Assembly: GCA_963922205.1 (NCBI GenBank) | Contig: CAWUHX010000115.1 | Location: 744,001-808,000 of the forward strand | Direction of reading: 5' to 3' | Origin: Romanomermis culicivorax | Taxonomy: Eukaryota; Nematoda; Enoplea; Mermithida; Mermithidae | Length of the DNA: 64,000 nt | In this document: piece by piece, positions 1 through 64,000 of the stretch | Position numbering within the stretch: the first letter of the stretch is position 1 | How the letters are laid out: every line of letters begins with the position of its first letter | Position numbers and translations under genes: made by a program | The notes under the pieces: model-generated | What the model saw: the letters and a program-made list of their open reading frames with translations, nothing else | Databases searched by the model: none | What the model was told of the DNA's origin: nothing

Positions 1-84
1 GAACGTGGAAAATTATCTTCGATATTGAAAATAGGTAACGATGCAGGATACAAGGATAATGGCCCCAAATCGAGCAGAACTTAC

Positions 85-452
85 GTCAAATTTCTCGGCC
101 GTTCTTTCGTTTTACGGTAATGTGCAACAAAACCGTGTAGTTCAAGTTGAGTTCCGGATGTAATATTTTCGGACACCCTTTGTCTCAAAAAAATGTCCAA
201 GTCGTCCCTCATCAACACAGTAGAATTCGGCCATATATTGTTAGATTTTCGAAATCGATGTACAATATTTCTTCTAGAATCAGCGCCATCATCGTGCGAT
301 GGCGCAGTTATAATTAGAGAATTGTCATGTTTTGGCGATTTTAGGATAAAATTTGAAACAATTTTCCTGCTTTTACCGTAATTAAAATGATGAAAGGCTT
401 CTACCGGGCATAGTAAAGTAAAAATGATTAAATAAATTCGTAGTAAATGGAA
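85..452 (-). CDS. hmr-1: Candidate alternative first coding exon (short hmr-1 isoform)
   Basis: The open frame encodes a hydrophobic leader (IYLIIFTLLCPVEA), a polar stretch with N-glycosylation sites (PNST, ENIT), and VSENITSGTQLELHGF, which resembles the first strand of an EC repeat. It ends at a consensus donor, GTAAGT, at 84-79. The exon finishes two bases into a codon, as exon 27 does, so both could splice to the same downstream exon. Exon 27 also stops at the equivalent point of an EC repeat. Nematode hmr-1 is known to use an internal promoter for a short isoform. Weakness: no in-frame ATG lies near the leader, so an upstream exon must supply the start. The open frame itself extends back past 577, and the true 5' boundary is unknown. 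Confidence 0.45.
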
Positions 453-577
453 AAGTCGAGTAAAATCCGCTTTGGCAAAGTTGAAATTATTTTTAACCCA
501 CGGCCAACTACTTTTCTTAGTTCTAGTTTCACCGTTTTCAACAATATCACTTTTTTCCTCCACATTTCGCAACCTAC

Positions 578-819
578 TAAAATTGATCTTTGCCGTCGAA
601 GTCGGGGTCGTAGGCTCGGAAAAGGTGCACTTTCTCGCCGACGTCCGCCCCTTCGACCACCCGAACGACCATGCCCTGAGGGTCGAGGAATCGCGGCGCG
701 TTGTCGTTCTGATCCAACAACTTGATCCGCAATCGACCCGTCGACCAATGCCGACCGTCCGTGACGTTAATCGTGACGTTGAAGCCGTATCGTTGATTGA
801 CGTTTTCATAGTCCAACGG
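578..819 (-). CDS. hmr-1: hmr-1 exon 27 (last exon of the long isoform in the window)
   Basis: Acceptor CATTCTAG, donor GTAGGT at 577-572, phases 0/2. PLDYENVNQRYGF, linker LLDQNDNAPRF, repeat start VVRVVEGADVGEK, and DPDFDGKDQF at the donor. The previous intron is 11.8 kb. The next exon is not identified unless it lies left of position 1. Confidence 0.88.
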
Positions 820-3800
820 CTAGAATGGAATTATAGAGGTGCACCTTTCCGACTAATGATTCAAGGTTCCGAAATGGCAAATCTCGATTTTTTTTCGACT
901 AATGTTATAAGTTTCAATTATACGGAATCTCGCTGTTTCGACTAGTCTTATTACAATAGGGAAATTAATTCCGCTACACCGAATAATGTTATATTTTGTA
1001 TTGAATAATGGATGAGAATAAGTTTGTCATATGTCGTAACATTATTTCGCTATTATTTTAGTTAAAATCCGAACAATTAGCAACCTATCATCGAGGGACT
1101 GGTTTTTATAATAGATAAAAATCTTCGCCGATATATAGAAAAGTGACTAAAAAGTATAAAACAAAAAACTGTCAAGATAATGTACGAGCTACGAAATTTT
1201 GCTTTGTTTGGCGCAATTTATAAACCGGATCGAGATCAAAGTCAAAAAGCATTGGAAATGGTCAAAAGGGAAAGTAAAAACGATGATTAACACATAACCA
1301 TTTGAGCAATGCGTCAAAAAATGGTCAAATGTCAGCTAACTCACGATTTCGTATAAATTAACAGAAATTGATAAAAAATGAAGATAATAAACGGTTAGGT
1401 ACACAATAAAGAATGTTATACAGTAAAATCTGTACAGCCACAAGTTGTAGAACTATGAAGAATGAAGTATAGAAACGAGAGAAAATGAAGAAAAACATAA
1501 AAGTTGCCTTCAGGAAAAGAAAAAAAGAATTAAATTCTCAGACATCTCAAAATTTCAGGGCCCAAAATATGAAATGCGCACCAAAACGCAAGGAAAGTGT
1601 CGCTTTTTTGTGTGCATTTCAGCATGAGGAATTCATGAATGTGTTTGCCTTGCCGGAAACACATTCTGCGTGATCTGAAGGGTAGAATAGCACATACCAG
1701 AATATTAAAATCTACCAATGTTTAGCTAGCATGCATTACCTTAGCATATTTTACGTAGGTACCGGAATACAGTCTTAGATTTAGCTACACATTAGAAAAA
1801 CTGCCTTCTACAATGTTTACAGATTTAGAATAAACTCACTTCTGAAATCTAAAAAAGTGCTATCTACTCGTACAAATACGATGCATTTTCTCACAAATTC
1901 AAAGTGAAAAAATGAAACTACTCATTAATAATGTAGAAAATAGTGATTATGTCCAACGACAATGACAAACGCACGCGCGAAAGAGAAACTAGAAATTTTG
2001 AAAAATGACACAAATTCGGTCACATTTTGAAATTGAGAGATCGGAGGAAAAGATAATACGGTAATTTCTCCTGGAGAACTAGAGAGTACATAATTTGCAT
2101 TTCTATATATTTATAAAGTTACAACATGTATACAATAAACAAAAAAAGCGGAAGTAACGCAAGTACTACACACTCATAAAATTTATCCTTGAAAAGCGCC
2201 AAAAAAATCGAAAAGGCAAACTTTTTGACAATTTTGTTTCGACTGCTCACACAAAGTGCCAAACGTCAAATTATGCAATAATTTCCATTATTCGCCGGTC
2301 ATTGATGCGGACATAATAGTGTTCCTTTTTTGCTAACTAAACTAGAAAAAAGTTCGATTTTCGGATTTATACATGTCGTTGAAAATAATTTCTCTCGGTA
2401 CCTACCCACTGAGGAAAGTTTTTTTCCCCAATTTAGCAAGCAGCGACGAAAAATCGACTGTCGTCGACAGAAAGACAGACGAACTTGAATGGAAATAAAA
2501 AGGGTGAAAGTTATTTCAATCATCACTGTATTGACGAGGGGAAGATAACGTTGAAAAAAATAAGGGTGTCTACCGTCCGCGCCAAAAAGTCTGAAAATCA
2601 TCAAAACCGCCATTTTCGCCGAAAGAGACACGAAAATTTTTTCAATTATCATTTACGGTTGATTTTTCGAATCATCAGAAGTCAATCGGTGCCCATTTGA
2701 TGAGCAGAGCTTTTTACATATTGGCTCTGTATAGCAGCGCCCATTTATTTTTAAAATGATTGAATTAAAGTTAAAGAGTATATATTTTAGGTAGCAAAAA
2801 GTCAAACAATTATGATGGATTTCCTTGGCATTAATTAGAAATCAATTTTTGATTATACAAATCACGAAAATTTAAGGAATGTAGAATATTAAGGAATTTA
2901 TGGAATGAACGAAGGATTAACAAAAATTTCCATATAAAAAAATTAATCCATAAATTATTTTCGCCGAAGATTACTTGATATGAGAAAAAATGCAATCAAT
3001 GGAGAATGTTTATCGATCATTGAAGAAAAGGAAAGCATTGCGAAGTAAAAAGCAAAAAATTTGCATGGGTCGGAAAAGTGCGACAGAGATATCGATACAT
3101 TCCTCCATGTGTAAGTTTTGGGACAAGAAAAGAATATGCTATCCGTGAAGTGGAACGAAACAGAATCCGGGACATGCAGAGCAGATAAACTTTTTCGAGG
3201 GTTAGCTCATAAAAATGGAAATTTTAGCGCTTTTGCTGTTTTTTCCTTCCAAAGAGTTAGAAACTAGATTATCAGCGCAAAAAACCACCAGTGATAAGAT
3301 TTACGCAATAGATGTCAATTTTACTTTTTTTCCGCGATTTGAAAAACGGCCCAATTTAGCTTTTGCAGAAGAGACCCCGCGGAACTGATATTTCTCAAGC
3401 TGGCAGAAAGCCAAAAAAAAAGGAAAATTAATGAGCAAAGAATAGCATGCACGCAAAAATTTCCGATAAGACAAATTAAAACGATATACAATCAAAATAT
3501 GGACAGTAAAAAGCCGCGAAATACATTAGATGTTTTGGGATCGAGATAAAACTGTTAAGAATGTTCATTTTTAGCAAAGAGGAATAGCACCGAAACGTTT
3601 CTAGGAATAAAAATTGAATAAAAGAGAAATATGCAAATGAGTGAGTGAGTATACGTGAGGTTAACCGCAATTTCTATCTTAACAAGGCTCCATAAATAAA
3701 GTAACCAAAGAAAGCTATCTCCGCGACAAAAAGCTTGATCCACGTTTTCAGGCTAGTCGAAGTGAAAATTTTGGAGACAAGGTGATGACGGTAGTGAAGG

Positions 3801-6800
3801 GACAAAGGGGTTGCTGATGCTGAAGATTCTAGATAGAGATAGACGCACTAAAAATCCGCACCTAGCTTAGAAACCCGAGTCCAGACAATTTATTGATCCG
3901 AAAAAGGGGAAGCTTGATGATAAGCCCACTTTTAAAATTTGATTATTGTACAAACTCGAACGAGATTGATGACTTTCCTGCGTGGTACAAAATTCCGATT
4001 GTCGAGAAGTTGCCGAAAGAGAAAGAGATGAATAAATAATAAAACTTTACTCGTCTGAATTCGTGTAAAAATTGCGAGCTCGAGTTGCCCAGACGACAAA
4101 ACATTTCATCGCCGCTCCGGGAGCTTCATTGATTCTCAAGAATTACCAGACGCAAATCACAATGACCGTGGAAAACGAAACTTTTTAACAGTCACGACGA
4201 CTCACGACGAGGTAAAGTAAAACTTCCTTCCTTCCTTTCAGACCTTACAGTTGACTTAACGATCTGGCTGGACATTTGGATTATTGATGAGCAGATAGAT
4301 TCTAAGCTAACGTGTGCTAGACAATTTAGAGAGTCAAAATACAGTATCATTTGGATAGTTAGTACTGTAATCAGTAGCCGCTATTATTTAACGCCTAGTT
4401 TTAAAGGCAACATTCGATGTAAGCTGTTTTGTTTTGGAAAATCCGATAAAGAACCGGCTTGAGGAATTTCAGGAAAAATCTGCGAAACGGTTAAGAGATG
4501 AACAGAAGTTGTAGATTTTACGATCACTGTAATTAACATAACTCTTACATGCAAATTTACCTAAATTAAAAATAATATATCTCGAACAGGTTGGGGGAGG
4601 GGGATCTTATGAGCTGGTAATTTTTTTTTAAATCTGTACAATTAGGATATTCGAAGGTGGGGGTTTTTAAGAATATTTCAAAAACTATCGGCAGTCAGAA
4701 AATTATCTGGTTAAATGGCATGGCAAGACAACTAACCAAATTTTTTGAAAACGCTGTCTCATGCAAGTCGTAATTTACCTGATCTATCTAACAAGCATTC
4801 GTTCAAAAGCATTATTTGGAGTGATGTATCTCCATTTCACTTTGTAAGTTAATTCAGGGTCAGAAACAGAGCTGATTCTAATTATCCGGTCAGGTTGCTC
4901 GATTTTGAAGTTCTCAACTCAAAATTGAACACAATTTTTTATGTATGATATTAAAAAAGATAAAAACAGAAAGCAGCAGAACAAAATCGCCACGTGATAT
5001 GAATAGGAGTGATAAAGATATTGTAAGTGAACATAAACGGCTGATGCGGGCACATACACTTCCAGCTGATACTGTGTTCCGAAAATATGGAAAGTTTACC
5101 AAAGAAATATAAAAAAAAACTTACTCATAATAAAACAAAATTTCTACAAAAAAATAAATCGTAATTTTCCATACTTTTTAAGACGTGTTATGAAATCTAC
5201 GTCCCCACGTATATAAAGCTTATCAGGTTTATTATTCTACACAAGAGCGATGTGATGATCCACTGATATTGGGTTTCCAAGGCACTTCACTGTCCGCAAT
5301 TCCAATTAGGACTAGAAGAAATTCGACATGTGCAAAAGTTAGGTCAGACTGCTCAATTTTCTGACTAGCACCTCCTCAACACGCGCATGATCAATTATGA
5401 ATATTTTTCCCTGTTCATGATCAAAGTCACGTACTTGAAACACCACAAGTTCTTCAGATACAATAATCAAAACGGTCCAGACAGTATTTTTAACGCGCAA
5501 TAACGCCTAATCTTCAACGGCCAATTAAAATCGTATAGGTACTCAAAATTGACGCATAGGGGCAGACCAAAATTCTAATTATCAAAATTGGGTTAGAAAC
5601 AGGTGATCACTAGAATTATTAAGTATAATTAGGCGTCTGTCCCACAGGGATTTATACGTGCGTGTAGCCTTCCAGCTGACCGCAAAATCAAAAACTGGAC
5701 TTTGAGAGACTAGTACGAATATACAAGTAGTGAATAGGTCTCATTTCCAGGATACATATTTGCATAAAAATTTGGAAGAGTTACGGTCCATTACTCAAGC
5801 AGACGCTAAATTTGATGGGTTTATTTATTATTCGACGGGAGACGGAGAGTGGACGTCTCAGGAAATATTCGCACTTTTGGTCACTGTTGCAGCTATACTT
5901 CTAAATTTTCCAAAAATTTTATAGCAGTCTACGACACACCCAACAGAGACACATTTGCATATTTTTCGAAAAGCGAAAGAAAAAGATAAAATGTGTGCAC
6001 ACGGGGCGATAATGACGGACATTTATGGTTGTTGCGCAATGTGCTAACATGATATTGAAAAGAGCAAATGACCGATAGGGTGTCGTGTCGCGGCCAAAGA
6101 TGGACAACTGGTAGGGAACCTTTTAGCTTTGCTTTTAGAGGTTCACAGAGGTAAATTATATTACCACACGAGCATTGCGTGACACGAATATAAATGTAGT
6201 GCGAAAATGAATTCAGAAATTAAGTGGACAAGAAGTTCTTTTGGGGTGCAGAGGGACACTAAAATGGGTACCAGGCTAATGTGTCATCGACGACGGAAGG
6301 AAACATAAAATTCAAATTGACTTTTGATATATATGCAGATTCTTATAAGAATCGTATGCTAGATAGAGTCGCAAATCCTCAATTCTGGAACTTTTTATAA
6401 GTTCTAGGTGTAGGGCCTTTTCAACCTTCGAAACTTCGCTTCAAATCAGATAAATACAAAAAATATATAATTGTGGACCAAGACAGTTCTTTCTGGTTTT
6501 TATTACAGATTTCTGCTTCAAACTTGATTGTTCTTTACAGGATCCAACTTTCTGTAGATCGACATCCCCAAACACTAAAAATATTGTGGTATGATGAGAT
6601 TCAACTCTTAATCCACATTCCAATTCTTCTCGAGAGACTTTAACAGAAACAAAATTAAAAATACAACAGGGATGATTGCAGGCTTCATATATTGACTTTG
6701 AGTTTGTTAGGTCCTTTTATCGTAGAAAATTCACGAACTTAATGATTTCAACATACTTAGAACATCAAATGATGATTCGAAATTAAATGTCAGCACAGGT

Positions 6801-9800
6801 AAGCACATTAAAGTGAAAATGAAAGATCAACACTAATCCCATGTTTTTTCCTCAAATAAAAATATACAGTACGTGACAATCAAAAACCAAGTAAAGACAC
6901 CAGATAACCAAGAAAATGTGACCGTTTTGTCGGATAATTAGGTTCCTTTTTTTCACATGTTGTAGCAGAAATGAATTAACATATACAAAAATACAGGCGA
7001 CTAAAGACGCGGCTGCTGCCATCATCGTGAAACGCAAAAATTGCATAAACTATTGTGACACACAGTGATGTTGAAGAACAAATCGTGTACAATTTTTGGT
7101 CAACCAAAGGCCAAAAGGCGCGGAATGGTGAAATACTACGCCTTAAAAGGGTTATTTAGGGCGCGTGGCCGCGTGCGCGGGTCTACTTGACTTCTATTTG
7201 CATAGAAAAGCAGACAGCCAGGAGGCACTGGTGTGACTGCAAAGTGGCCCCATAAAAATAATCTCGATTCGACACATATACAAAGGGGCGCAAACCGAAG
7301 CAATCGAAGAATAAAACATGAAATATGATGTGAGCGAGCATACTGTAGGTGAATGAGTTTAAGAGTGGAAAATAAATAGACATTTCGAATCAGAACCAAT
7401 ACAGATAAGGTATCAAAATAGAATCACCTAAAAAAACCAAAAAAACCAAAACAAAAACAATTTGAGCATTTTTATTTCAGCTCTTGATTCTCGTGTCAAG
7501 TTGCGATACCTCATGATAAAATGTCATCTCAGTTTTCACTTCACCTGCAAAATTCAATATTTTCCAGCTATGAAAATCTGACCTAAGAAGTCGTATTTGC
7601 AGCGGAATGAAAGGATTTTTAAGAATTTTTCAATTTGTCATATAGTCAAGTCCTCTATTCCTGGAAATTCTGATCAAGGTTCAATTGGCCAAACCGAAAC
7701 TCAATGATTATCGACCGTCGTCTTCAGCATATATGTAACGGAGCCCCGAGGTCTGGAGAGGGTCGGACGACTTTTTGGGGGTCGGAGGTCACTAATTCCC
7801 CAAAATTTCGGGGGAGTGGTCTCTGAAGGGAACAAATTTCGATCACCAAAAAAGCCCGAAAAAGGTTAAAAAATAGTAATTTTTGTCTAAAAAAACTGTA
7901 AAAAATACGTCCATGGAGCGAAGCGCCGAGAAAATTGACGTTTTTGACCATTTTTTGTTTAAAAATTGACTATTTCCATCAAAAATGGACATTTTTCAGT
8001 ATTCTTCCGACCAAAAGTATGAGGATCCCTATGACTACCATATAGCTAGCCGTAGGATTGGAAAATCCTGGGGAGGGGTCGTCCAATGGCTAGCCATATG
8101 GCCGACGATTTCTGGGGGGGGGGGGGGGTAGCACTTCTCCGCAATTACATGTATGGTCTTCAGTACTTTCATCTAAATCAGACTTTTATAAAATCTGTAG
8201 AGGACGAAATCTGAAAAACCCACGAAATCATAGATTTTTCGAATTACCTTAGATAGAACGTAGAAACACCAAAGAAATCAACATATAACTCGAAGAAACA
8301 AATAGGAAAAAAATCAGAGCTTACAAAGAAAAGGCGTAAATGCAAAAAAGAATAAAAAACGAAAAACAGTATTGGCGATAATATATTTCGAAGAATGTGA
8401 ATCCAAAAACTGTATCAAAAAGAGTAATGCAACAAATATAAAAAAATCAACAGATTTTTCTAAGGGGACACAAACAAACAATTAATCGGAAATTCTCAAC
8501 AATGAGCTTGAACTAACAAGAATTGAATTAAATACATAAAAAGACGAATAGATAATAAAAAACAATGAGAAAGGCGGTAAATCATGCTCAGTGTAACTAA
8601 AGCACAAATGAACAACCCGAACAATCATATTTCATCATTAGCCAAAATCTATTTCTTAGGAGGAAAATAATCTCAAGGAACAGCATATAATTTCTAAGCT
8701 TAGCTATATAGCATATAGCTTTTGTTTACTGACTACAAAAACAACCGGATGCGGTATCCTGCCCTCAGATTTGCATAAAATATATGGAAAATAGCCAACG
8801 ACAATGAGCGCTGATTCTCAGGTACGTTATTCGCGGTCGATACAGTAAGGGCCAAATAGACAATTAACACATGAAATATGTATAGGAAAATATACAGTAG
8901 GGCGGGAGTGCGATTGATGCCTCGAGAGTCATCGTGTGCGTCTAACACACAAAAATAGAATACAATTGTGTAAAAGCCATTAATTAGAGGCGGCTAGCGG
9001 CAGATATCTGCTTCTGCAAATCAATGAAATGACCCTCGAGTGGTAAACAAGGCAACCCGGCCTGGCTAGTTAATCCTAAAACTGTCTGGAACCAGATTTG
9101 GAGGCAAAAATTTGGCCGGAGGTGTATGAAAGCAAGAACGCATGATGTTCATGAAGGAATTTTCTACCATCCGCAGTATGCTTCACCAATGTTCATGTAT
9201 ACCATAGTCCACAATAGATATTTACATATTTACGTTAGCTTGAGCAAACAAAGCAACAAGTCTTCTTAGTTGCTATAGTAACCTGATTGAATGTGAAACC
9301 AGTTCCAAACGACGTATTGTGTACAATTTTGCGGCTAAAGCTTACGCATACAATATGCAATGGGAAATTTGCTTTGGCCGAGAAAAATATATCACATCAA
9401 GAAATAAGGTAGAACGGGTAGGTACGAAAAGTTTAAAGCTTTTGTATAATCTAAAAAGTTCACGAGCTAAAAACTTAATAATTATTCTACTGGAAACCGT
9501 TGGAAGAAATTTGCATAAAAGCTAAGCACACAGTGCTCGTAATAACTTATACGAAGGGCAAATCCCATTTGCCGGGTGCAATCTCAATTTCCATCCAGTG
9601 ACAGGGAACATAGAAAACAGTGTAGAGTGATTAACGAATCTGTGGTCACCAAAATTAATGATCGATCTACGTAAATGAATGTGTAAATCACATTTTCTGA
9701 GGTATTACAGGTTTTATGACGTTCAACAAATATGTCCAACATTCAGAGGTCATAGGCAATAGGGTAACCTCCTGAAACTCCAAGCACAACTTCAATTTAG

Positions 9801-12800
9801 AAACGTCATTAACTCCCTCGACGTTTCAAAATTTACGGGAAAAAGTTAAAAAAACAGTGTATTGCAGCCAAAATGAACATTGAGTTTAATACTCCAGAAA
9901 CCACTTTTTGAGGTAGTCAACGTTACACCCCGAAAAGGTCTTGCTCTTTATTTTCAAAATTACATTAAGAAAAAGAGTAAACAGGCATTTCTCAGGGATG
10001 TGAACGATTTGTCGTACTTCATTTCTAAACATACAGAGACACAATTTTTTTAAGAAAACGAAAATCCAAGAAATGAACAAAATTTGGGAAATTAAACTTG
10101 ATGCTAGAATGTAAATTGGATAATATGTATAAATAACGCTAGGATTTCTTCCGGAAAAAATTCAAAGTTGTGAGAATTCCAAAATGTAGAATTCGAAAAA
10201 AATAAAATTACATTTTTGATAATGTCTCACTCGTATTTGACAATTTTTCGGAAATTTTATTCTCCAAGCAATGACTTGACACTGAATTTTGTACGCATAA
10301 CAACTACGATTCTCATGGATTCCAAACAAATCCTCAGCAATTCTATTGGTGAAACATTAATCTTGAATTCACGCCGAACAATTTTGAGTTTGCATTATTC
10401 TTATTACAGAATTTTATGTATTTTACAACTTGTTTGGTTCATTATCGATATACACTTTTTCTATATCATATTTCTCGTGTTGACTTCCCTTTTTTTTAAA
10501 TTTTTTGACTTTTATTACTAGTATACTTCAATAGTTGATTTAGTTCGGTTCTTTATCTTTCACTTCACCCACTTTTACTGTTTTAATCCAGGATGGACGA
10601 ACGTAAACTTGTAGTGGAACAAATATTGAGTAATACGTCATATACGCGGACAGTGATCAAGTATCAATATGATTTTCTACACTGGAAGAACTACAAAAGC
10701 TCAGTTACAGCATACAGCAGTATAAAACATTCTTATACGGAGAGATTTCGATCTAGCTTTATCGAAAACAACAAAAATTGTGAGCATTATCCATCATTGT
10801 TGGATAGAAGAGTAAACTTGCAAAAAACTGAAAAAACTCTATAAACCTTATCGACTGTAGAACATTCAGCAAAAAACCGGCGTCAAGGGGGATTTGTTAG
10901 CCGAACGATTGCCCAAGACTCAAACGTAATTTTTCCTTCGATCTATATTGTATAAAACCGAGTTAGGAAGAAATTGAACATCGTACAGTGAAAAATGAAA
11001 GAACAACGGGTGGTAAACGACATTTTTTAAGGGCGCGAGAAAAAAAGCAAAAGCGGCAGAAAAATGAGAAGAAAGAAAAACATGTCGAATTAAAATCGGC
11101 GGGGAAGAGACAATTTAGGAAAAAGTTTCTTATCCCAGGGAGGAGTTTTTCTGCGTGATTAAAGAATTTTAAAAAGGCGCGCAAACAAGCGGAAAATAAA
11201 TTGAGAATTATGGCGAGACATGTCGTCAAGCCTTTTTAGCGATAATCCGACTTAAAATCAATGGGGATCTTAGTGAACTGAGAGATTTACGCAACTTACT
11301 GGACACTTTTGAGTTTCAAGGGTTTAAGCTTTAGGCGCTAGAATTTATAGGAGATTTAGATACTGTCCGGGTAGGAATAATTCTTTACAGTCTGTGTCAA
11401 ATCCTTCATTATTCTACCTGCGAATCAAGAATATATGACAGAGTTCAAGCAAAGCTTACTTCCTTTAGTGAAATTTGCGTGGGTAAGATTTACGCTCTGA
11501 ACAAAGTTTGGAAATGTTTTAAAACTTTTCGGCATCATAGTATTGCATGGTAGGATTCTAGAATTCTCGAAAGTCATATATTGGAGACATATATTTGAGC
11601 GAATTCTCGAGTATCCAAATTTAAATTAGATTTTTAATGATATTTTCCTTGAAATTGACTTACTAATATTTTCCTTAAAAAAATTGGAGTCAAAAACTCT
11701 CAATCACTCAACAGATATACGGACATAACCCACGGATGAAATCATTCTAATACATGATAGCTGGGTATTTTGTAGCGTAAAACCCGCATAAAATATCTAC
11801 GTTCTTTGCAATGAGATACATTCTATAACCAAGGTACAAAATTTCGTTCAATGAGCTTGATTTGAGCTTGAACCACAAAATTATTAATGAAAGATCTTCC
11901 AAATTCTTTTAATTCCCAATTTTTTCAGTTAAACTTTTTTTGATGAGTTTACAGCAGTAAATTGATTATATATCGCCGAAAAATGATTTTTCTAGATTTC
12001 ATGGGTTCTTTTTGTATATTTACACCATAATTTACTTACTGCAATATAAAGTCATTATTTTGAAAGCGAGTTCACGATATTTGCAATTATTCAAGAAAAT
12101 TTTACGTTACGAGAAATGAAACCGCGTCGAATAACACTCACGGACTACACTGTATTTTGCGAAGAAAAACTAAAAATTTCTGATGACATGATACAGAAAA
12201 TATCGAAGTTTCACAAAATAAATTTCAAGTTGGAAGAGAATCGGCAAATATCTCTACTCGAAAGTGACGAAATTAAAACATAAATTGAAAAGTCACTTCA
12301 TTGAAATTGAGATTTAAAGTTACTTTTCTTGATGTTAATAAAAATCGACTTTAAAAAATTATAAATCAAGTATCATTTCAGCATGATGAATTTTCTTACG
12401 AAACAAAAATTGCATTTAATTGATGAAAAATAATACAAACTATGTTTTCTGAGTTTTATTTAATTTTATAGATATTTTATTATTATATTTCGTACTGCGA
12501 TGAAAATATTTTTCGACAAACTCGCATCTCGGCATTTTACTAAAGATTTTCCGATCTAATTGTGCGAAAACTGTAGTAAAAATTTTAGGGTTCATGAATC
12601 AGTAGTTTATGTGTGCCATCAATTCTACCATCTCACCTGTTTGATCCTCACGATTCCAACCATCGATCCCGAATGATCTTGCTCCGTCGTCATATAGAAA
12701 AAATTGGCGCCGCCGGCTACGACGTTTGAACCGTTGTTTCCGTTGCCGTTACCGTTGCTATTACTTTCACCACCGCCTACGATACTGTAGTGGAGAATAT

Positions 12801-15800
12801 TATCTTTGGCTTCGGTATCTGGATCTTTGGCCGACAGAGAGAAAAAGGCCGAATGAATCGGCGCGGTTTCCTTGACGCTAGCCGTGAAAAACGGAACATC
12901 GAAATATGGCGGATTATCGTTAACGTCCATAACTTTGACTGTCAAGGTACCGATGCCTGAAAATAGATTTAAAAAGTGAGAAAGTTTTTTCGAACATCAG
13001 ATAAAAAAGTTTAATCTGGACGGTATTTTTTTGCACAGTGCAGACTTTTAAGCTTCACGCAGGATTTTTTTCGGTGAATTCTTCACTGGTGCAGAATTTT
13101 TTAAGTCATGTGTTTGATCACATATATTCTTGTATAATGTGTCAGTCATTCATTCTGAACTTTTAAAATCAAGAATTTTTCTTATTTTAAGACTTTAAAA
13201 TGTCTAGTCAAAAAGCTATAAATTCGTTCAAATTTAACATTGAATTACACATTTAATTTTCTTTTTTTCCTATATTACTATTATTGTGCAGTAACAGGCA
13301 CTGTTTTTCCCCCAAAATCGTGCTTTTTGGGGAAAAAATTCGGGAGAGGGAAAATTTTTTTTGGCTCTTTCCCCATTTTGGGAAGAAAATTTTGGAGATC
13401 GGATACAGAAAAGATGCATTTTAGAAGGTCATAAGCTCAAAATTTTTCGGTTATAACTTAAATAATCATTATTATTTAATATTTATTTATATTTAGCTCA
13501 GTCGCAGTTTAGCATTTCACTTATCACTCAATCTGTAATAGTTTTGATCATCTTAAACGTATTATCTCATGTACACATTTTTGTGAAAGATCAATACGTC
13601 AAGTCTATAAACTTTTTGAAGTGATTATTCCTTTCTTAACGTAAAATCAATTCAAAAGGTTCATGGAAGTAGTTTTCGGGAATTTCTATTCTTCTTACTC
13701 ATATCTTTTCGACCAATTTCATGAGAGTTTACGAATGAATTATTAATTTCAAAATTGTTCAAATAATAATATTCTAGAAATCACGACATTTTAAACACAG
13801 AATTCGAATTTAACTCTTGAAATAAATGTTCGGAAAATTGATTTTCCAGCGTCGCAGAATGTCAATACCCAAAAAAATGTTCCGACGCAGATTAATATCT
13901 TTCTTGGGCTCTCACTTCACTCGTCATCATAGAGGACCTAACCGTCGATTTATCAAAGTCATTATGCTTTTGGATAGTTTGCTAGAACTTCGTTCCACAG
14001 TGCTTGTAGATTAAACTTCGATCAAACTCAAAAATTTCAAATTTTCCTCAATTTTAATGAATTAAAGGCTCTAAAAACACCAGAAGGTTTGAAAACGCTC
14101 AATAACACATAAATAAAGCGTCTAATGAGCATTTTTGAACGAAAAAAAGCAATTCGGGTAAACGGGGAAAAAATTTTTGACCTCTATCCCGATTTGGGAA
14201 ATGGTCTGGGGAAAAAACAGTGGTAACAGGAGAAAACCGCAGTGCAGAAGTTTTTTTGGCTTTTCTGCACTGTGCGAAAAAACACTGGTTCTGGATCTGT
14301 GATGTGAAAATATTTCATTCTGAATGGAGTCACCCGATAAAGTTTTAAGACTGAAACTTAAAAGTAGGTCTAAAATGCCAAACAAAGACTACAGTTCGTG
14401 AAGCTTCTTAACAAAGGCCATACATCGGAACTTAATCCGTAGACGGCAAAAAATGTGTCATGAAATCAACGGTGCGCAAGTAAAATGCAAAGAAATATAT
14501 CTATCTGAAATCTTTCGCAGCAATATATGTTTTACAAATCAGCTCCGTTCTAATTGTTGCACCTTACTTCAAAGTTATGCAACACAGTGTTAGTTGCTTT
14601 TGGATGGAAATAAATTACGAACCTGATAACGGAGGCGTCCCTTGATCCGTCGCTTTGATCTGAATCTCAAATTCTTTCTGTGAAATATTTTCACGGTCGA
14701 ATTTCATCTGAAATTTTAGCGGAGAAAAATTCATATTATATAAGCCGCTTCATCGTAGAGAAATTTATACTTACCAATGCAAAAACTTTTCCAGTCTGAG
14801 ATTCTATGCGGAAAGCAGGCCTATCACCGAAATATTTATTTCGCTGAATGTCGTAGGTCAATTTAGAATTGGGACTTCGCGGATCGTCGTTATCTGAGGC
14901 GATCATGGTCTTAACATAGACGCCGATGGAATCTGGAGCAGAAAAAATAAAAATAAATTTTGCATTTCAATGATTTTAATTAAAAATTTTAATTCAACAA
15001 TTTTCGAAGATCGAATATTTCAGTAATACTCATTTTAGTAAAGCACATAGGTGGGGTCATGGGGAGGTGAACCCTCTTACCCGAGACCCTGGATATTCCT
15101 CTCTGGTCCAAAAAAAATCGTCAAACACCCTTCACTGACAGTCTTTTTGATGATTTTTGCTCATATTCTGTATAAAAAACATGCTTGTGGGGCTTTTTTG
15201 TTTTTTTGCTCACCCATCCCACCCCATTGATTGTCCAAGGACCCTAACCTGGAAATTCTTGCCGTGCATGTCTGTCGTCTATATATTGTGATCTTCGCAG
15301 CTTTACAAACTAGACAACATATTATATGTCAGAAAATGTTCTTTTGATTTCTAAACGCCCGCTGTGGGATAATATTACTTACCTGTGATATCTTGATTTT
15401 CCATAACATATCCAATATTCGGCCCGGCTCCAAAAACTGGAGCGTTATCATTTATATCAGTTAGTAAAACTTGAACATCAGCGTAACCGACAAGACCACG
15501 TCCGTAATCATCGATAGCCTAAAATGATTCCACTATGATCAATATAAATGCGGTAAAAACATCTTCCCTACTTGAACCACTAAATTCCAACGATCAATAC
15601 CATTTGGAGGATCCCTATTGAGCGGCTCGGCTGCAAAAATTTCCCCTGTCGAGTTATTAATGATAAATTCCTTGTTAGCGCCTTGCCCGACGAGCCGATA
15701 AACGATTCCTTTGCTCGATGCATCTTCATCTTTGTCGGTAGCTTTGACCTAGAATGGGATGTTTTTCAAAATGAACCCTTACATTATGATGAATGGCACG

Positions 15801-18800
15801 GAAACGAGCATTAATATCAGAACCAAGAAACTGAGAATTTGAGATCGGGAACAATAACGTCTGACCAAAGGTCGGACGTTCTTGCTGGATGTAGGAAACT
15901 ATTTATTCATTGATTGCTTGATTTCCAACGTTGGCCGCTCGTTTTCAAAGCGAAATTGAAGCTATTTTTGATGTTTTGTTCAAGTTTACCAACATTGACT
16001 GATTTATACATAGTTGATTTTTTTCTATAGCTTTTTTATTCTAGCATTGATAAAAGTTAAAAATATTTAAAATTTATGAGTTTGTGACGGCAAAAACTTC
16101 TAAATTCCAAAAAAATTGAAAGTAAATGTCTATTCAAAATGAACATAATTCACACTACATCTCATTTTCAGGAACATGACAAAAATAACAGTTTCTACTA
16201 CAGTAGATTGAAGACCAACCTGCAACAAAAATTTCGGAGTATTTCTGTCTTCCTCTTGCAACTCAGCCGAATACTGATTTAACTGGAATTGAGGAGCGTT
16301 ATCGTTAACATCGTCTATTTCGATTTCGATTCTCGTCGAAGCCTGGTGCGATTGGGTACCGTCCGTAACGTAAAGAGTCAAATTATAGCGCTAAAATGCC
16401 AGACAAATAGAAAATGGAGAAAAAACAGCTAGATTTCTGCTAAAAAATACTTTCTTCTTTTCGTAATCCAACGGCGAACTGACAAAAATTGTACCCGAAT
16501 TTGGATAGACGCCGAACGCATTATCTTCGTTACCGCGCTGATCTAAGCTATACCGTAGTTCAGAATCTGAAGAAAACATATTGTGAAATTGCGGTGCTAA
16601 GCATCTCTCAAGCAAAATAAATCATTGAAAAATCCAAATTTGCAAAGTAATCTGGAAGTACAAAAATAGCAAGGCAAAATTAAGGTATTCTGGAAGAACA
16701 AAATTTTCTATATTTCAATTATGCGGACAATCATTTGAATATTTCCTAACTGTACAACGAGGTGACCCGTAATTTATCAGCAACGTTCGGTTTTACGTTT
16801 TATTGAAATTCTTGGCTTAAAATTTCAATGTTTTTCAGATAAAATTTTAGCGTTTAGAATTCGCTGAAATCAAAGTTCTAACCAACAAACGAGATTTTTA
16901 GACATCGATGCTACAAATTGAATCAACATTTTTTCAAGATTTATTCATTTCGAGGAAAAAATGCCAAAAATCAGACAATGACATGACAACCAATTTCAAC
17001 TGATATCTGAAATAAAAACCGTTTCTTCAAATTAAACTATTGTGCTTTATATAGCACCTTTGTATACGATAACTTTTTCATCTCACTTTTATCCAAATCA
17101 TGGGCCTTTACAGTCATGACATTTTGTTGTCTTTCAGCGTTCTCCCTAACTCTGCCGCGATAAAAAGTTTCGTTGAAAAATGGTGCATTATCGTTTATAT
17201 CTTGTATGATAATATGAACTTTCGTTAAATCTATAAAAATACGCGGTTCACATAATCATATTATAGTTAAAACACAAAATCTTTTACCTTTGTTCGGCCC
17301 CGTCGCTCCCGGCAAGTCTGAAGGAGCGCCATCTTCGGCTTGAACGTCCAAGATGAAAGAGTCATTCATTTCTCGATCGAAACTCTGCGTAGCGTAAATG
17401 GCACCGGTTTTTCTATCGATTCTGAACATCGGACTGGCAGGGCTGGGCAAAATTTCATACGTGATCTAATATACGAAAGACGAAAATTACACATCTCGAA
17501 ATGGTTTCTCCACTCAAATTTTGAAATGATTGATGCAGAAATTTCTATCCAAATTTACGGAAGACTCATTGACCCTAGACAAGGAATTTTTCCTTCATGA
17601 TTCAGATTCATTGACGTTCATCATTCAATCATTTTAAGACTACCGCAATTAATTCATGATCTCTAAAAGGGAAGGAAAGTAATGAATTTTAGTGTTCATT
17701 CCCATGGTATTTGCGTTATTTGATTTTCAAGGGAAATTCGATTGAAAAATCGAAAAATTATAGAACATGTGAGATTAGGGGCGTCCTTACGTCTCTAAAT
17801 TCAGCCTTGTGATCATTATCTCGAGCCGCAACGATGACGATCGGTTTGTCATGGAAAACATTCACTTCTTTTTCTTCTTCGATTTGACCAGTAAACTGAT
17901 CTGAACTGAACTTTGGAACATTATCATTCTTATCGTTGACCTTTATGTAGACCGTTTTATCTTTCGATAGCCCATTTCGCATGTCCTACAACGCAATAGC
18001 CGTTAAATGAATAGAATACGCATACAATTAGACACCGACCTTTGCAGAAATAGTAAGTTCGTATTTATTTATCTTTTCGTGATCTAATGGTTTCAAATTT
18101 CGTATGATTACGTAATCTTTGCCGTTTTTCTTAGTTTGAAATTCGCGAAAATCGCCGTTAGAATTTGCATTCGGCTTCTGACCATTGCGCATACTTTAAT
18201 TGAGACAATAATCATAAACGTTTACTGTAAAAACCGGAGGTGATTTCATAGTCAAGCAAGAGTCGGGGATACCGATTGATATCACTTACTCATAAGAAAA
18301 TTGTGACAAACTTTCTGCAGTGAACCACCAGCTCTAAAGTACAATATTCTAGAAATTAACCTGTAAGAAATTGGATTCGACTCCGCAGTTCCAGAAATAG
18401 AGTAACATTCGAAGAAGACATGATTTATTTGGACATCTTCGTCAACGGTAACTTCGCTCGGACATTTGGGATGACTTAGCCAAACTGGGTAATGTTTTGC
18501 TGCTTCGGCCACGTCAATGGTCACTTTCGCTTGGCTATTGCGTGGATTTTGGCCGTTGTCGGTGGCAACGACGAGGAAAACCATTTTCTGACGCTAAAAA
18601 ATTATTATTGAAAAATCACATAAGCAAAAATAATAAAGAAAAAAACAAGGACAAGAATGACAAACAGAAAAAATGCCTGCAAGGCAGTTATTGAGAACCA
18701 AAAAAAAGAATAACAATACTTGGGCTGGAACAACATTAGTCAGTACAATTTCGCCTCCTTTATCGTTTATGCGAAAATACGTGGCATCTTGCTCGTGATC

Positions 18801-21800
18801 CGGCTCGTTAGGATCGGCTTTCAGCGAATATGTTATTTGCGAATTATTCGGTCCGTCCCGATCGTCCGCAAAAACTGTCACAATCGATTGACCGATTGGC
18901 GTCGATCTCGAAACACTTCCTTCGTAGGCCGCTCGATCTAGAAAAATAAATTTTCAATCAAAACATAAAATGTTTGGAACTATAAATCTTACTAAATTCC
19001 GGCGAATTATCATTTTCGTCATCGACGGTTACAGTAAAATGGCAAAATCCGATAAGAGGACGACTGCCCTTATCAGTGGCCTAAAATGGAAAAGATATGA
19101 TACGAAACAGCAGACTAAATGTCATTTTTCATTTTTGTTTGACAATCAATTACTATAAATTCAAGAGTCGAAGAACTAACTTTCACAGTAACATCCTCAA
19201 AAGCCCTTTCTTCGCGATCAAATTCTACAAAAGGTGAAGCCCAAATTTCGCCAGTAGTGGCGTTTATGGTAAATGGCCGCCGATTATCGCCTCCTGGATA
19301 ATAAAGGCTATAAACGATGTCGCCGTTCTGACCGGAATCATTGTCGGTTGCTTCGACCTAAAAATTTGCAACATGTTTTCTATAAAGCTTTTGAAATTAT
19401 GGAGTTTGACTCTAACAATGAGCTGAAGAAAAATTTTCCAGGATCGAATGAAAAGCGCGCTGAAACCAATCTGACTTCATTGACTAGGGTAAAATCTAAA
19501 ATTTAGAACTGTACCCTGATAATCAACAAATGTTGATGCTTTCCTTCCGGGACTCTTGCAATTTTAGAATATTTGTCGCAATCGTGAAATACCGGTTTAT
19601 TATTATTTATATCTTTAACGCCTGAAAATAATTTTTATAATAAAAAAATATAGAGATTATATGCTCAATTTTTCATTACCAATTTTAACTTTCGCGACAC
19701 TAGAATGAACGATATTTTTCTTGGGCAAACAACAAGTGGAATCATCGATGGCGATAACTTTCATTTCGTAGGAATCCTGCTCCCTCAAATGGATAGGCTC
19801 GATACCTTCCCGCAGTTTGATAAGACCTAAAACACGCAATAATGTATTGAAAATGATCAGTCATGAGACAAAATTCGTTGACTGCGGGTCGTTACAAAAA
19901 AAAGATTAAAAAGTGACAACTCACAGAACACATGTTATGCCGGATAAAAGAGGGATCGTTATACTCGTTTTTCACAACAAAACTTTCAACAAAAACTTGC
20001 ACAATCAAAACTTTTGCATACAATTTTTAGCTTTTACATAAATAATCAGTTCACGCTTTTGTTCAAAACTCTATTCAAAAATTGGAAGATAAAAAAATCT
20101 ATCTCAAAGCTAACCTGACAAAAACAGTAAAGTAATCCAGTTGACTCACATTTGTTAAGAATTTGAATTTTGGAGAGAGAGTATTACCTGTATCTCTGTC
20201 GATTTCAAAATGTCTTATACTCGCCACTTGTTCATTTCGTTCGTTCAAAAACGCGTATTTCACCTGATCGCGATCTGGATCCTGAGCTTGAACATACAGA
20301 ATTGGCGTATTTCCTTGAGCGTCTTCGGCCACGTAATCTGTGTATAAACTTGTCGGCACGAAAAATGGCGCTTCGTCGTTAACATTCAAAGTCTTGATTT
20401 GCACCTATCAAAGAAAACCGTTTAAACATGAACAACGACAGCAATAATAACGTTGTAGAAGTTTGATTTCCGAGAAACTTTTTGTGTTTCAAATCACAGA
20501 CAGAAGTCCACTGTAGCCAGTGTTTTTTTTTCTGGACTGCAGAAAATTCAAAAAAAAAGTTTCTGCACTGCGGTTTTCTCCTGTTACCACTGTTTTTTCT
20601 CCGGGTCTTTTCCCCAAATGAGGGAAAGGGTCAAAGTTTGTTTCCCGATTTTCCCGAAGTCGTTTTTTCGCTTAAAAATGCTCTTAGACACTTTATTTAT
20701 GTATTTTTGAGCTTTTTCAAATCTTTTGTTGTTTTTACGGCCTTTAATTCATTAAAATTGAGGAAACATTTGAAATTTTTGAGTTTGATCGATGTCTAAT
20801 CTGCAAGCATTGTGGAACGAATTTTCCAGTAAACTATCCAAGATCATAATGACTTTGAATTACATGAGAAATCGACGGTCAAGTCCTCTAAGATGACAAG
20901 TGAGAGCCCAAAAAATATATTGATCTTACGCGGGAAAATTTCTTGGGTATTGACATTCTGCGACGTTGGAAAATCAATGTTCCAAACATTTATTTCAAGA
21001 ATTAGATTCGAATTTTGTGTTCAAAAGTCGTAATTTCTAGAATTTATATTTGGAAAATTTTAATATTTGGAAAATATTCGCAAACTCTCATGAACTTGGC
21101 TGAAGAGGTTTGAGTAAGAAGGGCAAAAATTTTCCGAAAACTACTTCCATGAAGCTTTTTGATTGATTTTACATTAAGAAAGGAATAATGGTTTCAAAAA
21201 GTTTATAGACTTGACGTATTGATCTTTCTCAAAAAAATGTGTGAAAGAAAAAACGTGAACCTTCATTAAATATCAAGATAAAATATTGAAGATTACCAAT
21301 TGAAACATGAGATAATACGTTTAAGATGGTGAAAACTATTAAAGATTAAATGATAAGTGAAGGCAGACATGCTAGAAGCTGCACCTGCGCTAGGAAATAA
21401 ATAATAATGCTTATTAAAGTTACAACCGGCGCCCAAAAATTTTGAGATTATGACCTTCTAAAATGCACAAAAATGAATCTTTCCTGTATCCGATGTGATC
21501 AAACACACGATTCAAAAAATTCTGCACCAGTGCAGAAATCAAAAAAAAATTCTGCACGAAGCCTAAAAAGTCTGCACTGTGCAGAAAAAAAACAGTAACT
21601 GCAGCTGAATTCTACGCCGCAATCTTTTGTTGTTCTTTAACTCGATTCTTTCATTCCCACATTTAATCATAGGTATGCTAGTGATCATTACTAACCTGAC
21701 TAGTTGCGCTTCGAGGCGGGTCGCCATTATCCGTCGCAGTAGCCAAAAATCGATAAATAAAGACACCCAATTGTTTTTGATCGGCGTCCAATCGCACTTT

Positions 21801-24800
21801 AGGCGAAACGTAGCCTCTTTTGTCTACTGTGAAATTTCCATTATCCAAATGATAGGTAATGTCAGCGTTTCTACCACCATCTTTATCTTTGGCGACAACT
21901 AAAATTAGACTGTTTTTCACAAAATGCTTTTAAATTGAATAACCAAAATTAGTACTGTAGAGCGTTTACACAAAGATTTTGCTAAATATTTCTTCAATCA
22001 AAAGATTTTTGAAGGCTATTTGAGTCTCACAAATATTTTGTCTCATGTGACATATTTCATAGCCGAATATCAAAAATATGAAATAGTATTTACTCTCCAT
22101 AATTATTCGACTGATTTTCCAAAAAAACACTAAAGAAGAACATATTTTATTTATTGATTGATCTTGTTAGGCGCAGGTTGAATTTAAGAGGATTGAATAC
22201 CCAATTTCACACAAAAGTTGAACTCTGAAAATGAAGCAATGTCTAGGTATTTTTGTTTATAGTTTTCAAAAACGCTGCGAAACAGATAAGTCAGAGCTAA
22301 TCTCCGCTCAATGTTTCAGCTTAGAAGGCAGCGGAAAATTTTCAATAGCAGTGGTCGAGCAAGCTGCGAGAAATTACGGTTTTGCCACGATAATTTAGTT
22401 CATAGAATCGATTCGAACAATTTTTAGAATTTAAATGCATCAGTAAAATAAACTTTGAAATATATTCAAAATAGAATTTAATTAAAACTCCAACTAAAAA
22501 TAGGATAAACTAACGAAGATCCATTCAGACTCACTTCTCAGAATTTTCTGACCAATTGGATGATCTTCGTTGATCGTAGCAGTGTACAACGGTTGCGTAA
22601 AATAGGGATCGTTGTCGTTGACATCTCTTACAGTAATCTCCAATGGTACAGTACTTTTTAGACCACCTTCATTTGCGACTACTGCAGAAATATAAAACAG
22701 AGTGAATTTGGAAAATGTATCGAAATGTTTAGCATTGTAAAAATTTCCGAATTGGAAGAAGACAAAAAATAAATTCTTGAAATAAAACAAGAAAAATAAG
22801 CAGCAGATTCCAATGAAAATATCTGAAGGAAAATCAGCAATCTAAAGTGAATGACTAACAGAGAGGAAATAAATTGTTGGAAAATTAAAATTATAAAAAA
22901 TAAATAAACGATAGATTCGAACGCACCAGTCAATTTGTAAGATTTCGATTCGCGCGGATCGTCGAAATCGAGATTTTTGGCTAGATGAACGACGCCAGTT
23001 TCTTCATTCATTGAAAAAGCTTGCGAACGGGTGTTTTTAGCTATCGCGTGATTATTTTCGAAATTATTATTCGGATTTTCTTCGAATAAACTGAATCGAA
23101 TAGGATTATCGGGATTGTTAATAAAAGACATGGCTTTAACTTGAGCTACACTGAAATAATAAGAAAATTTAATGTTCTTGCGAATATTTACGTAATACAT
23201 ATCCGACAGTTTTGTCCACGAAATTTTCCGATTTTTAGGCGATCTAAAAAACTCATGAAAATTTCAGAAATTAATTTTTGTAGCCGGAATCACAACGAGA
23301 ATGGCAATCTGGCTTTTACAATTTGAAACCCTCGGTTATATCCCGCAAATTTTTTTCTAATACTCCTCACCTCGCTGCAACGGGCAAATCTTCAACAACC
23401 GAAGCTTTATATGATTCTTGGAAAAATTGCGGCGGTCGTTGACCGACTTTAATATCCAATTTGGCGACATCACTGACCCTACTGGTACTATTTTGCCACG
23501 TTCGGTCGTGGGCTTGAACGTAGACCAGGTAGGTTCGACTGGGTTCATAATTGGTTCGAGCTGTTTTTACTCGGCCGGTTTTCGAATCAATAGTGAAACT
23601 ATCGGAGGCTAGAATTCGAATGCAAATTTGATAAAAATTCCCAGACAAATTATGCAAAATGAAAAATGTTTAAAAGTCGAGGTTTAATGTACTTCAGCCA
23701 TACCTGAACAGTAGGTTCAACTGGATTCAACTCGGTATCAGATGAGGCAACTTCGGTACCAGATGATTTGATTTTCAGCACCAGATCATGTTTTGTGTGT
23801 GAACCAATTTCAACTGCAAAAACGGGATGGAAGACTTGAAGATAAACCATCAACCACTGGAAACTAGCTAATCAACCAACCAACTTATCATGGAACAATC
23901 TTTCAATCAACTAAACAAAACCAAGATATCAACCAACGAGAGAATGAGAGAAATAACCGATTAACCCCGGAATCAACCAACCAACCACTAAACAGGAAAT
24001 CAACCATTAACCGGAATCAACCAGCCCAGGGTTTTTTTCCGCACGCCTTCATCCACACCGTGCGGAAATGACCCAAAATTTTTTCCGCACACGAAAATTT
24101 TTTCCGGTTCGAAGTTTAAATCATCTGAAAAATGTGTGGAATGAGCGAAAATTATAGATTGCTAAGAAAATAATGGAAAGTATCTGTTTTTCTAGCTCAA
24201 AAACATTATTTTAGATTGATTGAGCAAAATTAATAGTTGCTGCTGTCATTTCAGTGATTAGAGCTGAAGATTTATAGATTTCAATTGATTTTCCAATCGA
24301 TTCAATTTCTACATTTTGATATTCTAGAATGCTGGAAAATGAGCCTTTTCAACCTCTATCTCTAAAATAAAAGGTTTGCATTTTCAGTCGAAAATCGTGT
24401 AGTTTCCCAATGAAAAAATTTGTGTTCACAAAGTTCAGAAAACTTCAAGTGAGAGAAAGAATTCATGAAGATCAATATTAAATCTCAATTTTCAACAAAA
24501 TCCGAACCTAATACTGAAGATTAATAACTGATGAATGGGATGAGGAACTTCAAATCATGAAAACCATGCACACTTAGCTTCCGATGCGTCACACCAGAGA
24601 ATTTTTGAACAAAGGAGCCACTGAAATATTGGAAAATGTATTCTAGGGATAATTTGTAATACTTTCGGTTTAGATTTTTCCTAGAAAAATGATGGTATTA
24701 AATAAATGTGTGGAGAAATAAGGGAAAAATCAGCAAATTCGTATGAAAATTCCAATTTACAGTACAAAGTAACGAGTTTTACTCACTCTAGCAGTAGTGA

Positions 24801-27800
24801 GTACCACTCTAGTAGTCTCTACATGTAAGATTGATGGAAACAATCAGCGACAACCGAGAAATCAAACTTAACTTCTTTTTGGCTGTGCTTCAGCTTAATT
24901 GTAGTTAATATTATAAATTATTTTCATTGCCAGCGCGGAGCGCTGGAAAAATTTGAGATTTTGACCATCTAAATTGCACCACTATGCACCTTTTCATCAA
25001 TGCCAGCAGTAGAAACGCCCAAAAAAATTTCCGTCCTGTGCGGAAAATGCCCAAAAACTTTTCCGCACAGCCCAAAAAAAGTCGGCACTGTGCGGAAAAA
25101 AAACCTGAACCAGCCAACCACTTACCAGGTAATCAGTCAACTGGAAGCAATTAGAGAATCAACTAACCAAACAGGTAATCTATCCGCCAATCTGGGAATC
25201 AATGAACGAGCCGACCAGGAAATCAACCAACCATCCAATACAACCAGGGAATCAACCCACCGGCCAGAGAATAACCAATTAATCAAGAAATCAACTAATG
25301 ATTCAATTCAACCAGGGAATCAACCATGATTGATGTGTTGATTCCCTGGTTGAATTGTATGTGTTGCGGTTTCACCCCTATTCAGCGAAACACACAACAG
25401 CGAATCTCAAAATAGCGAGACTCAATACAGCAATGTCTCAAAACAGCGATATCTCAAAACAGCGATTCTCAAGACAGCGAAGTCTCAACACAGCGATTCT
25501 CAAAACAGCGAAGTCTCAATACACCGATTCTCAAAACAGTGATGTCTCAAAACAGCGATTCTCAATACAACAAAGTCTCAAAACAGATTATCAAAATAGC
25601 GAATTTTTAAGAAAGTTACCTTTAGAATTGAAAAATGGAGAATGGGCGGCGTAGACGTTTTGGCGCATGGCCTATTTACTCCTCCATTTCGATCTGGTGG
25701 ATGCTGGTTGTCACACATTTTGTCACGAATCGCCAGATTTCTCACATTATGGCTCTATAGCATGTGTTTTCACGACATTACAGCTTGCTTTTTATTCTGG
25801 TTTGTTTATTATTAACATATCGACACGCATGTTTTTTGTTTCCTTTTTTCTTTATTGACTTATTCCCTATTATATTCTTTTTATTTTGTGCCACTTTTTG
25901 TTCTTATTGTTTAATTTTTTCAGGTCGTGTACTTTTGTTCTATTTTTTACCTACTTTTTATTACATTATTTTACTTTTCATTTTTTTATTATTTGTTCTT
26001 TGTCGTGTATTTACAGCTTAATTATTTTATTTATTCCATTTTATTTGCTTATTTCATTCTGTTTTATTTATTTCATTCATTTAATTTTTTTGCAATTAAG
26101 CTCCATATAATACAATTTTAATCGGAAATACTTATGATAATTTTTTTGTTTTTTTTCAAACGTTTTGTAAAAATGTTTTTCTGACACATATTTTTTTGTG
26201 ATTTTACCTACCGCAACTGCAGCACAGAATCATATGAAACTTAGATAGCCAAATGCAACTGAAAATAGACTCTTAACTAGCAAAAACGGTTTTAATATAC
26301 CTAATTTGCATATTTATTATAAAAATGATGTGTGCGTTTACTCTAATGCATAGCACGTTTTACAATTCGCTTTATTGAGATTTACTGTTTCGAGATTTCG
26401 CTGTTGAGACTTCGCTGTATTGTGGACACGCCTTTGCTGCATTGGAAAATTTTGACATTTTGACCTTATTAAACGCACCAGAATGCACTTTTCAAATTTT
26501 CTGACTTTTTATGGTTCCAGGCATATTTTTTCCCCTTAACCTTCTAAGTTTACCAGGCTTGCTGGGTTGGCACGTCCTAAAAAGTGGCATAAGCTTGAAA
26601 ATAAACTTTTATTGCATTCTGTCTCTTTTGTACAAAAGTACTTTAGATCTAGTCCCATGCCCTTGTTTATCTTCGCAACCACCAAAACGATTCGGGAACC
26701 AACCAACTTTTTAGGCTGACTGATACCAGACGAACCGATAGGGGTTGTCCAAGTATGACTTCAGCTTAGTCTATTTATTTGGAAAATACTTACGTTCGGT
26801 GCTGATCAGTTTGAAATCGACGTCCGAATCGCCGTCGCCGTCTTCGTCTCGAGCGAAAAAATGGTAGACGGTTAATCCGACAGGTACGTCGGGTTGAACG
26901 ACAGCCAAAAACGGCACCGGTTGATTAATGAATTTCGGTTTTTCGTCGATATCAATTACGCTTATGGATATACGTTGGGGAGAATCTTCTAAAATAAAAA
27001 TAAGAGAATTTAGTAAATTTCTGAGTTTGACGTCGGCAAAATGAGTTTAGAATTTTTCTATGAAAAAAAGAAAACGGATTGGGAAAATAAAAATAATTAA
27101 AAAGCCGTTTAGGGGAATTTGATCCTAGCTAATTTAAATGAGCTAAAAAATTCCTCGGTCGTATTTGACTCTCTTCGGTACGACCAGAGGTCCCCAAGGT
27201 CGGAAATTTAGGTAGGGGTAAAATCGTAAATTGTAAGGGTAGTACTTGAAATATGCTGTGACCTTTTTTTTGTTTCCGACTTTTTTCCAGAGGGGGGGGG
27301 GGGTGGTGTAGTGCTCTCTCTCTCCACAAATCAATTCTCAATTACAACTTACAAACAACAACTTGAATGTAGTAATTATAGGCATAGAATAGCCACACTT
27401 TGAAGATTGTCCTGTCAACTGATTCTTGCACATTTCAAGAGTCCGGCACAACATACTTTTGGAAACATTATTTGAACCAGCACCTTCAAGAGTATGACTT
27501 TATTCCATCACTGATAAGGGTTGGAACAGCGCTTCCAATTGGAAGTGCTGATGCTGAATGTGACTTTAGTATTATTAATCCCACTACATTATGAACCATG
27601 AGTTTGAAACCAGGTACCACTCCTGATCCACATCCATGGACCTCACATGTCTCAACACATAGTAGGAAAGTATGCCACTGCACACAGAAAAGAAAGGAGA
27701 GCATGAAGATGAAGAATTTTAAGAACATAACGTTTTTCTTCCCAAGGGGCGATTTTTTAATAAATCACATAACATAAGTCATTATTTGATCTCCCAATGA

Positions 27801-30800
27801 TTTCCTACAAGTAGTACATATTAATGTGCTGATATCCTTTATTAAAAATCGCTGTGTATGGCACAGAAAATGCATACTTTCCCATCAGAGGTCCCCAAGG
27901 TCTGATATTTCAGGTGGGGGTAAAATTGAAAATTTGGCAGGGTAGTGTAGCTAAAATGTGCACTAAACACGCCATTTTGTTTCAAAATTAGGCAACCAGT
28001 AATCAATTTTAAGGACTTTAGGGAGGGGTAATACCCCCCTCATACCCCTCCCCATGGGGCCGTCTGGGTACGACTATAAAAATTTTCTTAGTGTAGCCGT
28101 AAACACTAATTTGCTTATCTATGTCTTGTCTTCTTTCAATTAGTAATTATGTTAATGTAGCTCGAGCTCATACGACCATTATTTTCTAAACTTATTTACG
28201 GCGGTACATTTTTTATGTTTTTACTTGTTTGTTCTTGGTTGTTTAGAAAAAGAATTTCCTCGGGGAAAACGAACCGTACGTGGTTCGCGGGCTTATCAGA
28301 ACCAGCAAAAATAATGTGTTACAGAAACGAGGTTCTACAGTAAATTAGCATAAAAAATATGCATATAAGCATGCTATAGCGGAAAGAAAACTAGCTAGGT
28401 GAACCAAACAAATTATACAGATACGTTATTTTTTTCACAGCGCAATCTTATTTTGCAATCATTTTTCATTTTTGTGGCTACTGATAACTCGGTCAATGGG
28501 GTTTTTGACATATCCAGATAAGGATAATCATATTCCACAAAAAAATTGAATAAAGGTCGGTAGCAAAAAAGTCAATCCGGAATTTGAAGTCAAGAACTCT
28601 ACAAAAAATGAAGATAAACGCTTTGAATGATGTTTCCAAAAAAATCTGAAGAATACCCATCCACTGACGCCTGATTATCTGTATTTCGATTTTTTCTATG
28701 TAAAAATCCTGACTTTGGTCGGAAAAAGATCAGGGGCCAAAAAAGTCCTTTCTATCACGCAAAGAAAACTTCTTAAGGCATACTCATAAAAATCTTATTG
28801 GAGACTGAAAAGAATCTTATGAACTTAAGAAAAGAAAAGATACTGTACATCAATGCTAGCCGATGGCTGAAATTCTAGCTGGTTAGAATATCAAGTTTTG
28901 AAATGTGGTAGAAAGTTATCCACTAAAAATTGAAAAACTTTTTGGTGCTTTGCTTGAATTTGTCGAAAATTGTTGATCATAGTCGATTTTTTTTTTGTTT
29001 TCTAACTGGCTGAAGACGCTATCTAACCGGCTGGAAGCGTCAGCTCGTTGCCCATTTCTGCGTGCATAATCAATCAGATAAATCCAAGACAGAGATCTTC
29101 TGGCAGATGAATATACCCCATGCATACAGTTTAGTCGAAAATCGCTTCATGAGCAAAAAAACTCATGTTTGTACAATTTTTATAAGAATTATTTAAACTT
29201 TCTTTGACTCTCAGAATGAAAATTCTAAATAAATTTTTTAAAAGACTGCATCTCGAAACGTGGAACGTAATCAGAAACTATGCTTACCAATTGTTTGTTT
29301 AAAAATGCTTGCAAACTGAAAATGACGAAAATCAGTATACGGTGATCAATATATTTCATACAAAGCTTCTATTGTGGAATTTTCTAATTCAAAAATTATT
29401 AGATATTAAATTGAGTGGGACTTTTCGTTTTCATTTGAAGTATATTTTAGCAAAATATATTCGCTTGTCTTCATTGAGTATTTTAAGGAAATACACAATA
29501 GTCCTAACGTGTATGGAGATTGATCATTCATTTTATGCTATGCTTGCTCAAGCTTCTCGAGCGAAAAATAGCTACATCCGAGTTTCAGGAACTGACCCTA
29601 GCTGTCAACGATCATTTTTGAAACGTAGCAAATAAATAGATTCTCCAACATTCGGATAAGATTTACTATCAAAATATTGCTTTTTCGGGCGGAAAATATA
29701 TCCGCAGACATTTTTAATAAGGTCCGAAACCACGCTCAGGGAAAAGGTGACCGTTGGTCAACGCGCAATTACTTATAAACAGGAACTAGGCCGGAAGGAC
29801 CTTGGATTATTCTTTAGTTGTACGCGAGGACAGATTTTGAACCTCCAAATCATAAATTATGCTAATTTTGGCGCTATAATCCGCCGAAGAGACACTGTAC
29901 GTATACGACGAAGTGGACGAGTGTGTCGAAAATTGAGTCATCATCATGTGTGCAGGATGGTTTACTGTAATAGTGCAGCCATGTTATACACAACCAGTTA
30001 TGCAATCAGGCTTTGGCGGTCTGTGCAGTAATTAGGTTTTTGGAGAGTCTAATTATGCACGACACATTGGTCACAAGTGTAACAACCTAATAAAGGGATG
30101 CATGGAGAAAAAAAATTTATTAAATTACTTGAGGAAGTACCGCGGAAACATAATTCTATGTTTTAGAATAATTTACTACAATTTTGGTGATAGCACAAAA
30201 GTTGAAAAATAAATGTCTGAAGATATGAATTGATATCAGCATTCCAAGTCCGAAATCGAAATCATAGATATGGAAAATCAACTAAAATCTAGAACTAAAA
30301 AACTGTCTTCATTTCAATTTTATTTCAACCTGATTCCAACAATATCAGTCGATTGTGGGTTTAAAAATTCAGAATATTTTTTCAATTTTATAGATTTTGT
30401 TCGCACTTTTGGTTTTTTTATATTTATTCTTATATTTTTGGGTTTTCAAGTTATAATTAGTGTTGAAATTGTCCATAAATGATGCTTCCGAAAATAGATA
30501 TGGCTACGATAATGTAACGTGATAAATTGTAAATTGAAAAACCTTATGGCTCTTTTTCATCCACACGGTAAGGATCCAGCCATATACCACATTTGAAGAA
30601 AGGAATTGACAAACTGAGAAAATGGGTAAAAAAATCGAAAACCGCTCATTTTGGACAATATTTAGTATTTCTAAGCAAAAAATGCCTCCGAAAATATGAC
30701 TGATTGCATAAAAATACCTATGCGGATTTATAACCTGTTTTGTCTACCTGATTTATTTTTTTAGATTGCTTTCAATTATTATTTCCATGAATTTTCTCAG

Positions 30801-33800
30801 ATTTTGGAAAATAATGCCGACAGTTTGAAAAATTGATTTCAATTGTGTTGCGGCAGGCCAATTTTTAGGATCTGAGGATCTTCCTTTTCAGGTAAATCTA
30901 AAAAAGAAAAACAGAAAAGTCATAAAAATAATTATGCAATCAATAATGATTGAAGATTTTGTTTCATCAGTTGCCATGGTGAATTTGGCTCAAGAAGTAC
31001 TTTAGTGGTGGAAAATGTTTTCATCAGTTTGCTTGCTAAGCGCTCACACCTATAATTTTCATGAATTTATGATGAAAACTGACCATGGAAATTTTAGACA
31101 TAATTATTATATAGACGAAGACAAAATCAGGAACCCGAGGCTTGTATAATGCGAAGCTAGACATTATAAATTGTTCATGACTCGGCAACTCTGCTTCTAA
31201 ATTAGCATTTTCACGCCAAACTCAAACAAGATTACGAGTTCATTATCGCGAAGAATGGAATGCGGAATAAATTGATTCTTTCTCGCACTTTCCGACTAAA
31301 TTTATATGTTAAAATTTCTCGTGTAAACAAAAATACTAATTTCTTGGCGAAAAATAGATTTTATGTTGACGAAAATTCAATTTTAGAAAATGTTGAGAAC
31401 AAGCACTAGCTGGTCACGCATTATGAAATGGGGATTTGGCGTACGTACAGTACAATAATCTATTTGTGGTGGACTCAAAATCATTATTCCCTGGGGTGAT
31501 TTGGGCTCGCGTTAAGAAAGAAAGAGAGGCAAAGAAAATTTATTAAAGCTTAGTTCAAGTTTTTACATCGCATTTTGATGAAAGAAAGTAGAAACTAGGA
31601 GTTGAACTAAATATAAATTAAGAGACAAGGCCGCAAGAACAATTGACAACCATTTTGTATAAATTAAAATGAAACTGTTTTAACCTGATTTTAGTTATAA
31701 TGGATTTGAAATTTCGGAATTTAATAAAAATTCCTTGCACAAATTCGGACACGATTTTGGAACACATATTTTCGGTTCGGAAGACTAAGAAAAAAAACGG
31801 ACAAATTTTGATTTTAAAAATGAAATGCACAAGAAAAGAAGCTTCACTAGAGTGTTTCCCTTGACCTAAATTCTAAAATATTTTCCACAAATGAGATGGC
31901 AAAAGTCTAAAATATGTCAAAGACTCACGCATTGTCGCCGAGTTGTGAATCAAAACGACAAACTGTACAGCCGATTCCAACTCGTAATTCAATTGCGATT
32001 TCAACAAAATCGATCCATTTTCGAAAATCGTAAACATTTTCTTGTCTAACGGAGCGTCTTTAACGCGTTCGTTTTTCGATAAACCGATTTTATCTTTCAA
32101 CATCACCCCAATCGGATAATTTTCCGGAATGTTCAACAAAATATCGGCCTTCAAATCCCTTTTGTAACGATTATTATTCCTTTTAAAACAATTGGCGCTG
32201 TTTCGAGAAAAACCCAAGCCCCTTTCAAAAATGAATATTTCGGCTTGGATAGTCAAAAAATCAATCACGTGACCATTTCCGGAAAAACCGCCGCACGATT
32301 TTTCGATAACGATATCAAAATTGATATGTAAATTAGGCTCTAAATGATCGATATTGAACAATTGTCCAGTGAAAGGGTCGATTTCGAAAGGAAAATGTTG
32401 ATATGATTTTATAGAGTAGATTAAATACTCATAAGTCGACAAATTATAAAACTTAGAATTTCGAACATCGAAGAACGTTCGTCCCGGGATATTGTTCGGA
32501 GAAATGTACAAAAACAATTTATCGCAAGTTCTATTCAGAATTGAAACGCTAAAATTTGAAGTCGATCTGATTATACTTTCTGTAGCAACGTTTTCAAGCT
32601 CGTTTTTAGCCGTAATAATCAAATTTTGAGTAAGGAATTCGCTTTTCACGTCCAAAAAATAAAATTTCGAATTTTGAACTATTTTCGAACCGTATTGAAC
32701 AATATCTAAAGTATTATAAGTAGAATAATCGACGCAAAAATCCATTTCGATCGTCGATAAACGTCCGTTCGCTTTTGTCCTCAAAATTAAGGAATTTTCG
32801 TCCGCGAATTGAAAATTCGGATCGTTTATGGTTATCAAACGAAATTCCAGTTTTTGAACTCGAACGACGAAATTTCTATCGACAAGCGACGTTTTGAGTA
32901 TGAGATCGCACGTAAAACGAGTAATTAAATGCTGGGCCCATAATTTGGTCAAAGTTTCTGCGACAATAATTTTCGTGCCTCTATCGTCCAAAGCGAAGAA
33001 ATTTTGTAAGAAAGCCGAATTAGAGCCAAAGTCCAAAATGGATTCGCCATATCGTGGTTCTGAAAAGAAAAAATAGAATGATGAAAAAATAAAAAAATAA
33101 AATTCAATGTTGAACTGTGTGATCGTATCAATTTGAAAAAAAACAGCCTTTGCTCGACCGTATGGAAGTTAGCTAAGATTTTAAGAACTGGCATTTTATT
33201 CTACGGAAAAATTCACTGTGAAGTGACAAAAAAATGATCATGAATGACATCTATAATTTTTAGCAACTGAAGTGCGAATCATAGGTTTTCCATATCTTGT
33301 CGAAAAGTTTCAACCTGAAATCAGAACTGAAATGTTAGTCAGAAACTTGGAAACTCTTCATCCTTCAGAAGGTTTGATATTTCATATTTTCAAATATGCT
33401 AACAATGCCCATTATAAAATATTGATATATGGAGATTTTGATCCGTTGTTGATAGTACGTTTGACAACTCTGGAAACAAAATTTTGCAGTGTGGAGTCAA
33501 AGTCTGAAATATATAATTAAGGTAATCAGTAATGGCTACGTTTTAAACGATAAAAAGTTGTTGAAAAATGTTTAAAATCACAACAGGAAAGAGTTTAACA
33601 AAGAGACGAAAGTTTGATATCGAACTTCTCATATTTCACGTAAAAAAGTAAATAACACTCTCTCTTTTCAGAAGAAAAGATGAGGTTTTCTCGAAAAACT
33701 GAAAATTAAAAGTTTATGTCTAAGTAATATTTCTAAGAAGCAGAAGAATGAGGGAATGCACTTGACTTAATTAGAAGTGAACAAGGCGAAAATGAGCGAG

Positions 33801-34052
33801 CTAATGAATTTTGAGGCTCGGCCTAAGGGAATTAGTGTCAATATCAAATCTAAAAATAGTTGAATTTGATAAAAACTACATCTCGATCATCTCACCTAGA
33901 TCCAGCACAATATATCCTGGCGGCGCATTTTTCGGTATATAAATTCTTCGACTAGATCTGCTATTATCACAGCAATTAAATCCAAAAAGTATCCAAACGA
34001 CCGTTAAAACATTGTAATAACAGTAACCAAAAACTTTCGACGTAATATTCAT
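578..34052 (-). CDS. hmr-1: Classical N-type cadherin, long isoform, 5' portion (27 exons; 3' end outside window)
   Basis: Calcium-dependent cell-adhesion receptor of the plasma membrane. Twenty-seven exons read continuously once splice phases are respected (each listed separately), giving about 1,870 residues in the window: signal peptide, a roughly 330-residue pro-region ending in RYKR, then 13-14 EC repeats joined by DxNDNxPxF-type linkers (for example DVNDNDPYF, DINDNAPFF, DVNDNAPQF, DINDNAPVF). The order of repeats and unusual signatures (DDSTCC followed by NNNKPVFHDC; AEDGAPSDLPGATGPN; EEDRNTPKFLLQ; GRGLVGYADVQV) matches, from family knowledge, the insect N-cadherin/HMR-1B arrangement and not Fat, Dachsous or Flamingo. 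The missing C-terminus should carry EGF/LamG, membrane and beta-catenin-binding parts. Exons are GC-richer than the AT-rich introns. The only soft spot is exon 4. Symbol given by inferred orthology. Confidence 0.88.
820..12636. other. 11.8-kb intron 26 of hmr-1
   Basis: The longest intron visible. Apart from one hAT-type MITE (7728-8155) it is AT-rich single-copy-looking sequence, with no convincing exon or RNA gene. Its position just upstream of the candidate alternative exon makes it the likely site of an internal promoter (inference). Confidence 0.6.
7728..8155. mobile_element. Non-autonomous hAT-type MITE, family M2
   Basis: Ends CATATATGTA and TACATGTATG. Flanked by a perfect 8-bp duplication GTCTTCAG (7720-7727 and 8156-8163). 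The interior has an inverted CCATATAGCTAGCC / GGCTAGCCATATGG pair around GGATTGGAAAATCC, and a G run. A second copy is at 41804-42259. Confidence 0.8.
12637..12956 (-). CDS. hmr-1: hmr-1 exon 26 (with Asn/Gly-rich insert)
   Basis: Acceptor ATTTTCAG, donor GTGAGA, phases 1/0. Linker VMDVNDNPPYF, repeat start VKETAPIHSAFF, then a low-complexity Ser/Asn/Gly loop (about 12700-12780) inside the EC fold before MTTEQDHSGSMVGIVRI. Confidence 0.9.
13021..14287 (-). mobile_element. Non-autonomous hAT-type element, family M3, copy 1
   Basis: Ends CGGTATTTTTTTGCACAGTG and CACTGTGCGAAAAAACACTG. Flanks AATCTGGA / GTTCTGGA are an imperfect 8-bp duplication. About 1 kb matches the reverse complement of 20518-21597, but this copy carries an extra segment of about 260 bp near 13131-13390. 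No transposase. Lies in hmr-1 intron 25. Confidence 0.75.
14623..14707 (-). CDS. hmr-1: hmr-1 exon 25
   Basis: Acceptor AATTTCAG, donor GTTCGT, phases 0/1. KFDRENISQKEFEIQI and KATDQGTPPLS. Confidence 0.87.
14775..14932 (-). CDS. hmr-1: hmr-1 exon 24
   Basis: Acceptor TGCTCCAG, donor GTAAGT, phases 1/0. IASDNDDPRSPNSKLTY and FRIESQTGKVFAL. Confidence 0.88.
15383..15518 (-). CDS. hmr-1: hmr-1 exon 23
   Basis: Acceptor CATTTTAG, donor GTAAGT, phases 0/1. GRGLVGYADVQV, linker LTDINDNAPVF and VMENQDIT. Confidence 0.89.
15572..15748 (-). CDS. hmr-1: hmr-1 exon 22
   Basis: Acceptor ATTCTAG, donor GTAGGG, 59 codons, phases 0/0. ATDKDEDASSKGIVY, INNSTGEIFAAEPL and NRDPPNGIDRW. Confidence 0.89.
16220..16390 (-). 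CDS. hmr-1: hmr-1 exon 21
   Basis: Acceptor CATTTTAG, donor GTTGGT, 57 codons, phases 0/0. Linker IDDVNDNAPQF and QEEDRNTPKFLLQ. Confidence 0.89.
16451..16566 (-). CDS. hmr-1: hmr-1 exon 20
   Basis: Acceptor TTCTTCAG, donor GTATTT, phases 1/0. ELRYSLDQRGNED, FGVYPNSGTIFV and PLDYEKKK. Confidence 0.87.
17087..17230 (-). CDS. hmr-1: hmr-1 exon 19
   Basis: Acceptor TTTTATAG, donor GTGAGA, phases 1/1. Linker IQDINDNAPFFNETFY and VRENAERQQNVMTV. Confidence 0.86.
17288..17465 (-). CDS. hmr-1: hmr-1 exon 18
   Basis: Acceptor TATATTAG, donor GTAAAA, phases 0/1. ITYEILPSPASPMF, FRIDRKTGAIYA, FDREMNDSF and the distinctive AEDGAPSDLPGATGPNKG. Confidence 0.88.
17791..17985 (-). CDS. hmr-1: hmr-1 exon 17
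   Basis: Acceptor GTTGTAG, donor GTAAGG, 65 codons, phases 0/0. Linker VNDKNDNVPKF and repeat start GQIEEEKEVNV. Confidence 0.88.
18040..18193 (-). CDS. hmr-1: hmr-1 exon 16
   Basis: Acceptor CAATTAAAG and donor GTCGGT are both weak, but phases (2/0) and the content (VIIRNLKPLDHEKINKYEL) continue the repeat correctly. Confidence 0.78.
18361..18593 (-). CDS. hmr-1: hmr-1 exon 15 (linker without calcium motif)
   Basis: Acceptor TTTTTAG, donor GTTAAT, phases 0/2. Begins VATDNGQNPRNS, but the linker is VAEAAKHYPVW, with no DxNDN. Two Cys residues (HPKC and FECYS) flank the first strands of the next repeat. Confidence 0.86.
18720..18937 (-). CDS. hmr-1: hmr-1 exon 14
   Basis: Acceptor TTTTCTAG, donor GTATTG, phases 1/0. 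VSRSTPIGQSIVTV, calcium motif DDRDG, and an EC core with FRINDKGGEIVL. Confidence 0.88.
18993..19080 (-). CDS. hmr-1: hmr-1 exon 13
   Basis: Acceptor CATTTTAG, donor GTAAGA, phases 0/1. ATDKGSRPLIGFC, then linker VDDENDNSPEF. Confidence 0.88.
19181..19357 (-). CDS. hmr-1: hmr-1 exon 12
   Basis: Acceptor TTTTTAG, donor GTTAGT, phases 0/0, 59 codons. EATDNDSGQNGDIVY, FTINATTGEIWA, FDREERAFEDVTVK. Confidence 0.9.
19515..19621 (-). CDS. hmr-1: hmr-1 exon 11
   Basis: Acceptor ATTTTCAG, donor GTACAG, phases 1/0. Linker KDINNNKPVFHDC, whose Cys probably pairs with the Cys pair of exon 10 (inference), then VPEGKHQHLLII. Confidence 0.85.
19680..19826 (-). CDS. hmr-1: hmr-1 exon 10
   Basis: Acceptor TGTTTTAG, donor GTAATG, phases 1/1. 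Contains AIDDSTCC, a double-Cys signature also found at this repeat in insect N-cadherin (family knowledge). Confidence 0.87.
20188..20404 (-). CDS. hmr-1: hmr-1 exon 9
   Basis: Acceptor TTTGATAG, donor GTAATA, phases 0/1. Linker NVNDEAPFF, repeat start VAEDAQGNTPI, calcium motif DPDRD and FEIDRDTG. Confidence 0.88.
20518..21597 (+). mobile_element. Non-autonomous hAT-type element, family M3, copy 2
   Basis: Starts CAGTGTTTTTTTTCTG, ends CTGTGCAGAAAAAAAACAGTA. Flanks ACTGTAGC / ACTGCAGC (7 of 8 match). Opposite orientation to the copy at 13021-14287. Lies in hmr-1 intron 8. No coding capacity. Confidence 0.75.
21696..21898 (-). CDS. hmr-1: hmr-1 exon 8
   Basis: Acceptor AATTTTAG, donor GTTAGT, phases 1/0. 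EC core with VAKDKDGGRNADITY and ATDNGDPPRSATSQ. Confidence 0.88.
22535..22681 (-). CDS. hmr-1: hmr-1 exon 7
   Basis: Acceptor TTTCTGCAG, donor GTGAGT, phases 1/1. Carries the canonical linker VRDVNDNDPYF and INEDHPIGQKIL. Confidence 0.9.
22927..23150 (-). CDS. hmr-1: hmr-1 exon 6
   Basis: Acceptor TTATTTCAG, donor GTGCGT, phases 2/1. EC repeat core with FSMNEETGVVHLAK and LDFDDPRESKSYKL. Confidence 0.88.
23371..23608 (-). CDS. hmr-1: hmr-1 exon 5
   Basis: Acceptor TTCTAG, donor GTGAGG, phases 1/2. Encodes SFTIDSKTGRVKT, a Y-rich strand and a linker lacking the calcium Asp residues (KVGQRPPQFF), then the start of the next repeat (VVEDLPVAA). Confidence 0.88.
23760..23813 (-). CDS. hmr-1: hmr-1 exon 4 (3' end uncertain)
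   Basis: Acceptor TTTGCAG in phase 1 opens a frame LEIGSHTKHDLVLKIKSS. Donor GTACCG after 23760 keeps the frame into exon 5. A stronger donor (CAG/GTATGG, after 23704) would break the frame with the only visible exon 5 acceptor, so the boundary needs a transcript. Confidence 0.45.
23862..25345 (+). repeat. Degenerate AATCAACCAACC satellite, split by a hAT element
   Basis: Irregular repeats of AATCAACCAACC and CCAGGGAATCAACC run from 23862 to 24026, then from 25108 to about 25345. The hAT-type element at 24027-25107 interrupts them. Confidence 0.75.
24027..25107. mobile_element. Non-autonomous hAT-type element, family M4
   Basis: Starts CAGGGTTTTTTTCCGCAC and ends GTGCGGAAAAAAAACCTG, with a perfect 8-bp duplication AACCAGCC (24019-24026 and 25108-25115). 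These are hAT hallmarks (8-bp duplication, CAGGG-type ends). 1,081 bp, no transposase. Confidence 0.85.
25304..25357. repeat. Perfect 21-bp inverted repeat (hairpin)
   Basis: Arms 25304-25324 and 25337-25357 are exact reverse complements (core CCAGGGAATC / GATTCCCTGG) with a 12-base loop. They are made from the satellite unit and mark its right edge. Confidence 0.85.
25382..26425. mobile_element. Foldback-like element with 17-bp tandem-repeat arms
   Basis: Left arm (25382-25604): about a dozen 17-bp units of the type CTCAAAACAGCGATTCT. Right arm (about 26365-26425): the same unit in reverse complement (CGCTGTATTG, CGAGATTTCGCTGTTGAGAC). The core (25605-26364) is T-rich with no credible gene. 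Architecture resembles foldback transposons. No flanking duplication was identified. Confidence 0.6.
26794..26988 (-). CDS. hmr-1: hmr-1 exon 3 (EC linker)
   Basis: Acceptor TTTTAG, donor GTAAGT, phases 1/1. Encodes a linker VIDIDEKPKF and the N-terminal strands of the next EC repeat (FLAVVQPDVPVG, DEDGDGDSD). Separated from exon 2 by a 4.9-kb intron. Confidence 0.88.
27400..27594 (+). pseudogene. hAT transposase C-terminal fragment
   Basis: About 60 codons ending at a TGA read FWKHYLN, LIRVGTALPIGSADAE and FSIIN. This corresponds to the hAT C-terminal dimerisation region, where a SADAE-type motif before a Phe-Ser pair is typical (family knowledge). The rest of the transposase is absent, so it is a relic lying between the two direct repeats of intron 2. 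Confidence 0.6.
29803..30031 (+). pseudogene. Possible galactose-binding (SUEL) lectin-domain relic
   Basis: Begins after TTCTTTAG. SCTRGQILNLQIINYANFG resembles the first strand of SUEL-type lectin domains (Cys, GQ-I-I, A-N-Y-G). Continuing the match needs a shift to another frame, which contains further Cys residues and stops. Probably decayed; could be chance. Confidence 0.25.
31929..33059 (-). CDS. hmr-1: hmr-1 exon 2 (pro-region and first EC repeat)
   Basis: Large 1,131-nt exon; acceptor TTTTCAG, donor GTGAGT, phases 1/1. Encodes a poorly conserved N-terminal region with several N-glycosylation sites, a basic RYKR site at 32158-32169, and directly after it an EC start (LLNIPENYPIGV) running to the next exon. 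Confidence 0.85.
33060..33895. other. Intron 1 of hmr-1
   Basis: 836 bp between the signal-peptide exon and exon 2 with consensus ends (GTGAG, TTTTCAG). Nothing else recognised. Confidence 0.75.
33896..34052 (-). CDS. hmr-1: hmr-1 exon 1 (start codon, signal peptide)
   Basis: ATG at 34052-34050. Fifty-two codons with a hydrophobic core (TVVWILFGF) followed by a Cys pair, then RRIYIPKNAPPGY. Donor GTGAG, phase 1. The first in-frame ATG after non-coding sequence, so the start is well supported. Confidence 0.8.
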
Positions 34053-34955
34053 AATTTATGTTTTCTTCACGACTGTCAATTTATCATTTTTTCGGCACGA
34101 AAGTTGCAGAATGGATTGCCGAAATCCATTAGTCGCCTCACGCCGTCCTTGGTCTAAAAATATAAGAGAAAAATTATATTACGTATACTAATAACAGTTC
34201 AAAATGGAGATATTCGTCGATAAATCCGTATTAGTTCATTAGTCGACGACCTTTGAAAATTGCATTTTTGGATGGCAGACGCCAACATAATTTGCATAAT
34301 TTTTTGGACTTCCTGGGCAAACAACGGCGGCTATTTCACTTACCTTTAGGATACGTATATTATTGACTTTCGGGTCTCACGCAGGTATATAAGGATACGC
34401 TTTATTGAAGAGACATTGAAAAATCTAAACCGAGGTAAAAGTGGTTTCTAAAGGAAGCCAACTCTTTTCAGCAGCTAGCATACGGGTGACCGGAACACTG
34501 ACCACCACCGGCAGAAAAAAGGGTACTTCTATGTACAAGCCGAGCAAATGGGAAAATAATTATTTTTCGGTCTACGTCGTATATAGAATGTGTTGATAAT
34601 GTATGCATGAAAAAGAAGGGAGGATCCGCATCTCTCCGAGTACACGAAAATAGAAAAACCTCGCTACCGCCATTACAGATTGCATGAAATAGAGACTGTC
34701 TATATAGTACAACAGACATGGCTAGAACGTCTATCTTTCCTTCTTCTCTGTATGCAAATTTCGCCGGCTATTCTAACTTGAAAGGAGAACCGAATCTCCC
34801 CTTTTTCTTCTAGGGGTCGAACAGCCTCCCCCTCCTCTTCTGAAATGTATTATTATTTATCGTATAAAAATGTAAGCTGAACCGCCGTAACACACTCACT
34901 AGTCGAGTCGTACGTAATTTTGAGCCGAGAAAGAAAGAGCTCAACATTTAGAAGA
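34053..34955. promoter_or_regulatory. 5' flank / probable promoter region of hmr-1
   Basis: Non-coding sequence upstream of the hmr-1 start. A TATAAAA on the plus strand near 34863 could serve the weak candidate gene to the right. No specific binding site is claimed. Confidence 0.3.
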
Positions 34956-35492
34956 ATGAACAGACAGGAGACTGTTGAAAGGCTCACCTACTCCACAGAT
35001 GGCGCCAGTCACACACAGCCATACGGATTTTGTGCGGTACGTTCCAGCCAGACAACATTTATTCCGCAGGAAAGATTGCTCTCATTCCAGAAAATCAGTG
35101 TTATTGATGGCACTTAATAAGGAAAATTGAGATTTTGAATGATTGAACACATATTCGTCACTTAACGTCCACAGGACATCATGAAATAAGCCCATATTTC
35201 ATGGTGTGGGAAGGATTTTCCAGGCACACAAAAGGAAAATAGTACTTGTCATGTATTGTCAGAATTCACCAGTCACTTTCTACATTAAACTCACTTTCAC
35301 TATCAACTTTCTGCAATGTCATCATGTTGTCGTATTCGCTTCGTTTCAGAGGCACACACCGTCCAGCATGGAAACCTGAAGAAAATTTTGAAAGAAACAG
35401 CGATAAGATTGGAATCGGTACCTGATTTGCGTCATTTGTTACGTGTTCATTGGAATTCCATTGAGAAAAAAGGGAAATTAACCGAAAAATGA
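34956..35492 (+). CDS. Weak candidate small two-exon gene, unknown product
   Basis: A 27-codon stretch from ATG at 34956 ends at donor GTACGT (35037). An exon after the strong acceptor CGTTTCAG (35344-35349) reads HTVQHGNLKKILKETA and LRHLLRVHWNSIEKK to a TGA at 35490-35492, with charge patterning typical of coding sequence. The two parts join in frame only if the acceptor is two bases downstream (CAGAG), so an intermediate exon or other start is possible. No family recognised. Confidence 0.25.
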
Positions 35493-37023
35493 AACACCTG
35501 AAATTCGTTTTTTTGCTAATTATTTTTGTCCAATTTTATATATAAGTCGTGTACGATAACATTTTTGGAGGTATTTTCGTTCGCTTCTTCGCCGCCGTTT
35601 TTCTCACCGTCTGTTGTTGCCTCGCCTGTATATGGAAATATCGGTATTATATCTTTAATTGCCGTAAATCAACAGCGTCCAATAAATGTTGTCCATCAAG
35701 AATCGGCTACAAACTTTGCAAGCTCGATTTTGGACACTTGAGATTTGAGCCCTTCACACAGTGTTTGAGAAACTCTCCAACTTCCTTCATCTGTTTCGCT
35801 ATCTATTTCAAATTTTCGTCGTCGCCTTCGTCTTGGTCCAATCGTCTTTGTTTCACCTGTCCTCATTGCCCCAAGTGCCGTCGTGCCTCGTAGCGACTAT
35901 ATATTGTCCAGTGTCCGCTACAGTAAAACACGACGATGCACAGACAATGAGAAACACAGTAACCTCAGACACCCTCATCATCATTATTTGAATCAAAGTA
36001 TGAAAAAATCAGCATATGATCCAAAAAACGTGGTAAAACTAATTTCAGTTCAATCGAGGTCATTCGAGGTTTTTTCGTCAATCGGCCATTGTTTAGGATT
36101 CATTTTCCAGTGTTCTAGAATAACAAAATGCCAAAAAAATTTCGGCGCCACGCGCAGCACAAGTTACTCTAATTTATTGATTTTAGAATGAACAACCAAA
36201 AATGTATCTGTGCAACCAAAATTTTTCCCCAAGTTGCAATTGCAAGTTGCACATTAAATGTGGTATCGTTATATTGAATAAACAGTTATTTTTGCGTAGT
36301 TTAGTTCTGATTTCACTTAATGATGTGATGCAAAGGCAACTGAAGAATATTTTTTATAATATCAACTGAAAAGCTTAAACGATGTTTCCAAATTTGTCGT
36401 ATAGGTGCATATTCTTTTATTTTTCGAAACGTAACCATGCTAATTTCAAGTTCCGTAAAAGCCACCGGATTTGGATATTCTAGAGTACTGGAAAATAAAT
36501 CTTTTCAACTTTCATTTCCTAGACAGAAAGTTTTTTCAGTGAATTTAATAATTTTCAATCGGACAATCTAAAATTCACAAACTAGGCAAACAACCAAGAA
36601 TTTGGATTTTTCAACTAACGAGAATTTGGATTTTTCAACCAACGAAACTTGGACTCAATATGTTTTATTCACACAAAAGTCAAATCTTTTTAAAGATCGC
36701 AAAAAAAGATTTTGGGAAAACAACCGAGTCAAATTAGTGAAAAACAACACAGGATCAAATATTAATCCATAACGAGTTGATAATTAAGAACTATAACTAG
36801 GCACTACCTAGAATGACATTCACTGACCGCGCACTTGGAAAAATTATAAATGAATCGAAATCCGGCGCGAAGGACAAAAATTTTTCGCAGTTTTACATTT
36901 CATAACGCGTAAAAATGCATCTCCAGACAGAAAACCCTATAACCTGATCAAAAGGGCAGTCAGGTTTCAAGTTGCACTGTGCAACTTGATACAAAAGATT
37001 TGGTTGCTGTTTGCAAAAAAAGC
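35493..37023. other. Intergenic sequence
   Basis: A Cys-rich open frame (35549-35893) with one hydrophobic segment lies just after the candidate gene, but has no splice or start support beyond a short upstream ORF. The rest is AT-rich with fragments of interspersed repeats. Confidence 0.45.
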
Positions 37024-37031
37024 TTGCTCGC

Positions 37032-37640
37032 CAGCGTTTTTTTTGTGCACAGTGTGCCAATTTGTGCCAATTGGCACAAGAGGTTAAAAAAATTTGTGCC
37101 AAGGGCACAAACATTTTTTTCCTACTAGAAACATATAAAAACTGCTGAAAAGTTTTATGCAAAAGGGTTCAAAAGGTTTTTAGGGGTTCAACGCATTACT
37201 TTTTTGTAAAAATCGTGCCCAACCTATTTTTTAGCTAACCATGTCAGTGAGATAAGAAAAAACTGCGCGAGTAGTTCACGACGACTCGAAAAGAAATGGA
37301 ATGCTCGATGCTGAGAAGATTTAAATAACTCTAGAATTGTTCAGGAAGTTCGAATTGATTCAATTTTTGACTACGGACATGTATACTTAAGAACAATGTT
37401 AATATTAGTGAATATAAAGTCGAAAATTGTTAAAATTTTCGGTCGGAGCAACGTACTATGACCAACAATATCGCGTTTTCTATGGGTCAAGCACAAAAAG
37501 TAAGAATTTCAGTTTTGAATCCGAATGTGACTGAAATTCAAAATTTATTTCCACTCGTCATTTATTGACAGCCTATAAACTTTGCTGCAACGATGCTGAT
37601 ACACTGTTCATCCGAAGAGAACCCGTTCGCGTCAAATACG
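37032..37640 (+). mobile_element. Fragment of hAT-type element, family M5
   Basis: Starts CAGCGTTTTTTTTGTGCAC, followed by TTGGCACAA palindromes and a segment shared in reverse complement with about 42400-42840 (AGATAAG, TCGTGCCCAACC). The right end is not resolved. Confidence 0.5.
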
Positions 37641-37677
37641 AGTAGATAAATTATTTTCATTGACTTTTTAAGCTTTT

Positions 37678-37762
37678 CCAAACTGGTGGGGGGTGGGTGA
37701 TGTTGGGTACATGGTTGGCCAAGTTGGGCGGTCCCCCCTCCCCCCCCCCGAGTACAGGTATG
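37678..37762 (+). repeat. Partial poly-G MITE, family M1
   Basis: Shares GGGTACATGGTTGGCCAAGT and the terminal TACAGGTATG with full M1 copies. The left half is missing. Confidence 0.6.
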
Positions 37763-38423
37763 TGCTCGCTTCGCTTGGCAAATGGGCAATACTTACTCTT
37801 TTGCCAAAACTGCCGCCTTACAGTGCTTTTCTTACGACCCGCGATAATATTAACAAAGTATCAACCTGCCAAAAAAGCTGCGTAATCATGTACAAACGTG
37901 ACGGACCGCACCGTCAAGGCTTATTTACACTTGCCTTTTTCGACGGAAGGAATGGATCGCCAACAGTTTGAAACGTTCAGCTAGAAATACCACTTTCGAT
38001 CGGAAAGGAAAACTGGAATTTTGCGGAAAACGAACCTCCAACCGAACTGAACGGAACGAAAATTTCTCTTTCGTTCGGTAACGCTGTCGATTGCATTCCG
38101 TTCCGCTCCATCGAAAAACCCAAGTACTCTGACGGAAAAGGATTGTCACTTAGAAGATGCATTGGTAGTCCAAACTTTTCCCATGCCAAGAAACTTGGGA
38201 GAATTCTGCAAATGATGCAAAAATTGAACGATCGAAAACCTTTCTCCAACTTTCCGCTAGATACGATTGTGGATTCACCGTCAAGTTTTCCTTTTTATCA
38301 TACCCTGCCCTTCGCACTATTGAACGATTCTTAACTCTGCCACCTATTTTGTAGATGAATATCATACAAAATTAAAGTCCCGTATTTCTACAATTATTGC
38401 GTAACAAAAACAACAATAAAACG
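37763..38423. other. Intergenic stretch 3' of POLR3G
   Basis: No gene recognised. Somewhat GC-richer than its surroundings with open frames on both strands, none showing a known domain or splice signals. Confidence 0.4.
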
Positions 38424-40042
38424 TTAATAAGTCGCCTCTCCGTCAAGATTATCGTCCGATTCGTCAGCGTAATCTTCGCCATTATCAAAATAGCTTTGGA
38501 TATAATCGTTATCCTATAAATTCATAAGAATGAGTCGATTTGGCATGCCGTAACGAGCAATGTATAACTTTACTTCTTCCTGATAATCTTCGTCCGAAAG
38601 TTCCTGTTCGTCTTCATTCTTGTCCACATTTTCTTCGTCATTTGACTTTTTCGCCGTCTTGTCAACATTATCATCCAGTGTATCAGCATCTTTAACCGTA
38701 TTTTCTTTTTTCTCCAATGCCTAGAATTAAAAACTTAGAAAAATTAGGTCAACATTATTATAAACTGAAACGCTTAACTTCTAAAACTACAGCTGATTTA
38801 ACTACTGAACAAAAAATGGAATAAAATGGGGTTCTATGGTACATGCACAGCACAGAAATCCTGCTGGGGGTCAGCCAGGACAGGGGGTGGAATACTAATT
38901 TTTTTCGTTCTTAATAGCGAAAAGAAAGGTCTCAAAACGCCTTCTAACATCCGAGCAGCATATTCTTCAATCTATATTAGTCAAATACGTGAAATTATCT
39001 GCTTAAACAGCACGTTTTAAAGTTTTGATGTCACTTTTTTGGAATCAAGTATGATTTGTTTTAAAAAATTGTCAAACTACAGCATCATTTCCATTTCTAT
39101 GAAGACATTCTCTTCTTTCTTGCTCATTTTCTTTCGTCATCTTCTCAATCATTGCTGGAAAAGTCAAATCTGCTGGGGGTCAGCAAGTATCTGCTGGGGG
39201 TCAATGAAAATCTGCGGGGGTCAAACCCCCGACGTGCATGTATGCCTATGATCCAATTATTTTAAAATGAGACCCGGACTGTTGACGCTTTTGCGGGTGA
39301 AGTATTGTGGACACTTTTCCCTCATACCTGTAATTGGGGGGAGTTTGAGGAGCGGGGACACCCAGTCTCTTTAAAAAAACAGAGGACAATGACCGCAGGT
39401 ATGTAAGTATTGGTATTATTCCTCTGAAAATTTTCAAAAACTGACAATCGATCCGATGTGATAAACAAACATAATGAAATAATGCTTGCCTCTAAAGTCG
39501 CTTTGAACTTGGAATCTTGTTCAATTCTCGCTCTTTTATTCGCAAATTTGGGTATTTCGCCGCTTGAAATATTTAACATACCTTTCGGCCATAAAATTCT
39601 GGGCAGACGATTATAATCTCAAAATAATTATCGAGAAGAATGGACAAAATACGAAATTCGTATTAAAAAAGCTTACTAACGGACCAAGTCGCATTCCGAC
39701 GTTTTTTGAATTTATCAGAATAGCGCTGAATTTCCGACTTGGAATTTCTCGGCTTTATATAATAAGGCGATTCGTGCATACGGCGTAAAAATTCTTGTTT
39801 AGACTCGACCATGTATTCGTAATCGCTCGTAGTCGCTAAGGATAATGGTTTAACGTCTAAAGACTGAAGAATTTTTGAAAGGGAAACAAGTCTGTCAGAT
39901 CTGAATTGAGAAAAATTACGGGAAATAACGTAGGCGCCGGAATAGCATTGGAAGGTTTACTAAAATCGGTACGTTGCAAACCCAAAGCATTTGCCAATAT
40001 ACTAAGGCCCGAAGTTTTACCGCCACGACCACCACGCGACAT
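38424..40042 (-). CDS. POLR3G: RNA polymerase III subunit RPC7 (POLR3G/Rpc31 family), five exons
   Basis: Subunit of the RPC3/RPC6/RPC7 subcomplex of nuclear RNA polymerase III, needed for promoter-directed initiation. Exons: 40042-39920, 39863-39677, 39617-39490, 38720-38574, 38513-38424; all phases agree and give 224 residues, the usual family length. N-terminus is Gly/Arg-rich (MSRGGRGGKT), then PAPTLFP. Exon 2 has EYMVESKQEFLRRMHESPYY and EIQRYSDKF, exon 3 RILWPKGM, exon 4 a Lys/Asp/Glu tail, and exon 5 the diagnostic acidic C-terminus (DNDYIQSYFDNGEDY, DESDDNLD). Intron 3 begins GC (GCAAGC), a GC-AG intron; introns 1, 2 and 4 are 56-60 bp. Intron 3 holds a MITE-like insert. Confidence 0.9.
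38838..39245. mobile_element. MITE-like insert in POLR3G intron 3
   Basis: Ends look like a short inverted repeat (TACATGCAC / GTGCATGTA). The interior has repeats of TGCTGGGGGTCAGC (38866, 39172, 39193) and a G-rich right end. Flanking duplication unclear. Confidence 0.4.
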
Positions 40043-40888
40043 TTTGAATTTTTGTCAATAATTGATTATCTATATAAACAACGACGAGAAAATTAGATGA
40101 GAATAAACATACATGTAAATTTTTATTTGCCTTCGGCAAAAAAAAACTGTTTAGGAGTCAGAAACCTGCAAAAAATGAGGAAAAATATTGAGAAAATTCT
40201 CGCTTTGTTAGTCAAAATGAGCTCATGAAGAATATATTGGTGTTCTGAAGGAGCGGGTGAAGCATGTTAACAATAGAGTTCTCTTCTCGGTCTTTGAATT
40301 TTTGGATTTTCAATTTCTAAAACGCTGGAAAATAAACCTTCACAACGTTGAGAAATGAATTAAAATCAAACTGACGAAGTGTAATTTGTTCCACATTCCG
40401 GCGCGACGAGCGGGAAAAATCTTCGGGTTTTTATATTCTCTACAATGCTGGAAAATAAATCTCTACAACAGATATTCGTGAACAGAAGTTCTAAAATCGC
40501 AGTCTAGAATGATGTCTTCAATTTCCATCTTCAATAAACGCAAAAGTTCAGGTTGCAAAAATTAAAAAATTCCAAGGCTCAAGAGAAAAAATTGAGAGAA
40601 TTGATGAAAAATCTCTATTTTCGGCGACATAATTGACTGCTAACGATTAGAAAATGAAACGAGCTAACTTAATTGATAGAAACTGTTGAGCGTTAATTAG
40701 TAAGTCGAAGTAGATATGCTAATGGCCGCGCCTGATAGAAAATAGTTATCATTTTGAGATTTTGACCCTTTTAAGTCCACCAAAACGCATCCTTTCGGTT
40801 CTGAACTCCTCAAAACGTTTTCCACAATGAGAACCATACCCGAAATTTTTTTCCTCAAAACACCACATTTGAGGAAAAAACGGTGGTT
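40043..40888. other. Intergenic repeat remnants
   Basis: AT-rich sequence. The right part (about 40740-40888, ending TTTGAGGAAAAAACGGTGG) matches the reverse complement of about 63020-63190, so it is part of a further dispersed non-coding family. No gene seen. Confidence 0.45.
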
Positions 40889-40952
40889 GGGACCCCCACC
40901 CCAAAATTTTGGTTTACCCTCCCCCCAACTGGTCGGACCTCTTACAGGTATG
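40889..40952 (-). repeat. Partial poly-G MITE, family M1
   Basis: CCAACTGGTCGGACCTCTTA followed by CAGGTATG matches one M1 end in reverse orientation. The rest of the element is absent. Confidence 0.55.
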
Positions 40953-41514
40953 CCTTTAGCACTATTCGATTTGATTCGTATGGCTGTTCTGTTGAGTTGA
41001 GTTATTCTAATCTAAAAGCTAAAGATTCATATTCAATCATTTAACTTATGTTTGAATTGTTCTTGGCTGATTCTTCTTTAGCCGACGTTGATAGTTTATA
41101 TTTTAAGATATAGTTTATTTTTTATTAGTCAATATTAGTCTTAACACCATGTTGCGTTTGCTTCATTTTTACTTGGTTCAGACTCATTATTTTGAAATTA
41201 AAAAAACCGGATAAAACCCATAAGAACCCAAATTCGAAATTTTGAAAATGGTTTTTTCCCAGCCCTGCTTGAAATGTGAGCTGTGTTCCGTTTGTGCCAA
41301 TTCCTTGATTTTTAGACGTTTTGGTGGCTGAAAATACAAAAATTTGAAATTTTTTTACAAGTCGATTCCCTTCCCAATTAGGGTCCAAACTGACATTTTC
41401 GGACTTCTCAAGTTGCCAGCTATCAAGATCAGTTCGATCGAAAATCCAGGAACTCATGGCTATCAGGAACTCGTTTGCATAAAATCTGCACACATCTCAC
41501 ATAGTCTTTGTCGC

Positions 41515-41735
41515 TACAGAAATATCCTACCTACTCCAAGAATCGAACCTGGTCCACCAGCCTATGGACTTAATGCGTTTACCACGACACAATTTCACCA
41601 GAAAGTATAAACACTATATTCCTTCAAGACCCTCGATACTATTTTAACTAACAACTTTATTTGGAAGAGCCTCGACAGCTGCTGTACCCTAAGCCTAAGC
41701 CTAAGGAAAATTTTAAAGGAAAAATAAATGTCTAC
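41515..41735 (-). repeat. tRNA-like dispersed repeat, copy 1
   Basis: On the minus strand: an A-box-like GTGTCGTGGTAAACGC and a B box GGTTCGATTC about 40 bases later, as in tRNA-derived sequences. The tract to 41735 (AAGCCTAAGCCTAAGG) is shared with 43073-43310. No acceptor-stem pairing, so not a tRNA gene. Confidence 0.5.
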
Positions 41736-41803
41736 TCACTTGTCACAGAAATTCATGCTCAAAATTAACAAAAAATTCATATAACAATAATAAGGCTGAG
41801 AAG

Positions 41804-42259
41804 CATACATGTAACGGAGCTCCGAGGTCTGGGGGGGGGGGGGGGGGGGTTGGAGCACTTTCTTGGGGCCGGGGGTCAGTAATTCCCAAAATTTTGGTGG
41901 GAGGGGTCCCTGGAGGAAAAAAATTCGATTTTTTCTATGAAAAATCTCCGAAAAAACGGTTAAAAAAGTAGTAATTTTTGTCTAAAAAATGATAAAATAT
42001 GTACTTATAGCGCGAAGCGCCGAGAAAATTGGCGTTTCTGACCATTTTTTGTTCAAAAATTGACATTTTTCATGGAAAAAATGACATTTATCAGTATTTT
42101 TCCGATTAAAACTATGGGGGGTCCCTAGGGCTACCATATGGCTAGCCAAAGGATTGGAAAATCCTGGGGGGGGGGGTCGCCCAATGGCTAGCCATATGGT
42201 CGCCGATTTCTGGGGGGGGGGGGTTCCCATAGCACTTCCCCCCCCCAATTACATGTATG
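41804..42259. mobile_element. Non-autonomous hAT-type MITE, family M2, copy 2
   Basis: Ends CATACATGTAACGGAG and CAATTACATGTATG. Interior matches 7728-8155, including GGATTGGAAAATCC between inverted GGCTAGCC copies. Long G runs (about 41831-41850, 42168, 42212). Flanks are similar (CTGAGAAG / GGCTGAAG). Confidence 0.75.
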
Positions 42260-42399
42260 GGCTGAAGGCGACTTATAAAATTTGGCCCATTTTTCCCCTT
42301 ATTTAACTTCCCATAAATTGGTGCCCGATGTTTGCCGCCATCTAAACTAAAGTTTTCCAGATGTTTCAGGCCTTCCTCGACATAGTCAGGTTGTCGTTT

Positions 42400-42840
42400 C
42401 CCGTATCGCGCCTTATACCCAAAATTGATATCGTTGGTAATGGTACAACGTTTTGACCGAAAATTTACACAATTTTAGAGTTTATTTTCTCTAGTCCTTA
42501 CATTGTTGTTGAATATATACAGATATTTGTGGTCGAAAATTGAATCAATTTCAACTTCCTAAACAATCTTAGAGTTATTTAAATTTTATCAGCATTCCAT
42601 TTCTTTTTGAACTATTTTCTTGCATAGTTTTTTCTTATCTTATCTCACTGACATGATTAGCTGAAAAATAAGGTTGGGCACAATTTTTTACAAAATTAAT
42701 GCGATAAGCGCTAATTTTTTATCAAGCTTTTGGCCTAAAACTTTTCCGCAGTTTTGTTTCCAGTAGAAAAATTTTTTTTTGTGCCATTGGCACAAATTTT
42801 TTAAGTAGCACAAACTTCCGTACGTGCACAAAAAAAGCTG
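42400..42840 (-). mobile_element. Fragment of hAT-type element, family M5, inverted copy
   Basis: Ends GTGCACAAAAAAAGCTG at 42840, the complement of the M5 start at 37032, and shares the TGGCACAAA and CTGACATG/TTAGCT segments with that copy. The outer end is not resolved. Confidence 0.5.
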
Positions 42841-43072
42841 GTCCATCTTCTTAATGATTTTTCCATTGAGAGCTTTAGAGCTCCGTTGAACACTGAATGA
42901 TCAAAAACGTATGCTTGGTGTTTGAACAGCCAGTTTCTCTTTATTTATACACATCTAGGAACGAGTATATTTTAGCTGAAACTCTCAAATTTGCTCAAAT
43001 TGGACTTTTTCTAGTGTTTTGACACTTGAGAAAGGCTAGCCAGCACATTTTCAAAGCGCGGAATGGCCCCTA

Positions 43073-43310
43073 CAGAAAAATCCTACCTACATCAAGAATC
43101 GAACCTGGTCCACCAGACTATGGACTTAATGCGCATACCACTACACAATTTCCCCTGAAAGTATCAACACTATATTCCTTTAAGTAAGACCCTTGATACT
43201 ATTTAAACTAACAACTTCATTTGGAAGAGCCTCAACAGCGCTGCGCCCTTGGAGCGCAGCTGCTGTACAATAAGCCTAAGCCTAAGGAAAATTTCAAACG
43301 AAAAATAACA
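43073..43310 (-). repeat. tRNA-like dispersed repeat, copy 2
   Basis: Same organisation as 41515-41735: A-box-like GTGTAGTGGTATGCGC, B box GGTTCGATTC, shared 3' tract. Carries a GCGCTGC...GCGCAGC inverted insert absent from copy 1. Confidence 0.5.
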
Positions 43311-43324
43311 AACGAAAAATACTC

Positions 43325-43767
43325 CATACCTGTAAGACCATCGACCAGTTGGGGGGGGGGGGCCGGTAAATCCGAAATTTTTTTTGGGGGGGCGGGGTAG
43401 AAAAAAGTCGAAATTTTCCCCAAAAAAGGCCAAAAAACACACACTTTTTTGCAATTTTTTTTTTCCAAACTGGGAGGGGGTTTGGGGGGTTGGATGAATT
43501 TGGGTACATGGTTGGCCAAGTTGGGGGGGTCATACCTGTACTTAGGGGGGGGGGGGGTTGGGGGGACCCCCCCGACTTGGCCAACCCTGTACCCAAAATC
43601 ATTTACCCCCCCCCCCAAGTTTGGAAAAAATTTGCAAAAAAGTGTATGTTTTTTGGCCTTTTTTGGGAAAAATTTCGACTTTTTTCTACTCCCCCCCCCC
43701 AACTGGTCGGAGGTCTTACAGGTATGGGGGGGGGGGGGTCCCCCCAACCCCCCCAGGTACAGGTATG
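43325..43767 (+). mobile_element. Poly-G MITE (M1) interrupted by another M1 copy
   Basis: Outer copy: starts CATACCTGTAAGACC at 43325, breaks at 43530, resumes at 43727 and ends TACAGGTATG at 43767. Inserted in it is an inverted copy, 43531-43726. Both contain AGTCGAAATTTT, GGCCAAAAAA and GGTTGGCCAAGT, with G or C runs. Confidence 0.7.
43531..43726 (-). mobile_element. Inner M1 MITE (nested, inverted)
   Basis: Bounded by CATACCTGTACTTAG and CGGAGGTCTTACAGGTATG. Opposite orientation to the copy it interrupts. Insertion into a G run hides the target duplication. Confidence 0.65.
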
Positions 43768-44304
43768 CTATACTCACTAGTCACTAATCACAGAAATCAA
43801 TGAAAATCGAAATTATTAAAATACTAAACTCAAATTAGATTCCAAATTCGTTGACTTTCGACAATAAAGGGTAATATTTCCAACACGGTCAGAAAATTTG
43901 CATAATATATATAAAAGTCTGAAAATAGTTATATGTGAATCTTATGGCAAAATATCCTGCAGAATTTGAACCGGTCGTTCAAATTTCGTCATTACTTGTA
44001 ATAATTAAGAAATAATTATTTATGGTATAAACGGTGGGTAAAATTCATTTCGAGCGCTTCGCGCCCAAAATGAATTTTACCCAACATCTACTTATATGTG
44101 AACAACCCAACAAATTTTTTTTTTCGCATTTCCAGATTTTTTCACCAAAACCACCGATTTGGCGAAAAATAACGGTGGTTACGAATCAGACGTGGATTGT
44201 TCAGTAATATCTAAAAATTGAGAAAGTGAAGATAGAAAAACAGAATCCTCCAAGAATGGCAAAAACAGTAATGCAGTGAAATTGCACGCAGCGATGAAGC
44301 AAAC

Positions 44305-45560
44305 CAGTGTTTTTTTGTGTGCCAAAACATGGTTTTTGGCACAAAAAAATTTGAAATGACACAAAAAATTTTGAGCGTTTGAGCCAATTGAAACAAATTT
44401 TTTTTTTTGACTGGTCTAAGGCTAAATTTCCTTGATTTTTGGTCATTTTAAGGGCTGAAAACGTAAAATTTTCTCGGCGCTTCGCGCCGATTCAATGGGT
44501 TTGATATTGACTACTTTCCTTTGTCTCGAACGCGAGCGGATTCTATTCGAATAATTTATTGGTATTATCGCAACAGACTTTGAGATTGTCAATGACCGGC
44601 TAAAGAATAGAAATTGTCAACTTCACTCCCTCTGTTCATTCGGTTAGATTGAGAACCGAAAATTATATTTTTAGTGATTGATTCAAAGAAAAAAGTTGAG
44701 ATTTTTAGCACAATTATTCAACCAAAAGTCTACGTGAAGCGACTTTCGACTTAGCTTTTTTCAGGAGAAAACAATTATAGACAAGACATCCTAATTTAAT
44801 CTTTAATAATAGTTGTTAGGAAGGAGGCCGAAAAGTAAAGGAAAACTTCATGACAAAAAGTCTATAAAAATAGCTGAATTTTCGGCGCATTCAATTTCTT
44901 TTCGGATCGTAGAAACCGTTGTTTAGATCAGTTTTTCTTATCTCGCTGACGTGGTTAGAGAAAATAGAGCGAGCACGATTTTTATGCAAGTGAATGCGGT
45001 AGTGAAAGTAATCTTTAGTTAGTTTTCATCAAACTTGAAAGAAAGGAGGAAAAGAAATTTATTAAATGCAAAGAAATACAAGAAATATCAATAATACAGG
45101 AAAGCTCATGGACATGACAAAAGCACGTGCGCATTGAGCTTTAAAAAATGACTCAATTTAGATCGAAAGCAGGGCATATTGTTATAACTTTTGGCACGAA
45201 ACAGTTTTATGGTTTTCACTACGTTTTTAGAGTGAAAAAATTTTTTGTGTGGCCCTTTGTGCGAATCATACCTGTAAGACCTCCGACCAGTTGGGGGGGG
45301 GGGGGGGGGGTAAATCCGAAATTTTGGGGGGGGGGGGTAGGAAAAAGTCGAAATTTTTCCCAAAAAAGGCCAAAAAACATACACTTTTTGGCAAATTTTT
45401 TTAATTTTTTCCCAACTGGGGGGGGGGGGTTGGGGGGGGGAAAATGATTTTGGGTATAGGGTTGGCCGAGTTGGGGGGGGGGGGTCCCCCCCCCCCAACC
45501 CCCCCCAAGTACAGGTATGGTGCGAATTGGCACAAATGTCCGAGCACAAAAAAAACGCTG
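44305..45560 (+). mobile_element. Non-autonomous hAT-type element, family M5
   Basis: Starts CAGTGTTTTTTTGTGTGCC, ends CACAAAAAAAACGCTG. Perfect 8-bp duplication AAGCAAAC at 44297-44304 and 45561-45568. 1,256 bp including the nested M1 copy at 45267-45519. No transposase. Confidence 0.85.
45267..45519 (+). mobile_element. Complete poly-G MITE, family M1
   Basis: TIRs CATACCTGTA / TACAGGTATG with a perfect 8-bp duplication GTGCGAAT (45259-45266, 45520-45527). 253 bp. Reference copy that identifies M1 as hAT-type. Contains several G and C runs. Confidence 0.88.
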
Positions 45561-45568
45561 AAGCAAAC

Positions 45569-46182
45569 AGACGAAAAATTGAGCCGGGGGTAATTATCTA
45601 CAGTAAAAAATTCGTAGCCGTCAGTCGATAAAATTGCTTTGCAAGTTGCAACGATGTTTTCTGAAAGAAGAAAGTAATGCATGATTCCTCAGTTGGAGAT
45701 AACCTACATGCACATGGGGAGTTGGAGGGTCTGGAACACGAGCATGTCTTGATCGACCCCCACTAGATCCTGCTTCCTAGCATTGCACAAGAAGATGATG
45801 AAGGAAATTAGAATGAAAAGAAGAGAAAGTGTCACGACCTTTCTTAACGTTTTTGCAAACCCTGTTGCACCTACTGGAAAGTTACGACAGCAAAAAGCAA
45901 AGACTTTGGTTTTTTGTTATTTACCTGCTAAAAATTATTGAGATATATTGAAAAACGAGTGCAACGGCTCGAAGGTCGAAAGGCTTGAAATTAGCGATGG
46001 TAGGGAAAAGCTATTTTTCAAGTGAGGGATTCGTTTGCTTAGAGATCCCGTAACTAATGGGCAACTCTTTTCCCACAAAACAGCAACGTCAAACGGTTGC
46101 AAAAAAAGAACCGACAAAAGTCCAAGGAGGGAGTGTAACAATGGGCAAAAGCTGCCATTGTGCATTTTCCTCTGAACCCGTA
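45569..46182. other. Unassigned sequence left of the LTR element cluster
   Basis: No gene or clear repeat seen. Abuts the left LTR remnant of element B at 46183. Confidence 0.4.
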
Positions 46183-46337
46183 TGTCAGTGTTATGTCAGG
46201 GTTAAGTTAGGTTACTGTAAGATTGATATGTACTTAGGGGAGTTGAGTTTTCAATTTCAATTTCAAATCAAAGTAAACTTACAACCTTCGTACAAATACG
46301 AAATTCACGTTGATTTGATACGCAATGTAAACTGGTG
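46183..46337 (-). repeat. Left LTR remnant of element B
   Basis: Begins TGTCAGTGTTATGTCAGGGT and matches 55841-55993 in direct orientation with scattered differences. Cut at 46338 by the LTR of element C. Confidence 0.65.
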
Positions 46338-47223
46338 TGTAACGTACCTGCTAAAGCAGTACTGTAAATATGTAGCATACTGTATGTGATAGACATTTAT
46401 AAGATATTATTTATTTTCGCATTTTATCGTCTCAAGGGTGTCTGGGATTCACACCCAAACATTCCTATAAAATTACGTGAAGTACTTTATTTTGATCCGT
46501 TCACACCCCAGTAGCCCAATTAAGATGCCCCAATTAATTTGCACAAACAGCAGCTGTTCCCCTAGAACCTACACTAAACTACACATTCCACAGCTACTGT
46601 AATCCCCTGTAAAAATCGTAAACAACACCTGCACACAGTAAAATACGTAGAAGCCCCGCCAGACAGTAGTCTCAAGTGTAACGGTAGCGGCAGCCCCACA
46701 AAACATGTGTATACAGAGAAACCGATACAGAAAGCATGCACAGAAGCACAAAGGTGTGGCTAAGCCCACCGTAGAAAGCAAGCGAAGCACGGAAAGCATA
46801 CAGTACCAGGAAAGCATTAGAAAGGCATAACTAAGAAAGCGTAAAAAGCGTAGCAGGAAGCAACGATTGGCGGAAGAAGATGGACAGAAGCTTGACCTCC
46901 CGCAACGCCCAGGGAGTGGCCAAAAACGTCGTATAAAAGAAGAAGCAAAGCGTGATTTAGTTAGCTGTTAGATTGTTGTAATCATCTCGCTTTTGGTCCG
47001 CGGCCGTTCCCCTTATTTGCAAGCAACCGTCTTCGAAAGCAATTAAACTGTGTCGTATATTTTATTTGCAAGCAAACGTGCCGTCAATTTTTGTTATTCC
47101 ACATTCAAGCGACCGTCCATCATTGTTATCCATTTTGCCGTATTGTACGCCCGGGCCCCTTTGTTCCCCTCGTAGCGACTGTTGGTTAAAAGTAAAGTAC
47201 CTCACACAAATCTGGCCGTTACA
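46338..47223 (+). repeat. 5' LTR of element C
   Basis: TGTAACGTACC at the start (like the TGTAACG of element A), ACA at the end, followed five bases later by a primer-binding site. TATAAAAG promoter box at 46932-46939. The second LTR is missing, so the ends are inferred. Confidence 0.6.
46932..46939 (+). promoter_or_regulatory. TATA box in element C LTR
   Basis: TATAAAAG, about 290 bases before the LTR end, suitably placed to start the genomic transcript. Confidence 0.45.
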
Positions 47224-47228
47224 TATTT

Positions 47229-47236
47229 TGGTGACC
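47229..47236 (+). other. Primer-binding site of element C
   Basis: TGGTGACC just inside the LTR, matching the element B site. Confidence 0.55.
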
Positions 47237-47466
47237 GTACCGTACCTTTAACCACTGGAACTCCCTGCCCCCAATTAGGTGTACTCTTATCCGGGAATTT
47301 AGAAGCATTAGATAATACAGTAATAATCATTTCCTACAGTAAGACAGTATTCGTAGAAAGCAAACTGGAAATCCCCTCCAACGAAACATTAAGTGATAAA
47401 TTTAAATGAATACAGCGTGAAGCAAAAATTGAAGCATTTAAGCAGAAATCCCAGCGTAAACCAAGA

Positions 47467-48512
47467 ATGACCCACCAAATGCAAGATCATTTAGGAGAAA
47501 TCCTTAGAGAACAGATAAACGATTTATTTTCAGAACATTTTCGTACCCTACGCACAAAATCGAATCAGAATACAGTAAACCCTACCCTAATAGATGATCT
47601 AAGAACAGCAAACATTCGTAATAACATAGCAAATAATTTCTACGCGAAACCTACAGTATTCATGGGCGGCGTGACCCAACATTTTGGTGAATGGAACAAA
47701 AGATTAGAACAATTCATGGCACTCCAAGGCATGAAAGATACAGACCTACAGTTAAAATTGGCATGTTTAGAAATTCATTTAGGAGGAGCCACGTTAGCAA
47801 AATTCAAAAGTTTAGCAAATGCCCAAAACCTTCCCCACACATACGAGCAGTATAAAGTGGCATTACAGGCATTTTTCCCAAACAATAGAGATAATGAGCT
47901 ACATCAACAATTCTTACGCGAAAGAAAACAAAAGCAATCAGAAACAGTAACTGAATTCTTATTTGATCTAGAACATCTCGCAACCCTCCCCTACCCTAAC
48001 TTTAACACAGACGCACGAGAAATGATCATAAAACCCCTCTTTGTAGAAGGCATGCAAAACGAAATCAGGGAAGCAATTAAGTATAGAAGATTCGCGACTC
48101 TAAAAGAAATGTCAGATGAAGCAGCTTACATTGAACAGCAAATTCTTAGAAATGAGTTAAAATCTAACGCCCTTCCCTTCATACCCCCAAAACCCGAACC
48201 CATCTTTTCTCTAACCAAAAACACAGACCGACAGGACCTTTTGCATCAGTTGGAACAGCAAGTAAAAGATTTACAGTTGCAGATCAAACAAAAACCTCAA
48301 TCCCCACAACAGAGTAGCTACAACAATTTCAGTAACAATACTTTCAGCAGGAATAATGCTTACAGGAACAATACCACCCCTAGGCAACCCACATGCTTCC
48401 AGTGTGGACAAATTGGACACGTAGCTCGTAATTGTAAATCAGTAGGCACCCGAAAATCATGTGAAATTTGTTTCCGTAATAATCACAGTACATGTGATTG
48501 TAAAAGCCGATG
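47467..48512 (+). CDS. Element C gag (C-terminus replaced at the junction)
   Basis: Open frame from ATG 47467, no internal stops. Capsid region (FGEWNKRLEQFMALQGMK, RERKQKQSETVTEFLFDLEHL), coiled-coil-prone LEQQVKDLQLQIKQ, Asn-rich linker, then CCHC knuckle CFQCGQIGHVARNC and a second Cys/His cluster (CEICFRNNHSTC). Homologous to, but clearly diverged from, the element B gag. The frame runs a few codons past the junction to a TGA at 48544. Confidence 0.8.
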
Positions 48513-49695
48513 CATCCACTCCGGATCTTTTCATTTTCGAGAATGATATTTGGGTACAGAATACCAATGATTTTAAATGGTCCATCTTGTTTGGTTACGA
48601 ATTTTGGACATTCTAACTGTTTCATCATATGTGTTTTCCGAAGGACGTAGCCTCCAATTTCATACTGAGTGTCGTTGGCGTTCTTATTGTATTTAGCAGT
48701 GTAATTGGATTGGGCTTCGTTGGTTGCTCTGTTCACTTTGTCAAATGCGGACGAAAGATAAGTTTTTACCCTTGTTAAGTAATCGTCTGGGTCAACCTGA
48801 TAAGGAGACCGCAGGAAAAAGGTTTCTGAGGGCAATCGGGGCTTCCTGCCATAAATTAATTCGAAGGGTGAGAAACCCATCATTTTATTCACATGAGTGT
48901 TTATCGCGAAGACTGAAAAAGGGATGTAATCATCCCAATCGTTGTGACGATCATCGACAAACATTTATAGACATGTGACGAGGGTTTGGTTCCCTCTTTC
49001 GACCTCACCATTGGTGCAAGGGTGGTAGGGCGTTGTATGTACCATTCTGGTACTGCATAATCTTGTGATTTCTGTGAAAAGTTCTGATGTGAAATCAGAG
49101 GCCCGATCACAATGAATGATTTTGGGTGCACCATGCTTACAAACGATTTGATTGACGAAAACAGAGGCTATAGTCTTTGCAGTTATATTAGGTACTGGGA
49201 AAGCCTCCATGTATTTCGTGAAATAGTCGATGAAGACGACGATGTGCAAGTTTCCATTGATTGAAGGGGTGATAGGGCCAATGCAATCTAACCCAACCCC
49301 CTCAAATGGTTCACTACTGAAGATAGGAACCATCTTTGCCTTGATTCAATGTCTGACAGGTTTGTTCATTTGGCATTTTGAACATGTTTCACAGTATGAT
49401 TTTACATCATTGTGCATTCGGGGCCAATAATACCGATCTGCAATTGAACGTAAGGTTTTTCAAAGGCGAAATGGCCCGCAAATTTTGAGTCGTGACGGGT
49501 CCTCATGACCTCATGACGTAGGGCTTTGGGAATGTAAAGTCGCTTTTTCCCATTTGAGAGATGGTAGAGAAGCCCCTTTTCCTCATAATAGTGTTTTATG
49601 AGTTCGGAATTTCCATTCCTAAGATCGGTAAGTAGTTTGCAGGTATCCGTATCTATCACTTGAAATTCTGTGAAATTTTTGGCCAATGCCTCCAC
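48512..49695 (-). pseudogene. Element B integrase, C-terminus lost
   Basis: N-terminal HHCC zinc region (RHDSKFAGHF and CETCSKC), catalytic D (GLDCIGPIT), D (IHCDRASDF) and E (GEVERGNQTL) retained, then a GPFKII module. Broken by a frameshift at about 49458, a TGA at 49348-49346 and a TAA at 48967-48965, and truncated at the junction with element C at about 48512. Confidence 0.82.
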
Positions 49696-49742
49696 ATCAG
49701 TGGCCTCATTTTCTAGACCTTGGATTGGGGCTTGGATAATGT

Positions 49743-51734
49743 TTATTGAGCCCTTACTTTCCGTTTTTCAAGGTCTGTTTGTTTAGTCTCTAGATTAGTC
49801 TCTAGACGAGTCTCTAAGGTATCAATATCAAAAGTGGGTTCAGATTTTGGATCGGGGAAATGCGAAACTGCATCAGCATTTTGGTTGGCCACATCACGAT
49901 GGGGCCTGATATCCAACTGGAAGCAAGATAAGGCTAAACCCCAATGTGCAATGCGAGGGGAGGGGTTCTCTTTGCTGAGAACAGCTTTGACAGCAGTGTG
50001 GTCAGTATGGACTATTACTTCTTTTTGAAACAAATAAGCCCTGAAGTATTTGACAAATTCGACAACTGCAAGGGCTTCTAGTTCAGTGATCGGATAATGT
50101 TTCTCAGCAGGTTTTAGCCCACGGCTTGCAAAAGCAATGGGATGCTCAAGCATATCATCCCCAATTTGACTCAAAACAGCGCCTATACCAAGCAGAGAGG
50201 CGTCTGTTTGTGAAATGAAAGCTTTTGAGAAGTCCGGATGAGCCAAAAGAGGGGCCGAAATGAGGCAAGTTTTGAGTGTGTCAAAGGCCGCTTGTTGCTC
50301 TGTGCCCCAGGCGAAAGGGGTATCCTTTTTCAATAACCTTGTCAAAGGGCTGGCAAGCATGCCCTTTATGAAATGTTGATAATACGATGGAAGACCCAAA
50401 AATGACTTGACTTCCTTAACATTAGTCGGGGCAGGAAGTTGGGAAATAGCTTCCACCTTGCCAGGGTCTGGAGCTATTCCTTTCTCAGAGATTATGTGGC
50501 CCAGGTAGTGAACTTTAGTCTGCGAAAATTTACATTTTTCGAGCTTCAATTTCAAGCCAGTGTTATCCATGCGGCTCAAAACGACATCTAGCCAAGCCAA
50601 CATTTCTGCATGGGTCCGTGCGAATACCAAAACATTGTCCAAATAAACGAGGCAATTCGACCACTGTAACCCTGAAAGTAAAACATCCATTAAGCGTTGG
50701 AAGGCTGCAGGGGCATTGCAAAGCCCAAAAGGCAGGTAGTTGAAGTGATACTGCCCAGACGAGCAGTTGAACGCTGTTTTTTCTCGATCCTGGTCAGCAA
50801 TTGGTATGCTGTAGTATGTGTTCATTTGATCTAAAGTCGTAAAATATCACATACCCCTCAAAGCATCAAAAATATCATCAATGCGCGGAAGGGGGTATGT
50901 ATCCCTTTTGGTCACATTGTTCAGGCCTCGAAAATTAATGCAGAGGTGAAAACTGCCGTCCTTCTTTTTAACCAGAACTGTATCTGTGCACCAAGGGGAA
51001 CTGCTCTTTGAGATTATCCCACTATTTTCCAGCTTTCTGATTTCTTCTTCAACCAAAGCCTTCTCTTTATGGGCTGTTCGAAAAAGGGGTCTTTTCACTG
51101 GTGTGCTACCCTGTGTCTCAATTGAATGTTCAGCAAGTGTTGTACAACCAACATCCGCTTTTGTTTTGGTGTATAAGTTTGGATATTTAGCCAGCAGATC
51201 CAAAAGAAGTTGCTTTTCCATATCTGTAAGGTCAGAACCGGACAAATCTACAGTTTGGTTCAACCATTCTTTTATGGGTTTCTCCTTGGCTGACCCATCT
51301 AGATTACCATTGTATGCTTCTTTTCTGGTTGCCATGTAACAGACCACGGAACCAATGCACATGTTCGAATTCAGTGTGACTTCTGAGTTCAAGGGATTCA
51401 TTACTGAAACCCGCAGGTTGTGGTCGATGACTGAACTCACAGTGGCAGCAAAACATACGTGTAGTTTTTCTACCACATTTAGTTCAGGCGAGAATTGGAC
51501 CATAGTCTCATTTCTGTAAAGATTTGACGCAGGGACCGAAAATTCAGTCACACTTCTTGGGGTAAGAATGACCTGTTCATTTATGTAAATGCCTCCTCCG
51601 TGGTGTAACGAATGATATTTAACTCCCATGCAGGGTACGATTTCGTTTTCCAATTTCACATATGATTTCTTGTTGTTTATAGCCCACTGTTTGAAGCAAA
51701 ATAAGAAATTTGACCCCAGTAAAAGGTCTGCAGC
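49743..51734 (-). pseudogene. Element B reverse transcriptase and RNase H
   Basis: Ty3/gypsy-type RT: KLENSGIISKSSSPW, VLVKKKDGSFHLCINFRGLN, TYPLPRIDDIFDAL, LPFGLCNAPAAFQRLM. The catalytic box reads YLDN (50645-50634) instead of YxDD. RNase H follows with TDAS, ELEALAVVEFVKYFR and HTDHTAVKAV. One in-frame TGA at 50849-50847, just before the YFTTLDQMN strand. Same frame as gag and protease. Dead copy by both criteria. Confidence 0.85.
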
Positions 51735-51968
51735 TCAGTTTTCTTGAACGAGTGCTGTGACCATTTCGTTGATAGCACCAACGTCAATCGTGAGATAAAC
51801 TGCACCCAAAACATGAATGCTCATGTTGTTGGCAGCTATAGGGATCGTATTTGTGGGTTCAATTTTAATATCACCCAATTGATCAATGATTCGTTTGTCG
51901 ACTAAGGTAAATGTAGCCCTGCAGTCTACCATAGCATTGGCGGTAATGTTTTTGTTTACTCTAACCAT
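51735..51968 (-). pseudogene. Element B retropepsin-like protease
   Basis: ATG at 51968 overlaps the env-like stop by 13 bases and returns to the gag frame. Aspartic-protease pattern: the active-site triplet context reads VDCRATFTLV where the family has D-T/S-G, so the Gly is lost. After a TGA (51737-51735) the frame continues with the second conserved stretch (LLLGSNFL) into RT. Confidence 0.65.
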
Positions 51969-53953
51969 AATATGGGCATTCTTCGATTTTCGCCACTCGC
52001 ATGGGTAGCATTATTCACCCATTCCATCAAAGGGGCACTAGGGGCCTGTGGATTTAGCACCATAATGTATTTATTTTGGGTCTCTGAATTCCTCAGACTG
52101 GCCAACTCCAAGAGGGCCTGCCCAAGCGTAGGAGTAACAGGAGGAGTGATTCGATTTCTCGGCTGCTCATACCTCGGCAATTGCCTGGGTCTTTTAGCAC
52201 ATCGAGAGACCCAGTAGCTAACATAAATAACTCCAACCACAAAAGCTATTAGGACAGCCAAGTTTGCCAACATCTGCAAAGGTCCTTTCAGCAAATTATT
52301 AAGTCCTTGGCTCATGCTTTGATGTGACCCAACAATCACGTGTTCAAGGGCTTGACCAGCCCCTAAAATTCTATTACCGATGGCTTGTCCAGACCCAGCC
52401 AGAAATTCCTACACTGTCCCTGAGTGAAGGGACATTTCTGAGGTATAATTGACTAGTCTTTTGACCACAAGTTCTAAATCATGGGTCTGAAACATATAGC
52501 TCTTCAAAAATGATAGGCTAGTTGAAACTGCTGCCAACTGACCATGAAAAATTGGCAGAGATTTGAAGCTGAAGATCGAGAAGTTTCCCTGCCAAATGAC
52601 TTCTAAGGGTACCTTACTGACATGAATAGGACCCATTTCTGTTTGCCAAGTTTGGTTGATTTTGTAAGGGTGAATTGGCTGATGGTTGCAATCCACCCTT
52701 TAGCTAAGGGGTAGGAGATCCACACCTCCTGGGGAAACAAACATCAAGTCGTTTTCCAGTAAGACTGGCATGTGTTCATAGCAGGTGCCATTGATTTTAT
52801 GATTCTTGTAAATTCGAGAGGCCTTCACTTGCCTGCACAGCCAAATTGTTATGGCCTCACCTGTGAACTGGGCAATAACGTCGGTTCATTGGAGGAAGGC
52901 CCTTGCTCCTAGAGTGGGGTCTAAATGTAGAAATTGCCATACAAGATCCAAATGTCGTTGGGCCTGCCTACATAGTTCACTCCACATATTTCGAAAACTT
53001 TGCATTTCAAAATCAATCATTTTCAACGCCATTTCTACAAGGGTTTGATTGATCTCGATCACAACACCCTGTTCAGCGAGTAGCCCATTTGTGATATTAG
53101 GGCAATTTTTGTGAGAAAAATTTGATCTTTTAACAAAAAACGCAGCTTGCAAGTCATTAATGATGATATGATGACCCGTTTGTTTCACAACATAACTGTC
53201 TTTGTACTCAAAAGGGCATATAGATTCGAGGGTCGTTTCATTCCAAACAACAACTCCGTCTGACGCAACACAGTGGCCTGAACTGGGTTTGCAGCCCCCA
53301 AGATCACCAAGGGTGCTTAGCAGATTCGAATTATCCCAGGAGGCCACTTGCCCTTCCTCAATGATTAAATTCTCAACGGAACTGCAATGATCATTGCAAC
53401 ACCACTTATATTCGACACTAAGCTTATTTGCAGTTGACCGAAAGTTCGGAAGGGTCTCGTTCAAAGTTTGGCCCTTGTAAAGTTTTGAGTACCAAAAAGT
53501 TTTGCATTCAAAAGGGATGAGTGTTGCAAGTTTCGTATCATCACCCACAATACCTTTGGAACCGAAAAATCCCGTATTTGTACAAATCGTTTGAGTTCTG
53601 ATGCTACACTTGAACGCTGGGGATAGCTTAGGGTGCCCACGAGGTACGAGAAGCTTACCCATAGTTGTCATGGGTTTCTCACCCACCATGGGTCTAATGC
53701 ACAAAACAGTTCTAGGAATTTCGATTGAGTGACCACTTTGAGAGGTTCCACATATTTGAAGTGGTGAAACTTTATTTACGCCCATGAGAATGGTGAAAAA
53801 AATATACACACATTTTAAAGAAAAAGTATGGGCGATGGTGGCTTTTTCAATAGGGGCGCCGGCCCCAGTTTGGACGGTTTCCACGCATTCCTTTCCCCTG
53901 GCCACGACTTTTGTTGTGGCCATTTTTACGAGAAAAGAAGAACCGTGGCCCAT
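51956..53953 (-). pseudogene. Element B env-like membrane glycoprotein frame, between gag and pol (three internal stops)
   Basis: About 665 codons in one frame. ATG at 53953 lies within the end of gag, +1 relative to it. Features in order: hydrophobic signal/anchor (residues about 48-59), a Cys-rich ectodomain with numerous N-x-S/T sites, and near the end a single membrane span (about 52240-52190) followed by a basic cytoplasmic tail. This is the layout of a type I viral fusion/attachment glycoprotein. The Cys and aromatic pattern vaguely recalls class III (rhabdo/chuvirus-like) glycoproteins (inference by eye). Stops at 52888-52886 (TGA), 52702-52700 (TAA) and 52411-52409 (TAG) break it without frameshift, so it is not functional as read. 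It ends at a TAA (51958-51956) overlapping the protease ATG. Confidence 0.72.
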
Positions 53954-55628
53954 TTTGTCGATGGCCCTGTTGAGGGTTTCTTGGGCCGGTCGATTGGTTT
54001 CCTTGGCCCATGAGGTTTTGGGTGCGATTTCGACGTTCTCTTCTCCGGGCTGTCCGAGCCCGCCTGCACCTTGGGCAGCGGCAATACCGCTGATTGCCGT
54101 TACACCCTGTAATGAAGAAAAAGCCCTTTTTCATGGGGCAGATAACTTTCTCGAGCTTCAAGCCTCTCACAAAGTCTGTCGAAGACAGGGGGCCTGTCAG
54201 ATCCAGGGGGAACGTCAGTTTTGCCCTTTTCGGAATTTTATAGTCTTTGGGCAAGGTCACTTTTTCAGCAGCTACCTGTTCGATCTTGCCCTCACTTAAC
54301 GAGCCTTCAGACATGGGCTCGTTTGGTTCGGGCGTTGGCGGAATGGATGCTGGCCATGCCCGATTTTCCGTCTCGTCGTTACTCCAGTCAGGGTTGTATG
54401 CTAGTGACATGACTGGACCTGTGACAGAACAATGATTTAAAGTGGTCATACCAGGGTCGTCACTATCCAGAAGATTGATAGATAACCCATTATTGTGATT
54501 CTGACCATACTTTTGGGGGCAATATTTTTCCGAATGCCCTTTGTGTTTACATTTCCTACATTCTACGGTAGGGCACTTATTGTGCTTATGTCCCACTTTT
54601 TTACAAAAGCGACATTTTGATTTACACTCAGAGGCCACATGGCCTTCTCAACTACAAATAGAACACAAAGAACCCATAGGAACCATAGGGGAGTCAGAGG
54701 CTTTCTTGCAAGTATTAGCATAATGCCCCTTTTTCCCACATTTATAGCATGTGACACTGTGATCTGAACGCCTCTGTTTTTCATTTTTACCATGATTTCG
54801 AAGTTCATCCAAAATTTTGTCAAACTTTTGGCTCAGCTGATCGACCTGATTTTTCAAAGGGTCCTCATGTTGGACCGCTAAAACTGGTTCCCTGATATAC
54901 GAAGGATATGACATAGGACAGTGGACTTTGGCTTCATCCTGCAACATTTGTGGTTCTATGAATACGGCTTCAGAAACGAGGGCAGCTAAATCATGGTACT
55001 GTTTGTACTTGATAACGCTTTGAATATCACTCAACAGACCCTCACGGAAAACGGGTTCAATTAAATTTTCCTGTAAAGCTAGTTCAAAATTAGGATAGGC
55101 GAGCCGGCCCAATTTTTCGGCTTCATTAAAGAAAGCCATTACTGTTTCAGTTCGTTTTTGTTTTCGATACCTCAAGATTTGACAGTGAAACAGGGTGTCT
55201 TGGACAACAGGGAATGTGTCTAGCAAAACCCGTTTAAATTGATCGTATGTCTCAGGAGGATTAGGGGAGTTGGAAATATTTTCAAATTTCACCAAGGCGT
55301 CCCCATCCAAATGGAATTCCAAAAATATAAGCTTGAGGGCATCATCATCAGCTTTAAGCCCCTTTAAAAGCATTTGTTTTTCGAGCTTCTTGGCCCATTC
55401 TTCGAAATTTTCAGAGGGCCTACCAGTGAAATGTGGAAAATCGAGATTTTTCGTGGACATTTTGCTCCTAAGATGTCCAATTCTTAACTCATTCAGACCC
55501 GCTTCAGTAGTGGACACTTTTGGTGCAGTTTGAGCTTCGAGTTCCTGCAGACGCCCATCCAAAACAGTGGCGAGAGCCTCCTGAATGACGTGTCCCAATG
55601 GGTCTATACTTTGGTCATGATGAGGCAT
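53847..55628 (-). pseudogene. Element B gag (one internal stop)
   Basis: Capsid/nucleocapsid polyprotein. ATG at 55628 (open upstream but without another ATG). Has the retrotransposon Gag signature (FTGRPSENFEEWAKKLEKQ, YRKQKRTETVMAFF), then four CCHC zinc knuckles (CYKCGKKGHYANTC; CSIC-x-EGHVASEC; CRFCKKVGHKHNKC; CRKCKHKGHSEKYC) and an Arg-rich tail. A TGA at 54650-54648 interrupts the second knuckle without a frameshift. The 3' end overlaps the env-like frame by 107 bases. Probably a nonsense mutation; stop readthrough cannot be excluded. Confidence 0.8.
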
Positions 55629-55826
55629 TTTTTCGTTGAGGGTTTGTTCCCTAGTTTCACGCTCAATGCGTTTAAAGACGTCACACAATGTTTTTTTAGT
55701 TACAGTATACCGGCCTGACTGTTTTGATGAAATTTTTGGGGAAAAAGATTTGACCAAGAATTATATAAAATTTTTTTTTTGTTTGGATAAGGCTAAAGAA
55801 AAAGTTTCTAGGTTCCCCTGTTATTA

Positions 55827-55834
55827 GGTCACCA
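55827..55834 (-). other. Primer-binding site of element B
   Basis: TGGTGACC on the minus strand immediately inside the LTR; the same octamer is used by element C at 47229-47236. Confidence 0.55.
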
Positions 55835-55840
55835 CGTTTA

Positions 55841-55995
55841 TGTCAGTGTTATGTCAGGGTTAAGTCAGGCTACTGTAAGATTGATATGTACTTATGAAAG
55901 TTGAGTTTTCAATTTTACTAATTTACAACTTACAAACTTTGTACAAATACGAAATTCGTGTTGATTTGATACACAACGTAAACTGGTGGGAAACT
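55841..55995 (-). repeat. Right LTR (5' LTR) of element B, recognisable part
   Basis: Direct counterpart of 46183-46337, sharing TACTGTAAGATTGATATG and GTACAAATACGAAATTC. Its inner edge sits six bases from the primer-binding site, as expected for the U5 end. The LTR probably extends further right, but the copy for comparison is truncated. Confidence 0.6.
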
Positions 55996-57046
55996 ACACA
56001 ACGTACAACTGGCGCAAAAATGCACAAAACGAAATAACGGTCCAGACTCGGGACGATTCTCGTAAGGAAAAAAACTACCAACGGAATCCGGCGCGGGATT
56101 CAACTGCTGAGGTCGACGCGAAAAACCAAAGACTGACTATGCTTCAAAAACAGGATCTTTTTCCTCGTTTCAGACCCACTCGACCCACATTTCAGACATG
56201 AAAAACACCCACAGTGGTCGGCGCGGACCATACTTGAGTTAGTGTAGGTTCTGAAATCTACAGGGCGCCACAATTAGCCCTGTTACGCAAGTGTCCGTAA
56301 TTAGTGTTTTGAGATGTCGCCACTGTTTCCATTGAACTGTGCATAATTACGCAAGTGTCCATAATTAGTGTTTTTGAGTTGTCCAAACTGTTTCCGTTGA
56401 AGTGTGCATAATTACAATAAAAAGGTGCTTCAGTGCATAAAACTCGTAATTTCAACAAACGAAAAATAGCTGTACAAAAACAGGTTTTAACCGGAATTTT
56501 TGGGGGGAAACATGGTAGAATTTGCAGAAAATGTACAGTACATAATTTTTCATAACTTTACATTTTTGTCACTCCTTGTGACACGTAGACTTGATGTTGC
56601 TCAACCAAGTCACACCACCAGACCTGGTTTTTTGACACTAATGCGCTGGCTCAGGCAATGCGGGCTGTGAATTCGGTGGGAGAGCAGCTGCCATGCAGTG
56701 TGCGAGAACTGTTACAGTAAAATAGTGTAAGTACCAACAACTGACTTTTCTCTGTTTTTTGGAGCCACACATCAACTTTCTTGGGGTGTGGTCAGCCCTA
56801 CTTGGTTCGTAAACCTGACGAAAGGTTCTATTGTGTAGCTGAACACCTGGTACCTGAACAATTTGCCAAATTATCTGAAGACGTTCAAAACATTGAACCT
56901 AATTTTGTATTTTTTGAGAAAAAGTGTGTTTTTTGTTTTGGAATGTGTTAGCCTTTCTATTTCTTGTCAGTACATACATTACGAGTGAGAAAATGAGTCA
57001 AAACAAAGCACTTGAGTTCCGAGTTTTCCAACTCGGATCTCAAATT
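55996..57046. other. Sequence between elements B and A
   Basis: Possibly includes the rest of the element B 5' LTR. Contains a 64-bp tandem duplication (56283-56346 and 56347-56415, unit starting TTACGCAAGTGTCC). No gene recognised. Confidence 0.5.
56283..56415 (+). repeat. 64-bp tandem duplication
   Basis: Two successive units, TTACGCAAGTGTCC...AATTAGTGTTTT...ACTGTTTCC...TGTGCATAA, offset by exactly 64 bases with a few substitutions. Confidence 0.75.
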
Positions 57047-57438
57047 TGTAACGAATGGTTTATTCGTTGATATTCATTATTTCTCGTTTTAACTTCCTTG
57101 TACGATTTTCTGTAATGTCCAATCTATCGCTTTTCCATAACTAACTTTTCTAGTTTGATTCCATGTTTTGTGTTTACTCTATCGCTATAATTTTGCTATA
57201 ATTAGCTATCTATCCGAGCTCAATCGTTCTAACGGGAATAATATTTACTTAGCTGTTTTACTGCTTATAAACGTTTGTCATAATGATAGATGAGAGAGAG
57301 AGCTAGAGCCGATCTATCAGTGTGATTCGCCATAACTTTAGTTGCCTTACGCTATATTGTAACGGCTACTCAACGTTTACGATATTGGCTTTGTATTACG
57401 GCTACCCAATAAAAGCTTAATATATCGTTATCGTTATA
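57047..57438 (+). repeat. 5' LTR of element A
   Basis: Identical by eye to 60487-60878 over 392 bp. Starts TGTAACGAATGG, ends ATCGTTATA. Polyadenylation signal AATAAA at 57408-57413. Confidence 0.93.
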
Positions 57439-57450
57439 TGGGGGGTCATC
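57439..57450 (+). other. Putative primer-binding site of element A
   Basis: TGGGGGGTCATC begins at the first base after the LTR; TGG is the complement of the universal CCA end of tRNAs. The primer tRNA was not identified. Confidence 0.5.
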
Positions 57451-57491
57451 AAAACTAATTATTCGAATTTTGTATACCAATTACACGAGCA

Positions 57492-60446
57492 ATGACATTG
57501 GACGAGGTACGTACCAATTTAGATTTGTTGCGGGAACAGGTTCGTCAAGAGCTAGGTCTACTGAATCAAAAGCTCAATGCACACCAGACCCCGCGACCCA
57601 ATCTTATTCGGTTTGAGCCAGATTTCTTTCATGGTCGGCCCACTGAAAATTTCGAGTCTTGGTTGAATCGGTTTAACTTAGTTGCACAAGCACAAAAATG
57701 GGATGAAACATATAAACGACTAGTTTTCCCAACCTTGTTGCGGGACGCAGCAGAAATAGTTTATAATAGTCTTAGTGACACCCAACGCACCCAACTTGAT
57801 TTTCTAGCTCTTACAGAGCTTTTCCGACAAAGATTTCGGCCACCACATATTAGTGACATTCGATCCACAGAGCTTCATGCTCGCCGTCAAAAATCGTCTG
57901 AAAGTGTTACAGATTTCAGTATTGCCATACAAAAATTAGTTCTAGAATCATATCCAGGTTTGCCACCTGATGCTATAGATACGCTCTGTAAAAGATTCTT
58001 CATTAATGGATTAAACCAGGACTTACGCCCTGATGTGATGAAACGTAGCCCCACAACATTTTCTGAAGCAGAAATTTTGGCTAGGCAGCTAGAAACCCAA
58101 CTACTAATTGAATCACAGTTGAGAGATAGAGAAAATAAGGAATGGTCAGGTTGCCACCGGGTAAATACCATAAAAACCCAAAACAGTCGACCCAATCATT
58201 ATCATAGTCCAGCAGGGAATCAACATGAGAAGACGGAGAAACAAACCTGTCATTATTGCAAAAAAGCAGGTCATTTTATTTCGGTATGTCGCAAAAGGCA
58301 AAGAGACATTCAAAATGGCACACACATGGCAGTTTCCATGGGTCAATCAGCATATAGAATGCCCAAATCCTCGCTTCCTAGAATTAAGCCTGGGAACCAT
58401 AGTTTCCATGTTGCACAGCCTTTAGTCCAACCTGAGCGCACACCACCCAGTAGGGAACATCTCCTAGAACAGGAAGTTGAAAGCTTAAGGCGACAACTTG
58501 AACAGATGTCGCAAAATTTCTCACAAAATCCATCATTCAGTGTAACTGCACAACCTGTCTCCCCTGAGAAAGATATGGTATCTCAGTGTTCTGCACAGCT
58601 ACCTACTTACAAAAGTGGATCAGACATTGTGCTACAGTATCCCACTGACCAGAATGTGGACGATTTTCCAGTAGATATTCACAAGAGTAGCAGAACGAAT
58701 AAAAAAAAGTCAACTTCTAAGAATAAGTTGCAGTCCAAGGCTAGGAACAAAGTATCAACTAGTGATAACAAAAATCCTTCCAGTATACGATGGTATGAAA
58801 AGTATACTCCCACCAAATCCCTCTCCCTTCAAGTGGGAATGATTGTAGGAATTATTATTATGGCAATAATATGCCCATTGACTGTTGGAGTAGAGCATGA
58901 TTTCTACCAATGTGGTCATGGCCGCAGTGGCCATCCAATCGCAATACCAAAGACAATGGATTGCAAAATGCCTTCAAAGGAAGTGCCAAAGAAGGTCCAA
59001 CTGAAGCTCTACCAGCCAAACCACAAACCAGCCACAATCAAAGCATGGAAACCCCGACTTCACCAAAGAACAATCTGCACCAATATTGGATTCTTCAGTG
59101 CAACAGGAATTGAAGAAGAAGATGATAGTTCAAATGAAGAAGATGACAGTGGAAGTCACAACGTGGTTGCCCAAGCGCAAAGAACTGATAGATTCTGCAA
59201 ATGGATAATAGATTATCTCGGGAAAGCATACATTGATCCTACAATGTCTGCTGAAGATATCCAGTTCTTATCAGCTGAAGCCTCTCATTATATGATTTTG
59301 GACAATCTACTGTATCGTAGAGGTAACAAAGATAACCAATCACCTCGTATAGTAGTCCCACAGTCCCTGACAACAAAAATCTTCAAATTGTACCATGAAG
59401 ACAAGTTTAATGGTCATTTAGGATTTATGAAAACGCTCGCCAAAATTTCCAAAAGATTCTATTGGCACAACGTGAATAGCGACATTCATAAGATGTGCAA
59501 GGAGTGTGTAAAATGCTTCTCCTACAAGCAACCGAATCAAAAGACAAAAGTTCCAATGCAATCCATATTGATCCCTGGGAATCCCTTTTCAATGATTGCA
59601 GTTGATGTTATGGGTCCCTTGCCTCTCACAGAGCATGGTAACAAATATCTTGTTGTTTTCATGGACTACTTTACTAAGTGGTCCAAGGTATTTGCAGTGA
59701 ATAATGCCACAGCAGAGATAACGGCGAGACTTTTTGTAGAAAATATAGTTCGTCGCTTTGGTAGCCCACATCAAATCCTGTCTGACTGTGGTACAAATTT
59801 TACATCGAAGTTATTTCGAGAAATAGCACGACTTTGCGAAAGAGAACAGAAACTAACAACACCGTACCACCCCCAAAGTGATGGTATGGTAGAGCGTTTC
59901 AATCGCACACTGACAAATATGCTGAAAATGTATGTCTCTACAACCCATGATAATTGGGATGCTCACTTACCGTATGCCCTTTTCGCCTATCCGACATCAG
60001 TCCATGAATCCACCAAGGAAACACCCTTCTACTTACTGTATGGACGTGATGCCCGGATTCCTGCAGATGAAAACTTTGCAGTGTACCGAAGCCCCTATGT
60101 TGAGAGCTTTTCATCATACAAAGAAGAGCTTCAAGATCGACTGACTGTGGCATGGCAAATAGCATCAGAGCACATACAACAAGCACAACGACTGCAGAAA
60201 ACCCAATATGATAAAACAGTCAAGATTGTGATCTTCAAGAAAGGAGATATAGTTTATTTGCATAATCTGACCGTAAAGCAGGGGAAGTGCCCCAAGTATA
60301 CTGTATATTGGTATGGACCATATCGAATCATGAAGATGGACCCACCCAATGCCCAAATACGACTTATAACAAAGCCAGATAGTCGCCTCGAAGTTGTTCA
60401 TGTCAATCGGTTACGACTATTCACCACAGAGACCAAGCCTTTGTGA
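57492..60446 (+). CDS. Element A polyprotein: Gag, Env-like N-terminus, integrase (984 aa)
   Basis: One intact ORF. Residues 1-250: Gag capsid-like (DFFHGRPTENFESWLNRF). 253-266: CCHC knuckle CHYCKKAGHFISVC. 320-345: Leu-rich coiled-coil stretch. 446-467: membrane segment (GMIVGIIIMAII). 468-540: Env-like ectodomain start, CG..., SGHPIAIPKT, TICTNIGFF, matching the element B env-like frame in order and spacing. 541-554: acidic linker. 557-984: integrase with HHCC (H635, H642, C672, C675), catalytic D705, D765 and E801 (35 residues between the last two, canonical), and GPY module at 942-944. Everything from mid-Env through protease, RT and RNase H is missing, yet the frame is open. Could give Gag particles plus active integrase, depending on a helper for RT and protease (inference). 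Confidence 0.9.
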   Translation: MTLDEVRTNLDLLREQVRQELGLLNQKLNAHQTPRPNLIRFEPDFFHGRPTENFESWLNRFNLVAQAQKWDETYKRLVFPTLLRDAAEIVYNSLSDTQRTQLDFLALTELFRQRFRPPHISDIRSTELHARRQKSSESVTDFSIAIQKLVLESYPGLPPDAIDTLCKRFFINGLNQDLRPDVMKRSPTTFSEAEILARQLETQLLIESQLRDRENKEWSGCHRVNTIKTQNSRPNHYHSPAGNQHEKTEKQTCHYCKKAGHFISVCRKRQRDIQNGTHMAVSMGQSAYRMPKSSLPRIKPGNHSFHVAQPLVQPERTPPSREHLLEQEVESLRRQLEQMSQNFSQNPSFSVTAQPVSPEKDMVSQCSAQLPTYKSGSDIVLQYPTDQNVDDFPVDIHKSSRTNKKKSTSKNKLQSKARNKVSTSDNKNPSSIRWYEKYTPTKSLSLQVGMIVGIIIMAIICPLTVGVEHDFYQCGHGRSGHPIAIPKTMDCKMPSKEVPKKVQLKLYQPNHKPATIKAWKPRLHQRTICTNIGFFSATGIEEEDDSSNEEDDSGSHNVVAQAQRTDRFCKWIIDYLGKAYIDPTMSAEDIQFLSAEASHYMILDNLLYRRGNKDNQSPRIVVPQSLTTKIFKLYHEDKFNGHLGFMKTLAKISKRFYWHNVNSDIHKMCKECVKCFSYKQPNQKTKVPMQSILIPGNPFSMIAVDVMGPLPLTEHGNKYLVVFMDYFTKWSKVFAVNNATAEITARLFVENIVRRFGSPHQILSDCGTNFTSKLFREIARLCEREQKLTTPYHPQSDGMVERFNRTLTNMLKMYVSTTHDNWDAHLPYALFAYPTSVHESTKETPFYLLYGRDARIPADENFAVYRSPYVESFSSYKEELQDRLTVAWQIASEHIQQAQRLQKTQYDKTVKIVIFKKGDIVYLHNLTVKQGKCPKYTVYWYGPYRIMKMDPPNAQIRLITKPDSRLEVVHVNRLRLFTTETKPL

Positions 60447-60474
60447 AATTGTGTATTTGGGTGTAGGTTTTTCT

Positions 60475-60486
60475 TAAGGGGTGAGG
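60475..60486 (+). other. Polypurine tract of element A
   Basis: Purine run AAGGGGTGAGG abutting the 3' LTR, as used to prime plus-strand synthesis. Confidence 0.6.
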
Positions 60487-60878
60487 TGTAACGAATGGTT
60501 TATTCGTTGATATTCATTATTTCTCGTTTTAACTTCCTTGTACGATTTTCTGTAATGTCCAATCTATCGCTTTTCCATAACTAACTTTTCTAGTTTGATT
60601 CCATGTTTTGTGTTTACTCTATCGCTATAATTTTGCTATAATTAGCTATCTATCCGAGCTCAATCGTTCTAACGGGAATAATATTTACTTAGCTGTTTTA
60701 CTGCTTATAAACGTTTGTCATAATGATAGATGAGAGAGAGAGCTAGAGCCGATCTATCAGTGTGATTCGCCATAACTTTAGTTGCCTTACGCTATATTGT
60801 AACGGCTACTCAACGTTTACGATATTGGCTTTGTATTACGGCTACCCAATAAAAGCTTAATATATCGTTATCGTTATA
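60487..60878 (+). repeat. 3' LTR of element A
   Basis: Identical to the 5' LTR;AATAAA at 60848-60853 for transcript 3'-end formation. Preceded by the polypurine tract and followed by the AATT duplication. Confidence 0.93.
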
Positions 60879-60882
60879 AATT

Positions 60883-61852
60883 AATGGAAACAAAAGACTA
60901 CTAATGGACATGAAGAATGGAAACTAAAGACATGATGATAAAAATTAGGAGAATAAGTACAATTTGCATAATAGCACAGGATAAATAAAATCCATATTTT
61001 CACAAGAATTTACATAAAAATTACACTCATTTTTACAACTCATAAACGAGAATGATCCTGTTGTTTGAAGCTTTTTTTCTGGAAAAAGCGTACACAATTG
61101 CAAATCAGCAATATTAAAACCAACTAGAAAGCAGACCAAGCAAATATTTTCACATATTTGGCTATATAGCCTGTTTTTCTTGAAATACTTGAATATTAAA
61201 GATTAGAAAGCAAGTTCTTTTTAACATTTTTGCTATTTCCTGCTAAGCCTTATGTCCCATAGGACTGAAAAATTTGTGAGAGCCTATTCAAGCAACTTTT
61301 TCACAATTGTTTGAGTGAAAGATCCTACAAATTTGAGAGTTTCTCCATTTTTCCTTTTGCAAGCATTTTATAAAAAATCGACCATATATGTTAGAATTTG
61401 CCGGTTGGATGCTAAGAAATCTTTCTTTTAGTAATCAAGAAAAAATTCTATCCCACCACTTGTCCTGGCTGTCCCATAGTGAAACTTCAAAGCTGTGCAT
61501 GTACGGAGATAACCTAGTAATTAAGAGAAAATCTCAAAAGATGATGAAACGAGACCTATTTCTGCCGTTTCAGGAGATAAACATTTCCTACGCCCTAATT
61601 TCTAATCAAATTTGCTGTAGAATATCCGAATGTTTGATGACATGCAGGTTGTTTCAGCCAGGAAACTTGAAACGAAAAAGACAAAAGTACTGTGGATATA
61701 CCAAAATTTAGGATTTTCCAGACTTTTTTCACCGAATCGATTCGATGGCGAAAAAATCTGGAATGACTCGGGAGCGAAGCGTCGAGAAAATTTGGCATTT
61801 TCAGCTTCTAAAATGTCTCAAAATCAAGAAAATTTAGTCTTCGACCGAAAGT
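60883..61852. other. Sequence between element A and the hAT cluster
   Basis: AT-rich, no gene recognised; from about 61740 it grades into the TTGGCACAA repeat family hosting the next element. Confidence 0.4.
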
Positions 61853-61905
61853 TTGTGCCAATTGGCACAAACCCTCAAAATTTTTTGTGCCACACGTGCC
61901 AAAAA

Positions 61906-62977
61906 CAGGGTTGGCAAAAACCCAGTTTTTGAAATCTTCAATTTTGGGTTTTTGGGTTTTTGGGTGGGTTTTTCTGGGTTTTTCTGGGTTTTTGGTGGGT
62001 TTTTCTGGGTTTTTGGTGGGTTTTTCTAGGGTTTTTGTTCCAGTTTTGTACTAATGAATGATCATTTTACTTAAAATATATATGAGAATGTTATTTTTAA
62101 CGTATAAAGTGTATTAAATTGCTGAACAGTGTTCAAGACTGACTATACATTTGGTTGTAACATATTTACACGAGTCACGCGACTGCACATTGCACAACGA
62201 TTTTATCGATTTAGCTCATTAAAACGATTGGCTGTTTATTGAATTTTTTATTGCATGATCTAAACACTAAAAATTGAAATGTCATTTTAAAAAATTGAAA
62301 ATTACGGAAATCAAATTTCACGCTTCGGCTTCGCTCACTTCATCAGATTCACAGTCACGGGAACTTTCTAGCAGCCCAAAGTTTGTCTTAACGAATACCA
62401 GTTTGCGCACTGTTTCCGTCAACATTTGATTTCGCAGCTTGGAATGTATGAAGCCAAAGGTAGAGAAGTTTCTTTCCGAAGATGTGGTAGAGACAACGAG
62501 CGAAAAAACCTCAATTAACTTTTTATACATGTAATACATTGAAACAAATAACATGTTATCTATGTGTACCTTCAGAGCGATTCGTTGCACCAGCGGCCAG
62601 TCAGCTCCATCTGTGAGCCAATACTCAAGGACAGACTTTTTCTTTTTGACGAGCATCTGGTCTGGCAGAGAAATGAGTTATTTTGTTTTTGTAATTTTGC
62701 CTCAATCATGCATTGCGTCAATTCTTGATACACAGCACTTTTTTGGTCAGCTAGTTCTGGATTTGCCACAGGGAAATTAACGATGAAATCCTCAATCTCA
62801 TTCTGGATTTGCCACAGGCAATTTAACGATGAAATCCTCAAATTAACGATGAAATCCTCATTTTAAAAGAATTAAGAAAAACCCAAAAACCCAAAAACCC
62901 AAATTTTGTCAAAAAAATGCACCCAGAAAAACCCAGAAAAACCCAAAAACCCAAAAACCCAGGTCTTGCCAACCCTG
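61906..62977 (-). mobile_element. Truncated hAT transposon with transposase relic, nested in another repeat
   Basis: Starts CAGGGTTGGCAA, ends TTGCCAACCCTG. Perfect 8-bp duplication GCCAAAAA (61898-61905, 62978-62985). Inner ends are long GGGTTTTTGGG / AAAACCC arrays. Inserted in a repeat with TTGTGCCAATTGGCACAA (61855-61872) whose other half resumes at 62986 (TTTTTTAGCACAAG). Confidence 0.88.
62318..62841 (-). pseudogene. hAT transposase C-terminal half (frameshifted)
   Basis: The upstream frame (62841-62660) reads IEDFIVNFPVANPELADQKS and QELTQCMIEAKLQKQ. A shift near 62655 leads to SVLEYWLTDGADWPLVQ and the hAT dimerisation motif SSERNFSTFGFIHSKLRNQ with VRKLVFV. The DDE core and BED finger are missing, so this copy cannot transpose itself. 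A different hAT family from the fragment at 27400. Confidence 0.8.
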
Positions 62978-62985
62978 GCCAAAAA

Positions 62986-63307
62986 CCATTTTTTAGCACA
63001 AGAAAAACTATTGTTTCGAACACCGTTTTTTCCTCAAATGGGGTCTTTTGAGGAAAAAAATTTTGAAATGAGGAAAAAAATTTTGGGTATGATTCTCATT
63101 GTGGAAAAAATTTTGGGGAATTCAAAACCGAAAAGATGTGTTTTGGTAGACTTAAAAGGGTCAAAATCTCAAAATTTTCTGGCGCTTCGCGCCGAACTCA
63201 ATTTACTAAGGTCTGGGCCACCCTATCACATGATCGATAAGACCCATCACTCAACTGGAATGTGGAAACTTCGCACCTGAGGTGCGTCTGTAATTTTAGA
63301 TGGCGGT
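62986..63307. repeat. Resumption of host repeat and a GAGGAAAAAA-type repeat
   Basis: ACCGTTTTTTCCTCAAAT and GAGGAAAAAAATTTT, then the segment to 63190 matching the reverse complement of about 40740-40888. Ends with GGCGCTTCGCGCCGAA, a short inverted repeat also near 44485. Confidence 0.5.
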
Positions 63308-63489
63308 CATACCTGTAAGACCTCCGCCGACCAGTTGGGGGGGGGGGGGTAGAAAAAAGTCGAAATTTTCCCCAAAAAAGGCCAAAAACATACACTTTTT
63401 GGCAAATTTTTTTAATTTTTTCCAAACTGGGTGGGGGGTAAATGATTTTGGGTACTGGGTTGGCCAAGTTGGGGGGGGGGGGGTTGGGT
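63308..63489 (+). mobile_element. Poly-G MITE, family M1, right end lost
   Basis: CATACCTGTAAGACCTCC at the start, then a G run, AGTCGAAATTTT, CCAAACTGGG and GGTTGGCCAAGT with a G run. The terminal TACAGGTATG is absent. Confidence 0.65.
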
Positions 63490-63539
63490 ACTATAAAAGC
63501 AATTCGGATTTATTACTGGCTGTTATTCCGAACAATATT

Positions 63540-64000
63540 TACAATTATTATTATGGTTAAATAACAAACAGAGCAATAATAGATTAAGTCAATCAAATGC
63601 GGCAAAAAGCCATAAAACCACTGGTTTTCCGCTATCAGCGCCTCCTTTACTTGACTCGGCCAGTAAGCAATTCAACTTATCAACTTGTGGTAATGATAGT
63701 CATACTAAAACAATTTCAGAATTTTGTTCACATTGTAATTTAACAGTATGGGATGATGAAAAAGGGTTACGGCGTGACTTCTGTGGCCGTTGGGGACCCA
63801 TTATATGCCTACATATTAACGATTCTTTATACGAATCGTTTAAAAATTCTGACCATCCATTCTATCATAATTTTTGTTATTTCATTAGTCAAAAAATTTT
63901 CTCAAAATTGAAAAAAGACTAGATAGCTTCGAACACCTCTTCACGCAAATCGAAATGAAATTGACCAATCTAGAATCTAATAATAATTCATCGACCCATT
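63540..64000 (+). pseudogene. LINE-type ORF1 relic with PHD-like zinc finger (continues past window)
   Basis: An open frame to a TAG at 63920-63922 has a Cys cluster resembling the PHD finger of some non-LTR retrotransposon ORF1 proteins: FCSHCNLTVWDDEKG, DFCGRW, ICLHINDSLYESFKNSDHPFY, FCYF. Several ligands appear substituted. After a one-base shift a coiled-coil-like stretch follows (LDSFEHLFTQIEMKLTNLES). Start not identifiable. Confidence 0.5.

What the first reader, a model, noticed from the sequence alone, without database searches (positions are those of the whole stretch)
48512..55628. LTR element with an Env-like gene between gag and pol
On the minus strand the order is gag (zinc knuckles), a roughly 665-codon glycoprotein-like frame with leader, Cys-rich ectodomain, membrane span and basic tail, then protease, RT/RNase H and integrase. 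In known retroviruses and Env-bearing LTR elements, env lies 3' of pol. Here the frame overlaps gag by 107 bases and the protease start by 13, so it is built into the coding array, not a later insertion.
Basis: partly seen in the sequence, partly recalled or inferred. Interest (0 to 1): 0.88.

Follow-up and report, generated by a model that had tools for sequence, protein, structure and literature searches.

The report
Envelope gene inside the gag-pol frame
A mosquito-parasitic worm carries families of virus-like jumping genes whose membrane-fusion (envelope) protein is encoded in the middle of one long reading frame, between the capsid part and the enzyme part, instead of at the end as in retroviruses.

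Summary
The window lies in a 359-Mb, 595-contig genome matching the published Romanomermis culicivorax v2 assembly. Element B is a dead, 3'-truncated copy of a Ty3-type LTR element ordered gag-Env-PR-RT-RNase H-IN. Intact relatives in the same genome carry this order in ONE frame of 2,409 or 2,472 codons: 15 of 16 loci fetched at 9.9 kb (picked mostly for long frames), in three families 53-57% identical in Env, LTRs 99.6-100% identical. A fourth family, a recent deleted element nearby in the window and a 2,604-residue metagenomic protein agree as far as they were read. Env is a class III fusion glycoprotein (Pfam PF24664; gB-like fold) under purifying selection (dN/dS 0.07-0.10). Most likely mechanism, inferred: an unspliced Gag-Env-Pol polyprotein threaded once through the ER membrane, cut by signal peptidase and the element's protease. 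Ten searches of an open-access library showed no report of this order; the most relevant 2025 survey was not held. An env-less sister lineage was not excluded.

The parts
55841..56583 (-). 5' LTR of element B (3' LTR missing)
   Evidence: 86% identical to L031 LTR from 56583; inner end read
54648..55760 (-). gag, capsid part and first zinc knuckle, ends at an in-frame stop
   Evidence: zf-CCHC 3.3e-05, Retrotrans_gag 0.0073 below cut-off
53847..54647 (-). continuation of the gag frame: further zinc knuckles and linker; its last part is out of frame with intact relatives
52886..54130 (-). Env: linker, signal peptide (about 53760-53840) and first two thirds of the ectodomain
   Evidence: 36% identical to P0001 over 70%; about 91% to intact family A copies
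52409..52699 (-). Env: later ectodomain piece between in-frame stops
51956..52408 (-). Env: membrane span, basic tail, junction to protease
51735..52010 (-). aspartic protease, N-terminal part
   Evidence: gag-asp_proteas 0.0035, below cut-off, in the window copy; 7.8e-09, above cut-off, in L031
49743..51734 (-). protease end, RT and RNase H (two frames as read)
   Evidence: RT_RNaseH_2 2.7e-35, RVT_1 4.2e-26
48527..49767 (-). integrase, in broken pieces, cut at 48527
   Evidence: frames; homology to L031 ends at 48527
57047..60878 (+). second element (family E): LTRs 57047-57438 and 60487-60878, one frame 57459-60446 gag - Env N-terminus - IN, PR and RT deleted
   Evidence: LTRs 100% identical over 392 bp; Integrase_H2C2 2.3e-18 and rve 1.9e-11; Env part 39-46% identical to families A-C

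Best explanation
A lineage of Ty3-type LTR elements has a class III fusion glycoprotein, of the kind carried by chuviruses and other Monjiviricetes, built in as the central module of a single Gag-Env-Pol reading frame. Shown: order, single frame, near-identical LTRs, constancy within families, purifying selection, and the sequence and fold class of Env. Inferred: the full-length unspliced RNA is translated into one polyprotein. Gag stays in the cytosol. A hydrophobic internal signal peptide directly before the Env ectodomain opens the translocon and is cut by host signal peptidase, as in flavivirus-type capsid-envelope polyproteins (recalled). One membrane span stops transfer, so PR-RT-RNase H-IN emerge on the cytosolic side, attached to Env's basic tail. 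The element's protease then releases Gag, Env and Pol. Env would serve cell-to-cell or germline re-entry, as in errantiviruses. Since no stop codon lies between Env and PR in intact copies, every Env is born as an Env-Pol fusion unless a splice that I could not detect removes pol.
Against: No RNA, protein or particle data. The donor model is a generic metazoan one typed from recall; mermithid splice signals may differ. One acceptor-like AG inside Env, not at a junction, is conserved above shuffles (P 0.01, two tests), and acceptor-like sites score well in the gag-env linker of A and B. A Met lies in or near the signal peptide in the sequences read, so internal initiation or a spliced Env-Pol message stays open. 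The signal peptide was judged by eye; no predictor was at hand. The structure model is weak (mean pLDDT 58, pTM 0.34; global TM to gB 0.26, rmsd 35). An equal output of Gag, Env and Pol would be odd for particle assembly. P0005's pol is only 27-31% like the others, while theirs are 44-66% like each other; its Env is 29-40% like the others, so Env or pol swapping is possible. Loci were picked largely for long frames or through env itself, which biases against env-less relatives.
Confidence: 0.6

Rival explanations
1. The single frame is real, but expression goes through splicing or internal starts: Env comes from a subgenomic or internally initiated message, and Gag-Pol from RNA from which env is removed.
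For: Retroviruses make Env from spliced RNA, and foamy viruses make Pol from a spliced RNA (PMC7828637, passages). A Met stands in or near the signal peptide. One conserved acceptor-like site in Env (P 0.01) and acceptor-like sites in the linker of A and B.
Against: No donor above shuffles in the leader or gag start of three families and none conserved at the gag-env or env-PR junctions. The frame is kept open across env in each of 15 copies, which excision would not need. Even a spliced env message would read on into pol.
Confidence: 0.25
2. Env is no longer an entry protein. It has become a membrane-anchoring or trafficking module for Gag and Pol within the cell, and is kept for that reason.
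For: Purifying selection covers Env as strongly as gag; fusion of Env to Pol would suit a membrane tether.
Against: The ectodomain keeps its cysteines and family signature across families, more than an anchor would need.
Confidence: 0.1
3. Passenger: a chuvirus-like glycoprotein gene landed in one gag-pol element and hitchhikes without function.
For: Such glycoproteins are often found integrated in animal genomes (PMC10084718, passages).
Against: dN/dS 0.07-0.10; the same position in four worm families, element E and P0009.
Confidence: 0.03
4. Assembly or annotation artefact.
For: None found.
Against: Separate contigs with their own target-site duplications, and separate database proteins.
Confidence: 0.01

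Closest known systems
Env-bearing Metaviridae (errantiviruses; envelope-carrying gypsy elements of metazoans)
   Same: Ty3-type gag and PR-RT-RNase H-IN with a captured viral fusion glycoprotein; gypsy elements of mosquitoes are said to have type III fusion glycoproteins (PMC13172572, passages).
   Different: There env is a separate gene after pol (recalled; for LTR elements in general a passage of PMC5408684). Here Env is inside one Gag-Env-Pol frame. The 2025 survey behind 289 metazoan elements (Chary and Hayashi) was not held, so an example there is possible.
Anakin (BEL/Pao element with a chuvirus glycoprotein, mosquitoes)
   Same: LTR element that captured a chuvirus-type glycoprotein; the worm here parasitises mosquito larvae (PMC10879605, passages).
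   Different: BEL/Pao, not Ty3. The passages of PMC7642597 say that the env-like proteins of Roo, Tas and Cer-7 lie downstream of the polyprotein, and show Anakin's glycoprotein as its own box; I saw no statement in words of Anakin's order.
Herpesvirus gB and Monjiviricetes glycoproteins (class III fusogens)
   Same: PF24664 above cut-off in natural pieces of families A, B, C; gB fold match; top viral models include rhabdo-like, orino-, xinmo-, chu- and nyamivirus glycoproteins.
   Different: Those are stand-alone genes (recalled); here the tail runs on into a protease.
Flavivirus- and pestivirus-type polyproteins (works like, not a member)
   Same: Capsid part, internal signal peptide and envelope ectodomain in one frame (recalled).
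   Different: No homology seen; here reverse transcriptase and integrase follow.

Membership tests
Metaviridae (Ty3/gypsy LTR retroelement) | LTRs with TG..CA-type ends, purine tract, short target-site duplication | tested here: met
   Three copies read: L031 LTR 809 bp, TSD CATT; L036 TSD ACGT; L039 TSD TTTA; purine-rich tract before the 3' LTR (my reading)
Metaviridae (Ty3/gypsy LTR retroelement) | gag with CCHC knuckle; pol order PR-RT-RNase H-IN | tested here: met
   Pfam on natural pieces of L031; PR-RT in L036; PR-RT-RNase H-IN in L039; knuckles in 15 of 15 frames
Metaviridae (Ty3/gypsy LTR retroelement) | RT groups with Ty3/gypsy in a tree with reference clades | not tested
   No reference RTs at hand; that the Pfam RNase H and integrase families are of the Ty3 sort is recalled
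Errantivirus-like Env-bearing Metaviridae | env as a separate frame 3' of pol | tested here: not met
   Env lies before PR in one frame in 15 of 16 loci
Retroviridae | gag-pol-env order | tested here: not met
Anakin (BEL/Pao) | BEL/Pao reverse transcriptase | tested here: inconclusive
   Pol pieces hit RVT_1, RT_RNaseH_2, RT_RNaseH and Integrase_H2C2; no BEL/Pao-specific family is in the listing; no tree made
Class III fusion glycoprotein | sequence family PF24664 | tested here: met
   8.4e-17 (A), 5e-20 (B), 9.4e-19 and 2.6e-18 (C), above cut-off
Class III fusion glycoprotein | gB-like fold | tested here: met
Class III fusion glycoprotein | fusion loops and fusion activity | not testable with these tools
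   needs experiment

The most novel reading that the evidence does not exclude
A lineage of envelope-bearing reverse-transcribing elements that uses a membrane-threaded Gag-Env-Pol polyprotein: signal peptidase separates Gag from Env, reverse transcriptase is made as a cytosolic extension of the Env tail, and one unspliced RNA serves as both genome and only message. The lineage is old, was active very recently in a mermithid nematode, and occurs beyond that genome.
Probability: 0.5. Interest if true: 0.92.

Novelty: new variant of a known kind. Interest (0 to 1): 0.84.

Why it matters
Where retroelements capture an envelope gene, it is usually taken to be added after pol and expressed from its own RNA (recalled). 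Here the fusion protein is the middle of the frame. That forces either a polyprotein threaded through the ER, which I found described for no reverse-transcribing element in my ten searches, or an undetected splicing scheme. Either way it changes how Pol could reach particles (through Env or the membrane, not through Gag alone), and it makes a route by which a retroelement becomes infectious directly testable. Copies with open frames and near-identical LTRs sit in a worm that parasitises mosquito larvae, and mosquitoes carry chuvirus glycoproteins in Anakin elements. The donor and the route of transfer are therefore open, testable questions.

Tried and rejected
Chance or single-copy insertion: rejected by the intact copies. 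Overlapping genes with frameshift or reinitiation at the 107- and 13-base overlaps: rejected, because intact copies have one frame. 2A peptide: no NPGP in 15 of 15 frames or in P0009. Env as an intron or spliced message: not supported, not excluded. Relatives in viral contigs (three scans) and genome contigs (one scan): none. PDB by single sequence and Rfam at gathering threshold: nothing. Env-less relatives by PF00078 and autonomous copies of element E: those genome searches did not complete (tool busy), so this control is missing. Literature: ten searches (the last, on six exact phrases for this order, found 0 papers) showed no report of env between gag and pol. I saw search listings, the outline and passages of PMC12440569, and passages of PMC10309623, PMC8556966, PMC6238403, PMC7642597, PMC10084718, PMC10879605, PMC8742986, PMC5408684, PMC13172572 and PMC7828637; none was read whole. 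PMC13524379 / 10.7554/eLife.108449 was not held. Env and pol trees: A, B, C branch alike in both (C outside A+B); the deeper order is weakly supported and differs between the trees.

Full report
Where it is. The window is G000:C115:744001-808000 of a genome of 359,112,060 bases in 595 contigs. The published R. culicivorax v2 assembly has 359.1 Mb in 595 scaffolds (PMC10879605, passages), and three of the four proteins found with the env piece bear the name R. culicivorax. The species is inferred from this with high confidence.

The window copy. On the minus strand the order is gag, zinc knuckles, Env-like frame, protease, RT/RNase H, integrase. The copy is dead: the gag frame has one stop before its end and the Env frame three, Env is out of frame with gag and PR, and family homology ends at 48527 without a 3' LTR. 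It is 92-94% identical to family A copy L031 over leader and coding part.

Relatives. A search with the 414-residue env piece gave 195 matches, 101 of 3,477 candidates being scored, so counts are lower bounds. Among the 30 loci cut out with 1.5-kb flanks, 10 have no stop over the whole stretch. In 24 of 30, zinc knuckles lie upstream in the env frame, and in 19 of 30 the protease motif VDCGA lies downstream in that frame (counted by eye, frames read across stops); the window's own copy L001 is among the failures on both. Sixteen places, chosen mostly for long frames, were then fetched at 9.9 kb. In 15 one open frame holds four knuckles, a C-terminal membrane span of Env, PR and RT; the sixteenth (L046) is broken. 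LTRs are 99.6-100% identical over the part held, so these insertions are young. Three copies show 4-base target duplications and TG..CA-type LTR ends (my reading). Env identity between families A, B and C is 53-57% by BLAST; family D (one locus, L047, 2.2 kb) has Env 52-58% identical to them in a frame open to the protease side; its gag side was not read.

An env-independent check. The RT piece gave 133 matches scored of 6,533 candidates; 44 lie in frames of 2,450 codons or more. Nine frames fall between 1,700 and 2,000 codons, where an env-less gag-pol would lie. I opened five, and all five have Env upstream of RT. Three more have an env match just upstream (C209, C88, C5), and one (C50) was not checked. 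The RT query favours close relatives, so an env-less sister lineage further out is not excluded; the wider search did not complete.

Outside these families. Profile and region searches of 5.8 billion proteins found P0005 (Env-PR-RT, 13-kb NCBI contig), P0007, P0008, P0010, P0011 and P0009. P0009 has 2,604 residues: PNMA-like gag 87-190 (below cut-off), CCHC 411-427, Env 1012-1406, PR 1438-1527, RT 1769-1929, RNase H, IN 2300-2390. Its Env is 38-41% identical to families A-C. In P0011 the protease match after Env is below cut-off. The sources are unnamed, so another mermithid in a metagenome is possible. Element E in the window (57047-60878) has identical 392-bp LTRs, a gag 24-27% and an Env N-terminus 39-46% like families A-C, and again Env straight after gag; its PR and RT are deleted.

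Selection. In five family C pairs env dN/dS is 0.07-0.10, near pol (0.03-0.06) and gag (0.02-0.09) and below the gag-env linker (0.15-0.36). Pairs within A and B differ too little to be precise, and between families synonymous sites of gag, env and pol are saturated. Env is therefore kept for its protein, not merely for its open frame.

How it works. A hydrophobic stretch stands directly before the start of the ectodomain (motif CGTSxSGH) in A, B and C and in the same place in element E and P0009 (by eye). A single span followed by basic residues stands before PR. By the usual topology rules this puts Gag and Pol in the cytosol and Env in the lumen (inference). No stop separates Env from PR, so Pol is translated as an extension of Env's tail. 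The best donors in the leader and first 600 coding bases of three families score below the mean of shuffled sequence. No donor is conserved across families above synonymous shuffles; one acceptor-like site inside Env is (P 0.01). I therefore favour an unspliced Gag-Env-Pol polyprotein cut by signal peptidase and by the element's protease, at about 0.6, with splicing or internal starts at about 0.25.

Known or new. Capture of Env by LTR elements is known, including chuvirus-type glycoproteins (Anakin, BEL/Pao; PMC7642597, passages) and type III glycoproteins in gypsy elements of mosquitoes (PMC13172572, passages). Env placed inside the gag-pol frame was not found in ten searches of an open-access library; most subscription papers and the most relevant 2025 survey were not readable. 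I file it as a new variant of Env-bearing Ty3 elements, with a gene order, and probably an expression scheme, that I did not find described.

Noticed in passing
window 57047-60878 (+): Recent internally deleted element (family E), LTRs 100% identical over 392 bp, TSD AATT by reading, one 995-codon frame gag - Env N-terminus - IN; probably mobilised in trans.
   Followed up: partly
window 47410-48546 (+): gag fragment 94% identical to family C gag (L039), opposite in strand to element B and abutting its truncated end.
   Followed up: partly
window 46181-46343: Orphan piece 85% identical to part of element B's LTR.
   Followed up: no
window 45266-45484 and 63307-63482: Direct repeat pair, 74% identical, 18 kb apart.
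   Followed up: no
window 22679-23263 (-): Weak cadherin-domain match (E 0.0055, below cut-off), perhaps an exon of a host cadherin gene.
   Followed up: partly
L031, L036, L039, L040: Env tail before PR: Shared motif of the form LG.ALLELA..R in the cytoplasmic tail of families A, B, C; role unknown, perhaps Gag contact or a protease site.
   Followed up: no
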